Source: Candidatus Altimarinota bacterium (GTDB lineage Bacteria > Patescibacteriota > Gracilibacteria > BD1-5 > JAGOOR01). From it: a stretch of 61,896 nt of DNA. The stretch lies in NCBI GenBank assembly GCA_023268615.1, contig JALQUC010000015.1:1-61896 (forward strand), written 5' to 3'. Positions within the stretch are counted from its first letter, which is position 1, and every line of letters begins with the position of its first letter. Of this stretch, positions 1 to 61,896 are shown in pieces. Both the position numbers and the translations under genes were made by a program. The notes beneath the pieces are model-generated. The model saw only the letters and a program-made list of their open reading frames with translations. It had not been told where the DNA came from and did not search any database.

Positions 1-699
1 CGGTTCATCAACTATCATAAATGGTTGAGTTGCAGCAATAGCATCAAATGGTACAGAATATTTATCAAAAAGGGATTGATCATAGCTCTTCCCGAGGGTG
101 TATATGGTTTCACCTGTATTTTTATCTTTTGAAGATGCAGTAATCATGCCTGCATTTATTACGAGTACTTGAATATGATTTTTTTCGAAATTTCCCGCAT
201 TAACAAAGCTGTTGACCGAAGGCGGCAAGTATGACTTTTTATTTTTTCCTCCTTTTTGGCTTTCTACAATGTGAAGGTTAAGGGTTTTTCCATATTGTTC
301 CTTGAAATGTTCACGACTACTGTCAGATTTGAGAAAATCAATTGTTCCTGCTTTGATAGGCAATGTTGGTACTACTATTACAAATTTGAAAATCCCATAG
401 AGCTTATTTAATTCAAAAATAGTCTTGGCATATGTGTAGGTCTTACCTGTGCCTGTCTCCATTCTTATATCAACAATATTACTATTTCTTTTTATAACTC
501 CATCTTTTATACCAAACTCTTCACGAGTCTTACGAATATTTCCTGCATAATTTCCAGCAGCTTTATCTAATTTCGGATTTATAAATTGTTTTTCTGATGC
601 GTTTACTTCTTGCGCTTCGAGTCAATCAAAAACAGCAATAGTTGCCAATACTGCCTGAGATTGATGTTCGAGGTTCTTCTCAAAATTAAAGCCCACCAT
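1..699 (-). CDS. res: Type III restriction enzyme Res subunit (3' part beyond window)
   Basis: ATP-dependent helicase/nuclease subunit of a type III restriction system. Only the first 233 codons are visible; the rest lies left of base 1. The N-terminus has the family's usual opening (Asn-Phe-Glu, then a Gln-x-x-Ala-Val region). A Walker A motif METGTGKT lies near residues 77-84, and the visible end contains the start of a DEPH-type Walker B (IVDEP). One in-frame TGA near residue 26 is read as Gly. The start codon lies one base after the mod stop codon, so the two are co-transcribed and probably translationally coupled. The endonuclease domain cannot be seen. Identity is secure from the motif order plus the adjacent mod gene. 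Confidence 0.88.
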
Positions 700-700
700 A

Positions 701-2587
701 TTAATATCTCGTTATAAAATCTATATCTATGCTTTTTTTATTCGCATACAAAGAGATATTTTCAGAAATTTCCCGAAGTGATTTGCTCTCAAAATGATAA
801 CCAAAGACAATAATAATTGTTGGATTAAAAACTGGATTATTATCAATCTCTTCCAGGAGTTTTTTTAAGTTTCCTGTATTAAATCCCACATCCATCAAAT
901 ACAGTTTTTCATTACCATAATAGCCGGAATATCCTCCAAAATCTATCTCTTGTAAATCTTGAGTTAGAGGAATATTATCAAAAGTTTTCCAAGTGGTGAG
1001 AAGTGTTTTTACACCCTCTGCACTTAATTTTGATTCATCGAAAAGAGTTGCTTGTGAATTAAATTCCTCTGCTTCAAATTCATAATCTTCCCAAATTGGT
1101 TGCGTCTCAAAAATCTTGAATCCACTTGTATCAGCGATTTTCTTTCCTGCTTTCACTAGTCTTTCTTTAGTGATTTCAAAAATAGTCGGCTCTGCAATCC
1201 CAAGTTCATTTTTTACATAATCATATGCAGTTTTATTTTTTATCGGATCAATAGTTTCTGGCAGTTGCACAAGGATATACTTTCTTTTCCCTCCTTTCCC
1301 ATTTGCTGCATCTTCCGCATTAAGCTGCATCACTGCATCGCCTGTTGTTCCACTTCCTGCGAAAAAGTCGAGAATGAGGTCATTTGTGGTTGCAGAATGA
1401 AATACAAGTCTTTTTATTAAATTAGTTGGTTTTACTGTCTCAAAACCATGCTTATTGTTTTCAAGCACAGTGGAAAGTTCCTTTTTTGCACTTTCTGCTG
1501 TCCCAATTTCTTTATTCAACAATCACCAAAATGGTTCTGTTAATTCTGATTTTTCATCGTCAGGTCTCATTTTAAGAACAATTTTTCCATCACGAACAAA
1601 TAAATCTCCACGACTTTTGTATATTGAAATTGTATCTTGTCCAAGTTTCCATTGTTTTCCTTGAGGTGGTGATATCCCCTCAATCTCAAAAATCATAGAT
1701 TCCCTACCTCTCATTCCGTCCGCATTCATTACCTCCAATGGATAATCTCTGTATTCGCCTCTGTCATCATTAAGTGGATATTGTTTTTCTCCTTTTTGAA
1801 TTAAATTGAATCTTCTCTGATCCTTTTTTGTGTACAGTAAGATATATTCAACTTTAGGTTGGAGCTTATTGAAGGAATCCTTTGTATTTTGTGATTTGGT
1901 TTTAGATTCCCACGCAATATTTCCTACAAAACTCTCTTCTCCAAAAATCTCATCCATCAATATTCTTAATTGAGCCACTTCGTTATCATCAATACTCACA
2001 AAAATCACCCCATCATCTCGCAGGAGTTGTTTAGCGATATAAATCCTCGGATACATAAAAGTGAGCCAAGCACTATGTGAGTTACTTTTGCTATTTATAA
2101 AACTCAAAATTTTTTTTGCTTTTTCTTCATCTACACCGGCAAGTTTCTGAAATTCTTCGACTGTAAATTTGCGGTCATCCTGATATACAAATCCATCACT
2201 TCCTGTGTTGTAGGGTGGGTCTATGTATATCATCTTTACCTGCTCGTGGTAGGCATTGGAGAGATGCTTGAGGACCTCGAGATTATCACCTTTTATGAGG
2301 AGATTGTCAGAATTTTTATTTTCTGGCTTTTTGTTCCATTCTTTGTCTTCTTTGAGCAGTGTTCTCGCAGGATCACTCGCCAGTAGTCGAGCGTAGCTCT
2401 TACCGAGCCAGTCCATACCGTACCCCTCTTTTGAAAAATTTATCTCGTGTGTTGCAAGCTCTTTTTTGAATTTTTCAAAATCAAAATCTCCATTTTTATC
2501 AAAACAGTGTGAAAAATGTTTTCTAAGAACTTCGAGATTATGATTTGGAACTGATATATTCTGAGTCGCATTTTGTGTTTTTGTCAT
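701..2587 (-). CDS. mod: Type III DNA methyltransferase Mod subunit
   Basis: Site-specific adenine methyltransferase and specificity subunit of the type III system, 628 aa. It carries the catalytic DPPYNTGSDGF motif (class beta amino-methyltransferase) near residue 120 and the AdoMet-binding FAGSGTTGDAV motif in the C-terminal half, with a target-recognition region between them. A TGA at 1523-1525 (Trp-Gly-Leu-Leu) would split the gene under the standard code; both halves are in one frame and both motifs are needed. The length suits the family. It is followed directly by res. The recognition sequence cannot be inferred. Confidence 0.92.
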
Positions 2588-2647
2588 AAGTGTAACTATT
2601 TATACACTTGATTATATCCATTCCCCGCTTTTCTCAACGCAGAAATT

Positions 2648-4126
2648 TTATTCCTTCACTGCTGGCCCTACCGCTGGCTCTGTACTGTAGATGATGGGGT
2701 CCATAGGTCCTATCTGTACTTTTTGGACGAATGATTCTATGAGAGGGATGATGATAGTGCTAGGAGCGTAGCCTTCTTTTGGAGGGTTTTTGACTGGGAA
2801 GATGTAGGCTGGGACGAGGTATTCTGTTGTCTTACCATTTTTCCATTCACCAAATATGTGAGCGTAGCCGAGGGTTGGCTCTCCGAGTGAGATATTTACG
2901 ACTTTTCGACCTGCATTGGCACTCGTGTCAGTGTTGATATATCGACCACCATTTTTTATCATATCCTGGATGAGGGTGAGGTCTTGGATAGTCTTGTAGG
3001 ATGAGCGATTGAGAGTGGATTTCTCGATACCATACAGTCCTGTGATGCGCTTGGTGCGGATATGGTAGTTGAGAGTGAGTCCCCTGTAGCTGCCACCTTC
3101 TTGGTAGATCGTTTTGCCATCGAGGAGGAGGGGATAGGTGACGGTATACATATCTGGGATCATCTGTTCTCCGCCCATCTCTGCGCTGCGAGCGTACCAT
3201 ATACGCCATGAGCTATCGACCTGTGGTGCTCCGTAGGCACTCATATCTATGCGGTATTTCTGGATAAATTTCTGGCTCTCGGCGATGATGACGCTGTCCG
3301 CGGGGATGTCTGATTCTGTGAGTTTTGGGAGAGGAGTACAGCCGTTCTGATCACAGACGGGCTGAGGCCATTTGAGATAATTCTGGTACATGTTGATCGT
3401 CCCATTGAGAAAATCGATATTGAGCATATAGCCGTAGTCTCTGTCCTCTGTCAGGGTGAGATTGGAGAGTCCGAGATTTTCAAATGCTCCTGTATCAATG
3501 TCTCGGAGAGCGAGATTTCGGACGATAGAGCGAGTGTCACTGCTATTGAAGGGGATATTTTCTTTTCTGTAGACCGGGAGCTCGGATTCAGGGAGCTCTA
3601 TTTTTCCTTCGTAGGTGTAGTTATAGACTGGCATATCTATCGGAGGATAGATCATGGCATCTGGTGCCATCATCTTTGACGAGACGGCATCGGCATTGCC
3701 CAGTGAACCACCTCCACCACCACTCTGTGGTCGTGCGGCTGTCTGTGCCTGTGGAGCGAGCTCTATAGTTCCGAGTCATTCTTGACCGACTTCTCGGACA
3801 GTGTTTTGAAATGAGAGGAGTGTTGCTGAGTTTGCACTTTCTCTACCGTTTATGATCCAGACACCGGCTATCAGACAGAGGCTGAGAGCTCCTGCGACGG
3901 GCATCCAGCTCCACCAGTATTTTGGTGCGTTTTGTCGACTCATCTCGCGTTCAATCTCGAGCATGATTTTGTGTCTGAGCTCGTTGCGAAATGATTCATC
4001 TATCTGGATTTCTGGACGATTTTTGATCATCCGTTCGATGATTTTCTGGATTTCTGATTCCTTTTGACGGAGATCAGGGTCGAGAGCATAGAGCTCCTGG
4101 AGGATGTCGTTAATATTGACTGACAT
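2648..4126 (-). CDS. Anti-sigma-factor-like membrane protein, large extracytoplasmic part
   Basis: Predicted regulator of the adjacent ECF sigma factor, 492 aa. The first ~90 residues are charged and helical (cytoplasmic sigma-binding type). A single membrane segment follows around residues 82-100 (PVAGALSLCLIAGVWII), then a low-complexity linker with a five-Gly run, then a ~340-residue domain with no family I recognise. It contains a Cys-Asp-Gln-Asn-Gly-Cys motif. The chosen ATG overlaps the sigma gene by 17 bases, a typical sigma/anti-sigma arrangement. A TGA at 3776-3778 (Gly) joins the two halves. The role as anti-sigma is inferred from position and topology; no zinc-binding HxxxCxxC motif is seen. 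Confidence 0.65.
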
Positions 4127-4670
4127 AGGAGAGAAGAAGTGAAAAAATAAAGATATAGGTAATATTTGCGGATATTTTTGCCATAGTGCGGGAGACGATT
4201 TTCTTTGCATTGGCGACGCTCTCACCGGTGATCTCGCTGATCTCCGCGTAGGAGAGTCCGTCCCAGACGCGCATCGTGAGGAGAGTCCGCTCTCGCTCCG
4301 TGAGGGTCTGGAGGAAATTCATGACTTCTGCGAGCTTGGTACTCGTGTCTATCTCATGTCCTAGATCGCGGCTATACCCGAGAGTATCATCGAGCTCCTC
4401 TGTCGGACGAGCGGAGCGAGTATCATCGATGAGGGTCGTATAGGCGATACGGTAGATCCAGGAGAAAAATTCTCCCTCATGATTGCCGCGGAAACTGCGG
4501 ATGCGACGAAGTGCCTTCATATAGGTATCGGCGACGATGTCCTCAGTTTTCTCATGGTCACCTGTTCGGTGATAGATAAATCCGTACACGCGGTCATAGC
4601 TCATATCATAGAGTGCTGAGAAAGCATCGAGCTGACCGTTGCGGATTTTTGCGAGTTGCGATGCAAACAT
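4110..4670 (-). CDS. ECF-family RNA polymerase sigma factor
   Basis: Alternative sigma factor of the sigma-70 ECF group, 186 aa. Region 2 is clear near the N-terminus (FSALYDMSYDRVYGFIYHR, then EDIVADTYMKALRRI and a Trp-Ile-Tyr-Arg-Ile-Ala segment). Region 4 follows a Glu/Asp-rich linker, with LTERERTLLTMRVWDGLSYAEI as the helix-turn-helix. The start at 4670 (MFASQL) fits the usual family N-terminus better than an ATG at 4727. The 3' end overlaps the membrane regulator gene. A short inverted repeat (CCTAC-5 nt-GTAGG) lies in the upstream region. The extra hydrophobic C-terminal tail comes from the overlap. Confidence 0.88.
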   Translation of the reverse strand: MFASQLAKIRNGQLDAFSALYDMSYDRVYGFIYHRTGDHEKTEDIVADTYMKALRRIRSFRGNHEGEFFSWIYRIAYTTLIDDTRSARPTEELDDTLGYSRDLGHEIDTSTKLAEVMNFLQTLTERERTLLTMRVWDGLSYAEISEITGESVANAKKIVSRTMAKISANITYIFIFSLLLSYVSQY

Positions 4671-4825
4671 AAATTGAGAAATATTTCCTACAGAGTGTAG
4701 GACGAAATTGTATGCAAAAGGTGACAAAAAAATATCTTTTTTCCAGATGCGACTTCTCGTGATGAAAAATGTTCCCTTTTTCCGTTTTGATGATATACTT
4801 CTGCCAATACTAAAATTTTTCTCTC

Positions 4826-7159
4826 ATGTTTGATTTTTGAATCCTCGGAATGAACGCGAGGAATCTCCTCTACATCAAAAAATTTAATCACAAAAAATCC
4901 ATCTCTCTCGCGGATAGTAAAATAAAGACAAAGACCTATCTCTCTGCTCGAGGTGTGCCATTTGCTGAGACATTTGCTGTTATAAATTCCAAATCTGAAC
5001 TCCAGGAGTGGAATATGGACAGTCTGCCTCGTCGATTTGTCGTGAAGCCAAACGAGGGGAGCAAGGGGAATGGTATTCTCGTGCTCGAGCGGAGAGGGGA
5101 TGTATTTGTCTCACAGGATCGTGAGTATTCTGAGTGGGATCTCAGAGCGCATATGGTCGACATATTGGACGGAGCGTTTTCTATCTCAGGGGGGTATGAT
5201 ACAGTACTTATTGAGGAGCAGCTTCTCCCAGATGAAGGATTTCGCCACTTTTGTCAGCATGGACTCGCAGATATCCGTGTCATAGTATTTAATCTCGTAC
5301 CCGTGGCAGCCATGGTCCGTATGCCGACCGCTCTGTCTGGTGGTAAAGCCAATCTCGCACAGGGTGGAGCAGGATTTGGTATCGATGTGACGACGGGGGA
5401 AGTGCATTCGTTTTTCCAGCACAAGATCCTGCATCACGATATATTTCCTGAGAAGTATCGATTTCTCCGTGGGAAAAAAATAGGCTACTGGAATGATATC
5501 CTCCTCTACTCCTCACAGATTCAGATATTTGCCAATCTCGGCTACCTCGCCCTCGACTGGGTCATCACACCGACGGGTCCGAAGCTCCTCGAAATCAATG
5601 CTCGTGCAGGCCTCGAAGTACAAAATGTAAACGGTATTGCTCTGCGTTCCAGACTTCGGAAAGTCGAAAATATCCGCATCACTGATCCTGTGAAGGGTGT
5701 GGAGATAGCGCGTTCGCTGTTTCATGAGCATCCACTTTTTCAGATCCAAGAAGACAAAATCCTCTATCAAAAACAAAAGTGATGTGTCCGCACGGAGACT
5801 ATGCGTCATGAAAATATCGACATCATCGTCGACCTCGAGTCTCCCTCGACACGCGGAAGTGCTGACTATCTCGGTGAATCTGGTCCATTTTCTGTCGTCA
5901 CCTACGATGGAGCCCAGATGACATTACCGACGATTTCTATTGATGAGACACTGCCCCCACAGACACTTCTTCTCTCAGGGCAGGATATACCTGATCACTT
6001 CGTGAAGCCTTCTGTCTCACCACAGTACGATGTCGTCTATCGATATACGAAATCCAAGTGGCCTCAGACTATTATCGATATTGATGAGACACTCTACAAG
6101 ATGGCAAAAAAAGTGAATCTGTCGTATTTCCTCAAGCCTACTAATTACTACCAAGAGCTCGATACATTTATTTCTGCTCAGGGACTCTATAATCCTGTTT
6201 TTCAGTATGATTTTCCAGAGAGAGTCGCTTTTGAAAAATTCACACAGGATGCCGCTATCCTCCGTGACACCATCGCGTCTATCGGTTCCGGGTATACTGC
6301 TGTCGCTCAATTATTCTACGAAAAACTCGATGAACTCGAGTACAAATCAGAGCTCCTCAGAGGCTATGCTCGTGAAAATCCTGTTGCTATCCGTGATGCC
6401 AATATCGCTCTCTTTGGTGACATCGATGATACACTCTTTGCTCTCGCAAAGGACAAACTCACGACCCTGAGTGATGTCCAGAAATCACAAAAGAAAGTCC
6501 GAGGCAAACTCCTCACCCCCGATGAAGTCCTCGAGGCCGCGACTGCCTATTGTCAGGAACATCAACTGTCTGATATACCTGTCGCCATTCGTGATAGAAA
6601 TTTCTCGCGTATATCCATCACCTACGGTAAAAATATCCGTATCAATATCTCCAAAAATGCTCGCATCTACGCTCAAGAATTGCCAGCTATCCTCGCTCAT
6701 GAGATAGGGGTCCATCTCCAGCGTCATCTCTCTGGTCAGTCTCTCGGACTCAAAATATTTCAGCACGGGACGGGATACTATATCCGTGATGAGGAAGGTC
6801 TCGCTATCTATGAATCGCTCAAGCATCTGCCAGAGGAATATGAAAAAAATGCCATGTATATCAAGTACTATCTCTCTTATATGGCAAAGACAATGAATTT
6901 CTCAGATCTCGCTCGACTCATCCAGTCACTCTATCCTGAGAAGGCGCAGGAGCAGATTTTTTCTGATACTTGTCGTGTGAAGCGTGGCATCAAGCATACC
7001 CAGAGAACCGGCATACTTGGCTATATGAAAGACTCAATTTACCTGCCAGGATATCTCAATATGAAACAGTGGATTGAGTCGGGAGGCGATCCGTATATGC
7101 TCTTTCAGGCAAAGATAAAAATTACTGATATTCCTCTTATGAAATCCTTCTTTACATAG
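4826..7159 (+). CDS. RimK-like ATP-grasp ligase fused to MATCAP/DUF1704-type metallopeptidase
   Basis: Bifunctional 777-aa protein. Residues ~1-318 resemble the alpha-L-glutamate ligase-related ATP-grasp family: a MFDFGILGMNARN-type N-terminus, VVKPNEGSKGNG nucleotide loop and a LEINARAGLEVQ metal/ATP site. Residues ~330-777 match the DUF1704 (QEGLA / tyrosine carboxypeptidase-like) family, with a HEIGVH zinc motif (His625, Glu626, His630) and EEGLA at 656-660. The join is a TGA at 5780-5782 followed in frame by six codons before an internal ATG, so with UGA = Gly there is one polypeptide. The start at 4826 includes an early UGA-Gly and restores the family N-terminus. The likely chemistry is peptide-bond formation with an amino acid such as glutamate, plus C-terminal trimming; the substrate is unknown. 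Confidence 0.85.
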
Positions 7160-7283
7160 GAAACGCGGAAAAACTTCGTCTGACTTTGTCAATTCGTTTT
7201 TTCGACTTAGTCACTTACATATCAGTAAGCTCCCGTCGTCTCAAAAACTCTTTCCTCGCCATACTTGTTTTTACACATTTCCT
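7158..7283. repeat. Dispersed ~125-bp hairpin element, copy 1
   Basis: Intergenic unit with imperfect terminal inverted repeats (AGGAAA...TTTCCT, then AAAAAC...GTTTTT) and a conserved centre CTTACATATCAGTAAG that forms a small hairpin. A second copy lies at 11168-11289 in the same orientation, also directly after a stop codon. It has no coding potential and is either a structured 3' UTR/terminator-like element or a miniature non-autonomous repeat. Confidence 0.75.
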
Positions 7284-7307
7284 CTTATCCTTTATTTCCC
7301 TCAATTT

Positions 7308-8840
7308 ATGAAAAAACTCTTCACCATCTTTTCTTTTTTCTTTTTTCTTTTTTCTTTTTTAGTAACTTTTGCTCAGACACCTGGAGATATAGTTCTCAAT
7401 GCGGGCGAATGTTCGCTCCCAATTGTCCTCAGATGAAACACACAGGTCCGTATCGAGACGACACAGGATTATCTCGTCGGATTGGCTGACACTGCGTCAG
7501 TTGATGTTCCCAAAAATATCACCTATACACTGCAACAGTGAACAAAAAATATCGAAACAGTCGTCCGTGATAAATATTCTATTTATTTTGAGGAGGCGGG
7601 TGAATATACGCTGACAGCTCGTGTCCGATATGGTGAATCATGTGATGTCTCTCTCACAAAGCAAATTCAGGTTTTCCCATTTTCTATTGCCTATATCGGA
7701 GATATTGAGACGGTAAAAATCCCTTCAAAAGATTCGTCAACTTCATTTGTTTCTGATGCCCTCCGTGAGAGAGATATTCTCTTCTCTGGTCTCACGCCTC
7801 CACCATCTCAGGGGTCTATCTCATTCCAAGAATTTGATGACTTCATCACCAAAAATATCGACACTATCGAAGACAGCGATGTTCTCATCATCAATTCTGT
7901 CAATTTCCTCTCACTGTTTGATTCACTCAGCAAGATTGTCAAAAATTCTGATATCAAATCTCTCTCCTCGAAACATATATTTGTTGTCTCAGATACCAAT
8001 GCTTCATTTCTCGCAAAAATCCTCGGGCAGTCTATTGGTCGACTGGGTATCACTGAGGTTTCTCTGGTAGAGCCTTCATGACTCTTTGAACTCCTCTTGC
8101 AGATTACTCCAGAAAATCTCTCTTTTGGACAATCAGTTTCGTATTCAACGGAGACATCTTCTTATTCTCTCTCACGGTTTCTCGAGTACCTCCTCTATTT
8201 CGGATTCTGATATAGCTTTCTCGGGTTTCTCCTCAAGGTCGCAATAGTCTTGCTCGTGCTCAATTTTCTCAAACAAGCTGTCGGAGTGCATATATTTGCG
8301 ATTTACAATCCACTCTTTCTCGCATTGTGTTTTGCGGTATTTGGTATCGGATTGACCTCGATATTTCTGGGTATAGCGTTTCTCTCGACTCGTGTCATCA
8401 ATCTCATATCATCCTACATACCCCTGCTCTACAATACTCGTCGATCACTCCTCATCACCCTCTATATTCTCCTCTCGCTCATCTTCCTCGGTCTCGATAT
8501 CATCCTCGGTTGGCAGCTCGTAGATTATGTCATATTTTCAAATCTCTTTACGATTTTCCCATTCCTCTTCCTCATCATGGTCGCGGACAAGATATTTCAC
8601 GAAGACATCAATATATGGAGTCGGGCAGGTGCTGTATCATTTGTTCAATTTATTGTGATATCACTTGTCACCTACCTCCTCCTCTCCTCGACCACACTTC
8701 AGCAATTTTTGATATCGTACCCTGATTCACTCTTTTTTATCTTGATTCTCAATTTCATTATTGGTCGCTATACAGGCCTCCAACTCTTCGAATATATCAG
8801 ATTTACCCCGCTCATAAAGAAGCTCCAGGAAGAGGAATAA
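7308..8840 (+). CDS. Secreted-domain plus ~7-TM membrane protein
   Basis: Membrane protein of 510 aa encoded just after the ATP-grasp/peptidase fusion. It has an N-terminal signal peptide (MKKLFTIFSFFFFLFSF), an extracytoplasmic part to ~residue 290 with a beta-sandwich-like first half, and about seven hydrophobic helices from ~295 to 495. Three in-frame TGAs are read as Gly and one lies in the first membrane segment. The topology recalls the 7TM proteins, usually fused to an inactive transglutaminase, that are known beside RimK-like ligases; here the extracytoplasmic domain is not one I recognise. Its position suggests it anchors or transports the product or target of the ligase/peptidase. 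Confidence 0.75.
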
Positions 8841-8858
8841 AATTATCAACGGGAGTTA

Positions 8859-8909
8859 ACTCCCCCTTAAAACATCTCTCATGAGTGTTTTGAGGGGGTT
8901 GGGGGGTGA
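8859..8909. repeat. G-rich hairpin repeat, left copy flanking DUF559 gene
   Basis: ACTCCCCCTTAAAA ... TTTTGAGGGGG followed by a GGGGGGTGA tail. It forms a hairpin and is the reverse complement of the repeat at 9341-9387 on the other side of the DUF559 gene. Confidence 0.8.
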
Positions 8910-8914
8910 TGTAT

Positions 8915-8941
8915 TTGAAATGGTATCATTTTGAATACACT
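8915..8941 (+). promoter_or_regulatory. Promoter of DUF559 gene, leaderless geometry
   Basis: TTGAAA, 15-nt spacer, TACACT; the -10 box ends 7 nt before the ATG at 8949, so transcription would begin at or next to the start codon. Confidence 0.6.
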
Positions 8942-8948
8942 CTTTCAT

Positions 8949-9338
8949 ATGACCTCTATTACTTATAAAGCCAATGAGAAAACCAGAAGCTATGCAGATA
9001 AAAATAAACAGAGTATGAATGTTTCAGAGATACGAATGTGGATGGTGCTCAAATGATCTTCCTATAATTTCCGCAGACAGAAGACACTAGGCAACTTCAT
9101 AGTAGACTTTGCTAGTCTCAAAAAAAAGTTAGTGATAGAGGTTGATGGTATTACACATGAAGAGAAGAAGGGTTACGATGAAGCACGAGAAAAATGGATA
9201 GTGCAGCATGGGTACAAAATACTCAGATTTGTTGGTATGATACCTTTCCCAGATGATAGAATTTATGAGTATATTTGGGGAAAAATATCAGAAATAGAAG
9301 CTGGAAATGTTCCTATTATAGTAGTTATGCTAGATTAA
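8949..9338 (+). CDS. DUF559 / very-short-patch-repair-like endonuclease domain protein
   Basis: Small putative nuclease of 129 aa from the restriction-endonuclease-like fold. The family signature is present: NFRRQKTLGNFIVDFAS then VIEVDGITH (catalytic Asp and Glu-x-Asp), followed by DEAREKWIVQHGYKILRF. One TGA (residue ~36) is read as Gly. It stands alone between two inverted copies of a G-rich hairpin repeat, which suggests it moves or spreads as a unit with them. Genuine members are about 110-130 aa, so this copy is full length. The DNA target is unknown. Confidence 0.88.
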
Positions 9339-9340
9339 TT

Positions 9341-9387
9341 TCACCCCCTGCCCCCTCTAAAATTCTGGTGAATTTTTAAGGGGGAGT
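9341..9387. repeat. G-rich hairpin repeat, right copy flanking DUF559 gene
   Basis: TCACCCCCTGCCCCCT ... TTAAGGGGGAGT. This is the inverted partner of 8859-8909. The hairpin could also terminate the DUF559 transcript. Confidence 0.8.
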
Positions 9388-9636
9388 ATTACAAATCTAC
9401 TTTAAATTTGCTATTTGAGATTTTATTGTTATATTGAGTCCAAGTCACAGTATTTACGATTATTACTGGAATTGAGCATTTTGCCGCTATACGCCGCATA
9501 AATATAATACAAACAAGAGTTTAACTCTTCTGGACCTGCCTATTGGCAGACAGGTTGCTTCGTTCCTCGCAATGACAGATACCATCGTGTCTTTCGCCTG
9601 AGCAAGTCTTTCCTTAAAAAATTAATTCATTAAGTT
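9388..9636. other. Intergenic region with palindromic repeat debris
   Basis: No gene is seen. Around 9509-9575 are short palindromes (GAGTTTAACTC; CTGCC-TATT-GGCAG) followed by GCTTCGTTCCTCGCAATGAC, which resembles repeat units scattered in many bacterial genomes. There is one copy in this window, so its repeat status here is inferred. Confidence 0.4.
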
Positions 9637-9671
9637 AAAAATAGGACCAGCCTCACGCGGTTCTATTTTTT
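9637..9671 (+). promoter_or_regulatory. 12-bp hairpin plus U-tract just upstream of helicase start
   Basis: AAAAATAGGACC pairs with GGTTCTATTTTT around a 10-nt loop and runs into a T-rich tract ending near the helicase ATG at 9683. It has terminator architecture. Placed in the leader it could act as an attenuator; it could equally end an upstream transcript. Confidence 0.6.
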
Positions 9672-9682
9672 TCTTTTTTTAT

Positions 9683-11167
9683 ATGTTCGATTTTTCGAAA
9701 CGGTTAGAAGATTTTGAAACTGGTAAGCCTACCGGTGGTCGTGGTGCGCGTGGGAAGTACAATCGTGAAGAGCGTGCTCCGAGATCTGGGAATTTCTCAG
9801 GTAGTCGTGGTGGTGAGCGAAGGGGCTTTGGTCCTGGTCATACATCGAGTCGTGATGGTGGTAGTGCTACTACTGATCGTCCTGCTTTTGGTGGTGAACG
9901 GAAGAGTTTTGGTGGAGCTTCACGCGGATGATTTGGCCGTACTACATTCTGAGCTGGTGCTCCAGGTCGTACGAGCTATAACGGTGGTGCTCGTGGCAAA
10001 TTTGGTGCTCGTGGTGGTCGTCCTGCTGGTCGCCGACTTCCTCCTCAACCATCATACAAACAGTACATGTTTACACCGACAGATGATTCTGGTGAGCTCA
10101 AATTCACTCCCTACGAAGTGACAAAAAAGTTTCATGATTTTGCTCTCGATGATTTCATCCTCAAAAACATTGATAAAAAGGGCTATGAAAAGCCAACAGA
10201 GATCCAAGAAAAAACACTCCAAGCTATCATGGATGGATCTGATATGCTCGGTCTCGCAAATACTGGTTCTGGTAAAACAGCGGCATTTCTCATCCCAATT
10301 CTCCATCGTATGCTCTCAGGTGTCAAACAGCGACTCCTCGTCATGACGCCTACTCGTGAACTCGCTGATCAGATTCAGACAGAATTCAGATGGATTGCAG
10401 CAGGGACATTTCTCCGCTCGACTGTTGTCGTCGGTGGTGCCAATGCTCGTAACCAGATTATGGACATCAAACGAGGTGTTCACTGTATCGTCGCGACTCC
10501 TGGTCGTCTCAAGGATCTCTACGATCGTGGTGTGATAGATTTCTCTGACTATGGTCATGTCGTCCTCGACGAATTTGATCGTATGCTCGACATGGGTTTT
10601 ATCAACGATATTCGTGAGATCATGTCTCTCCTCCCAGCTGAGAGGCAAACTGTTCTCTTCTCTGCGACCATGTCTCGAGATATAGAGAAGCATGTTCACT
10701 CTTTCCTCCGAGAACCAGTACAGGTGACCATCAAATCAGAACCAGTTGGTTCTCGAATTGCCCAAGAAGTTGTATTTTATACAACTGGTGTCGACAAGAA
10801 GAAGAAACTCCATGATCTCCTCCAGAAAGATAAAGAAGGAAAATACCTCATATTCACTCGTACAAAACGAGAAGCAGATCGAGTCAGTGATGATCTCCGT
10901 GATATCGGTGCTTCTGTTGATGCACTCCACGGTGATAAATCTCAGAATCTCCGTCAGAGAATTACCAACAATTTCCGTACGAATAAAATCCGTATCCTCA
11001 TCGCGACTGATGTCGCTGCTCGAGGTCTCGATATCCCTGATGTCTCTCATGTTATCAATTTCGACGAACCGGCTACTCGTGAGGACTATGTCCACCGAAT
11101 CGGTCGTACAGCTCGTGCTGGTAAACAGGGGACTGCATACACCTTTGTCAAAGGCGGAGAATACTAG
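9683..11167 (+). CDS. DEAD-box ATP-dependent RNA helicase with N-terminal RGG region
   Basis: RNA helicase of 494 aa. Residues ~15-125 form an Arg/Gly-rich low-complexity region (GGRGARGK, GARGGRPAGRR), then the two RecA-like domains: Q-motif region (YEKPTEIQEKTL), Walker A ANTGSGKT, TPTRELADQ, VLDEFDRMLDMGF (motif II is DEFD, not DEAD), SAT, and HRIGRTARAG. RGG regions are usually at the C-terminus of such helicases, so the N-terminal position is unusual. Two TGAs at 9929-9931 and 9947-9949 encode Gly inside the RGG region and connect it to the core. The likely role is ribosome assembly, RNA unwinding or cold response. It has a hairpin leader upstream and a dispersed repeat directly after the stop. 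Confidence 0.92.
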
Positions 11168-11289
11168 AAAATGTGGAAAAACTTCGTCTGGCTTTGTCAC
11201 TTCACTTTCTCACCTCGGTCACTTACATATCAGTAAGCTCCCTTCGGCTCGAAAGCTTGTTCCTTGCCATACTTGTTTTTGCACATTTT
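11168..11289. repeat. Dispersed ~125-bp hairpin element, copy 2
   Basis: Starts on the base after the helicase stop. The ends AAAATGTG-G-AAAAAC and GTTTTT-G-CACATTTT pair with one mismatch. It shares the CTTACATATCAGTAAG centre and the CCATACTTGTTTTT end with copy 1 at 7158-7283. Confidence 0.78.
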
Positions 11290-11332
11290 CTCAACAAGAT
11301 ATGAAATATTTCTATTCGTAATTTGATGACCC

Positions 11333-12490
11333 ATGTTTCATTTTAAGGTTGAAAATACTGACTGATTCGCTCGTGCGGGAGTACTCGAAACTCCTCACGG
11401 GAGTATTCAGACGCCTGTATTTATGCCGGTTGGTACTGCTGCGACGATCAAGTGAATCACACGAGAGGGGATCTCTCAGATGAAGACACAGATCATGCTC
11501 AGTAACACCTATCATCTCATGCTCCGACCTGGGGCTGATGTGGTCGAGAAAATGGGCGGACTGCACCAGTTCATGAATGTCGACCTCCCTATCCTCACGG
11601 ATAGTGGGGGATTTCAGGTATTTTCTCTCGGTAATCCTCGCAATGGTGGACCTTCACTCGTGAAGACTGATGACGAGGGGGTTGAATTCCAATCGCATCT
11701 CAATGGTGATAAATACTACATGACTCCAGAAAAAGCAATGGATATCCAGTCTCAATTGGGAGCTGATATTATCATGGCTTTTGATGATGTCGCGGCGGGA
11801 GGTTCATCAAAATCTCGAGCCCGTGAAGCCCTCACGCGGACTCATATGTGGGCAGAGCGGTGCGTCTCACAGTGGCAAAAAAACGAAACCATTCGTGCAG
11901 AGAAATGACTGCATCCACAGACACTTTTTCCCATTATTCAGGGTGTCACTTACGATGACCTACGACTCGAGTCTGTTCGCTTCTTGCGAGACCTACCGAC
12001 ACTCGGAATCGCTATTGGTGGACTCTCTGTCGGTGAAGGAAAAGAATCTATGCTCTCAACACTTGATCTCCTCGCTCCTGAGCTTCCTCCAGAAAAACCG
12101 CATTATCTCATGGGTGTAGGAACACCAGAAGATCTGATTGAAGCAATAGCTCGCGGAGTTGATATGTTTGATTGTGTCCTCCCCACACGACTCGGTCGTC
12201 ATGGCGAAGCATTCACTTCCAATGGCTACCTCAGGGTCGATCGGAGCTCGCTCGATGGCTCGATGGACCGAATCCCGGTCGTACCAGGACTTGAGACCTC
12301 TGTGAGTGAAAACTATACACTCGGATATCTCCGCCATCTGTGTCATGCTGAGGAGATGCTGGGACAGATACTTCTCTCGATGCACAATGTCGAATTTCTC
12401 ATGCGTCTCTGTGACCGATCGCGTGAAGCAATTCAGGCAGGACAGTACGAAAATTTTCGAAAAAACTTCTGGGAATCGTACCGGGTGTAG
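11333..12490 (+). CDS. tgt: tRNA-guanine transglycosylase, zinc ligands replaced
   Basis: Exchanges G34 of GUN-anticodon tRNAs for a queuosine-type base. 385 aa with the TIM-barrel motifs intact: PVFMPVGT, SNTYHLMLRPG, TDSGGFQVFSL (Asp90 general acid/base), GGLSVGE, and FDCVLPTR with the nucleophile at Asp280. Two features are odd. The usual CxCxxC zinc-binding triad is replaced (PGLETSVSENYT near residues 317-328), with only the distal His (SMHN) kept. The DEC motif of bacterial enzymes is DDV here (151-153), with Val at the position that favours queuine in eukaryotic enzymes. TGAs at residues 11, 43 and 192 are Gly; the start at 11333 restores the usual N-terminus. Confidence 0.9.
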
Positions 12491-12656
12491 CCTTCTCGAG
12501 TATCTCCTTGACACTGTACCTTTTTCTATACAATACCATCATTATTTCAAGCTATCGCTCGAAATAAAATGAATAATGAATAATGTACAATGAATAATGA
12601 TGGATGTAAAAATCCTCCATTTTTAATTATTCATTTTTAATTTTTAATTAAATGTT
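12491..12656. repeat. Intergenic region with AATGAATAATG-type simple repeats
   Basis: Contains repeats of the unit ATGAATAATGA (12568-12602) and their inverse (ATTATTCATTTTTAAT, 12625-12650) flanking TGGATG...CCTCCA, so it can fold into a long AT-rich hairpin before fusA. Related units occur inside mnmA and trhO. Confidence 0.7.
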
Positions 12657-14801
12657 ATGTCTGCAACTGATGACAAGAAACGCAATATCCGCAATATCGG
12701 TATTATTGCCCATATTGATGCTGGTAAAACTACTACCACTGAGCGTATCCTCTTCTACTCTGGTAAAACTCATAAAATCGGTGAAGTACATGATGGTGCT
12801 GCGACGATGGACTGGATGGAACAAGAACAAGAGCGAGGTATCACTATTACTGCTGCTGCGACTCGCACATCATGGAAGGGTACTGATATCAATATCATCG
12901 ATACTCCAGGACATGTGGATTTCACTATCGAGGTTGAGCGCTCAATGCGTGTTCTCGATGGAGGTGTCGTCGTCTTCGACGGTTCACAGGGTGTAGAGCC
13001 TCAATCAGAAACTGTCTGGAAACAGGCTGACAAATATGGTGTTCCACGCATCGCATTTGCAAACAAGATGGACAAAACTGGTGGTGACTATGAGATGACC
13101 TACGCGTCTATCCAAAAGAGACTCGCCGGAAACAAAGTCGTCCGAGCTCAGCTCCCTATTGGTCGTGAAAATGAATTTGCTGGAGTTCTCGACCTCGTCG
13201 AGATGAAGGCCTATGGCTTTAGGGGGAATATGGGCGTCGAACAATACGAACTTCCTTTCCCAGAAGATATGCGCGCACGAGCAGAGGCAGCTCGTCTCGA
13301 GCTCATCGAAAAAGCTGCAGAACAAGATGATGCCCTCATGAACAAATATCTCGGTGGAGAAGAGCTCACCGTCGAAGAAATCAAATCTGGTATCCGCAAG
13401 GGTGTTATCTCTGGAAATGTATTTCCACTTTTCTGTGGTTCTGCTCTCGCAAATGTCGGTGTACAGAGAGTTCTCGATGCTGTCGTAGATTACCTCCCAT
13501 CACCACTTGATGTCAATGATGGAAAAATCTCAGGAACTGATGTTGATGATGAGACAAAAGTAATCGAATTCAAACAACTCGATACTGAGCCTCTCTCAGC
13601 TCTCGCGTTCAAGATCATGACTGATCCATTTGTTGGTCGTCTGACCTTCGTACGAGTCTATTCTGGTGTTCTCAAGTCAGGAACTGCTGTCTATAACGCG
13701 AACAATGGTGAGACTGAGCGAATCGGTCGTATCGTCGAGATGCACGCAAATAATCGTAAAGAAGTCACTGAGATTACTGCAGGTAATATCGCTGCGGTTA
13801 TCGGTCTCAAGGAGACAAAGACAGGTCATACACTCTGTGACAAGGCTCATCCTATCAAACTCCTCTCTCTCGAATTCCCAGAGCCAGTTATCTCTGTCTC
13901 TGTAGAACCAAAATCAAAAGCTGATCAAGAAAAAATGGGTGTCGCTCTTGGTAAGCTCGCCGAAGAAGATCCTTCTTTCCGTGTAAAATCTGATGGCGAA
14001 ACTGGTCAGACTATTATTCAGGGCATGGGTGAGCTTCATCTCGACATCATCGTCGATCGTATGCGTCGTGAGTTCAAGGTCGAGTGTAATGTCGGTGCTC
14101 CTCAGGTAGCCTACCGAGAGACTATCACTCAGGGAGTCAAAGATCAAGAATATCAATACAAGAAACAAACAGGTGGTCGTGGTCAATTTGGTCATGTCGT
14201 TATCACATTTGAGCCTATCACTGAGGAAATGCGAAAAGCTGATCCAGAGAACTACAAAGATGAGAACCGATTTATCAATGAAATCTCAGGATGAGTCATC
14301 CCACGAGAATTTATCCCAGGTGTTGAAAAAGGTCTCAATGCTTCTTATGCTCGAGGTGTTATCGCAGGATACCCACTCGTCAATGTCCAGGCAACTCTCA
14401 CATTTGGTTCATACCATGATGTCGACTCAAATGAGCTCTCATTCCGTATCGCTGCTTCTAAATGTTTCCGTGAAGCATCAAAGAAAGCAAAACCAATCCT
14501 CCTCGAACCTATCATGAAGGTTGAAATCAATACCCCAGAAGAATACATGGGTGATATCCTCGGTGATGTCAATGGTAAGCGAGGTCAGATCAATGAGATG
14601 GGTGACCGTGGTATGGCAAAAATCATCCAGGCTCACATTCCTCTCTCAGAGATGTTTGGATACTCTACCGCTCTCCGATCAAATTCTCAGGGGCGTGCTA
14701 CCTATGCGATGGAATTTTCTCACTACGCTCCAGTTCCTACAAATATCACAGAAAAAATTCGTGCAGAACGAGGTGTGAAGTTCGAAGAAGACGACGAATA
14801 G
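12657..14801 (+). CDS. fusA: Translation elongation factor G
   Basis: GTPase that drives ribosomal translocation, 714 aa, full length. The G domain shows [15 protein letters not shown] (G1), DTPGHVDFT (G3) and NKMD (G4); domains II-V follow through PQVAYRET and the C-terminal Tyr-rich end. The TGA at 14292-14294 falls in the conserved Gly-Gly-Val-Ile-Pro stretch of domain IV, and the sequence continues without shift to 14801. This is one of the cleanest proofs of UGA = Gly here. No Shine-Dalgarno is visible. A rho-independent terminator follows. Confidence 0.98.
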
Positions 14802-14816
14802 AAAAAATATACAACC

Positions 14817-14848
14817 AAAATCCCTGACCGAGAGGTTGGGGATTTTTT
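14817..14848 (+). terminator. Rho-independent terminator after fusA
   Basis: TCCCtgACC-gaga-GGTtgGGGA stem followed by T6, 15 bases after the fusA stop. Confidence 0.85.
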
Positions 14849-14886
14849 GTTTGATTTTCTCTGTCTGAGACTACAATAGTCACACT

Positions 14887-15633
14887 ATGAAAAAAACATT
14901 CCTCTTTTCTTCTTTCTTCTTTCTTCTTTCTTCTTTTGGAATAGCCCATGGCTATTCCTCTGATGATATGGCTCGAGCAAACCTCATTGCTCAGGCTGGC
15001 CTTATCGTCTCACATGAGGCAGTCGAGCTCTATAGACTCGATGATCCTATGCTCCGTCAGGAGCTCATCGGTACAGCACTCCGGCTCGCTGGTGTCGATC
15101 TGCCAAAGGAGTATGCTTGTCGAGGATATTTCACTGATGCCAATTTTGCTCCTTCTTCTACTGATGCGTGGGTCTGTCGAGCGTTTGAGCTCGGTGCAGA
15201 CAACTCATTTGTCACGAGAGCTAATAAGACTACTCGTCCACGGGATAAGGTCACTCGTGCTGAAGCACTCGCCATTATCGTTCAAGCAGGAAAAGTGCCC
15301 CTTGCTCCAGATAATTATTCTACGAATTGGCTCAAAGCTCAGGGGTATGCTGATTGGCAGACGAAACTCCTCTCTTCTCTCACAGATTGTCGCATATTCA
15401 ATCATGGAGTAAGCTGTGAAGATGGGAAGGATGGTAATATCGCTATGGGCAATTTCCGACCCAATGAACCTGCTACCCGTGCAGATGTATTTGAGTTTAT
15501 GATGTACACACAGAAGATGCAGGATGAGCAGTCTCGTATCTGTTCTGAGTACTTTGACATATTTCTCGACGGTAATATAGAGACTTCTATTCTGGCTTGG
15601 GAGACTATCGCTGTCCAGTGCCCTAATCTTTAA
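14887..15633 (+). CDS. Secreted SLH-like surface protein
   Basis: Exported protein of 248 aa. The signal peptide (MKKTFLFSSFFFLLSSFGIAHG) has a hydrophobic core encoded by a TTCTTCTTTC microsatellite. Two S-layer-homology-like stretches follow: RPRDKVTRAEALAIIV and FRPNEPATRADVFEFMM, each preceded by Trp-rich spacers. Paired cysteines suggest disulfides. No TGA codons. A TACAAT box ends 9 nt before the ATG, so it is probably leaderless. The same SLH style appears in the next gene and in the esterase at 45640. The likely role is cell-surface attachment or adhesion; the partner is unknown. Confidence 0.75.
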   Translation: MKKTFLFSSFFFLLSSFGIAHGYSSDDMARANLIAQAGLIVSHEAVELYRLDDPMLRQELIGTALRLAGVDLPKEYACRGYFTDANFAPSSTDAWVCRAFELGADNSFVTRANKTTRPRDKVTRAEALAIIVQAGKVPLAPDNYSTNWLKAQGYADWQTKLLSSLTDCRIFNHGVSCEDGKDGNIAMGNFRPNEPATRADVFEFMMYTQKMQDEQSRICSEYFDIFLDGNIETSILAWETIAVQCPNL

Positions 15634-15717
15634 ACATCAGAATTTGAGTAAAAGAAAAAGTAAAACACAGGCTTTATGATAATCCGCCGAAACAGTCAAT
15701 TACATCTCACTTTATTT

Positions 15718-18288
15718 ATGAAAAAACTTTTCCTCCTTTCTTCTTTTTTATTTCTTCTTTCTTCTTTGGCTATGGCTTTGCCATCGCCCGTCGTCCAGGT
15801 TATTTCTTACAAAGAACCACTTGGTATGTATTTCTCTCTCCAGGGATGGGGGAGCGGATCTATCATTGATTCCTCTGGTCGTATACTGACTAATAGCCAT
15901 GTGGTGGATGATGGATTTGGGGGTATATCAGATGATTTTTCTGTGTGTGTGACTGAGAATCCGAGTCTGCCTCCGAAGTGTCACTATACTGCCTCTGTCA
16001 TAGCGAGAAATACGACCAAGGATATCGCACTCCTCCAGATAGATGCGACTGATATATTTGGCCGTGCAGTGAATTTTAGTAGTTTTGCGACACTTCCTCT
16101 CGATTATTCGTACCTTCCCAATGCAGGAGATGCTGTTATAGCTCGAGGATATCCATGGGTAGGAGCTAATACTATCACTGAGACGCAGGGAATTGTTTCA
16201 GGGACTTATTCCTATAACAATAATACCTATATCAAGACGGATACGCTTATTGCTGGTGGCAATTCTGGTGGTCCATTGATTCGTGATAGTCGGGTCGTCG
16301 GTGTCAATACTTTCCTCATTGGTGGCTCTTCTGATCCTGCTCTGGGGTATTCACTTTCTATTCGAGAGGCTCAGGATTTTATACAGTCTTCACTTGTTTC
16401 TCCGACAAAAATTCAGACAAATAGTCCTAAATTTCCGAGCTTTCTCCAGTCTGTCAATGGATTTACTGAACAGAAGAAAATCACGGACTCACTTATCACG
16501 ATCAATCTCCCTCAGAAATATAATATCACGACCTATATCCCGGGTACTTCTATCGAGGGACAGATTTCTGAAGAAAATTCGACTGCCGTGTATGCATTTT
16601 CTTTTATGCATTTTGTGACTCCTAGACTTCAGACACCTGAGGAAATACGCTACTTCCTCGCGAGTCAGTCATTTTTTCCATTTTCAGAGGATATCAAATT
16701 TCGAACGGTCACTATAGGAGGGCAATCATTTTATGCTGTGGATACTCTTGGGAACACTGGAGGTGATAAGACAAAAACACAGTATGTCTATTTCAAGATT
16801 GTAGATGAAAGGCATCTCATCCTGCTGCAGCTCTCGACACCATTCTCTACTGAGACGACCTATCCAGATATTCAAAAAAATATTAGCGCTTTCCTTGCTG
16901 GAATTTCATTTCCATCGCAGTTTATCTTCCCATCAAATGCTTCTCTTGATATACATGATGCGGATATATCTGTTCGTCCTGGCATATCTTCTCTGGTCGA
17001 TTTCCGATCAAATTTCTTTCCATATAACGGTATCATATCTGAACTCATGGTGACCTATGATGACCTCTTCACTATGCGTACCTACCTCGGAAATCTCTGG
17101 AGTTATGCACAGGTGAGCGTCGTCCCCAATTCTTTCTATACCGCTGATACGAGTGCCAGTGAGCTCTTGGACAAGCTCAACGAAGTGTCCTATTTTTCTG
17201 AAAATACAGAGTCGAGGCTCATTACCTATCGTGGACATGAAGGCTTCATCGTCTGTGATAATAATAATTGGTCTTCTGTGACAGATGAGAAGAAATCGAC
17301 ACATGCTACCATCATCTGTGAGGCTATTTTCATAGTCGGCAAGGGGGATTCACATTTTGTCTCACTCATATTCCTCACCGATAAAAATAAAAAATCAGAT
17401 ATTTCTCGTCTGATGCAAGACCATCTCGATACATATGTGATAGTCTCTGATGATGGTGAGACAGATTTTGGGACATCACCACAGCAGATCGCCTATACAG
17501 ATACCCAGAACCAATCACCTGAATTTCAGGACACACTCAGACATCTCATCAAGTACGGTATTCTCACACCTCGTACACTCTTTGACGGTGATCATCCACT
17601 GACCTGGGAAGAGTATGCGAGACTCCATATCTGGGCTATATATCACAAGAGACTCACGGACAGGACTATTCCAGGAGATCCTCAGAGTCCGACATTTGAA
17701 TCAATTCTTCGTAGCCTCCCAATTGACCGTAATGCCTATGTCAATAGTGATCAGAGAGATAATTTTGAGCTCATGCTCAGGATGCGTCTAGCAGGTGTCA
17801 AATTACCGAGCTACACAGAAGAGTCTCTCTACCAATTCAAGACACACAAAGACACAAAATATCGTGCTGAATGGCAACAGATAGAAGACTTTGAATATCT
17901 CTATTTCCTCGGGCAAAAGATGGGTCCAAATGGCGGGAAATACTACAATAGTGGATACTACACTCCGACATTGCGTGTCTCCTATAATCCTGTGACAGGA
18001 CTCTCTCGAGAGCCGGTTTTGAGTAGTAGCCCTCTCCGATTTGGAGCGACTTCTGATTCCAAGCTCACTCAATATCTCAGTGGTGAGCTCGATTGTACAC
18101 GCACTTCTGCGAAGTATTTCTCAGCGTCGTGTTTCCAGAAGCGTCAAGAGTATATCTGGTCACTCCTCAGTTATCCTGTCCTCACAAAAGGTGAAGCTAT
18201 CAACTCCCTTGTTTCCTCGATTGATTTTGCTGTTTGGGATGAGGCTCTCGCACGCAAGAAAATGGTACAAATAGAAGAACAGAGCTAG
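15718..18288 (+). CDS. Secreted trypsin-like serine protease with large C-terminal region
   Basis: Exported HtrA/trypsin-fold protease, 856 aa. Signal peptide MKKLFLLSSFLFLLSS; the ATG at 15718 is preferred to 15676 because it puts the signal peptide first. The catalytic triad is visible: His in LTNSHVV (~residue 60), Asp in TTKDIALLQ (~100), Ser in IAGGNSGGPL (~182). No PDZ domain is evident. Residues ~230-580 are uncharacterised with two similar beta-rich segments. The last ~250 residues contain SLH-like helices (LTWEEYARLHIWAI and later Trp-rich repeats). No TGA codon. It lies after the other SLH protein, so the two may act together at the cell surface. Confidence 0.82.
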   Translation: MKKLFLLSSFLFLLSSLAMALPSPVVQVISYKEPLGMYFSLQGWGSGSIIDSSGRILTNSHVVDDGFGGISDDFSVCVTENPSLPPKCHYTASVIARNTTKDIALLQIDATDIFGRAVNFSSFATLPLDYSYLPNAGDAVIARGYPWVGANTITETQGIVSGTYSYNNNTYIKTDTLIAGGNSGGPLIRDSRVVGVNTFLIGGSSDPALGYSLSIREAQDFIQSSLVSPTKIQTNSPKFPSFLQSVNGFTEQKKITDSLITINLPQKYNITTYIPGTSIEGQISEENSTAVYAFSFMHFVTPRLQTPEEIRYFLASQSFFPFSEDIKFRTVTIGGQSFYAVDTLGNTGGDKTKTQYVYFKIVDERHLILLQLSTPFSTETTYPDIQKNISAFLAGISFPSQFIFPSNASLDIHDADISVRPGISSLVDFRSNFFPYNGIISELMVTYDDLFTMRTYLGNLWSYAQVSVVPNSFYTADTSASELLDKLNEVSYFSENTESRLITYRGHEGFIVCDNNNWSSVTDEKKSTHATIICEAIFIVGKGDSHFVSLIFLTDKNKKSDISRLMQDHLDTYVIVSDDGETDFGTSPQQIAYTDTQNQSPEFQDTLRHLIKYGILTPRTLFDGDHPLTWEEYARLHIWAIYHKRLTDRTIPGDPQSPTFESILRSLPIDRNAYVNSDQRDNFELMLRMRLAGVKLPSYTEESLYQFKTHKDTKYRAEWQQIEDFEYLYFLGQKMGPNGGKYYNSGYYTPTLRVSYNPVTGLSREPVLSSSPLRFGATSDSKLTQYLSGELDCTRTSAKYFSASCFQKRQEYIWSLLSYPVLTKGEAINSLVSSIDFAVWDEALARKKMVQIEEQS

Positions 18289-18399
18289 ATTCTTTCGCAG
18301 AAAAGAGTCTATTTTCTATTTTTCTCGTCAAGTCATTTTCCCTTTGACGACTCCCTGATAAGTATATACTTATAGTACTTATTCTATAACCATTCTCTT

Positions 18400-18705
18400 A
18401 TGCAACCACAAGTAATTCTGCAGATAGATAGCTCTGCTGAGTATGATCGTGAGGTGATAGAACGCCTCGTCAATGAGAGTATGGGCAAGGTAGATGCCTA
18501 CCTGCGAAAATATGATGACAAACCAGATGCTGTCGTGCGTATCGAGGTGACTATCAAGAAAAATAGCGATGATTCATTTCAGGGTAAGCTCCATGCTAAT
18601 CTCGATGGTGAACTGATTCTCTTCGAACGAGAAAAATTCTTCAAACTCGATGACCTCATCCATCATGCATTTCAGCACATGAAGGAACAGATGGCTGCTA
18701 AATAA
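18400..18705 (+). CDS. hpf: Ribosome hibernation promoting factor / sigma-54 modulation family
   Basis: Short S30AE-type protein of 101 aa. The order beta-alpha-beta with VVRIEVTIKK, a mid GKLHANLDGELILFER strand and a C-terminal amphipathic helix (LDDLIHHAFQHMKEQ) matches HPF/RaiA. These bind the 30S decoding region and silence ribosomes in stationary phase. It has no long-HPF C-terminal domain. A promoter-like stretch (TATACT, then TTCTATAAC) lies just upstream. Confidence 0.75.
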   Translation: MQPQVILQIDSSAEYDREVIERLVNESMGKVDAYLRKYDDKPDAVVRIEVTIKKNSDDSFQGKLHANLDGELILFEREKFFKLDDLIHHAFQHMKEQMAAK

Positions 18706-18756
18706 TTTTCGTGAAGATTATTTAGTAAATTCAGAATTAAAAATGAAAAATTAATA

Positions 18757-20400
18757 ATGGAGGATCTCTCAAAAACTATTAAAGGTAAGCGAGTAGAATT
18801 GCTGCACAATACACATCCTGAAGATCTCACAGAACTCCTCCTCTCTCTCAGAAAAGTTGAGAGGGATTTTCTCACGACTGAAGTCATCCATAACCCACTC
18901 CTGCTGCCTGATATACAGCATGCTATGGAGAGGATAGCGCGAGCTCGTGAAAAATGAGAGAGAGTCATGATATTCTGAGATTATGATGTGGACGGTATTT
19001 CCTCTACTGCGGCACTTTTTCTCTTTCTCCGGGATGAGCTCGGGATGGATGTCTCGTATCGACTGCCACATCGCGTCCACGATGGTTATGGTATCAAGTC
19101 CTATCATATGGATGAGATTGCAAAAACGGGTACCAAGCTCATCATCACGGTCGACTGCGGCACCAAGGATAGAGAGCCTATAGAACACGCACATACCCTC
19201 TGAATGGATGTCATCGTCACAGATCATCACTCATGTCCAGATGTCCTCCCAAATTGTATTGCACTAGTAAATCCTCGTCGGAACGATTCTCTCTATCCTT
19301 TTCCAGCTCTCTCTGGCTCGGGCGTTGTTTGGAAAGTAATTCATGCTCTCTCTGATTTCTTTTTCCTAGAAAAAACTGACTCCATACTTCAGAAATATGT
19401 CGATATAGTGTCTCTCGGGACTGTCGCTGACTGCATGCCTATGCAGGATGAGAATCGTACGATTGTTCGTCGCGGAATACTTCAATCCCAGCAATCTCAT
19501 CATCCATTTTTTCAGACCTTTTCTGGCGCACTCAATCGTCCCATACTCACAGAAGAAGATATAGGATTTTTTGTCTGACCTCTCCTCAATGCTGGAGGCC
19601 GCATCACCACGCCACACCAGAGTCTGAGCACGCTTCTCGCTTCTTCGCTTGATTCGTTTTCTCGTATTCAGGAACTCATCGCTGTCAATGAAATACGAAA
19701 AGGGAAGTCTCGTGATGCCTATGAAAAAGCACTCGAAATGATTGATTCATCCTCTTCCATACTGACCTATATTGATCCAGATCTCGAGCACGGTATACTC
19801 GGTCTCGTCGCTGCAAAAATCACAGAACTCTATCATAAACCAAGTGCTATTTTTACGCTTCATGATGGATATTTTGTTGGTTCTCTTCGAGCACCTCCTG
19901 GTATCGATCTCGTGCAAATATTGGAAAAATCTCGAGACCATCTCGCACGATTCGGATGACATGCGTGAGCTGCGGGCTGTAGTATAGCAGAATCAGACAT
20001 AGATTCAGCGCTTGTCAGTCTCAGAAACTCTACCCACGAGCTCTACAGTGGTCACGATAGTATTCCTACCATCACGGTCGATACTCTTCTTGATCCTTCA
20101 TATATAGATCTACACACACTTCGTGACATAGAGATACTGCGACCATTTGGTATGTGATTTTCGGCACCACTTTTCCTCCTCTCTGGTATTTCTGCTCCGA
20201 TAGTTTCTCTTGGTCAGTCAGGCGAGCATATCCGTTGGGATTATCCGGGGAAACTGGAGATTCTCTGATTCCGATTTGGGGAATATCAGGAGAGACTTAC
20301 TGGCAAGACGGTTAGTCTCATCTGAACATTGAAAGCCCATACATGGCGAGATGTTATCACACCTCAGTTCCATGTCATGGATGTTATCTGTGATGATTAG
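18757..20400 (+). CDS. recJ: Single-stranded-DNA-specific exonuclease RecJ
   Basis: 5'-3' ssDNA exonuclease of the DHH superfamily in recombination and mismatch repair, 547 aa. Motifs: DYDVDGISS, VDCGTKDREPI, VTDHHSCPD (DHH), GTVADCMPM, LNAGGRI, and the DHHA1 motif GGHAGAAG near residue 402. Several TGAs lie exactly at expected glycines, including two within GGHAGAAG (~19957-19968), so the gene is intact under code 25 and shattered otherwise. The length is near the RecJ core minimum. Its stop overlaps the convergent small gene by 17 bases. Confidence 0.94.
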
Positions 20401-20764
20401 CTATTGTTTGTAGCTCCTCTGGTGTGGGGACCCTGTCCTCTGCTTTAGATATTTCTTCTCAAAACGCCGTTTGCATATCTCGCGCATAGGCTTCACTTCC
20501 GAGAATGAGTCTCGTTATGATATCAGCAGGACCCATTTCACCTGCCAATATTTCTTGGGCTTTTTCTCAGTGATATTTTTCCCACTCTAGTGATCCAGGA
20601 CTCATTTTCGGTCCATGAGTAGCGATTTGATGGGCGAGAATTCCTCCAATAAGTAATGAGACCCCTCCTACGATTTTTAGACCTTTTCCAGTGTTATTTT
20701 CTAAGCCGCTCATCAGTGTACTCATCCATGTAACTCCAGGTGCTGTGCACTGTGTTCTTCTCAT
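20384..20764 (-). CDS. Small single-pass membrane protein, unknown function
   Basis: 126 aa, not recognised. One hydrophobic segment (LKIVGGVSLLIGGILAHQI, ~residues 30-48), a polar helical C-terminal half rich in Glu/Ala, and two TGAs read as Gly. The C-terminal 17 bases overlap recJ tail to tail. The ORF is supported by continuity through both TGAs and a plausible ATG, but nothing shows its function. Confidence 0.55.
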
Positions 20765-20833
20765 AAAAATAAGGTTAAAAAATAATTTCGCTCAGATTAT
20801 ATAGAAATTATTTTTTTGTCAATCCCTTCCTTT

Positions 20834-21988
20834 TTATGTTTTTGGAGTGTTTCTCTGCATCTTCTCTATCCAGTTTCCAATTGAGCCAAAGAGTTCGACA
20901 ATGAGCAGATAGAGCGGTACACCAATGAAAAATCCCATAATACCCATGAAATGTTCTGCAATAAAGAGTATCAAGAATACGATTGGAGTTGGCAGCTTGA
21001 GGGACTGTCCGACAATACGAGGATTCAGAAAATATCATTCAAATGCATGGATGATAAAGAGCATAGTGATAATAGTGACGACGATACTCCAGCCAGGGTA
21101 CTCGACTATTCCAGCGAAGAGAATAGGGATTCCACCGATAAAGACTCAGAGAATAGGGACAAAACTCGAGAGAAAGGTGATACATCCAAGCGCGAGGATA
21201 TAGGGGAATACAAAGCTCCCATCGAGACTCAGCTGTCCATAAAAAAGGCCTATAACAAAGAGACCGAGAAGGGTGAGGATGGTATTTGCAATCGCTATTT
21301 TTCCCTGAGCACGAAATACGAGACCAAAGCTTTTTTGTATCTTTTCGAGTAACACCTGGATATCCCTGTAGAAAAATGCAAATGGTCATTTCTTTATCTG
21401 AGAAAAATATCCCTGTATTTTATCTGATTCGAGGAGCCAGATAAAGCTGAGTATGTAGGCAAAGAATATCTGGAAAAATATCCCACTGATGCGGAGGAAT
21501 TCACTCAAAATAGTATTACTATCAGTGCTTGGAGATATGATATTCATAAAATCACCTACTTGATATGAGAGTGATCGCCATTGGCTGAGGGTGTCCTGGA
21601 GTCCAGATATGCCGAGGTCAACAGAGAATTTCTGAGAGAGTGATTGGAGGAGATTGATCATATCGCTCGTCAGTGTCGGTCCTATATCTCGTATAGCAAA
21701 CACGAGAACTCATGCAAAGAGTATATAGAGTACTGAGAGGAGGACTTTTTCTTCTGAGAGGACCATTAATATCGACCGAAGTTGTTTTGGACTTTTTTCT
21801 GAGAGCTTCTGAAGATGATTCTGAGACCATTCCATTGCGAGACGGAAGAGATACGCACAGAGAAACGCTGTGAGGAAAAATACAACGAAATCTTTTATGA
21901 CGAGGACGATGATGATGATTGCCACAATAGAGACTATTCTCTCGGCAAATATCCGAGTCATGATGTATTGTTTTACAAAATCGCGCAT
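20834..21988 (-). CDS. AI-2E (PerM-like) family permease
   Basis: Polytopic membrane protein of 384 aa with the PF01594 layout: two N-terminal helices (VSIVAIIIIVLVIKDFVVFFLTAFLCAYL), a long amphipathic middle, then a C-terminal block of helices with LALGCITFLSSFVPILG, the family's Pro-x-hydrophobic-Gly signature, and LKLPTPIVFLILF. Four TGAs (for example 21710, 21386) are Gly and join fragments in one frame. It starts 9 bases after the dnaX stop, so it is likely in the same operon. Family members export small molecules or Na+/H+; the substrate here is unknown. Confidence 0.88.
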
Positions 21989-21997
21989 AGTGAATGG

Positions 21998-23539
21998 TTA
22001 TTCAAATAGAGAACGAGCGAGATCTTCTGCTCGTGGTTCGTCTGGTGATGTCTCGGGCTGCAGTTCATTTGGCACTATGATGTTGATGGTCTGAGCGCCA
22101 AATGACTGAGCAACACTCTCCAGTACTTGATAGTAGGAGGCTTCGACGCATTTTGATTTACAGAATCCTGTTGTCTGTATCTCGAGCGTATTTCCATCAA
22201 GATGTATATTTGCGGTTTTGAGAAGAGGAATAATCGTACTCTTTATGCCTGCTTTCTCGAGTCGCCTCAGGAATTCTTCAGGGCTGAAAACACCGTCATC
22301 TATTTTTTCAACTGTTTCCATCATTGGAGCTGCCCCTGCTGGTATTTCATCTACGACAGGTGTCACTTCTTGAATTATCTCGGGTACTTCAGTTGGTTCT
22401 TTTTGTTCTATAGCTTCAGATACAATTTCTTCAATCGGAATTGGAGAATGAGCAGGAGTTTCTGCAATAGGAGCCTCATCTGGAATTGCCTTGAGGGTGT
22501 TAGTGTCTCGTTTTTCTGTGACAGGAGGGAGACTTCACTTCACTCGCTCGTAGAGCGCCATGCGGAGTATATCCATGGGTACTGATACTTGTCGGCTCTG
22601 GACAAATACACGCGTAAAGAGATCAAATATTTCCTTGTAGAGAGGAAATGCATTTTTATTGAAGGCTTCGTTGATATGGTCTACGATCCATTCTGTCATC
22701 TGAGTCGCAAATTGACGCACATCAATTGCTTCGTCGTCGATAGTATTGATGATATGAGCAATAGCAGCTCCGTCACCACTCATACAGGCATCAAATGTCT
22801 CGCGGAGAAATCCAGTATTGACGAGATGGAGAGCATCGATGACATTTTTTTCTGTGACAGATGCATCGATGATACACTTTTCTAGCATGGTGAGAGAATC
22901 ACGGATACTTCCGCGCGCTCTGTGAGTAATCATTCGGAGGGCATTTTCTTCGTATGCTATTTTTTCTTGACCACAGATTTTGACGAGCAGGTCGTAGATG
23001 TCTTTTTCACCGAGCTTGGTCAGATCAAAACGGATAACACGAGAGAGCACTGTGTCGGGCACTTTGTGGATTTCGGTCGTTGCGAGCAGGAATATGACAT
23101 GTGCTGGTGGTTCTTCGAGGGTTTTCAAGAGAGCATTAAATGCATTTTTAGAGAGCATGTGGACTTCGTCGATGATATAGACCTTGTATTTGCCTTGAGT
23201 GGGTGTGAATTTGGCATGTTCAATAATTTCACGAATATCATCAACACCAGTATAGCTCGCTGCATCTATCTCGATAACATCGATCATTTTTCCATTATCA
23301 AATGCGACACAATTGTCACATGCATGACAGGGGTTCCCATCTGGCGTGATGGCAGTACAGTTGACTGCTTCAGCAAATATTCGTGCAAGTGTCGTCTTCC
23401 CAATACCATGGAATCAGAAGAATATGTATCCATGATGAAAAGTCTGAGTTTTGCATGAATTCGCGAGGATTTTCTTCACAAAATCCTGACCGACAACATC
23501 GGAGAATTTTCTTGGACGATAGGACTGGTAGAGGGACAT
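21998..23539 (-). CDS. dnaX: DNA polymerase III subunit gamma/tau
   Basis: Clamp-loader ATPase, 513 aa. YQSYRPRKFSDVVGQ opens the AAA+ module, then Walker A GFHGIGKTT, in which the first Gly is a TGA, a four-Cys zinc knuckle (NCTAI..CHACDNC), IIDEVHMLS (Walker B), LATTE sensor 1 and GSIRDSLTMLE sensor 2. After residue ~340 comes a Pro/Glu-rich linker and a small C-terminal domain. The start at 23539 gives the canonical MSLYQSYRPRKF. Upstream are TTTTGTATTTTG simple repeats that may contribute promoter sequence. Confidence 0.95.
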
Positions 23540-23645
23540 TCTAATAAAATACAAAGGACAAAATACAAAAGAAAAATGAGGAATTTCTTTTGTTTATGCT
23601 TATTTTATGCAGATATTTGTGGTTGCAACTTTATTATTTGCTTTA

Positions 23646-23672
23646 TTGACAAATTATAAAATTAAATATAAT
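23646..23672 (+). promoter_or_regulatory. Consensus promoter with leaderless geometry
   Basis: Perfect TTGACA, 15-nt spacer, perfect TATAAT, then only 6 nt to the ATG at 23679. It supports that ATG over the in-frame 23607 start and exemplifies leaderless initiation. Confidence 0.8.
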
Positions 23673-23678
23673 AGTAAT

Positions 23679-24329
23679 ATGAAAATAATTGCATTGAGGC
23701 ATGGAGAAAAAGATAAAGAGGGAAATTTGACTTCACATGGAAGAGAAATGAGTCAAAATTTAGGTGCAAGAATAGCACTTCTTCATAATCCAGTAGCTGT
23801 CTCTTCGTCTACTCCCCGTGTACGAGACACCGTCTCAGCACTCCTTGAATGAAATAAACATCCTTCTATTCCTGTCCGATTACGAAAGTACCTCAGTATT
23901 GATGGTTTTTCTGAAGAATTCAACATTCGATGGGAATCTGAATCAAAAAATAAAAAACAAGAAGATGTTATGCAGGATTTTCTTGACGGAAAATGGTGAG
24001 ATATTACACCTCAAAAAGAAGCTCAGAAATTTATTCGAAAACTAATCCACATTGTTGGTCATTTTGATAGAAATAATGGTAAGAGGATGTCTGATGTTGC
24101 CTCCGGATTTCATGGAACAGCAATTGAATCAATTCTTTTAACTCTTTTCTGAGATGATGCTCCAGATAATTGGAAAACACCAATTAATTTTTCAGAACAT
24201 GCTTTTCTCGAGGTGCAGAATGGAGAAAAATGAAATCCTATTCTCGTTGTTTTTTATCGTGATACTATAAAAACAATTACACTCACAAAAATGAGAGAAC
24301 TTTATCAGGCATTATATAATCAGCGTTAG
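23679..24329 (+). CDS. Histidine phosphatase superfamily (phosphoglycerate-mutase-like) protein
   Basis: 216 aa. The catalytic ALRHGEKD motif is at residues ~5-12 and the partner SSSTPRVRDT (Arg) segment near 47-56. A downstream ASGFHGTAIE carries the second conserved His, and a further TGA-Gly-rich part follows. Four TGAs are Gly. The start was chosen at 23679 because a consensus promoter ends 6 nt upstream and the RHG motif should be near the N-terminus. It likely hydrolyses a phospho-ester (sugar, nucleotide or protein); the substrate cannot be inferred. Confidence 0.82.
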
Positions 24330-24336
24330 TGAGCTA

Positions 24337-27300
24337 TTAGGATAGTAAATCTACAATTCCTCTTTCTCCATCTAGACAAATAATATCTCCTGTTTTGATG
24401 GCTTGTGTGGCTACCTTCGTACCTATGATGCAAGGTTTTTTGATCTCACGAGCCAGTATAGCCGCATGCGACAGTACACCTCCTTCGTTTGTTATAAAAC
24501 CTCATATATCTTGCATAAAAGGCAGATAGTCTGGTCGTGTGGTACTAGAAATCATTATTTCTCATTTTTTGAGTTTCTTTAGATCTTTATGGGAATTGAT
24601 GATGTGAGCTTTTCCTGTGACTTTTCACGGATAGGCGGTAACCCCGGTGATGCTATTTTTGTGAATAGAGGTCTGCTTGTCTAATTCTTCTAATTTTGAT
24701 ATATCAGTAATATTTTCTTCTCTATTTCTCAGGAATAATAGTGCACTATTTTCTTTTCGTCTCAGTATATCTTTTTTAGATGGCCATTTATTTTTTTCTA
24801 TACCTGTCAATATCTCATCTTCTCTCATATAATAGAGCATTTCCTCTTCCAATAAAGGATATTTTTCTGCTATTTCACTATAAACTTCTCATATTTGATA
24901 AGAACTTCTTTCTCGATGAAAGTTTTTCCAGTCTTTGAAATTTGCATAGAGGCGATAGAGTTTTAAGAGTGATTTTTCGTCTTTGTTCCATTTTATATTT
25001 TTTATTTTTTCTAGTTCCTTTTTTTGTTGTTTATATTTTTTTTCTATATTTTTTAGAATTTGCTTCGCAGATTCCTGTGTTGTCTCCTTTACTTTTTTCT
25101 CTATGTCTTTTTGGCTTTTTCCATGAAACATCACATCATACATTCAATAGCTCCTGTATTTGAGAGCAAGTTTTTCTATTCTTCCTAGTTGTTTTTCTTT
25201 TGCTAGGATAGCCGTTTGAACTACATCATATTCCCACTCATCACTTGGCAACATCTGATCTGGCTGAGAAAGTGTATGAAATATTTCTTTCCAATTTCTT
25301 ATTCACTTCTGTTGGATTATTTCTTGAAACACATCGGAGAGAATCTCCTCTATGTAGGAATAGAGAAGCCAGGTGGAGAGACTGATTTTTCTATTGTGTT
25401 TCATATATTCTCTGAGTGTGTGTGAGGGTTTATTTTTGAGGTGTTTTCTCTCTCCTTTATCTAGAAAACTTATAAATTCTCTGTAATCTTGTGTGATTGT
25501 TTTGTATATTTTTTTGTACCATTCTGCTCTTTCTTCTCCTGTGAGCAAATTGCGTATTTTTTCAAATGCTTTTTTGTGTCAAGGTTCGTCATAAAAAACA
25601 GACACAAGTCAGTCTTTTATTCGGTAGAGTTCATTTTCTATCTTCACATCAAAATATTGAGATAATCTCTCACAGTATCCATAATGGAAGAGATTAATTC
25701 TCTGGTAGGACATTTGTCTATCGTAGGTGAATGCCCAGCTTATATTTTCCTTTCTTTCAAGTATTTTCACTACACCATTCTCCGCGTCCACTTCGACTAG
25801 ATCACCATCATCAATAATACTTGTCACTTGTTTGATGCCAACAACACTTGGTATTCCAAATTCTCGTGAAACCACAGATACATGACCTGTTATACCTCAT
25901 TCCTCAGCAACTATTGCGGCAGCTTTTCTCATTATTGGTACAAAATCAGGAGAAGTATTCATGACGACAAGTATGTCTCCTTCCTCCATTTTACTGAAGT
26001 CTCGTGTACCTAGTATTATTTTTGCCTTACCCACTCATCGTCACTTACAGGCTATTCTTCCAGAGAAACAATTTTGTTTATTATTTGTTGCGAGATATCT
26101 TTTTGAGAATTTCTTTGCCTCTTCGCCTATTACTAATTGTGATTCATTCTGGTGATTACAGATATAGGCGTGATAAGCTATCCTCTTATCTATTTCTTCT
26201 TTATTTATTTTATTTTTTAAGAGAAGGTCATGTATTTCTTCTGGTGTCATATCACGGATAAGTCCCTCATCATATCCCGTCAAATTGCTTATGCTTTTAA
26301 AGAGTCATTCTGCATAATGTTGCACTTTGTTGACTTGAAATTTATAATGATCCTTAAGGTAAACAATGAAACCCGCTATATCAATTACTGATGCTTTCCC
26401 AGGAAATGATTTTTTCAGTTTTATCTTCTTTTCCTGCATCTCTTTTTCTTCTCGGATTATCTTTTTGAGATGGTTTTCCGCTTGAGATTTTGGAAATCAT
26501 AGGAGCATGTCATAATAATCTTTCTTGGCCTTTACTGTTTCCTCGAAGTATCCTAGGCTCGCTGTGTAGTATTGCTTGTATATTTCATCAATTTTTTTCT
26601 CAATTTCAACTGTGATTTTATCTTCAAATTTAGTACGCAATTCTAGAATCAAGACCTCTTCTTGTCGCTGGTATGTTCTTTTTGTCGGGTATGTAGCTAT
26701 GGCAAAATCCTCTTCCGATAGCTTACTCTGATGTAGGGAACGAACTACAGCTCTATCTAGCTGTCTCATAAAAGTCGGCACAATTCATATTTCTTCATAT
26801 ATTTTTATGAAATTCCTATACCCATTCCATGCATCTTGACGGTTTTTGTATTCTTTTTTGAAAGTCCTTTTTGCCTTTTCTACGACTTTATTTATTTCTT
26901 TTTCTCCTTCTTGGAGCATACTATTTTTTGCTAGAACTCGCTCAAGAGTGTAATCAAATTCGCTCTCATCTTGTACAGCGAAATACCAGTTTACTTTATG
27001 ATTTTCGGAAGTAGATATGACTGTTATATCATTCTCCCAGAGAGGATGTGGTATTTTTGCCCGAGTACAAAATATTCTATTTGGGTACAGATAACATGCC
27101 CTTCATCATTCTGAGAGAAATTGTTTACCTTCTAGAGAGTATTTACTTCTTGATAAAATTTTTACCACTCCATTCTCTGCATCTACTTCGACGAGGTCAC
27201 CATCTTTGAGTATTTTTGTTGCGTTTTTTGTGCCGATGATGCAGGGTTTTTTGAGCTCTCGTGCTATGATTGCCGCATGACAGGTTATGCCACCCTCATC

Positions 27301-29394
27301 TGTTACAAAAGCACTTGCACGATGCATAGCTGAGATAAAAGATGGAAATGTCATCTGGGTGACAAGAATATCACCAACATTCACCTTATCAAGTTGACTC
27401 GTATGAGTTACAATCTTTACTTTTCACTGTATTTTACCTCGATATGCTGTAACTCACCGAATAGGGGTACCGTCATCGAGAGTGTTTCAAGAAGGTTCAA
27501 TCAGAATTGGCATTTCTTGAAATATTGATTCTCAATGAAAATATCAGAAACTCACCTTGTCAGAATATTTTTCAGGTACACCGTCAAGAAAACTTGTAGC
27601 CCTGTAATATTTCATTTCTTGAAAGGAGATTCAATACTGGAAACCCATTTGCTCAACAATTGGACGAGCAAGAAAAAAAAGGTAGTAAAAAACATCTGTT
27701 CGTTCCGTGCGAAAGAAGACAAGTTCTTGTATCTGTTCAAAGAGAGCTTTCAAAGGTTCCGGGATAGTAATTTTCTTATTGTTTTGTAAAGGAGAGATAT
27801 GTCGTCTCATTTCATCTATTTCTTGTACAGTATATGGAGCAGAAAAACCATCTCGCACCTTGACCCAACCAGCTTTATCTACAATTTCCTGATTTGTTTT
27901 GCCATCTCGTATCATATCATCGAGCATCATATGAAGATTAGGCTTGATCGGAAAACTCGCATCACCAATAAAAGTATCAATATCAGTTGTAATATATTTA
28001 GGAACTTCTATTTGAAGTTTTTTATTGTAATATGATTCTATACTATGAGTAATCCATATGAAGGTCATGGCGACTGACATTATATTATACACTTCTTCAA
28101 ATTTTTGGTGGAGAGAGGTATTTGAGACAATAAGCTGTTTAATCCTCATTTCGCTCTGATACATAAAGTGAGAAAGTGATAGAGTGAGGTCAAATATTGA
28201 ATGCGACACAAAATACCTTTCCAGATCAGCATCCATACTATCAAAGACCTCTTGACTATAATACCACATACCCTCTTGGAAAAGCATTGCCTCCATTGAG
28301 AGAGATTCAAATCAAGCCCTTTGAATATTGGTTGGCGTGAACGATTGTTCTGAAAAGGATAACATAAATGCCCCCCATAAACGCTCGAGCCAAGGTTCCC
28401 AAGTAAATGTGCGTATCCCCCCGGGAATAGATATTTTCTCATAAAATGAAAAATCTCGTGATAAAGTTGTAATTGGTCTCGCCTGCAGAATGTATATTTT
28501 ACCGTCGGCATAAGCCCACTCTATATCGCAAGGAAACCCGTAGTGATTTTCTATTTTTATAATGAGCTGCGATAGTACTGATAATTCCTTTTTTGTGAGA
28601 ATTGGTTTTTCTTGTACGCGATTTTCTATATCTCTCCATTCGTTTTCTCCATTCGTATTTCTAAATATTCCTTTCTTCTTTTCTGCTATGTGTTCAGAAA
28701 TTATTTCTCAGGATGATTTACTGATTACAAATGAATCTGGAGTTACTTCGCCTGATACAACAGCCTCTCCGAGTCACCATGATCACTCTATGACGATCTC
28801 ATCTGTATTTTCGGTGACAGGATGTACTGAAAATGCGACTCCCGCTGATTCTGCATCGACCATGCTCTGCACCACGACGGCTACTGAGATATGTAAGTCT
28901 CCGAGTCATTTCTCGCTTCGGTAGAAGAGTGCCCGTGGGGTAAAGAGCGACGCCCAGCAGGATTGAATCTTTGTGATTATGTCCGTTTTTGGCACATTCA
29001 GATAGGTGTCCAGTTGTCATGCCCATGCGTGCTCTGCTCAGTCTTCAGCAGTTGCGGAAGAGCGAACAGCGACAAAATCTGTCTTGATTGTTTTGGTGTA
29101 TTTTTGTATTTCTTTTTGAATTTTTTCTGAGATGATTCCTCCGCGTATGAGTTCTTGTATTTCCTCTGATGCATGCTCTATTGAACCGACATTGTTATGG
29201 TCGAGCTTTCCTAGTATTGTCTGTATTTCTGCTCGCAGATTATTGCTGTCTATGAAGTTTTCAAATGTCTCTGCAAGAACGACAAATCCTGGAGGAATTG
29301 CTATGCCTGCTTGAGTCATCTCACCGAGAGAAGCTCACTTTCCACCTGCTTTGCCGGCATCATTTTTGGATATTTTATCAAATGAGAGAATCAT
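24337..29394 (-). CDS. Giant PEP-synthase/rifampin-phosphotransferase-like protein with three His-swivel domains
   Basis: 1685 aa, about twice the family's usual length. Residues 1-~320 form a PPDK/PEP-synthase ATP-grasp domain ([50 protein letters not shown]). Three repeats of a ~400-aa mostly helical domain plus a phosphohistidine swivel follow, with catalytic His706 (EGGITCHAA), His1171 (EGGITGHVS) and His1643 (EGGVLSHAA), spaced 465 and 472 residues. No C-terminal PEP/pyruvate TIM barrel is seen, as in rifampin phosphotransferase. All segments share one frame and only TGAs interrupt them. A TATAAT box ends 8 nt before the ATG. It likely moves phosphate from ATP via His to small-molecule substrates; the substrates are unknown. 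Confidence 0.85.
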
Positions 29395-29475
29395 ATGGCT
29401 CTATTATATCGCTATTTTGGAATTGTGTAGAGTATTATAGACTATCGATTTTTGGAAAATATATATACTTTTGCT

Positions 29476-30633
29476 ATGTCTCACGAACCACCTATCTATC
29501 TCGACTATGCCTCTACTTATCCTCGCCGTGAGGAAGTCATGGCTGCTCGCCGTCAATTTGAAGAGTCTTCTTATGCCAATGTCGGACGAGCCAATTATGA
29601 TCTCGCTGAAGCAGCTCTGGTTGCATATCAGGACTCTAAGAAAACTGTTGCAGCTTGGATAGGATGTGAACCTGTAGAGGTTCTCTATACTTATTCGGCG
29701 ACTTATGCTATAAATCTCCTCGCTCTCACCATGGAGCATAATGGAGTCATACAAAAAGGGGATACTATCCTCCTCTCTCTCTCTGAACATCATGCAAATA
29801 TTGTTCCCTGGCAGATGCTCGCTGAGCGAGTGGGTGCAGTTGTGAAATTTGTCTGATTAGATGAGCATTATTGTATCGACTTGGATGACCTCAAAAATAA
29901 ACTCGATAATACTGTCAAAGTTGTGAGCTTGCAATATGCGAGTAATGTTACTGGGGCGATTCATCCTCTTGAAAAGGTGAGAGATATTATCGGTTCTGAG
30001 AGACTTTTTATCGTTGACGCATCGCAGATGGGCCTTCATTGACCTCTTTCTATGTCTGATATACATTGTGATGCTATGGTTCTGTCATGACACAAGATGA
30101 TGGCAGATACGGGTATTGGTGTGCTCGCTCTCTGGAAAGTCCTTCAAAAAGCATGGCAATCACCCGTGAGTGGTGGCTGAGCGATTAATTTTGTCCATAC
30201 TGATGGATATGAGCAGGCAGGGATACCAGAGCGATGGGAGCCTGGCACACCTCATATCACTGGAGCTGTCACGCTCTGAGCTGCTGTCGGATATCTCCAA
30301 AAAATCTCTCCAGAGCAGAAGAAAGATTATGCTCACCTTATCGAGCTTATAGATGCTCGATTTGAGTCATATATCGCAAGAGGACTTCAAGTTTTTCATT
30401 CGAGAAAAACAGGATCTATCGGTGTATGGTCATTTGCTCTCTCAGGAAAACACCCCAGCGATATTGCTGATGTATTTGCAGATCAGGGTATATGTCTGCG
30501 CTCAGGGCATCACTGTTGTGAGCCTCTTCATGAGCATCTCTGAGTCGCGTGAACTGTTCGTATGAGTATCGGATATGATACGACACAGGCAGAAATAGAG
30601 AGATTTTTTGCGGTTCTCGAGTCTTTATTATAA
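29476..30633 (+). CDS. Class V aminotransferase / cysteine desulfurase (SufS-like)
   Basis: PLP enzyme of 385 aa, probably releasing sulfur from cysteine for Fe-S clusters or tRNA thiolation (MnmA is encoded downstream at 37453). LDYASTYPRREEV opens the fold, SEHHANIVPW and VDASQMGLHG line the cofactor, and the PLP-binding Lys is in SGHKMMADTGIG; the Gly before His-Lys is a TGA. RSGHHCCEPLHEHLG holds the catalytic Cys region. About seven TGAs are Gly. The ATG at 29476 gives the standard N-terminus. The O-antigen-ligase-like gene starts 9 bases after the stop. Confidence 0.9.
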
Positions 30634-30642
30634 TGAGTCTAT

Positions 30643-31917
30643 ATGCACAAAATTCGCTTCCTCTTTTTGCAGGCTATTTTTCTCATGACACCGCTTATCT
30701 ACGCGTGGCTCTATATACCAGGTATTGGTTTTGATCTCGCTCGAGTGGTGAAATTCATGTTGCCAAGTGTTTCATGGTCAGGATTTGAATCCGTGAAAGT
30801 GAGCTTTTTCCTCGTCTGTACTGCGGGAGCTCTCATTGCTCATCTTATTCATGTTTTCTTGTCTAAAAAAGCCGTCTACCTCTCTCGTTGCTTTTTGATT
30901 TGTCTTGGAGTAGTCTTTCTATGGACGATTATATCACTCTGAATCAATTATGATATTAATCCTTATTTTACCTCTGGAAATCCTGAAAAACGACACGGAT
31001 GGTTTTTCTATATGGCCCTCTTTGTCCTCTTTTTCCTCCTCAAATCTGTCTCATCAGAAGAGCGTCGCAGGCTCTTCTATACGAGCTTTGTAGCGTTTCT
31101 ATGAGTCCTCATTTATGCAGTCTTTCAGAAGATAGGTCTAGATCCACTTGCACCATTTTATGAGACGCGTCTCGATATGAGGAGAGCTTTTGCAAATCTC
31201 GGTAATCCGAATTATCTTGCTGGATTTGTTCTTATCATGTTACCACTTCTTCACGAGACAATATTTGTACACAAGGGTGAACACAAGGCCTTCTGGGATA
31301 TCATTCTCTGGGTCGTTGGCGGAGTTGTCATCTACTGGACAGGGAGCTATCTCGCTTGGATTATTTTTGCAGGATATGTCCTCGTCATATTATTGACACA
31401 CATTGTGCCCAAAAAGAAGCACCGCGATACTTTTTGGATTTCTCTCGTTGTGATTGCATTTTTGGTAGGTATTTTATTCTGGCAAGAATATGGTCGTGAG
31501 ATTCTCGAGATGCAAAAGATGAAGTGATTTATTGCACGATGGTATCTCTGGAAAACGGGTGTGGCAGGATTGATGCACGACCCGTGGCATTTCCTCTTCT
31601 GATATGGTCCAGATGGTTTCCTCGCTGTATCTGAGTATTTCCGTCATCCACTTCTCTCAGTTTACGAAGATCCAGCTTATCGTATAGACAGGAGTCATAA
31701 TGTCTTTATCGATTCTGCTCTGCATTTTGGTGTGCCAATTGTAGTAGCTCTTCTCATCCTCATTGCGAGACAAATTCCTCATATTTCACATGGAAAGAGA
31801 GTCGCTCTTCTTCTGTTTGCGCTGTATTTTTCTTTTAATATACCTGTCCTGATACATTTCCTCATCGTTTTACAGATTCTTACTTATCCTCAGACACAAA
31901 AGGTTCACCACTGATAA
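30643..31917 (+). CDS. O-antigen ligase / Wzy-like polytopic membrane protein
   Basis: 424 aa with about ten hydrophobic segments. The Wzy/WaaL-type signature is in the middle (AFANLGNPNYLAGFVLIMLPLL) and a large periplasmic-type loop includes FGYGPDGFLAVSEYF and RSHNVFIDSALHFGVP (conserved His-Asn). Five TGAs are Gly, including one just before the TAA stop. It likely joins sugar repeats to a carrier, lipid or protein at the outer face. It overlaps the 3' end of uvrC (opposite strand) by 38 bases. Confidence 0.85.
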
Positions 31918-33772
31918 GTCCGTGATTTTGGAGTGCTTCTGCGACTTTTTTTCAGAAAGATCTCTGGCTTTTCTCAAATGTCCAAGTCGATAATTCTTCT
32001 ATTTTTGAGACAGCTTTGAGTATCTTTTGTCGTGCTATCGGACCAATACCAGGTATCTCATCGAGGAGTGTTTTCGTGTAGGATTTTTCTCGAGAATTTC
32101 TGTTATAATTGATAGCGAATCTGTGTGCTTCATCACGAATTTTCTGGAGTATCATGAGCTCGGGTGATCATTTTTCCAGGAGAATGGCATCTGATTTTTT
32201 TGGGAGAAATACTTCCTCAATTCGTTTTGCGAGGGAAATAATTGGAGGAATTCATCGTTCATCGTTCATCGTTCATCGTTTTTTATCTTCACTTTCTTCA
32301 TTTTGCATTTTGTATTTTGCATTTTGTATTGCGAGTACTGCTCGCCCGAGTTGTCCTTTTCCACCATCGATGATGATGAGGTCTGGCCATGAGTCTTCGC
32401 CACGTATTGCTCCTAGACTGCGTCTCGTGAGTATTTCTTCCATAGATGCAAAATCATCTATTTTCCCTGTTTCGAGTGTCTTTATACGGTATTTTTTGTA
32501 GCGCTTGGTATCTGGTTTTCCATTGACGAGGACTGATTTACTCGCTACCGTGTGTTCGCCGTGGCTGTGTGATATATCAAAACATTCAAATACAATTTCT
32601 TTCTTCTTTTGGAGTGTTTTATTTTCTATTCAGAGCTTCTCTAGGAGATCAATCATTGTTTTTTTGGAGAGAGTGGCATTTTTGAGTCATGACATTTCTT
32701 CTTGGTATGCGAAGTTGAGGAGATTTGTGTGAGCGAATTCTAGAATACGGACTTTTTCTCCACGACTTGGTTGTCTCACGGATATTTTTTCTTTTTTTGC
32801 CAATTCTGTGAGATCAGAGAGGTTTTCTAGGGGTATATCTGTATAGAGATTTTTTACTCCTTCCTGGATGATGTATTGTATCATGGCTTGCTCAACGAGC
32901 ACTCGTGCTTCCTCTTGAAGAGGATTTTTGAGCTCATATTCGTGAATACCGACTATCATGCCATTTTTTACCTCTACACAGCTCATAAAGATGCGATTGT
33001 ATTTCTCGAGCATGACTACCACAGTTGCATCTCATTCTATAGCATCGCGTACTATCTGAGTATTTCAGATAGTCTCTATTTGTGTTATGAGATTTTTATA
33101 CTCATTCGCTTCTTCATATTTTCTCTCGAGGGCTGCTTTTTTCATCTTTTCTTTGAGGTTTTCTACGACATTTTCCTGTTTTCCCATGAGGAAATTTCTC
33201 GCCTCAGAGAGTCTCTCTAGATAGGTATCTATTTTTGCTCTATCACCGGTACAGTGCCCAGGACAGAGTCCTATGTAGGTATCTATACATGGTGGTCAGA
33301 ATTTCTCTATTTTTTCGTGATTTCCGAGCTTGAAAAGCTTCCGAATGAATCGTACAAAGCTGTAGGTATCAAAGTACTGACTATAGGGTCAGAAATACTG
33401 TCCAGTTTTTGTTTTTATTCTGGTGCGAATGAGACAAGGGATTTCTTCATCTGTGATCTTGATGTAGGAGAGATTTTTTCCGTCTTTCATGAGCACATTG
33501 TATTTTGGCTGATTTGTTTTTATGAGATTGGTCTCGAGCATGAGCGCCTCCACATCTGTTTTTGTCTCTATATAGTCAATTTTTTCGACAATTTTTACCA
33601 TTTTCTTTTTGGCAAAATTGAGTTCAGCTCCAGGCACAAAGTATGATCTCACTCGTGCCTTGAGATTGTTTGATTTTCCTATATAGATGATGACTCATTC
33701 GCTATTTCTCATCAGATATACCCCGGGGCAAGAGGGGATGTGACTATAGATTTTTATTTCTTTTTCGGGCAT
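31880..33772 (-). CDS. uvrC: Excinuclease ABC subunit C with repeat-derived insert
   Basis: Dual-incision nuclease of nucleotide excision repair, 630 aa. It has an N-terminal GIY-YIG domain (PGVYLM...IIYIGKSNNLKARV), a UVR motif, a C-terminal RNase H-like domain (FDISHSHGEH, IIIDGGKGQL) and a helix-hairpin-helix pair (LDEIPGIGPIARQKIL). Between GKGQLGRAVL and IPPIISLAKR lies a ~28-aa insert encoded by simple repeats (TTTTGTATTTTGCA, then four TTCATCG units at 32251-32278) that stays in frame. About nine TGAs are Gly. The ATG follows a TATACA box by 3 nt. Confidence 0.94.
32251..32331. repeat. Simple repeats inserted in frame within uvrC
   Basis: Four copies of TTCATCG (32251-32278), then ATTTTGCATTTTGTATTTTGC-type repeats (32300-32329). 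On the coding strand they give TGA codons that are Gly here, so the reading frame survives. Confidence 0.85.
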
Positions 33773-33820
33773 GCGTGTATATTAAATACAAAGTGCAAAG
33801 TTCAAAATACAAAATAGCTC

Positions 33821-33859
33821 AATAAAAAACCTCTCGAGAAATCGGGAGGTTTTTTATTG
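33821..33859 (-). terminator. Terminator after DsbA-like gene
   Basis: AATAAAAAACCTC / GAGGTTTTTTATT stem with a GC core and flanking A/T tracts on both sides. It lies between the DsbA-like stop and uvrC. Confidence 0.85.
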
Positions 33860-33873
33860 AGAGTGCAGCTGAA

Positions 33874-34701
33874 TTATTCTGCCATGAGACGAGTAATAGC
33901 AGCATCAAAGTTTGCTTCTGGTTGAGCACCTGAGACGACCTCGTATTTACCAGTCTTGGTATTGATGAGGACATTTCCAGGAGTACCATTAACGCCGAAC
34001 TTTGTAGAACCTTCTGCCATGTGTGTATCAACTCGAGCTTTGAATTTGCCACTATCGACACATTTTTTGATAGTTGCAGCATTGAGACCTACTTCTTTCA
34101 CCGCTGCATCTATGACATCTTGAGAAGGTGTTCCTTTTGTGAAGATGCTTTCAACAAATGCAAAGTATTTCGCACTGCCTCCTGCTTCTCCGACACATTC
34201 AGCTGCCTGAGCTGCTGGCATAGCCTGTGGGTGGAATGGAAGAGGATAGTGCTTGAATGCGAGAGCGAGCTTGCTACCATATTTTGCTTCGAGATTTTTG
34301 ATAGCACCTGAGTCGTGAAGTCTCTTACAGAAAGGACATTCGAGATCAGAGTACTCAATCCAGAGAATCTGAGCTGCTTTGTCACCCTTTACATAGGTAT
34401 CAGCTGTGAGTTTTGCGATATCATCCTGAGTGAGAGAGCCTGTTGCTTGTGGATCAGCTGCAGGAGGAGTATCAGCAGATGGTTGTTCACCATTGAGCGT
34501 CCCTGTTTGTGATTCGAGAGATTGTTTTACATTTTGAGCGTATTGAGAGCTATTGACCATCTCTTTGTAGAGCTTGTAGTTCTCTCGTCCGCCAACCTGA
34601 TCTATTTGTGGCATTTGTACGAGGAAATAGTTTGCAACAATTGTTATAATAGTGCTAGCAGCAATAGCGGCATAGATACGAGAATGATTATGATTGTCCA
34701 T
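33874..34701 (-). CDS. DsbA/BdbD-like membrane-anchored thiol-disulfide oxidoreductase
   Basis: 275 aa. One N-terminal membrane anchor (IYAAIAASTIITIVANYFLV), a Ser/Pro/Ala-rich linker, then a thioredoxin-fold domain with the active site LECPFCKRLHD (~residues 120-130), an inserted helical part and GVNGTPGNVLIN containing the cis-Pro. Two further Cys (AECVGE, KKCVDS) are present. The family oxidises secreted proteins, which suits the many Cys-containing exported proteins nearby. No TGA codons. A TACAAT box ends 7 nt before the ATG. Confidence 0.9.
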   Translation of the reverse strand: MDNHNHSRIYAAIAASTIITIVANYFLVQMPQIDQVGGRENYKLYKEMVNSSQYAQNVKQSLESQTGTLNGEQPSADTPPAADPQATGSLTQDDIAKLTADTYVKGDKAAQILWIEYSDLECPFCKRLHDSGAIKNLEAKYGSKLALAFKHYPLPFHPQAMPAAQAAECVGEAGGSAKYFAFVESIFTKGTPSQDVIDAAVKEVGLNAATIKKCVDSGKFKARVDTHMAEGSTKFGVNGTPGNVLINTKTGKYEVVSGAQPEANFDAAITRLMAE

Positions 34702-34886
34702 AGTTTGGATTGTATTTAGGAATTAGAAGGACGAGCCTAGTATATATTTGGGAGGCATATTCGCAAGGTACGATTTGGTGTTTGGTCTTTACTTTCTGGG
34801 AGCGCATTGTACACTCACTTTTACTCTCTTTGGAAATATTTCTTTGACAGTTGTGGACTTTTTTTTAGAATGCACGCACATTATAC

Positions 34887-34974
34887 GGAGGGATGGCAGA
34901 GCGGTTTAATGCAACAGTCTTGAAAACTGTCGTGGCGCAAGTCACCCTGAGTTCGAATCTCAGTCCCTCCGCCA
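34887..34974 (+). tRNA. tRNA-Ser (anticodon UGA)
   Basis: 88 nt including an encoded CCA. The acceptor GGAGGGA pairs with TCCCTCC, the anticodon loop is CTTGAAA (anticodon TGA, reads UCA), there is a long class II variable arm and a GTTCGAATC T-loop. This is not the UGA-decoding tRNA, which would have anticodon UCA. Confidence 0.96.
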
Positions 34975-34986
34975 TGAATTATTCAT

Positions 34987-35011
34987 AAATTCCAGCTTGC
35001 TGGGATTTTTT
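34987..35011 (+). terminator. Terminator after tRNA-Ser
   Basis: ATTCCAGC-tt-GCTGGGAT stem followed by T-rich sequence. Confidence 0.8.
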
Positions 35012-35080
35012 ATTCTTGTTTGCAAATATGAGTAAATCCCAATAATTCTTGTATTGTTTTATCTTTATTACCGTCTTGTT

Positions 35081-35953
35081 ATGTCTGATGTTCTGGTTGG
35101 TTTTATTGGTCAGGGCTTTATTGGTCGCAATCTCGCTGATGATTTTGAGCGCAGATGATACCGTATTTTTCGTTATTCAAAGAGACTTGATACACCAGAA
35201 AATCGTCAAAAACTCTCAGAATGTGATATTGTTTTTATTGGTGTGCCAACCCCGACCACTCCAGAGGGATTTAATTGCGATACGCTCCGTGAAGTGCTCT
35301 GACTCGTGGGAGTCGGTAAAACAGCCGTTATCAAATCCACCATGATGCCCGGGACTTGTGAGTTTCTCCAGGCTCTCTATCCTGACCGTTTTGTGTTTCA
35401 TTCGCCTGAGTTTCTCGCTGAAAAGACAGCTGCCTATGATGTAGCCAATCCTACCAGAAATATCATAGGTTATCCTCTCGATACCCCAGAATATCGTGAT
35501 CGAGCTCAGACTATCATGGATATACTGCCAGATGCGCCTGTGAACATCATCTGTACGGCCAGAGAAGCAGAATTTATCAAATACGGGAGCAATTCCTTCC
35601 TCTATCTCAAGGTTGTTTATGCAAATATCCTCGCTGATTTGGCAAAAAATGTCGGTGCGAATTGGGATGTCATCGCCCAGGGTATAGGTTCTGATCCGCG
35701 TATATGACCGAGTCATCTGCAAATCGTCCACACTTCATGAGTCGAGGGGGATATTCCAGGCAGATGAGCAGGAGGGCATTGTTTTATCAAGGATTTCGCA
35801 GGACTTGTCGAATATATCAAAAAATCTGGGACAGATCCTCTTGGCGAAGCGTTTCTCGCTGCAGCAGAACAAAAAAATATCAGACTTCTGATGGATTCCC
35901 ACAAAGACCCCAACCTTTTGACAGGGGTCTATGGTGAGCTCTCAAATTCATAG
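35081..35953 (+). CDS. Short UDP-glucose/GDP-mannose dehydrogenase-family protein
   Basis: NAD-dependent sugar-nucleotide dehydrogenase-like protein, 290 aa versus ~400-450 for the family. Rossmann GFIGQGFIGRNLA at the N-terminus; VPTPTTPEG; STMMPGT; SPEFLAEKTAAYD; the helical centre AEFIKYGSNSFLYLKVVYANILADLA; and GGHCFIKD with the catalytic Cys near residue 239. The C-terminal UDP-binding domain is missing. Five TGAs are Gly. Active-site residues are kept, so it may be a distinct short subfamily rather than a remnant. It sits upstream of an FAD oxidoreductase. Confidence 0.85.
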
Positions 35954-35960
35954 CTTTTTC

Positions 35961-35989
35961 TTGCAAAAATAGACGGAATAGGGTAGTAT
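35961..35989 (+). promoter_or_regulatory. Promoter of FAD oxidoreductase gene, leaderless
   Basis: TTGCAA, 17-nt spacer, TAGTAT, 6 nt to the ATG at 35996. Confidence 0.65.
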
Positions 35990-35995
35990 GATGGT

Positions 35996-37360
35996 ATGTC
36001 TTTTACCAATCACTCACCCTGGATAGAACAGATAGATCAGACGATTGAATTTCCTTCACTACAGAGCAATAAACGGTCTGAGGTCGTCGTTGTAGGAGGG
36101 GGTATCTCTGGTATTTCAACAGCATTTCAGATTTTGACTCACACAGAGCTCTCTGTGAGCCTGATTGAAGCCAAGAAAATCGCTCGTTGAGCCACTGGCC
36201 ATAATGCTGGACAGGTGGTCCTCTATTTCGAAAAACCATTTCAGGAAATAGTGAGAGAATATGGCCTAGAAAAGGCTATAGATGGTCAAAAAGCTCTTTT
36301 CCGAGGATTTGATATTCTCCAGGAAATGATGGAGAAGGTAGATATCCTCGAGCACCTAGAAATGTGTGAGGGTTTTATGGGTGTCAGATCTATGCATCAG
36401 CTCTCACTTCACCTCGAAAATAAATATCTGCGTGATACGGGTTGAGCCCAATTTGATGCTTTATTTGTCGATCAAAACTGGGAATACCGAGCAGATATAC
36501 CAGCGCGATTTCAGGATCTGATAACTTTTGTTGATGCAGCGTATATTTCTGAAAAACTCCAAACAAAAGAGTATTTTCCAGTTTTACTGACTTCAAAGAA
36601 GGCTTGTACCAACTCTGCATTTTTCTGCCAAAAAGCCGTGCAATACCTCCTCGCTGAATTTCCACATCGTTTCAATATCTATGAAAATTCACCAGTGACT
36701 GAGATTCGTTTTTGCCCTGATGCTGACAATCAGGTCTGGTCTGGATCCTCTAAAATAGATACTCAGGATGTTATCTTGTGTACAAATGGTTTTGAGCATT
36801 TTCATATTGTCGACCTGTGTAATCCTGACTCTCGTGAGCGTGATCGTGAATTTCATAAAAATGTTCATGGACTCGTGGGATATATGGCATGATTTTATGC
36901 TGATCATGGTCGTCCGAGCGCGATTAGTTATTACCCTGATCCAGCACCAATTGACTGGCAATCTGAACAGTATTTCTATGTCACTCGCAGGACAACCGTT
37001 GTAGATGATAGTAAAAAAAGTCTCGTGTGTGTCGGAGGTCCAGACAGTCTCGTCCCACATGATGTTCCCTATGATGAGACAACACACGACCCCAAGGAAG
37101 CATACCAGGAAATCCGCACTTTTCTCAAGCAATATCGCACTGAGAAAATCCCCAAAGAATTCGATTATAAATGGCACGGACTCATGGGATACACACATAC
37201 GGGAATCAGGTATATAGGGCAAGACCCAAACACACATCACCTCTGGTATAATCTCGGATGTAATGGTGTAGGTATCGTATGATCTGCGTATGGTGGATGG
37301 AAAATAGCAAAAATTCTCTCAGGAACTTCTTTTGCAGCGAGCATATTTGATCCTCGGTAG
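35996..37360 (+). CDS. FAD-dependent oxidoreductase (DAO/GlpO-like)
   Basis: 454 aa. The dinucleotide-binding motif VVVVGGGISGISTA is at residues ~28-41, then GATGHNAGQ, where the first Gly is TGA, a strand motif ILCTNGFEH, and a C-terminal GYTHTGIRYIG / YNLGCNGVGIVGSAYGG that closes the FAD site. The fold is that of D-amino-acid-oxidase-type enzymes; the substrate is not evident. A TTGCAA-17 nt-TAGTAT promoter ends 6 nt before the ATG, so it is leaderless. Confidence 0.85.
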
Positions 37361-37452
37361 AGCATTCTCAGAAACATACAAAAAACAGAAACAGAGAATA
37401 GAAACACAGAGGATTTATTTGTCCGGATATTAGAAATGAGTATTATCTCTTT

Positions 37453-38547
37453 ATGTCTCAGAAAAAAGTTCTTGTCTGACTCTCTGGTGGAGTGGATTCC
37501 GCTGTTTCTGCCTATCTCCTCAAGGAACAGGGGTATGAGGTAAGTGCTGGATTTATGATTAATTATCTGACAGAGGATGACAGCTGTCCGACACGAGTCG
37601 ATATGGCTGTTGCAAGAGAAGTCGCAGCGTATCTGGATATACCGTTTTTTACTTTTGATTTCATAGAGGAATATGAGAAAAGAGTCTTGAACTATATATT
37701 TGAATGATATAAACAATGACTCACGCCCAATCCTGATGTATTTTGTAATACTTGGGTCAAATTTGATCTCTTTCGAGAAGAAGCGATTTCTTATGGGTAT
37801 GATTTTGTTGCAACCGGGCACTATGCACAAATAAGAATGAATAATGAAGAATGAATAATGAATAATGGTGGATTGCAATTATTACGGGGAGTTGATCCAG
37901 AAAAAGATCAGAGCTATTTCCTCTCTGCGCTCTCTCGTGAACAACTCTCTCAAGCTATGTTTCCGATTGGTCATCTGCCAAAGTCAGAAGTGAGAGATAT
38001 TGCGAGAAAAGCAGGCCTTCCAAATGCTGAGAGGAAAGATTCACAGGGATTGTGTTTTGTTGGAAAAGTGAATTTCTGAGATTTTCTCAAGGCGCATATT
38101 CCTGCTCAAAAAGGTGAAATACGAGACACTTCAGGTCGTGTGATTGGTGAACACGATGGAGCATTTCAATATACCATTGGTCAGCGAAAGGGGATAGCTG
38201 TTGGTGGTGGTCCTGCCCTTTTTGTCCTCGAAAAAGATGTCGTCAATAATATCATCATTGTCTGAACCGAAGACGATGAGCGACTCTTTAGAAAATCGTG
38301 TACCCTCGCTCAGATGAACTGGCTCACTGATGTCCCACTTCCTCTCGAGTGTGAAGCTCAAATACGGTACCGACAGGCTCCGCAGAGCTGCCTGATAACA
38401 ATGAATAATGACGAATGAATAATGACGAATGAAGGAATTGATCTTCATGTCGCTTTTGATACACCACAACGAGCCATTACTCCGGGGCAAGTGTGTGCTC
38501 TCTATGATGGTGATAGAGTTCTCGGGAGTGGAATAATCACCCTATAG
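37453..38547 (+). CDS. mnmA: tRNA-specific 2-thiouridylase MnmA with two repeat-derived inserts
   Basis: Thiolates U34 of Lys/Glu/Gln tRNAs using sulfur relayed from a desulfurase, 364 aa. The PP-loop is [13 protein letters not shown] with the first Gly a TGA. The Cys pair lies in [12 protein letters not shown] and [11 protein letters not shown], and [10 protein letters not shown] is present. Two in-frame low-complexity inserts (MNNEEGIMNNGG at 37836-37868 and MNNDEGIMTNEG at 38399-38435) are encoded by ATGAATAATGA-type repeats and fall in poorly conserved loops. TATTAT (37441-37446) ends 6 nt before the ATG. It overlaps the convergent DCC gene by 6 bases. Confidence 0.93.
37836..37868. repeat. 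ATGAATAATGA-type repeat inside mnmA (first)
   Basis: AGAATGAATAATGAAG followed by further ATGAATAATG units, in frame because TGA = Gly. Confidence 0.85.
38399..38435. repeat. ATGAATAATGA-type repeat inside mnmA (second)
   Basis: CAATGAATAATGACGAATG followed by AATAATGACGAATGAAGG, in frame, encoding a Met-Asn-Asn-Asp-Glu-Gly type peptide. Confidence 0.85.
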
Positions 38548-38907
38548 TTTTGTATTTTTCTCTACCCTGCAAGTCCTCCTAGAAGACACAAGCCGATATA
38601 TTATATTTCCTATAGTTCTCAGGGGTGGTATGTTTCCTATATATCAGTACCACGAAAATAATTGTGATTGTTTCATGCATTCTACAAAACCTGCATATCC
38701 AATGAAGTTTTTCTTATCACGAGATATGATCCATGCATTTTCCTCTTGTGAGAGTTGTTGGATTTTTTCTGGTGCACTTGGGAGTCACTGATAATTTGTA
38801 TTTTGAAGTGCTCCATATTTCTGGAGAAAACCTATCCAGCGACGACAGAGAGTACACTCATCATCATAGTAGATGATGATAGAATCAGAGAGTTTTTCTT
38901 TTGGCAT
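38542..38907 (-). CDS. DCC (DUF393) family thiol-disulfide oxidoreductase-like protein
   Basis: 121 aa. The DxxCxxC signature is at the N-terminus ([18 protein letters not shown]), followed by a short thioredoxin-like core ([16 protein letters not shown]) and a C-terminal hydrophobic/basic part. Two TGAs are Gly. The family is predicted to be redox-active; no substrate is known. The ATG at 38907 places the motif at residues ~15-21, as expected. It is convergent with mnmA. Confidence 0.85.
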
Positions 38908-39007
38908 ACTGAGAGCATATATGGAGAGGTATCAATGTCCAAGGGCACTTACTTGTATTTTGTTATTCTTTTGCTATGATTTCTCTATATTTCTTAGTAT
39001 TTTTCAT

Positions 39008-39418
39008 ATGTCATTTATTGATGAATTCAAATCATTTGCTATGCGTGGTAATGTCGTCGACCTCGCTGTTTGAGTCGTTATTGGAAGTGCTTTTGGCAAG
39101 ATTGTGAGCTCACTCGTTGCTGATGTGATCATGCCTGTGATATCGTTTTTGACAGGAGGCATCGATTTTACGAATTATAAATTTGTTATCAAAGAAGCCG
39201 TTGAAGAAGTCCCAGGACTTCAAAAAGCTGTTCCATGAATATCTCTCAATTGGGGGAGCTTCGTCCAGGCATCTATAGATTTCTTTATTATCGCATTTTG
39301 TATTTTTCTCGTGGTCAAGGCTATGGCAAAGATAAAAAAACCAGAACCAGAAGATCCAAAAGGTCCTACGCAAGAACAATTACTTGCGGAGATTCGGGAT
39401 TTGTTGAAGAAAAACTAA
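39008..39418 (+). CDS. mscL: Large-conductance mechanosensitive channel
   Basis: Homopentameric emergency-release channel, 136 aa. [31 protein letters not shown] is the N-terminal amphipathic helix plus the pore-lining TM1; the Gly in AVGVVIG is a TGA at 39080-39082. TM2 ([15 protein letters not shown]) is followed by a charged C-terminal helix ([14 protein letters not shown] type). The length is typical. TAGTAT ends 7 nt before the ATG. The stop overlaps the convergent aminopeptidase stop. Confidence 0.97.
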
Positions 39419-40614
39419 ATTACAAATTCTCCACCACGGTAAATCACGACTTCACTTCCATCCTGGAGTGTGGCAGTGACTGTGCGATCCGTCGTGCTCA
39501 TCATATCTGTATGGATGACACTGTCATTGTAGCCGAGACGAGTCCACTCCTCATCTGTCGTATTTGCCACATCACCGGTGTAGGCGTCTTTGTATGCCAT
39601 TCCGAGAGCGATATGAGTATTACCAAATGGTCCTCCGACATTTTCATCATACAGTGTTTCTCCCATAAATTTTGTAATACGAGACAGTCTCCTGTCTGTG
39701 AGAGAAAATTCACCAGCCTTATCTGCATCTTTCTGGGCAATCATTTCTTTGAGCAGTGATTCGTTTTCAGTCGCTGTTGCATTGACCACGAGTCCGTCTT
39801 TGAATTCTAGTTTGATTCATCGGATGATGTTACTCTGGTAGGAGAGCGGCATATTGTAGCGTATCCAGCCATCTGTTCCTCTCCAATCTGGACTGGTGAA
39901 GACTTCAAAGCTTGGGATATTTCTCCCACTTCCTCCGAGCCATTTTCTCTTTTCTCCGATTTTTACTTTCAGATCAACATCTTCACCCACAACATGCACC
40001 CATTCTATATTCATAGCAGTGAGTTTACCCGTGAGTGTGGTGAGCATGGCTTCTGTTTCTTGCCATCGCTTGATTGGCTCGTCATTATCGAGATAGCAGG
40101 CATTGATGATTTCTCCCCAGTATTCCTCGAGAGACATACCGGCAAATGATGCCATAGCCTCAGTGCCATAGAGCCCGAGAGTCCAGGTAAATTTTCCTTC
40201 ATTTTCCTTTTTCTGCATCGCTTCACGATATGGCTTTATCGTCTTGAATCGGTTCATCACTTTTGTTCCATCGATACCTGCGAGTTCGTATTTCTCGTGT
40301 TCTGCTATCATGTAGAGTCGATGATCACAGTCCTCGACAGTGCCGAGAAGTCGTCTCATCGGACGGTAGTCTATCTGCTCATCATTTGCGAGGTGAAAAA
40401 AACTTCTCTGCAAACCGTCAGGAATGATATCGACGATAGGATGTCCACCAGACTTCAATACAGCATCGTGGAGAGGCTGGAGCATTGGTCGTGCACATTC
40501 TGGTACACAGAGGAGGACGACTTCTCCTGGCTTGATACCTGCACCGCCACCGAGGGCGAAATTGATGAGGACATCGGCGTAGCGTTCTAATATTTTGGTA
40601 TTTGGTGTAAACAT
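39415..40614 (-). CDS. M29-family (thermophilic type) aminopeptidase
   Basis: Metallo-aminopeptidase of 399 aa. The N-terminal domain includes KPGEVVLLCVPECARP; the C-terminal half holds the metal-site signatures of M29 enzymes: SPDWRGTDG, FGNTHIALGMAY (His) and YNDSVIHTDMMS (His/Asp). One TGA at 39817-39819 is Gly. It likely takes part in cytosolic peptide turnover, useful for an organism that lives on imported peptides. Upstream (40614-40640) are AATAATGA-type repeats. Confidence 0.9.
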
Positions 40615-40646
40615 AATGAAAAATTAATAATGAATAATTGATGAAT

Positions 40647-41399
40647 TTATCAGATTTTTTCTAGGAGCTCAGGGGCTACTTTATTTTTTCCAGGAAGCGT
40701 ATTGTAGATGGAATAATTTTTTCATTCTTCACGAGGGATTTTATCGAGCTTCGTTTTGCTGATTCTTTTCGATTCCTCTATTATTTCCTTGAGCCCACAA
40801 TCGTCTGAGAGGAGCATAGCATTTGCGAGTATATTTGTAATTGGGCGACTGAGAAATATTTTTCCCTCACGCATTCTGTATGCGGGTAATACGCCTAGAT
40901 GATAGACACCTTCTTTGTAGTCTGTGTATTCTTCTGTGTCTTCTTCTCCGTCAAAACTATAGGCATAATCTGTCGCTGTTTTTTTTGTCTGCGAGCGAAG
41001 TCTTGTGACTTTTTCACGCTGGTAGAGGAGTATGTCTTTGTATGTTTTTTCATCCCAAAAATGACACTCAACCGTTATTCACTTGACGAGAAATGAGATA
41101 CTGAATTGTTGAAATACTGCGTCTGTGAATCATTTTGCTATCCTATCAGTATTATATTTCTGGAAGTATTTCGAGGAGAAAAGTTTTGGGAAAAAAGTTG
41201 GTGTCACGAGGAATTGGAGGTCAATATCTGAGTCAGGAGTGATGCTATAATCCTGACCGTATGACATAGATCCAGTGAGTATGACAGCACTCCCAAACTG
41301 TGTGATTTCTGGAATCAGTCACTCTATGATTTTGATTCTTTTTGTCGTTTCGGTTTGTGCGATTCGCGGTTTCGGAGGTGTGAAATCTTTATCGAGCAT
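40647..41399 (-). CDS. Nucleotidyltransferase-fold protein
   Basis: 250 aa. The pol-beta-type signature is clear: ILTGSMSYGQDYSITPDSDIDLQF (G-S followed by D-x-D) near residues 40-60, with a possible third carboxylate in the TVECHFWDEK strand. The remainder is helical. Family members modify antibiotics or nucleic acids, or act as toxin-like enzymes; no partner antitoxin is seen. Four TGAs are Gly, the last right before the TAA stop. A TATAAT box ends 6 nt before the ATG. Confidence 0.75.
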
Positions 41400-41465
41400 G
41401 GCTTGATTATAGAACAAAATACAAAATTCAAAGCCTAAAATTGGGGATTTACACCCGATTTTTTT

Positions 41466-41493
41466 TTGACTTACGAAAGTGTTTGCCTAGTAT
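41466..41493 (+). promoter_or_regulatory. Promoter with leaderless geometry
   Basis: TTGACT, 16-nt spacer, TAGTAT, 7 nt to the ATG at 41501. It supports that start over the in-frame 41441. Confidence 0.7.
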
Positions 41494-41500
41494 TTCATCT

Positions 41501-42067
41501 ATGATAAAAACAAAAACTACTACAAAAAAGAGCCCTGCTAAAAAGGCTCCAAAAACATCTGCTCCAAAAAAGATAGCAGAGAAAAAGACTACTCCAGTCT
41601 CTCAGAAGGCTGCAACAACTCCAAAGAAAACAGCTCCAAAAAAATCTCCAGTCAAAAAAGTAGCTGCTAAAGTCGTAGAGCCAGTGGTAGAAAAAACCAC
41701 ACCTGTTGTCAAAAAATCTACACCATCTGGAGGGAAAGAAGGAGTCAAAATGCTTGGTATACTCCACCTCGCAGGAAATCTCCTCTCAGGTGGAACACTT
41801 GGTCTCATCCTTGTCGTTCTCTACTATTTCATTCAGAAAAATAAGCTCTCGACACTCGAAAAAGAAACTTGTTTTGAGATTATTAATTTCAATCTGAGCT
41901 TTATTATTTACGCATTTACAGCGTCAATCCTCATCATACTCATCATCGGTATCCTCTTGGTTCCTATCGTTTTGATTACCTGGCTCGTCCTCATGATAGT
42001 CGGATTTATCAAGCATCTCTCAGGTGAAAATTATAAATATCCATTTATAATTCGCTTCGTGTCATAA
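41501..42067 (+). CDS. Lys/Ala/Pro-rich protein with C-terminal DUF4870-like membrane domain
   Basis: 188 aa. Residues 1-~75 are a basic, low-complexity tail (repeats of Lys-Lys-x-Pro/Ala-Pro-Lys-Lys), likely cytoplasmic and possibly nucleic-acid binding. The rest is a three-helix membrane domain of DUF4870 type: LGLILVVLYYFIQKNK, a conserved FEIINFNLSFIIYAF segment, then VPIVLITWLVLMIVGFIKHLSGE ending in Tyr-Lys-Tyr-Pro. No TGA codons. The histone-like tail on a membrane domain is unusual and could tether DNA or RNA to the membrane; this is inference. Confidence 0.72.
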   Translation: MIKTKTTTKKSPAKKAPKTSAPKKIAEKKTTPVSQKAATTPKKTAPKKSPVKKVAAKVVEPVVEKTTPVVKKSTPSGGKEGVKMLGILHLAGNLLSGGTLGLILVVLYYFIQKNKLSTLEKETCFEIINFNLSFIIYAFTASILIILIIGILLVPIVLITWLVLMIVGFIKHLSGENYKYPFIIRFVS

Positions 42068-42110
42068 TTTAGGGTTGCCTTTTTCGGAAAATCTCTACTA
42101 TTCCTCTCGT

Positions 42111-42185
42111 GCCAATGTAGCTCAGCGGTAGAGCACAGGACTCATAACCCTGTGGTCGGCGGTTCGACTCCACCCATTGGCACCA
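42111..42185 (+). tRNA. tRNA with CAU anticodon (elongator Met, or Ile2 if lysidinylated)
   Basis: 75 nt with encoded CCA. Acceptor GCCAATG/CATTGGC, anticodon loop CTCATAA, standard T-arm GGTTCGACTCC. The elongator Met call is favoured by its generality; Ile2 cannot be excluded. Confidence 0.9.
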
Positions 42186-42288
42186 TTTTCGTAAACGAAA
42201 ATAGAAGAAGAAAAAGTAAAAGAAAAACAGAGGATTTTTTCTTAGAAAATTGACTTTGTCTAATTTTTCATACAGTATAAGGACATAT

Positions 42289-42363
42289 CGCGGGGTAGAG
42301 CAGTGGTAGCTCGTCAGGCTCATAATCTGAAGGTCGGTGGTTCGATCCCACCCCCCGCCACCA
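42289..42363 (+). tRNA. Initiator tRNA-fMet (CAU)
   Basis: Begins CGCGGGG and ends CCCCGCC-A-CCA, so 1-72 is an unpaired C-C, in keeping with the initiator rule of no Watson-Crick 1-72 pair (E. coli C-A). The anticodon is CAT in GGCTCATAATC. The anticodon stem bottom is A-U, G-C, G-U rather than three G-C pairs. Confidence 0.92.
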
Positions 42364-42372
42364 AAGAAACAT

Positions 42373-42404
42373 AAAAAAGACTTCCAAAAAAGGAGTCTTT
42401 TTAT
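42373..42404 (+). terminator. Terminator after the tRNA pair
   Basis: AAAAAGACT / AGTCTTTTT stem followed by T-rich sequence. Confidence 0.8.
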
Positions 42405-42437
42405 TTTAATTCGTAAGAAAATACCTAGAATTACTTT

Positions 42438-44738
42438 ATGACTTTTCAAGAACAATTAGATGTTGTCGTTCGAGACTATTGATATTTAAATGAAAAAGCT
42501 TCTTATTACGAAGATTTTCAGGCTTCTTTTGTAGCAAATGTAAGAGAAAATACACCTATCTTGCTTTCTAAAATTACTGAATTAAAAGATCAGATGTGAA
42601 TGTGGTCTTTTGTTGATTTTGTGCAAGAAAAACTTGAATCAAAGGTTATTTCTGATGAGTTTTATTCTGTTATTCGTGACTGGTCTCACAATATTCTTCT
42701 TGACCCAGCAACGGGGAAAGAAGTTAGAACTCATATTATTGATGTATTTTTCTTTATAGAATCAGATAAAAGAGTTATAAAGGAGGCAGTATGAATTATC
42801 TTAAAAAATTACCAGAGGTATGTTATTTTGGAACGATTAACAGTACGCTTAAAGGAAAAAGAACACCTTTTCCCTGAAGAGTTTGTAAAAAGTTTACTTG
42901 AGACGCTCAATGTTGATAGGGAGCGTTTTATAGGCATTACTTGGCTAAAAGAGTTATTTTGACTCCTGGCCAAGTCCGAATACTTATCTTTATTTATTGA
43001 AAAAATACAAAAACCAGAGTATAAAACGGCTTTAGAAGAATTTGTAGATATGTGAGAGACTTCCTCAAATGAGTTTTTCTCTTCTGTTCCAAAAGATTCT
43101 CGAAATATTGTTTTGGACTTTTTACTCAACCTTTTTCAGCCATATTCATCTGATGATATGCGCTCTATACTCTTTGATTCTTTGGTTGGTCATTCAATTT
43201 GAGAGTTTCGAAATCGGGCACTTGAATTTATCGTGGAAAATACTGATTCGTTAGTTGATTTTTTGTGAGAAGTTTTGAGTCATTATATTTGGGATTTATA
43301 TCCCTTTGTATCAAAATATATATCTCCATCAGATGTAGCAAAGCTACCGAAGTATATTGAAATGCAAAAGATTTTTTGGCTCTATGAGGCATCTCTTCAG
43401 CAGACACAGAGAGAAGATCTTCAAATACTTAAAATTGCCTTTTTTGAGCTCCCTGGATTTGAAGAAAAGATGATAGAGATAGAGCAAGCTCGGAAAGAAA
43501 ATGATGAAAAGTTCAAAGAATCCCAGAGACAGAGAGACAAGGAAATAAAAGCTCAAATTGAACATGCATCTACAAATATACCAGAGAACCAGATTAATCC
43601 TGGATTGATAGACCTCTTTGAGCGGTATAAAAATTCTAATGATGTTGACTGAAATCCATATTTTTCTGAGCAAAAGAAGCAAGTTGTAAAACAATTTTTA
43701 GATACATTTTTTTCGTGGAATCTCTTTCCTGTAAATTCTCTTGAAGTCGAAGAAATACAAAACCAAGATGGAAATAAGCAACACAGAGGATGACCTTGGT
43801 ATGCTCATGGCTTTTTCTCCCTAGCTGTTCGTATATCAAAAGAAGATTTTTGATTTGACCCTATACCTCAGATAAAAAAAGAGTCACTTATTAATGCTCT
43901 CCCTCTCTTGTATTCTGATGATTTAGATAAATTCATTTTCCCACACCTCAAGACTATTACTGCTAAACAAGCCAATATAATTTTAAGCTTTTATGATGGA
44001 AGCAGAAAAGATGATTTGATGTATTTCTGGTCTGGTCAGAATTTCTTTCCAATTATTGAAAAATACAAAAAAACTCTCGTCTCTAAAACAGTAATAGATC
44101 ATTTTCGTAGGACCCTTCAGTACTGGATTGAAAACGATAGGCTGTATGAATGGAATCGTTCAGAGGCAGTGCGTAAAATAGGCGAAAAAGATACTGTAAA
44201 TGAGGAAATTCTTAATTATCTTGCTGATTTATTCGAAAGAGAAAAGCATATTTTGCCAGAAAATGTTTTGGCAAATTTTTCTCGGGAATTATCATACCTT
44301 ATTGCTGTCAATCAGGTGCTCATAGAGCACGGTGACAATAAAGCTATTCGGTGGCGTATAAATCAGATAAAAGATGCCAAGATTGCTATGCGTGATCCGT
44401 GGGCTAATTTTAGCTGAAAATATGCTCGTTCTATAGGAGATTTGGAGGATGAGCTCACGCACTCAGAGAGATCTTTTATTAACGCCTTAAAGAATATAAA
44501 TCTAGAAAAATATAAGACAGAAATAATCGAATTAGTTGATGTAGTTTTTATGCTTATTGATAAAGATGAAGAGCTTTATTCGATATTTTGAAGATATGTT
44601 TTGGCATGAATTAAGAATATTATTGAAAATAGTTCTCACAATAAAGAAATATTAGAAACTTTAAAAAAATTGATGAGTCATTATCCAGACAAAGTAAAAC
44701 ATGTAGGGAGCTATTATTTATTTAATACAAATAGATAG
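42438..44738 (+). CDS. 766-aa helical (HEAT-like) protein of unknown function, partner of TOPRIM gene
   Basis: Not recognised. 766 aa, predicted almost wholly helical, with irregular ~35-45-residue helical pairs suggestive of a HEAT/ARM-like scaffold (for example TRNIVLDFLLNLF-type helices, paired Leu/Phe faces). A strongly charged coiled-coil-like stretch lies near residues 345-375 (EQARKENDEKFKESQRQRDK). No Walker A, helicase or nuclease motif was found. About 13 TGAs are Gly. Codon use is much more A/T-rich (TTA, ATT, GAA) than in flanking genes, suggesting acquisition. TAGAAT ends 6 nt before the ATG. The TOPRIM gene follows after one base, so they form an operon. Confidence 0.7.
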
Positions 44739-44739
44739 T

Positions 44740-45594
44740 ATGCACTCTAAAAAACTAATGCCAAAAAGAAAAATTGTTTCTCCAGATTCTTCTTGAGCAT
44801 CTGAAATTAAAGAGCTCAAAGAGAAACTTAACTTAGCACAAGAAGAAATAAAGAGATTAGAAAAATATAAAAAATATAGATGTATACTTTGCGTTGAAGG
44901 AAAAAATGACCTTAGACATATTTCTGAAGCTTGGAATTCTTTGAGACCAGGTCAAGATATGCCATTTTTTATTAAAGAGTGAAGAAGGGAATGAGGTGGA
45001 GCGAAGCAGGTTTATGAGAATGTTGTTGAATATAGTGATATAAATGATCCGTGTATTGCATTGTTTGACTTCGACCCAGAGTGATTTGAGCAATTTAATC
45101 ATCTAGTGACAACTTGGTCAAAAAAAGAAAAGATTGATTTGCTCAGAGATTATATGGAGATAGAAGGAGTATCATATCAACTTTTTTGGATTAGAAGTGG
45201 AAATAGGTATGCTTTTCTCTTGCCAGTTTTTCCGGAAATTAAGAGTCAAGTTATTAATGACTTAACTGACCCTAATAATCCTAGTGGTTTTGTTTGAGAA
45301 GAGTCTTTAGCTCCGTCAGTTGTGAGCAATGATTTAAAAAAAATTTCATTTGATGGTCGTCCTCAATTTATGATGGAGCATATGTATTTTGGTATTTCAG
45401 ATGTAATAAATTGATTTTATAAAGAAGTTAAAATATATAACTGAGGAACCTACTTTGGCCTTCCAGAGGGTAAATCAACTTTTTTATCAAAAATAATGGA
45501 AGTATTAGGTGAAGATCCGCAAGACAGAAAACGCTTGTTTAGAAATTTTGAACCGTTATTTCAAAAAATAGAAGAGATATTATCTTTATCTTAA
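44740..45594 (+). CDS. TOPRIM-domain protein, putative nuclease/effector
   Basis: 284 aa. A basic, coiled-coil-like N-terminus (residues ~20-45) precedes a TOPRIM fold: CVEGKNDLRHI with the catalytic Glu53, and ALFDFDPEGFEQF with Asp110-x-Asp112. It resembles stand-alone/OLD-type TOPRIM domains of bacterial defence systems more than primase or RecR. The C-terminal half is unassigned and ends with a Leu-rich helix. Seven TGAs are Gly, two of them in the GRREGGGAKQVYE loop. It is tightly coupled to the helical protein gene upstream and shares its low G+C codon use. Confidence 0.78.
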
Positions 45595-45639
45595 AAATTC
45601 TAATATATTTCTCTTCTATTTGTTGTTTTTTTGGTTTGA

Positions 45640-46980
45640 CTATAACCCTCTAAAATAATCGAGTATCCATGTTCCACCGCCTGGTGATTGCCATCCACCG
45701 CCTGTCGGCCAACTGTGTGGATCTCCGCCGTAGCCTGTGTATCATTCGCACCAGACGACTTCATTGCCAGATGAACAACTATTGTACTTCGTACAGGTGA
45801 GAGGCCCTATTTGGATACTTTCTGTCGACGATTCGCTACATTCATTGACCTTGAGACGGATATTTCTCGCCTGGACTCCAGAGGCGTAGGAGGAGAGATG
45901 GTCATCGACATTTTGGAAGAATATACTCGGTGCTGGTCCAGAGCATGCACCTGTAAATGGTCCAGAACCGACGACTGCGAGTCCACTCATGAATTCACCT
46001 CGCAGACAGGCGATTCTCTGTGCCATCCAACCACCGAGGGAGTGTCCTATGGCGTAGACCTTGTCTCGGTTGATACAATAATTCTCTGATACTTGCTTGA
46101 GGATTGCGTCGACGAATGTCATATTTTCCTTTTCACTCCATGAGAACGATCGACCGCTACTGCTCGCGAGTCCAGCAGGGTAGGCGACGATAAAATCACT
46201 CTGTTTTTCGAGCTTCATATAGTCCTGTACTTGATCTTTGCTATTCGTACGACCGTGTGTCGCGATAGCAAAAGAATATTCCTTATCTTTCGAATAATTT
46301 GACGGGATATAGAGATTATATTTTCTCTCTTTTCATTCTATGGTGATAGTATTTTCTCCCGAGAGTATTCCTCATGCTTGGCATCCTGCACTTTTATACG
46401 AGAGGGGAGACTTTGTCCGTGAATATTCTTGTAATCGTATGATGAGGTCGGCTGATTTTCCACGAGATATCTGTGTCCCGAGAGTGTAGCCGCGTGTAGT
46501 CATGATGTTATTGGTCTCAGCGAATTGCTGGAGAGCCTCATACCATTTTTCTCCTGTTGTTGCTATACCGAGAGCAAATGCTTTATTCCCAAATGCGAGT
46601 GCTTCGAGAGTCGTCACCGAATCGTTGGGTTTGAAATTCCCATCTGCAAATCCGTTGGCTATACCGAGTGTATGAGCTGTACAGATGTATCGGTGGTACC
46701 ACATTGCTGTATCGACATCAGGGAAACATTTTTCAGCGACTGTTTCCGGGATTGGCGTATTGCTGGCTCGGAGCAGTATCGTGAGGAGCTCTGCTCTGGT
46801 AATATTATTCTCTGTTCCATATCGTCCATCACCATATCAGTTTGTGAGTCATTGTGTTTGGAGATTGAGGATTGCATCTTTGTACCACGAGTATTCTATA
46901 TCGGTGAAATCAGCAAAAACTGCGTTAAAAGCAAAGAGCAAAGAGCAAAGAGCAAAGAGAAGGATTTTTGTAGATTTCAT
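45640..46980 (-). CDS. Secreted SLH protein with alpha/beta-hydrolase (esterase/PHB-depolymerase-like) domain
   Basis: 446 aa. The signal peptide MKSTKILLFALCSLLFAFNA has its core encoded by tandem CTCTTTG repeats. Residues ~20-200 hold SLH-like modules (NITRAELLTILLRA; FKPNDSVTTLEALAF). From ~215 on is a secreted esterase domain: YNLYIPSNY, SFAIATHGRTNS, and the nucleophile elbow AIGHSLGGWMAQR, then FFQNVDDHL (Asp) and a DPHSWP His near the end. Four TGAs are Gly. TTGTAT-15 nt-TACAGT ends 6 nt before the ATG. It likely hydrolyses esters at the cell or host surface. Confidence 0.85.
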
Positions 46981-47043
46981 GACCGTACTGTACCTATTTT
47001 TCTCACCATACAACCCCTCTGTGTGAAAGTTGTGTGAGAAAGA

Positions 47044-47967
47044 CTAGACTTTTTTTTGGGATTTTGTGGGTGTTTTGATCGTCTTTTTTTGTTTTCCAAA
47101 TATCTTTGATGAGACAACGGATGGTTTTTCTGGTTTTTGGATAGTACCTTCTATTTTTTTAATTCTTTTCATAATCTCATCTTGTTCTTTTACCTCTTCT
47201 TCCATGGCATCGGCGAGTTGTGATATCTTTTTCTCACTTCTCAGAGCTCTGATAAATCAACTCGTGAGGATACCTGTAGGGAGGGCGACGAGTCCAACTC
47301 CGACGAGAGCTAGGACTATACCTACTATTCGCCCTCAAAATGTCACAGGGACCACATCACCGTAGCCTATTGTTGTGACTGTCACAACCGCCCACCATAT
47401 ACCATCAAATATATTATCTACATAGGTGTTTCGTTCATTTTCCAGTGCGTAGAAGAGCACCCCAGAAATGAGTATACACTGAATCGAGATTATAAAAATC
47501 ACCATCATTTCAAACCATATCTCGCGCGACATATCCCTGAGGAGACGGAGCACACGAGATGATCGATAAAAATGAAACATGTTGAGTATGCTCGTGAATC
47601 GGAGTACTCGGAGTATGACCGTATCAGCATTATGCAAGTCGTGTGTCCATATCATCACAAATAGAGGAGCTATGACTATGATATCTATTATAGTGAGCGG
47701 ATGAATGAGAAATTTGAGCGTTGCTTTGACTGCAGAGTTTCCTGTATAATTCTGTGATGCATTCCAGAGTCTGTAGAGAAATTCTGCGAGAAATGCTCCG
47801 AGTATTGCTATATGAACTGAGAGAAAGAGATTTTTGAGTTCTGGCGTCATGACACTCTCGACTGATTCTATGATGGTCAGAGTGATACTAATGACGACCA
47901 ATACGACCATCAAGAGATTGATAGTCATGGCGAGTTTTTCTTCGGATTTGAGCTCTGCAGGAAACAT
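47044..47967 (-). CDS. Voltage-gated-type potassium channel
   Basis: 307 aa, six transmembrane segments. The S4-like helix carries regularly spaced arginines (VLRFTSILNMFHFYRSSRVL then RLLRD), and the pore loop has the selectivity filter TVTTIGYGD near residue 200. S6 follows (GRIVGIVLALVGVGLVALPTGIL), then a cytoplasmic coiled-coil (ADAMEEEVKEQDEIMKRIKK) and a Lys-rich tail. One TGA at 47338-47340 is the Gly after the filter segment. TACAAT ends 8 nt before the ATG. It likely acts in K+ homeostasis or membrane potential. Confidence 0.95.
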
Positions 47968-48050
47968 ACGCGAGAATTGTATGATAATTATTTCTGCAAC
48001 CTAGTATTTAGAGTGGAAAAATAGAAAAATGTTTCGTAGATGAGGAATAT

Positions 48051-49118
48051 TTAATTTGTGTACACAAAATAATTAGCGTGGATGACTACTTGTGACTTTT
48101 CATTTGTTTTATATTTCTTGAATTCCTTATTTGATATGCGAGCGAGTCATTTTCCGAGGATTTCCCCCTCTGAATCACATACCTCTAGGAGATCTCCTGT
48201 TTCAAACTCGCCCGTAGCCTCTACAATACCAATTTCGAGTATGGAAATTCGTTTTTTTTGTTGGAGCAGATCGCTCAAACAGGCATTAACGATTATTTTT
48301 CCTTTTAGTAGTGCTCCTGCTTGAATCCAGGACTCCATTTGTGTCTTTTTACGAGAAATGGGATTTTTATAAAAAACTGTTCCTATTTTTTTATCGTCAA
48401 CAATATTTCGTATGATATGTCGCTTCTTTCCTTCTCCAAGTACGACATCAACACCTGCATATGTCGCTGTTTGTGCACTAATAAGCTTGCTATACATTCA
48501 TCCGCGCCCAAAGCTGGACTTCTTTTTTGATACATACTCGAATATCTTATCATCAATTTTTTCTACATTATGGATAATTTTACCTCCTTCGTCAGGATGA
48601 CTTGTATATAATCATGTTATATTTGACAGGAGGATGAGTTTTTTTGCTCAGAGCATAATAGCCACAAATGCAGCGAGTTGATCATTATCTGAAAAGATTA
48701 TCTCATCGTTAGCAACAACATCATTTTCATTAATGATGGGTACGATACCGAGCTCACACTGTTTTTGCAGAACGGATTGTATGGATCCGTAGGTGGATTT
48801 GTTTGAGAAATCAAATCTCGTTAATAGCGCCTGAGAAACAGTTATATCATACTGTGCAAATATTTCTTGATAGACTTTCATGAGAAAAGGTTGACCAATG
48901 CTTGCAGTTACTTGATTGGTGAGTGTTGATTGATCATGGTGTTTGAGGAGATTTTTACCCAGAGCACATGCACCAGAGCTCACCACGAGACAGTAATATC
49001 AATTTTTCCGGAGAAAATCTATATCTTCTGCCACCTGTTGTATGACTTTTGAGTCAAACTGTCATTTTTCGTCCATAAGAACCTGGGATCCGATTTTGAT
49101 AACAAGTATATTTTTCAT
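48051..49118 (-). CDS. proB: Glutamate 5-kinase with PUA domain
   Basis: First enzyme of proline synthesis: ATP + glutamate to glutamyl-5-phosphate. 355 aa. Amino-acid-kinase fold: VIKIGSQVL, VVSSGACALGK, PIINENDVV, FSDNDQLAA. The C-terminal PUA domain (~residues 275-350) includes ISILEIGIVEATGEF. Six TGAs are Gly, one in the conserved MYSKLISAQTA lead-in. It is the last gene of a proC-proA-proB operon, 4 bases after proA. Confidence 0.95.
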
Positions 49119-49122
49119 AGTA

Positions 49123-50370
49123 TTATTTTCTAATAGAATAATCTGAATGAGAGTAATATTTGTAGGTAGTTAGTGCCCGACAACCCATGGGACCACGGGC
49201 ATGTATTTTCTGTGTAGATATACCCACTTCCGCACCAAAACCAAAACACCCACCGTCTGAAAAACGGGTAGAAGTATTGTGATAAACAACCGCAGAATCT
49301 ACCTGATTTTGGAATTTTTCCGCTGACTCGTTATTATCAGTTAAGATGCATTCTGAGTGATGAGAGGAGTATTTATCTATATGAATAATCGCTTCTTTGA
49401 GTGATGACACAACCTTAATTACACAAGCTAGAGAAAGCCATTCTGTGTAAAAATCTTCTACAGAAATATCTGTCGCGAATGATATATCAAGAGCTTCTTT
49501 TTCCTCTGAGAGCATCTTAATTTCCACTCCGGCGTTTTTCAGGCTTTCGAGAATATTATGAATAAGTTCGACAGGTGTGTCTTTGTGTAAAAGGATCGTA
49601 TCTAGTGCATTACACACAGAAGGGCGGGATACTTTTGTATTGATTATGATATCACATACTTTTTGAAAATTTTCAGATCTTATTTCATGGTCAATGTAGA
49701 TATGAACAACCCCCGCTCCTGTTTCGATTGTTGGTACGAGAGAATTTTTTCGCACAAAATCGATGAGAGATTTGCCTCATCGTGGTATGATCACATCTAC
49801 ACATTCTGTTGCAGTCAGCAGATGTGTGAGATCTTCTCTATTTTCTGAATATCCAAAGAGGCAATCTCTTGAAAATCATTGTTTCTCAAAAACATCCTGG
49901 ATGAGACTTCGAAGATAGGCGTTTGTTTCTGACGCCTGAGATCCTCACTTTAGCACGCATACATTTCCTGATTTGATACAAAGTATCGCCAGATCAACTG
50001 TGACATTTGGGCGTGCTTCATAAATACAGGCGACGACTCCGAAGGGTACTGGCTTTGAGATAAGCTCGATAGGGGATTCAGTATCAAATTTTTGAATGTA
50101 TTTATCGCTCAGAGGATCTTCTATAATAGTTAGCTCATGGCACGCTGTCGACATGTCTTCTATTCGCTTTTCTGAGAGAGCGACTCGATCATAGAGCGGA
50201 TCATTTTTATCCATTTTTTCGAGATCACTAGAGTTGGCTTTGAGTATCTCTGTTTTGTTTATAAGAAGACTCTCAGCAATACTGGTGATGAGGTTATTTC
50301 TCTCGTCATGAGTCGCTAGAGAAAAGTCGCGCGCGATGCCGCGAAGATGTGTAAGTTCGGTATTTTTCAT
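49123..50370 (-). CDS. proA: Glutamate-5-semialdehyde dehydrogenase (gamma-glutamyl phosphate reductase)
   Basis: Second proline-pathway enzyme: NADPH reduction of glutamyl phosphate. 415 aa. PFGVVACIYEARPNVTVD, LKGGSQASETN with a TGA-Gly, catalytic-Cys region SRPSVCNALDTIL, and ARGPMGCRALTTYKY at the C-terminus. Three TGAs are Gly. It starts 2 bases after proC and is coupled to proB, which in other bacteria forms a complex with ProA to channel the labile phosphate. Confidence 0.96.
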
Positions 50371-50372
50371 AT

Positions 50373-51137
50373 TTATGCAGACTCAGAGAGTGTGTTTCAG
50401 TGATTGTAAGCCTCTATAATTCAGGCGTTTATAATATCCTTTAATCCCTTTTCTGCAAATGTATCGAGGGCTTTTTGAGTGATGCCTCATTTCGAAGCGA
50501 CGGTACTGATTGATTCAGTAAAAGTTTTCTTTCCTTCTGTAATATAGAGTGCAGAGCCCATGAGGAGATTTTCGAGCGTTTTTTGCCCTGATTCTATGTC
50601 TCCACCATGTTTTCCCCAGAGTTCTTTTATAGCCTCTGCAAAAGCAAAAAAGTATGCCGGACCACAGCCACTTATTGTTGCGAGACGATTCAATTCGTCT
50701 TCTGTTTTGCAATCGACGACATTGCCTTTCTGAGTGAGTATTTCTAGAAACCAATTTAGAGTCTCTGATTCCGTATTTTTGTATACCAGTGTTGTGCCAT
50801 GATTATACTGTAGGAGAATATTTGGCATAATACGGCAGACTAGTGCGTTTGTTTTGAATTTGTCACTTTTTACTCCAGCCAGAGGGGAGATGATGAGAGT
50901 ATTTTCATCATATATTCAGATATCAACTTCATTCAGCTGTTGCGGTTTGATTCAGAGGAAAACAAGAGAGGGGCTCTCTATCTTCCCGACTTGTACACCA
51001 TATTCGTGTTCGAGCTGTTGCGATCTTTCCGTGCTGCCCGTCACTACGGATATATTTTCTTTTTCTATCCCTGATGCGAGAAATAATTCGAGAAAGATTT
51101 TCCCGAGTTTTCAGCATCAGATAAATTGAATAGTCAT
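50373..51137 (-). CDS. proC: Pyrroline-5-carboxylate reductase
   Basis: Final proline-pathway step, 254 aa. The N-terminal Rossmann motif FIGCGKLGK has its first and third-position glycines both encoded by TGA; VFLGIKPQQL; MPNILLQYNHG; and the C-terminal signature SGCGPAYFFAFAEA. Seven TGAs are Gly. It is first in the proC-A-B operon. ATG chosen at 51137, directly before the Rossmann strand. A terminator of the upstream gene lies at 51156-51187. Confidence 0.95.
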
Positions 51138-51155
51138 AATTATTAAGTTTCTAAG

Positions 51156-51187
51156 TTTAAAAAAAGAGTGTAGCTATACTACACTCT
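51156..51187 (-). terminator. Rho-independent terminator
   Basis: On the minus strand AGAGTGTAG-tatag loop-CTACACTCT then T7. It ends the transcript of the gene at 51212-51716, upstream of proC. Confidence 0.88.
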
Positions 51188-51211
51188 CTCGGGTTTTTAT
51201 CAAGAGCTTTG

Positions 51212-51716
51212 TTAGGCTACAAGTCTCACTAATCCTGCGGGGATTCCTCTGACAGGTTCATCGTTTATGCTTCCTGGTAGGATAACTCCATCCCTTGCTC
51301 GTACCCAAGCGTATCTATCGTCATTTTCGTTACCACTAAGGACATTTCCGTAGACAAAAAGATATGTATCTCCATTTGTGTCTTGACCTGCTTCCAGTAC
51401 TTTCTTCACGGGTGATCCAGTCATGGTTTTACTTTTTCCATCAAAAATATAAAATCCCGCTTCTTCATTACCTCGTATTTGTACATCTCCATATGAAGCC
51501 TGTAGTGGCCAAAGTGCCTCTATGAGTCAATCTCCTGTTGTTTCATTGTAGGTTGTTGTAATACTTCGGCTTGCTACATCTGGAAGTGCTCGGGGATATT
51601 CTCTTATATATTTCTTGGACTACTTGTTCTCAGGCACTTGTAGGTCTGGTAGCCTCAGGGTGACGACTAATCTCAATGATTTTGTCAATTTCAGGGACCT
51701 GTGTAGACGTAGGCAT
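51212..51716 (-). pseudogene. Small uncharacterised gene with a single frame shift
   Basis: Two open segments in different frames together make a ~165-residue product. The first is 51716 to about 51600 (starting MPTSTQVPEIDKIIEISRHP); the second is about 51605 to 51212 (containing ALPDVASRS, LQASYGDVQIRGNEEAGFYIFDG and AWVRARDGVILPGSI). The switch point lies near 51600-51606 in AAGAGAATATCCCC. It could be a real frame shift, programmed slippage or a base error. TGA codons are used as Gly in both halves. The C-terminal part looks like a small beta domain (SH3-like; inference). A terminator follows. Confidence 0.55.
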
Positions 51717-51726
51717 AAAAAGAGAA

Positions 51727-51760
51727 TTAAAAATAGGATATAGTTATCCTATATCCTATT
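51727..51760 (-). terminator. Rho-independent terminator
   Basis: Minus strand TAGGATATAG-loop-CTATATCCTA then T5. It follows the gene at 51780-52295. Confidence 0.85.
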
Positions 51761-51779
51761 TACGGTTTGTCAAATTGAC

Positions 51780-52295
51780 TTATGCTGCTAATGCAGGTAC
51801 TATCAGTTCTTCATCTACTTTTTGACCTCATCGTGTACCGCTTACTTTTATACGGTTAAATGTATCTCAGCCTTCCTGTACTTCTGTCATTTCTCAAACT
51901 TGAGGCATTTCATCGTATGGTTTGATGAATATTCTGCTTGGAATACCCGATGGAAACAAAAATACTTTACCTGATACTGCATGTTGTCTGGCAGAGATAC
52001 CATTTCCCAAATCTCTAGAAGGTGTCAATAGAGCGTTGATACCATTTAATGGAACAAAGCTTTCAGCTGTCATTCTATTTATAACTTCGAGTCCAATAAA
52101 CTTATCATGTACTTCTGGCAGTCACGCATCTAGTATAGCCTTTACATCTTTATCGCTAGATAATTCTTTAGGTAAACTATCTCTGTTATTTTGTATAGGA
52201 GCTGCCACCGCTATTAATGCTTCAGCTGCAACAGAGGGGTCCTCTAGATTTGCAAAATTAGTCTCAAATGTATTGCTATAATTAGGAGTAGTCAT
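51780..52295 (-). CDS. Uncharacterised 171-aa protein
   Basis: Not recognised. Acidic and soluble, without a signal peptide. Opens MTTPNYSNTFETNF, has a middle with NRMTAESFVPLNGINALLTP and SGKVFLFPSGIPSR, and ends in a Val-rich tail. Four TGAs are Gly. A promoter-like TTGACA-16 nt-TATTAT lies further upstream, giving a ~36-nt leader, an exception to the leaderless pattern. It sits between its own terminator and the ProRS gene, next to the frame-shifted gene of similar style. Confidence 0.6.
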
Positions 52296-52360
52296 AAAAA
52301 TAGGGGATCAAGAATTAACTACCAGCATATAATATCATATAAAAATTATATGTCAAATAT

Positions 52361-53845
52361 TTAGAATGCTCGTGCAAATATAGCACGGACATGTCATTTC
52401 TTAACCTGAGGCATGAGAGTGTCTGTGAACTGTCCATCAAAAGGGAGACATCGAATAGTGGCCTTGTAGAGTGACTTGATATGTTCTTCAAATTTTTCGT
52501 CACCATCCCAAGCATAGAGTGCAAATTTGCCAGACTCGACTGCTTTTGCTATATCTGCCTCTGTTTCACAGGCCACCGTATTGCCCTGGAGACGATTACG
52601 ACTTTTTTCAAACAGTGTCTTTTGTCCTTCTTCGAGTCCAGATATGACAGCATCTGCGATTTCAGCCAGTGCTACAGGATGTTTCTCTCCTGATATTCGA
52701 TTTCCGAGGATGACCATTTTTTCTGCTATATCACGCGCACCATATTCTATGCGGAGAGGGTAGCCTGAGAGTTCGAAATCATTGATTTTTTCTCCGAGTC
52801 GTACATCGCGATTGTCGATGAGTATTTTTTCACCTTTGTTATTGATTCTTGCTCGGAAATATTGCCCCTGTACTGGTATTTCTGTATTTTTACCGAGAAG
52901 CAGCATAGCGATTTCATCTGTGTATTTTTTTACATCTTCTGGCTGCTCACCATAGAGAGGAAGAAGTACTGCTTTGTATTCAGACATCTTTGGAGGAATG
53001 ACGAGACCTCTCTCATCGCTATGACTTGATATGAGAGCTCCTATGAGTCGTGTACTTGCCCCCCATGATGTATAAAAAGGGTAGCTTTGTTGATCGTTCT
53101 CATCTTGATAGGAGACTTCAAAATCTCGCATGAAGTTTTGAGATAAGAGATGAGAAGTACATGACTGGAGAGCCCAGCCGTTGCTCATCATTGATTCATA
53201 TGTATATGTATGTATAGCGCCTGGAAATCTCTCACTTGGTGATTTTTCTCCTTCTATACCATCAATAGCCAGAAATTCTCTGATAGTTGTGATATAGACA
53301 TTGTTCAAAATATTCATGAGGAACTCATGTGCATCAGCTTCTGTTGCGTGAAGTGTGTGTCCTTCTTGCCAGTGGAATTCACTCGTACGGAGAAAAGGAC
53401 GAGGTCTTTTTTCCCAGCGGATAATGTTTGCCCACTGGTTATAGAGCATTGGTAAATCCTTGTAACTCTGGAGCTGTTTCTTGAAAAAATCACAAAAAAG
53501 CGTCTCAGAGGTTGGACGAAGAGCATAATGTTCGGGAAGCTCTTTCCCACCAACATGAGTCACTGTTGCAAATTCAGGTGCAAAGCCTGCGATATGTTCT
53601 TTTTCTTTTTCAAAGAAAGAAACTGGTATCAGCATAGGGAGCATGATATCCCTAACCCCTAGCGCTACTATTTTATCGCTCATCTTCATGCGTATGCTGT
53701 TCCAGAGTGTGACTGATTTTGGGAGAAATGTTATACATCCAGTAACCGGGGCATATTCAAACATCTTGCTGCTATGAGCTACATCTAAATACCACTGAGA
53801 ATAATTTTCATTCTGAGCAGTTATGTTAATTTTGTTTTTCGCCAT
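52361..53845 (-). CDS. proS: Prolyl-tRNA synthetase (archaeal/eukaryotic-type architecture)
   Basis: Charges tRNA-Pro, 494 aa. Class II motifs: YALRPTSET (motif 2 region), RWEKRPRPFLRTSEFHWQEGHT, and the motif 3 region SHSDERGLVIPP; then an anticodon-binding domain and a short zinc-type C-terminal domain. There is no bacterial INS editing insertion, so it belongs to the short ProRS type shared with archaea/eukaryotes and some bacteria. One TGA near the C-terminus (52394-52396) is Gly and adds the final His-Val-Arg-Ala-Ile segment. ATG chosen at 53845. Confidence 0.95.
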
Positions 53846-53886
53846 TTTTTTATTATAGAAAAAACCACTGAAGCGCAAAATTTCTT

Positions 53887-53913
53887 TTGAAATTTATGGT
53901 ATTATGTTATAAT
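53887..53913 (+). promoter_or_regulatory. Promoter with leaderless geometry
   Basis: TTGAAA, 15-nt spacer, TATAAT, 8 nt to the ATG at 53922. Confidence 0.65.
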
Positions 53914-53921
53914 TCCTCCAT

Positions 53922-54176
53922 ATGAAAAAACTCTTTCTCACACTTGGACTCCTGTCATTTCTCGGAGGAGGATATTATCTCAAGCAAAATTATACTTTTG
54001 TGCAGCTCTCGTCTGAGCAGCTTGCACAGGTTGGTTCTACCACTCTCCAGTCATCTGTCCTCAACCCTATTTCTGGCGAGAACGAGACACACCACTCTGA
54101 TGTGCTTTTGCGCGTGGGCTCTTTTGCGATCGTGAAGAACTCTTCAGAATTGATCGGAGCTGATCAGGGGGAGTAG
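53922..54176 (+). CDS. Small single-pass membrane or secreted protein
   Basis: 84 aa. N-terminal signal/anchor MKKLFLTLGLLSFLGGGYYL, then a Ser/Gln-rich tail with VLLRVGSFAIVK. Ends at a TAG, no TGA. Good promoter upstream. Its last 110 bases overlap the opposite-strand gene ending at 54067, so either both are used or one is spurious; the promoter favours this one. Function unknown. Confidence 0.5.
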   Translation: MKKLFLTLGLLSFLGGGYYLKQNYTFVQLSSEQLAQVGSTTLQSSVLNPISGENETHHSDVLLRVGSFAIVKNSSELIGADQGE

Positions 54177-54540
54177 GATGACCTATAGCTATTTTTATCT
54201 CTCGGGTGTCTGTTTCATAGTTTCTCTCAGGATTTGTCAGAAATTCTCGTGTTTCTTGTTCCCATTTTTTGAACGCAATAATAGCATTCTGGTGAGCAGA
54301 TCGCTGATCTATAGAGCGAATTGTTCTATTTTCTAGCATGATAAATTTCTTTGGCTCATAGAAATACTGACTGTAGTCAGTTATGTCTATTATTTGGCAT
54401 CATGTTCCGCCTTTTGATGCAGTTTTTCCTGCAGCATGAGCTATGCTATGGAGATAGTGGACGCTGATATTTTTTCGTGCATCAGTCAGTATATCTTCTA
54501 TACTGTATCGCAGATGGTATGGTGTTTTCTCAAATCGCAT
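54067..54540 (-). CDS. Uncharacterised 157-aa protein
   Basis: Not recognised. Soluble, basic C-terminus (KSSSRSQKSPRAKAHQSG). The N-terminal part reads RFEKTPYHLRYSIEDILTDARK. The middle has TDYSQYFYEPKKFIMLENR and AIIAFKKWEQETREFL, as in small nuclease or DUF proteins, but no catalytic motif is certain. One TGA (Gly) is read through. It converges with, and overlaps by 110 bases, the ORF at 53922; the low-complexity last ~35 residues lie in the overlap and may be non-conserved. Confidence 0.5.
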
Positions 54541-54677
54541 AAATATATATATATTGAGAACATGATTCTATAAATAATCAATAAATTGCAAGAAAAAGAT
54601 AAAATGAGATTTTTCTCGTTGCAAAAATATGACTTTTTTATACCCTGTTTTGGTATTTTATTTCTATCTATCTTCTC

Positions 54678-55607
54678 ATGTATCACATTATCTGACACAA
54701 AAACCCTGACACCGACGCTATCCTCTCTGCTCTCGTAGCAAAGGAGTATTTCCTCGCTATGGGTATGGACGCAGAGGCCTACAGACTTGGCGAGCTCAAC
54801 AAAGAAACTGAGTATTTACTCAAAGTCATCTGAGTTGAAGCACCACAGTTAATCTCATCTCTCGAGGCTGGTTCTGAAGTGGTCCTCGTTGATCACAATG
54901 CTCGAGGGCAGGCTATTGATGGCCTCGAGAATTTGAAAGTAAAATGTATTATAGATCATCATTCTGTTGAGAGTTTGTCTACGAGCGAGCCGATTCAGCT
55001 CCGTTTTGACCCAGTTTGCTCGACTTGTTCTATCCTTTTCCTCATGTTTGCAGAGCAGGATCTCGAGATACCAGATCCTGTCGCCAAGATGATTCTCGCT
55101 GGTATACTCTCTGATAGTCTCGCATTCCGCTCTCCAACAACGACAGATGAAGATAGGGAAATAGCGGAATATCTCGCAGAAGATCTCGGTATTGATGATA
55201 TCCAAGCCTTTGCAAAAGCTATGTTTGACGCAAAATCTGATCTCGGTGATATGCCGATTCGTAAAATTGTTGAGCTTGATTACAAAGTATTTACTGGTGG
55301 TGCCAAGAAATTTGGTTATGGTGTCATGGAGACAACCAATCCTGCCTATGCTCTGGGCCGAAAAAATGAAATTATCACTGATATGAGAGCCCTCAAGGAA
55401 GAGACAGGATTGGATGCTATTTTCTTTTCTGTTGTTGATATATTGCAGGAGAAAAATACGACATTTGTTGTTGGTGATATCGAGAAGGCCGCTATTCTAG
55501 AAGCATTTTGAGCCGAAACTGTTGATATGGTAGCTGATTTAGGAAAACGATTGAGCCGCAAAAAAGAACTCGAACCACCAGTCAGAGCCTATTTCGAGAA
55601 AAATTAG
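54678..55607 (+). CDS. ppaC: Manganese-dependent (family II) inorganic pyrophosphatase
   Basis: Hydrolyses PPi, 309 aa, DHH superfamily. IIGHKNPDTDA opens (the Gly is a TGA), LVDHNARGQA, CIIDHHSVES (DHH), AGILSDSLAFRSPTTT, and a C-terminal DHHA2 domain with the substrate Arg-Lys region GKRLSRKKELEPP. Three TGAs are Gly. Start ATG at 54678, directly before the first metal motif. The stop overlaps the convergent small gene by 3 bases. Confidence 0.95.
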
Positions 55608-56092
55608 AGTATCATTGATCTCACTGCTGCACACAGCTTATCTCGGAAAGCTCGTATAGTTTCACCGATATTTCATTGGGATTCTGCTAGATTTTCCCAG
55701 ACATAGAATTTTCTATAATGTGCAGATGCGCGCGCATCTATAGTTGTGAGTAATGATATTCTTGGTCAAATTTCATCATCATTTTCTCGTCTCAATGCGG
55801 CATAATTATTATGTCTTCAAACTTGTAATATGTGTAGTGCAATTGCTATCCTAAGAAATAATATCCTCGGATGACCGCAACAGAGATTCAAACTCCTCTT
55901 TAAACATCTTTCGAAAAGTAATCATTTTGCTGGGTCTTCATGTTCGAATCAACAAATAATGATAGCCATCTGCTCGAAATCTTCTACAAATTTTGCTACT
56001 GTTTTACTGAGCTCTACCTTGATTTCTTCCTTTTTTCTTCATCTCTTATCGTTATTCCTCAAATTGGTTCACTTAACCAAGAAATCTCTCAT
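55604..56092 (-). CDS. Uncharacterised 162-aa helical protein
   Basis: Not recognised. Open only with TGA = Gly (six such codons). Basic N-terminus (RGRKKEEIKVELSK), EQMAIIICGFEHEDPAKGLLFERCLKR in the middle, and a helical C-terminal half (RISLLTTIDARASAHYRKFYVWENLAES). It could be a small nucleic-acid-associated protein, but no catalytic motif is seen. It starts 35 bases after the GNAT gene, so the two may be co-transcribed. Start codon uncertain. Confidence 0.5.
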
Positions 56093-56126
56093 GATGGTAC
56101 GATGTCGCGTATAATCCGATTCATAT

Positions 56127-56753
56127 TTATTTTGTGCTTGTAGTATTAAATACGCTTTCTACTTTTCGCTCATTTCTATCTGTGAATCATATAAAGTAAT
56201 TATCATCAGTAGTTATTCATATTTTACCTTGCATTCATCCTACTTTATCAAAAATTGCTCGTACATTTTCATCTCCACCGCCTCACATTCTTAGTCTTGA
56301 AATATTTGAGAGAGATCTGCCATGTTCTATAAATGTTTGTGCTATAGCTGTACCAATTCATCTCCTGCGTAATTCATCCGCTACTGCTATTGAAAAAAGA
56401 TGTAACTCATTTCCTGTCTTTTTCTTGTGTGCTTGAAAAAAAGCGTGCCCAATAATATGTCAATCAAATAAAGTAATTATCCCATCGTATCATTTCCAGA
56501 GCATCAATCGTACAATTATTGATTGAGGTATTAAATTTCGCCAATATTTTGTTTTTTTATCAAATGGACTTCCAGGATCAGGATTGAGAAACCACCTTAT
56601 TATATGGGATCTCACGGCTTCAGTTATTTCGTTTTTTTGATCCTTATTTTTACCTAAAATTTCTCCCACCCTTACATGAGAGATTGCAATTGTATTTGGA
56701 ATTGTAGTTTTTATCCGTAGGAATTTCCCCTCTCATTTGAGTAGCGTGTTCAT
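56127..56753 (-). CDS. GNAT-family N-acetyltransferase
   Basis: 208 aa. The acetyl-CoA-binding motif A is clear: LHLFSIAVADELRRRGIGTAIAQ, in which the first Gly of the R-R-x-G-x-G turn is a TGA. A preceding strand-loop ITLFDGHIIGHAFFQ and a following GGGGDENVRAIFDKVG complete the fold. About eight TGAs are Gly. The N-terminal ~90 residues are atypical and may form the acceptor side. TTGACT, then TATGAT ending 6 nt before the ATG, gives a leaderless promoter. The acceptor substrate is unknown. Confidence 0.85.
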
Positions 56754-56863
56754 ATTAATATCATAAATATATTTATCATAAGTCAATTTGCAAATGGGGA
56801 AATATTTTTATACTTCTCTCTACCACTCAATAACATGGTACGCCTTATTTTTCATACTACAAT

Positions 56864-58009
56864 ATGAAGCCAAAACAAGAGCAGTTTGAATTGCTCACAT
56901 TTTATCATTTTGTTGATATTCCAGAGAGTGAAGTCGAGGATGTCTGTGCCGAGCATTTACAGTTTTGCTCTGATATATGACTCCGTGGACGCATTTATAT
57001 AGGCACAGAGGGTATTAGCTCTACTGTTTCAGGAAATCTCTGACAGTGCAAGTCCTATCGCATGTATCTCGAATCAACTCCTTATTTCAAGAATATTGCT
57101 GACATAGAATCCAAGGCGACACTTGTCTCGGGCCATCAATTTCCAAAGCTCACGGTCAAAGTCCGCAATGAAATAGTCGTTCTCGGTGAAAAAGTAACAG
57201 AAGCAGAAGTCAAAAAATACAAAAAAGAGCTCACCCCAGAAGAATTCAAGAAAATTCTGGATGAAGGGAAGACGGATGACTACATCATCCTCGACATGCG
57301 TAATGACTACGAGTATCGTCTTGGTCACTTCAAGGGTGCTATTCCAGCGAGTACTGTGAATTTCCGAGAAGTACCACAGCTGCTCGAGCGTTATCGTGAA
57401 AAAGCACAAGGTAAGAAGATTATCTGGTATTGTACTGGAGGTATTCGCTGTGAAAAGGCAGCAGTTCTCGCCAACAAGGCAGGACTCGAAGATGTCTATG
57501 CTATCGAGGGGGGAGTGGTAAAATATGTGAATACTTACAATGATGGGAATTGGCTCGGAAATCTCTATACATTTGATGATCGAGTCAGTACTTTCGTCGG
57601 TGATGATTGTACTCATACAACTATTGGTAGCTGTCTCCATTCAGATAAGCTCACGGATCACTGTGATAATTGTCGCTATACAGCATGTAACGCCCGTCTC
57701 ATTGTTGACCTCTCTGAACACAAGAAACATATGTGATTCTGTTCACAAGAATGTTTCGATAAAGCAATGACAACGCTCCTCATCAAAGATGTGGATTGGG
57801 ACTCATTAAAAATGAATAATGAAAAATGAATAATGAAAAATTGAGGAAGACTTTTATCATACAAAGAGCTTCGTTCCATGATAAAGGCAGGAAAAATGGA
57901 TTTTGCTGAAGCACACAAAATAGTATCTACTCATCTCAAGAAAAAACTCTGAGAGACAACATTCAGACATCTAGAAAGCCAGAAAGAGGGCGTTATTCAG
58001 ATGGATTAG
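56864..58009 (+). CDS. trhO: tRNA uridine-34 hydroxylase TrhO (rhodanese-like) with repeat-derived insert
   Basis: Oxygen-dependent formation of 5-hydroxyuridine at U34, 381 aa. N-terminal acylphosphatase-like domain (FYHFVDIPE, RGRIYIGTEGISSTVSG), then a rhodanese domain with LDMRNDYEYRLGHFKGA and the active-site loop WYCTGGIRCEKAA, and a Cys-rich C-terminal region (DHCDNCRYTACNARL, FCSQECFDK). An in-frame MNNEKGIMKNGG peptide near residue 320 comes from an ATGAATAATGA-type repeat at 57810-57845. Five or more TGAs are Gly. Confidence 0.92.
57810..57845. repeat. ATGAATAATGA-type repeat inside trhO
   Basis: AAAAATGAATAATGAAAAATG followed by AATAATGAAAAATTGAGG, in frame with TGA = Gly. Confidence 0.85.
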
Positions 58010-58051
58010 ACTGCAATGGAGTAAGCAGTATACTTAGTACTTTGAATCAGA

Positions 58052-59476
58052 TTATTTTCCGAGATATTCATTGATTGTCTCCGCCCAAGTGCCACCAGCA
58101 TCTATCACTTTGGCTTTCGTGAGGAGTGTTTTTGCTTTTTCTTTGTATCCAGCTTCGTGAGCCAGTATTCATCACTGGACGAGAGCAATAATATTATCAT
58201 TTTTGCTGAGAATATCATCAACGATACGCTGAGCTTCTGATGTTTTTCAATTAGTTCTGAGATACCATGCCTCCAGTGCAGCTATGTTGTCTGACGATTG
58301 AAATCTTTGTTTGCCTAAGGATATCCATTCTCCCGCATTTCGTAGTTCGTCATGGACGAGAGCGAGGTAGATAGCATTCACGATATCTGCTTCTGTTGCG
58401 TCTTTTTCTAATACGAGATATCAGAGTACCTGAAACATATTTTTGTAGAGTCCGAGAACATAGTAGTTGTATGCGAGTTTTCTCTCGACAACTGTTTTTG
58501 GTTTATATCCTCAGAGTACTGCTTTGTTGAAATAAATATTTGATGTCTCATAGTCTTGTTTTTCAAATTGTATGAGTCACAGTATGAAATCAGCTTCTGC
58601 GTCTTTTGGTTCCAATTTTTTGTATTTTGTGAGTGTTCACTGGGCTCTCTCATATTGATTTATCATAAAAGCTGAGAAGCCTACAATCTTTAATATAGGA
58701 CGATAATCGGGCTTTTGTCTGAGGAGGTTTTCTCAGATTTTCATAGCTGTTGTATAGTCTTTGTTCTTGTAAAATGCTCCTATCAGTAGTGCTTCTTTGT
58801 AGCTCGCATCATTATTTCCGAGAGCTTCGTAGTTCTTGAGAGCATTTTTGAGATCGACAACAGGTCCATAATTATGCGGATATTCACGGATGGCTTTTTC
58901 ACAGGAGATAAATTCGTTTTCACATATCCATGACACTTGGAAAGCCTGTTTGAGATGCTCAGGTATATCCATTTTTGCGAGTCTCTGCTGAAATTCTCCA
59001 TCACCTGTATATCTGAGTGCATAGAGGAATTCTTCGCGTTCGGATTGATACAAATCGTCTGCAAATTTTTTGTAGAGATCAGAGCTTCTCTGGAATTTTT
59101 TTGCCCGAAATGCTATGTGTGCGAGTTTCCTCTCTATTTCTTCTGAAGGTGTGAGCCGTAGTACTCGCTCATAGAGTCAGGCTGCTTCACTGTACTCATT
59201 GTTATTTGCCAGATATTCTGCTCGCTTTATGAGGATTGCTGCTCTTTCTTTTTTTTCACCATCTCGCAGCTCACTATCGAGCTGCATGGCATTTGTGGTC
59301 CCTATGGTCTGTCATTCTGTTTCGAGACCATTTGCTGTGCCCTGCATAATCTCTCATGACAGAGTGGGAATTGGCGTTTCTTTTGACCACGGCATTGAGC
59401 TCCACAGATTACAGCTCGAGAGCAGTACTATTGTACAGCAGGATATTGAATATTGTATGAGGTTTCTCGGGCGCAT
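58052..59476 (-). CDS. TPR-repeat lipoprotein
   Basis: 474 aa. Signal peptide with lipobox: TIVLLSSC (Cys ~24), so membrane-anchored. After a ~40-residue linker come ~10 tetratricopeptide-like helical pairs (ERAAILIKRAEYLANNNEYSEA; AYNYYVLGLYKN; KTSEAQRIVDDIL). Eight or more TGAs are Gly, mostly at the Gly/Ala turn positions of TPRs. It likely scaffolds envelope or secretion complexes. Its ATG was chosen at 59476 because it recovers the lipobox. Confidence 0.82.
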
Positions 59477-59534
59477 CTTGCAAGTTAGGATAAGATTTAT
59501 ACACTTTGAGAGTTATAGTATAATTTTTCTCTTC

Positions 59535-61757
59535 ATGTACAAATTTTTCACTCTTGCACTTCTGTCACTCTCATTTTTTGGTTCTACTTTTGCTGCGATA
59601 GATGATACGCAGGTCATAGACCGAGAATGAGCAGCCCAAGAATCTATCAATCTCCAGCGATTTAGTTCTTGTGAGGCTATGGATACTGTACTGACGAAGT
59701 ATTTCAAATCAGCACTTCTCGAACAAATCACGATGCATGGTACTCCCGTCGCAGTTCCTGATTCTCCTGAATCATCAGGTTCTCCATCTAGTCCAGTTCC
59801 TATTGGTGAAAAAGGTGGCATGGGTGGTGGAGGTGGTGAGGGGTGATTTAGTCAGACAAATATACAGATTGATGGAGTTGATGAATCAGAGGTAGTAAAA
59901 ACTGATGGAAAATATATCTATTATGCCTCAAACCAACCTGAAGCTGATGGATTTAATTATGTGACTATTACCCGGGCAGTACCAGCCTCTGATATGTCTC
60001 TCGTCAAACGAATCAAGTTACCAAGTAATTATAGTAATATCCAGCTCTATGTCGCTGATGGTAGACTCACTATCCTCGCAAATCGTTGGAATAATAATTA
60101 TGTCTATAATCCTACACCTGTGAGTATAGGGAATGGTTCCGTGACAGTTGTTGTCATCTATGATATCGTCGATCCTACTGCTCCTCGATTAGATCGCATG
60201 TATACTGTTAATGGAGATCTTTCTCAGTCCCGTAGAGAGGGGAATTATCTCTATGTATTATCGCAGAATTATCTCTCTCTGAATACCTGGGGGCCTATAG
60301 GTATGTATGCCCGTGAAGATATCAACGCGTTTATGGATAAAAAGTTTGATGCAAAAACTCTATTACCTCAAACAATAGATATCAAATATAATACCACACA
60401 GCAGAATCAGATGATGCAGGGAAGTACAAAAATCCCATATTCTATGAATCGTGCTCAGGTAAAATGCAATGAAATAGAATATATACTGCCAGAGAAACCA
60501 CAAAATCTCAGCTTCCTCACCCTCTCGGTGATTCCGCTTTCTGGTAATGCTGATATAACGAGAAAGGTTATCTATGGTGATGCGGCACAATTCTTCATGT
60601 CTCGGGACAGCTTCTACATCGTCGGTAATTACTGGAAACAGGGTGGAAATTTCTCATGCCCACCAAATGCTCGCTGTATCATGCCAGTATTTCGATCTGA
60701 GCAAAACTCTCTCGTTCATCGATTTAGTGCCAAGCAAGGGAAAGTAGAGTATGCCTATAGCACTATTGTCCCGTGAATGCCTCTCTCTCAGTATGCGATG
60801 AATGAACGAGATGGTGTCCTCTTTATGGCTAATCAGAAGGACTGGACGACAAACGGGGTTGATATTTTTGCTCTCGATGCTACGGGAAAACTCCTCTCCA
60901 AGCTCGAAAATGTCTGAGCAAAAGAACGATTTCAGTCTGCACGGTATATAGGTAATCGTCTCTATCTCGTGACATTTGAACAAGTAGACCCTCTCTTTGT
61001 TATCGACACGACTTCTCCAAAAAATATGAAGATACTTGGTGAGCTCGTGATGCCGGGTTATTCTACCTATCTCCATCCGTATGATGAAAATCATCTCATC
61101 GGTATAGGCTATGATACAGAAGAAAATGAATCAGGAGGTACGGTCAATGCTGGTATAAAAGTAGATCTCTACGATGTGACAAATGTTTCGGCTCCTAAAC
61201 AGAAATATTCTCAAGTCTATGGTGGCAATGGTTCATCCTCTGACGCTCTCTGGAATCCTCGAGCTCTTGTATGGGATGCTTCTCGTCGTATACTTCTCCT
61301 CCCAGCTCAGCTCATGGATCAGAATATGAACACCTACCAATTCACCTCTGCTTGGCAAGGTCTCCTCGCAATTAAGATAGACAAAAATACAGGTATCAAC
61401 CAGGAAGCGAAAATCACTCATATTGATATGTCTGGTATAGCTGAAAAACGAAGAGAAGAATGTGCAAAATATGCTCAAAAAACAACAGAAGAAAAATGCT
61501 ACACACACATCGTGACGGGAGAAAAAATATGTATGAAGCCACAAGATAATCCAGCGAATCAATCTATACCACTCTACTGTTATTCAGAGTATGATGATTC
61601 GTCATACCTCGCAAATAAAATCTGGGAGCTCTATCCAGCATTTATACAGAGAGGTCTCTATATTGGTAATTCGCTCTATACTGTTTCACCAAACAATATT
61701 CAGGCAAATAATTATGGTGGCGGGTATGAGTTACAGAAGAAAATAGATAACAGATAA
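59535..61757 (+). CDS. Secreted beta-propeller-domain protein (Beta_propel family)
   Basis: 740 aa. Signal peptide MYKFFTLALLSLSFFGSTFA. After a Ser/Pro/Gly-rich linker (~residues 75-105) comes NIQIDGVDESEVVKTDGKYIYYAS, the diagnostic start of the bacterial beta-propeller family (PF09826), then repeated blades (VYDVTN-type; LVWDASRRILLLPAQ; LYIGNSLYTVS). Cys pairs occur in late blades. Four TGAs are Gly. The family is extracellular and of unknown function. A TATAAT box ends 10 nt before the ATG. A terminator follows at 61767. Confidence 0.9.
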
Positions 61758-61766
61758 TCAGTGCTA

Positions 61767-61798
61767 GAAAAAACACTCATCGAACGATGAGTGTTTTT
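61767..61798 (+). terminator. Terminator after beta-propeller gene
   Basis: AAAAACACTCATCG-aa-CGATGAGTGTTTTT, a near-perfect 14-bp stem with T5. Confidence 0.92.
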
Positions 61799-61800
61799 GT

Positions 61801-61896
61801 GGCACCAGGAAACCCCGTACGCCGGAAGCGACGGTATAATGACACTTAAAGCTCGTGGAGCTGACAGAGTACGGGGAGGAATGGTACAACTAGAAT
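61801..61896 (+). ncRNA. Possible structured RNA, cut by window edge
   Basis: No ORF. CCCCGTAC (61815-61822) can pair with GTACGGGG (61870-61877), enclosing GCCGGAAGCGACGG and AGCTCGTGGAGCT mini-hairpins. The higher G+C and nested pairing suggest a structured RNA (a group II-type intron or another ribozyme/ncRNA 5' part is possible). I cannot assign a family. Confidence 0.35.

Follow-up and report, generated by a model that had tools for sequence, protein, structure and literature searches.

Does an ATP-grasp enzyme of the glutamate-ligase type form one protein with a MATCAP metallopeptidase in the tiny genome of a patescibacterium, and what would such a protein do? The question was raised by a gene in the window, the whole stretch of 61,896 nucleotides that was analysed, in which a TGA codon lies in frame between the two domains. 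We examined the reading frame, the domains and the neighbouring gene (Table 1) and compared them with relatives across the phylum.

Table 1. Features of the fusion gene and its downstream neighbour in the window
Feature	Position	Strand	Basis or description
Fusion gene	4826..7159	+	Table 25, 777-aa chain: RloC-like ATP-grasp, degenerate retropepsin (predicted), MATCAP
TGA = Gly5	4838..4840	+	Alignment column
ATP-grasp domain, aa 12-282	4859..5671	+	PF14397; TIGR02291-like, RimK fold
D244...E256-x-N258, expected ATP-grasp metal-ligand motif	5555..5599	+	E256 and N258 in LLEINARAG block
Middle domain, aa ~300-411	5723..6058	+	Predicted degenerate RloA/RimB-like retropepsin fold; group profiles and model
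TGA = Gly319, start of middle domain	5780..5782	+	TGA also in same-genus genome G379
D336-L337-E338, at the site of D-T-G in intact retropepsins	5831..5839	+	Alignment
MATCAP metallopeptidase domain, aa 447-775 (Pfam)	6164..7150	+	PF08014; model compared with human MATCAP
HEIGVH (HExxxH), aa 625-630, metal-binding/catalytic motif	6698..6715	+	Sequence, conservation
EEGLA motif, aa 656-660, expected third metal ligand E657	6791..6805	+	Sequence, conservation
RloB-like protein, 510 aa	7308..8840	+	N-terminal hydrophobic (signal-like) segment, ectodomain, 7TM PF14402

Reading frame, ligase and metallopeptidase

The earlier note had read the TGA at the junction as glycine and the gene as a single-chain fusion, and both readings were borne out. 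The first TGA of the gene falls in an alignment column that holds Gly in 26 of the 28 sequences. In the homologue from the same-genus genome G379 (566/672 identical, 84% over 672 aa), the junction codon is also TGA, and the catalytic EEG motif has its Gly encoded by TGA as well. A prfB model yielded one match in the genome, an RF1-like factor with the RF1-type tripeptide PET and a score below the cut-off, and no RF2 was found by the prfB profile search of the genome. The Gly5 column, the TGA usage of G379 and an RF1-like protein as the sole release-factor match together indicate that TGA is read as Gly. The fusion itself is independent of the TGA code, because table-11 relatives have both domains in open frames of about 770-850 aa that contain no TGA; a TAA or TAG between the domains was looked for in related genomes, and the relatives were uninterrupted. 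Table 11 does cut the window frame into 310 and 452 aa, but two separate proteins with a stop at 5780 are virtually ruled out by the unbroken chains of table-11 homologues, by TGA codons where Gly is conserved, among them the one for the catalytic EEG Gly in the same genus, and by the failure to find RF2 in the genome.

The three-domain chain was present in 37 of 379 sampled genomes of the phylum and was also seen in named Gracilibacteria, Peregrinibacteria and Peribacteria and in one Dojkabacterium; a scan of viral contigs found no relatives. Divergent from the fusion gene and separated from it by about 100 bases, an ECF sigma factor and a following anti-sigma-like gene that may encode one membrane helix occupy positions 2648-4727 of the minus strand; the anti-sigma-like gene had no Pfam match.

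The N-terminal domain matched ATPgrasp_ST PF14397 with 168.9 bits (cut-off 31.4). It scored 198.5 bits with TIGR02291, 'alpha-L-glutamate ligase-like', under the equivalog cut-off of 314.2 (NCBIfam), and 39.3 bits with the RimK family TIGR00768, under the cut-off of 143.4. The full-length protein was modelled with AlphaFold (pLDDT 85.6), and structure matches of this model included RimK (5zct, Z 17.5) and ArgX (3vpb, Z 18.3). The D244, E256 and N258 columns were invariant in one alignment and nearly invariant in another, and these residues are the expected metal ligands by analogy with RimK-type enzymes. E-x-N was kept in 60 of 64 three-domain chains; it is degenerate in the chain of genome G457, where the ligase may be dead. 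In the ATP-grasp tree, proteobacterial RloC formed the sister clade. A TTLL-type ligase was rejected, with TTL PF03133 matching weakly in 5 of 20 members and PF14397 matching in all 20. The window ligase is thus closest to RloC/RimK-type enzymes and is not a TTLL, so the comparison with the tubulin code drawn earlier stands as an analogy of enzyme types and fails for the pathway. To our knowledge, no reaction has been demonstrated for RloC itself.

The C-terminal domain matched MATCAP PF08014 with 77.5 bits (cut-off 27) and scored 93 bits with TIGR02421, the 'QEGLA motif' model, below its equivalog cut-off of 338.65. In a phmmer search of the PDB the window protein matched human MATCAP, KIAA0895L, and the full model superposed on human MATCAP 7z5g with Z 24.4 and an rmsd of 2.8 over 278 aligned residues. 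HExxxH was found in 62 and [EQ]EG in 61 of the 64 three-domain chains. The MATCAP tree was poorly resolved and does not fix the number of MATCAP gains.

A retropepsin-like middle domain and its active-site motif

The two-domain architecture proposed earlier was not sustained, as a third, retropepsin-like domain lies between ligase and metallopeptidase. Other Patescibacteria (Moranbacteria, Kerfeldbacteria, Kaiserbacteria and others) carry two-domain RloC::RloA chains, in which the ATP-grasp domain is followed by a C-terminal retropepsin; one such chain matched PF05618 with 33.2 bits (cut-off 27) and also the PDB entries of RloA, 9g58 and 9g59. The profile of this C-terminal retropepsin matched the 'linkers' of the three-domain chains with an hhalign probability of 99.6%, and 44 of 64 linkers were found singly at E < 1e-3, the best of 1280 shuffles reaching 0.041. 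The middle segment of the table-25 group to which the window belongs aligned with the retropepsin profile at 98.5%. PF05618 had no match on the window protein or in the window genome (92% complete), and a sequence search with the window middle segment alone did not recognise a retropepsin. The window's own middle segment is too diverged, and the assignment therefore rests on group profiles and fold.

Three of the four highest-ranked structure matches of the middle domain, folded alone with AlphaFold (pLDDT 80), were RloA 9g58 (Z 9.8), lpg0085 2pma (Z 9.4) and RloA2 9g59 (Z 9.1), RloA matching best, and the top-50 list consisted almost entirely of aspartic proteases. Foldseek gave no E below 1e-3 (plasmepsins were best, 2e-3), and the structural case is made via the Z scores of 9-10. 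The profile match and the retropepsin fold reject a plain unstructured linker. As modelled, the segment is a degenerate RimB/RloA-type retropepsin.

Loss of the active-site motif accompanied MATCAP. D[TS]GA was intact in 25/25 first-sampled two-domain chains, all from non-MATCAP Patescibacteria, and in 6/6 stand-alone RloA proteins, compared with 0/64 three-domain chains. Among the 95 chains of a larger collection (30 MATCAP-fused, 8 MATCAP-adjacent and 57 others), D[TS]G was lost from 28/30, 5/8 and 0/57, respectively, a total of 33/38 versus 0/57. Five MATCAP-bearing chains still had it, three with a separate adjacent MATCAP and two fused. On the ATP-grasp tree the losses fell in three separate lineages. 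One is the main clade of three-domain chains and another a pair of Dojkabacteria that sits within the two-domain chains; in the third, f49/f138, MATCAP is encoded by a separate gene next door and the retropepsin Asp has become Asn. The change was to NTG or NTS in the f49 genomes and in G301, all with an adjacent MATCAP. At two loci (L187 and L188), RloB, RloC::RloA with intact DTGA, and MATCAP are adjacent separate genes, an arrangement that is the step before motif loss. A kinship-corrected sign test of motif loss against MATCAP was not significant (p 0.5), reflecting the few independent MATCAP gains that could be paired.

An active retropepsin domain with MATCAP as an unrelated add-on is very improbable. 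The fold is retained, and D[TS]G persists in the two fused chains (L083 and L128), but the motif is unrecognisable in nearly all others, where its replacements vary (N, A, E, R), and the window has D-L-E. The natural D-to-N change of the f49 lineage is moreover that of RloA D48N, the catalytically inactive control in Pseudomonas aeruginosa work (PMC12239564). Comparison of the relatives suggests instead that MATCAP replaced the retropepsin as the trimming peptidase.

The RloB neighbour and related loci

The rlo operon of P. aeruginosa encodes the retropepsin RloA, the inactive transglutaminase-7TM protein RloB and the ATP-grasp protein RloC (PMC12239564). In Pseudomonas it governs osmotic tolerance, cell shape and sensitivity to wall antibiotics. 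Because its middle domain is retropepsin-like and its next gene RloB-like, the window locus reads as a variant of this system. The product of the next gene matched 7TM_transglut PF14402 with 30.1 bits (cut-off 25). The transglutaminase-like domain PF14400 was not detected in it at E 0.01, and its ectodomain was not recognised as a transglutaminase; PF14400 was detected at a gammaproteobacterial locus (L180). The Moranbacteria loci L133-L138 have an RloB of only about 220 aa, the 7TM part alone.

RloC chains occurred in 112 of 379 genomes of the phylum. RloB was found in 109/112 of these and in 0/267 genomes that have no RloC chain, and lay within 3 kb of the RloC chain on the same strand in 101/112. 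PF05618 was detectable in 0/37 three-domain genomes versus 51/75 two-domain genomes. In the 118-genome set of relatives, only G397 had a recognisable retropepsin. This genome, from the same order as the window, carries an unfused rloB-rloC-rloA operon and no three-domain chain, and its RloA has an intact DTG and an N-terminal hydrophobic segment. Same-order genomes of f154 (L075-L077, L080 and L081) have the three-domain gene, with RloB elsewhere in the genome. Two further loci (L201 in G257 and L249 in G076) encode RloC::RloA with intact DTGA and an extra C-terminal extension in frames of 856-922 aa; the extension at L249 is a second ATP-grasp domain.

In other Patescibacteria, MATCAP genes also adjoined genes for a RimK-type ligase and a RimB-like protease. 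Three of four tested RimK proteins beside MATCAP exceeded the S6-glutamate-ligase equivalog cut-off. Clusters of MATCAP, RimK-type ligase and RimB-like retropepsin were seen at seven loci (L254-L260, in G031, G302, G168, G236, G361, G311 and G318), which would constitute a second glutamylation locus with MATCAP.

Proposed function and relation to known systems

The RloA of P. aeruginosa cleaves poly-Glu, and the rloA triple mutant is rescued by deleting rloB or rloC (PMC12239564), from which it follows that RloA has to remove something made or handled by RloB and RloC. Human TMCPs likewise shorten poly-Glu chains (PMC10499314). The history we favour, at somewhat better than even odds, is that of an rlo-type system in which the RloC ligase was fused first to the poly-Glu protease RloA, the MATCAP metallo-carboxypeptidase joined the RloC::RloA chain second, and the aspartic protease part then decayed, MATCAP taking over its trimming. 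The ATP-grasp domain would attach amino acids to an acceptor, L-glutamate being the most likely, and the MATCAP domain would trim that tail from its exposed C-terminal end. The dead retropepsin may be a leftover scaffold or a tail-binding module, and RloB at the membrane might supply, export or sense the modified product. The fused ligase and carboxypeptidase probably add and trim glutamates on an RloB-linked substrate. The pairing of writing and trimming in one chain, plausible as it stands, gains support from the origin of the middle domain in a poly-Glu protease family and from MATCAP beside RimK/RimB pairs elsewhere. The window chain is presumably cytosolic and RloA is periplasmic in Pseudomonas, so the compartment of the substrate may differ. 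The wider proposal is put forward tentatively, at somewhat less than even odds: in a bacterial glutamylation system, a MATCAP deglutamylase that became fused to the ligase would have replaced the poly-Glu aspartic protease in more than one lineage, with the dead protease staying between them, to give a self-contained writer-eraser, and bacterial MATCAPs would gain their first assignable role.

Two other readings bear on the product. The ligase may, though this is the less likely case, add a residue other than glutamate or modify a cell-wall or sugar-linked peptide, with the logic of ligase and peptidase unchanged. Its scores under both the TIGR02291 and RimK cut-offs fit this, as do the ease with which ATP-grasp specificity changes and the rlo phenotypes of P. 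aeruginosa in cell shape and wall-antibiotic sensitivity; RloA and TMCP, however, both act on poly-Glu, and RimK and LysX/ArgX, users of Glu-type substrates, are among the closest structural relatives of the ligase. We consider it a little more doubtful still that the chain makes or recycles peptides, the ligase building a small peptide or envelope metabolite that MATCAP matures or recycles, instead of the two tagging a protein reversibly. In its favour, 'sugar-transfer associated' is the name of the ATP-grasp family, rlo has no known protein substrate, and several relatives have more ATP-grasp genes downstream, an arrangement typical of peptide biosynthesis clusters; at the Moranbacteria loci L134 and L148, three extra ones each come immediately after rloB and RloC::RloA. 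Against this reading, the middle domain is of poly-Glu protease type, and RimK, with which MATCAP clusters as well, produces Glu tails bound to protein.

The rlo, RimK/RimB and MATCAP families are already described. The window shares with the rlo operon an RloC-type ATP-grasp, an RloB-type 7TM neighbour and the RloA retropepsin fold within the chain; it differs in that ligase, retropepsin and MATCAP form one chain with MATCAP added, in that the degenerate retropepsin is not secreted and follows the ATP-grasp domain without a signal peptide, and in the undetected PF14400 domain. With RimK-RimB, the S6 glutamate ligase and its retropepsin, it shares the RimK fold and the pairing of poly-Glu ligase and protease, and MATCAP adjoins such genes elsewhere, whereas the window ligase is not RimK itself and has a fused chain and an RloB partner. 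Human MATCAP/TMCP1-2 (KIAA0895L/KIAA0895; PMC10499314) has the same fold and the HExxxH and EEG motifs, but the window MATCAP is bacterial and ligase-fused, in an organism with no microtubules. The bacterial 'QEGLA motif' proteins of TIGR02421 belong to the same metallopeptidase family, although that model covers a stand-alone protein. The earlier note had called the form undescribed; this held, as far as the open-access literature shows, for the fusion and not for its parts, which belong to the described rlo system (PMC12239564). Neither an earlier description of the fusion nor an account of MATCAP as an rlo partner was found in the open-access literature, a scope that leaves out the central amidoligase survey, and no tested role for bacterial MATCAP/QEGLA proteins was found.

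The fusions of Patescibacteria link ligase, retropepsin, MATCAP and RloB to a single task. If addition and trimming of one tail are both done by one chain, the type of enzyme that trims tubulin tails in eukaryotes would have a bacterial counterpart that works with a glutamate ligase.
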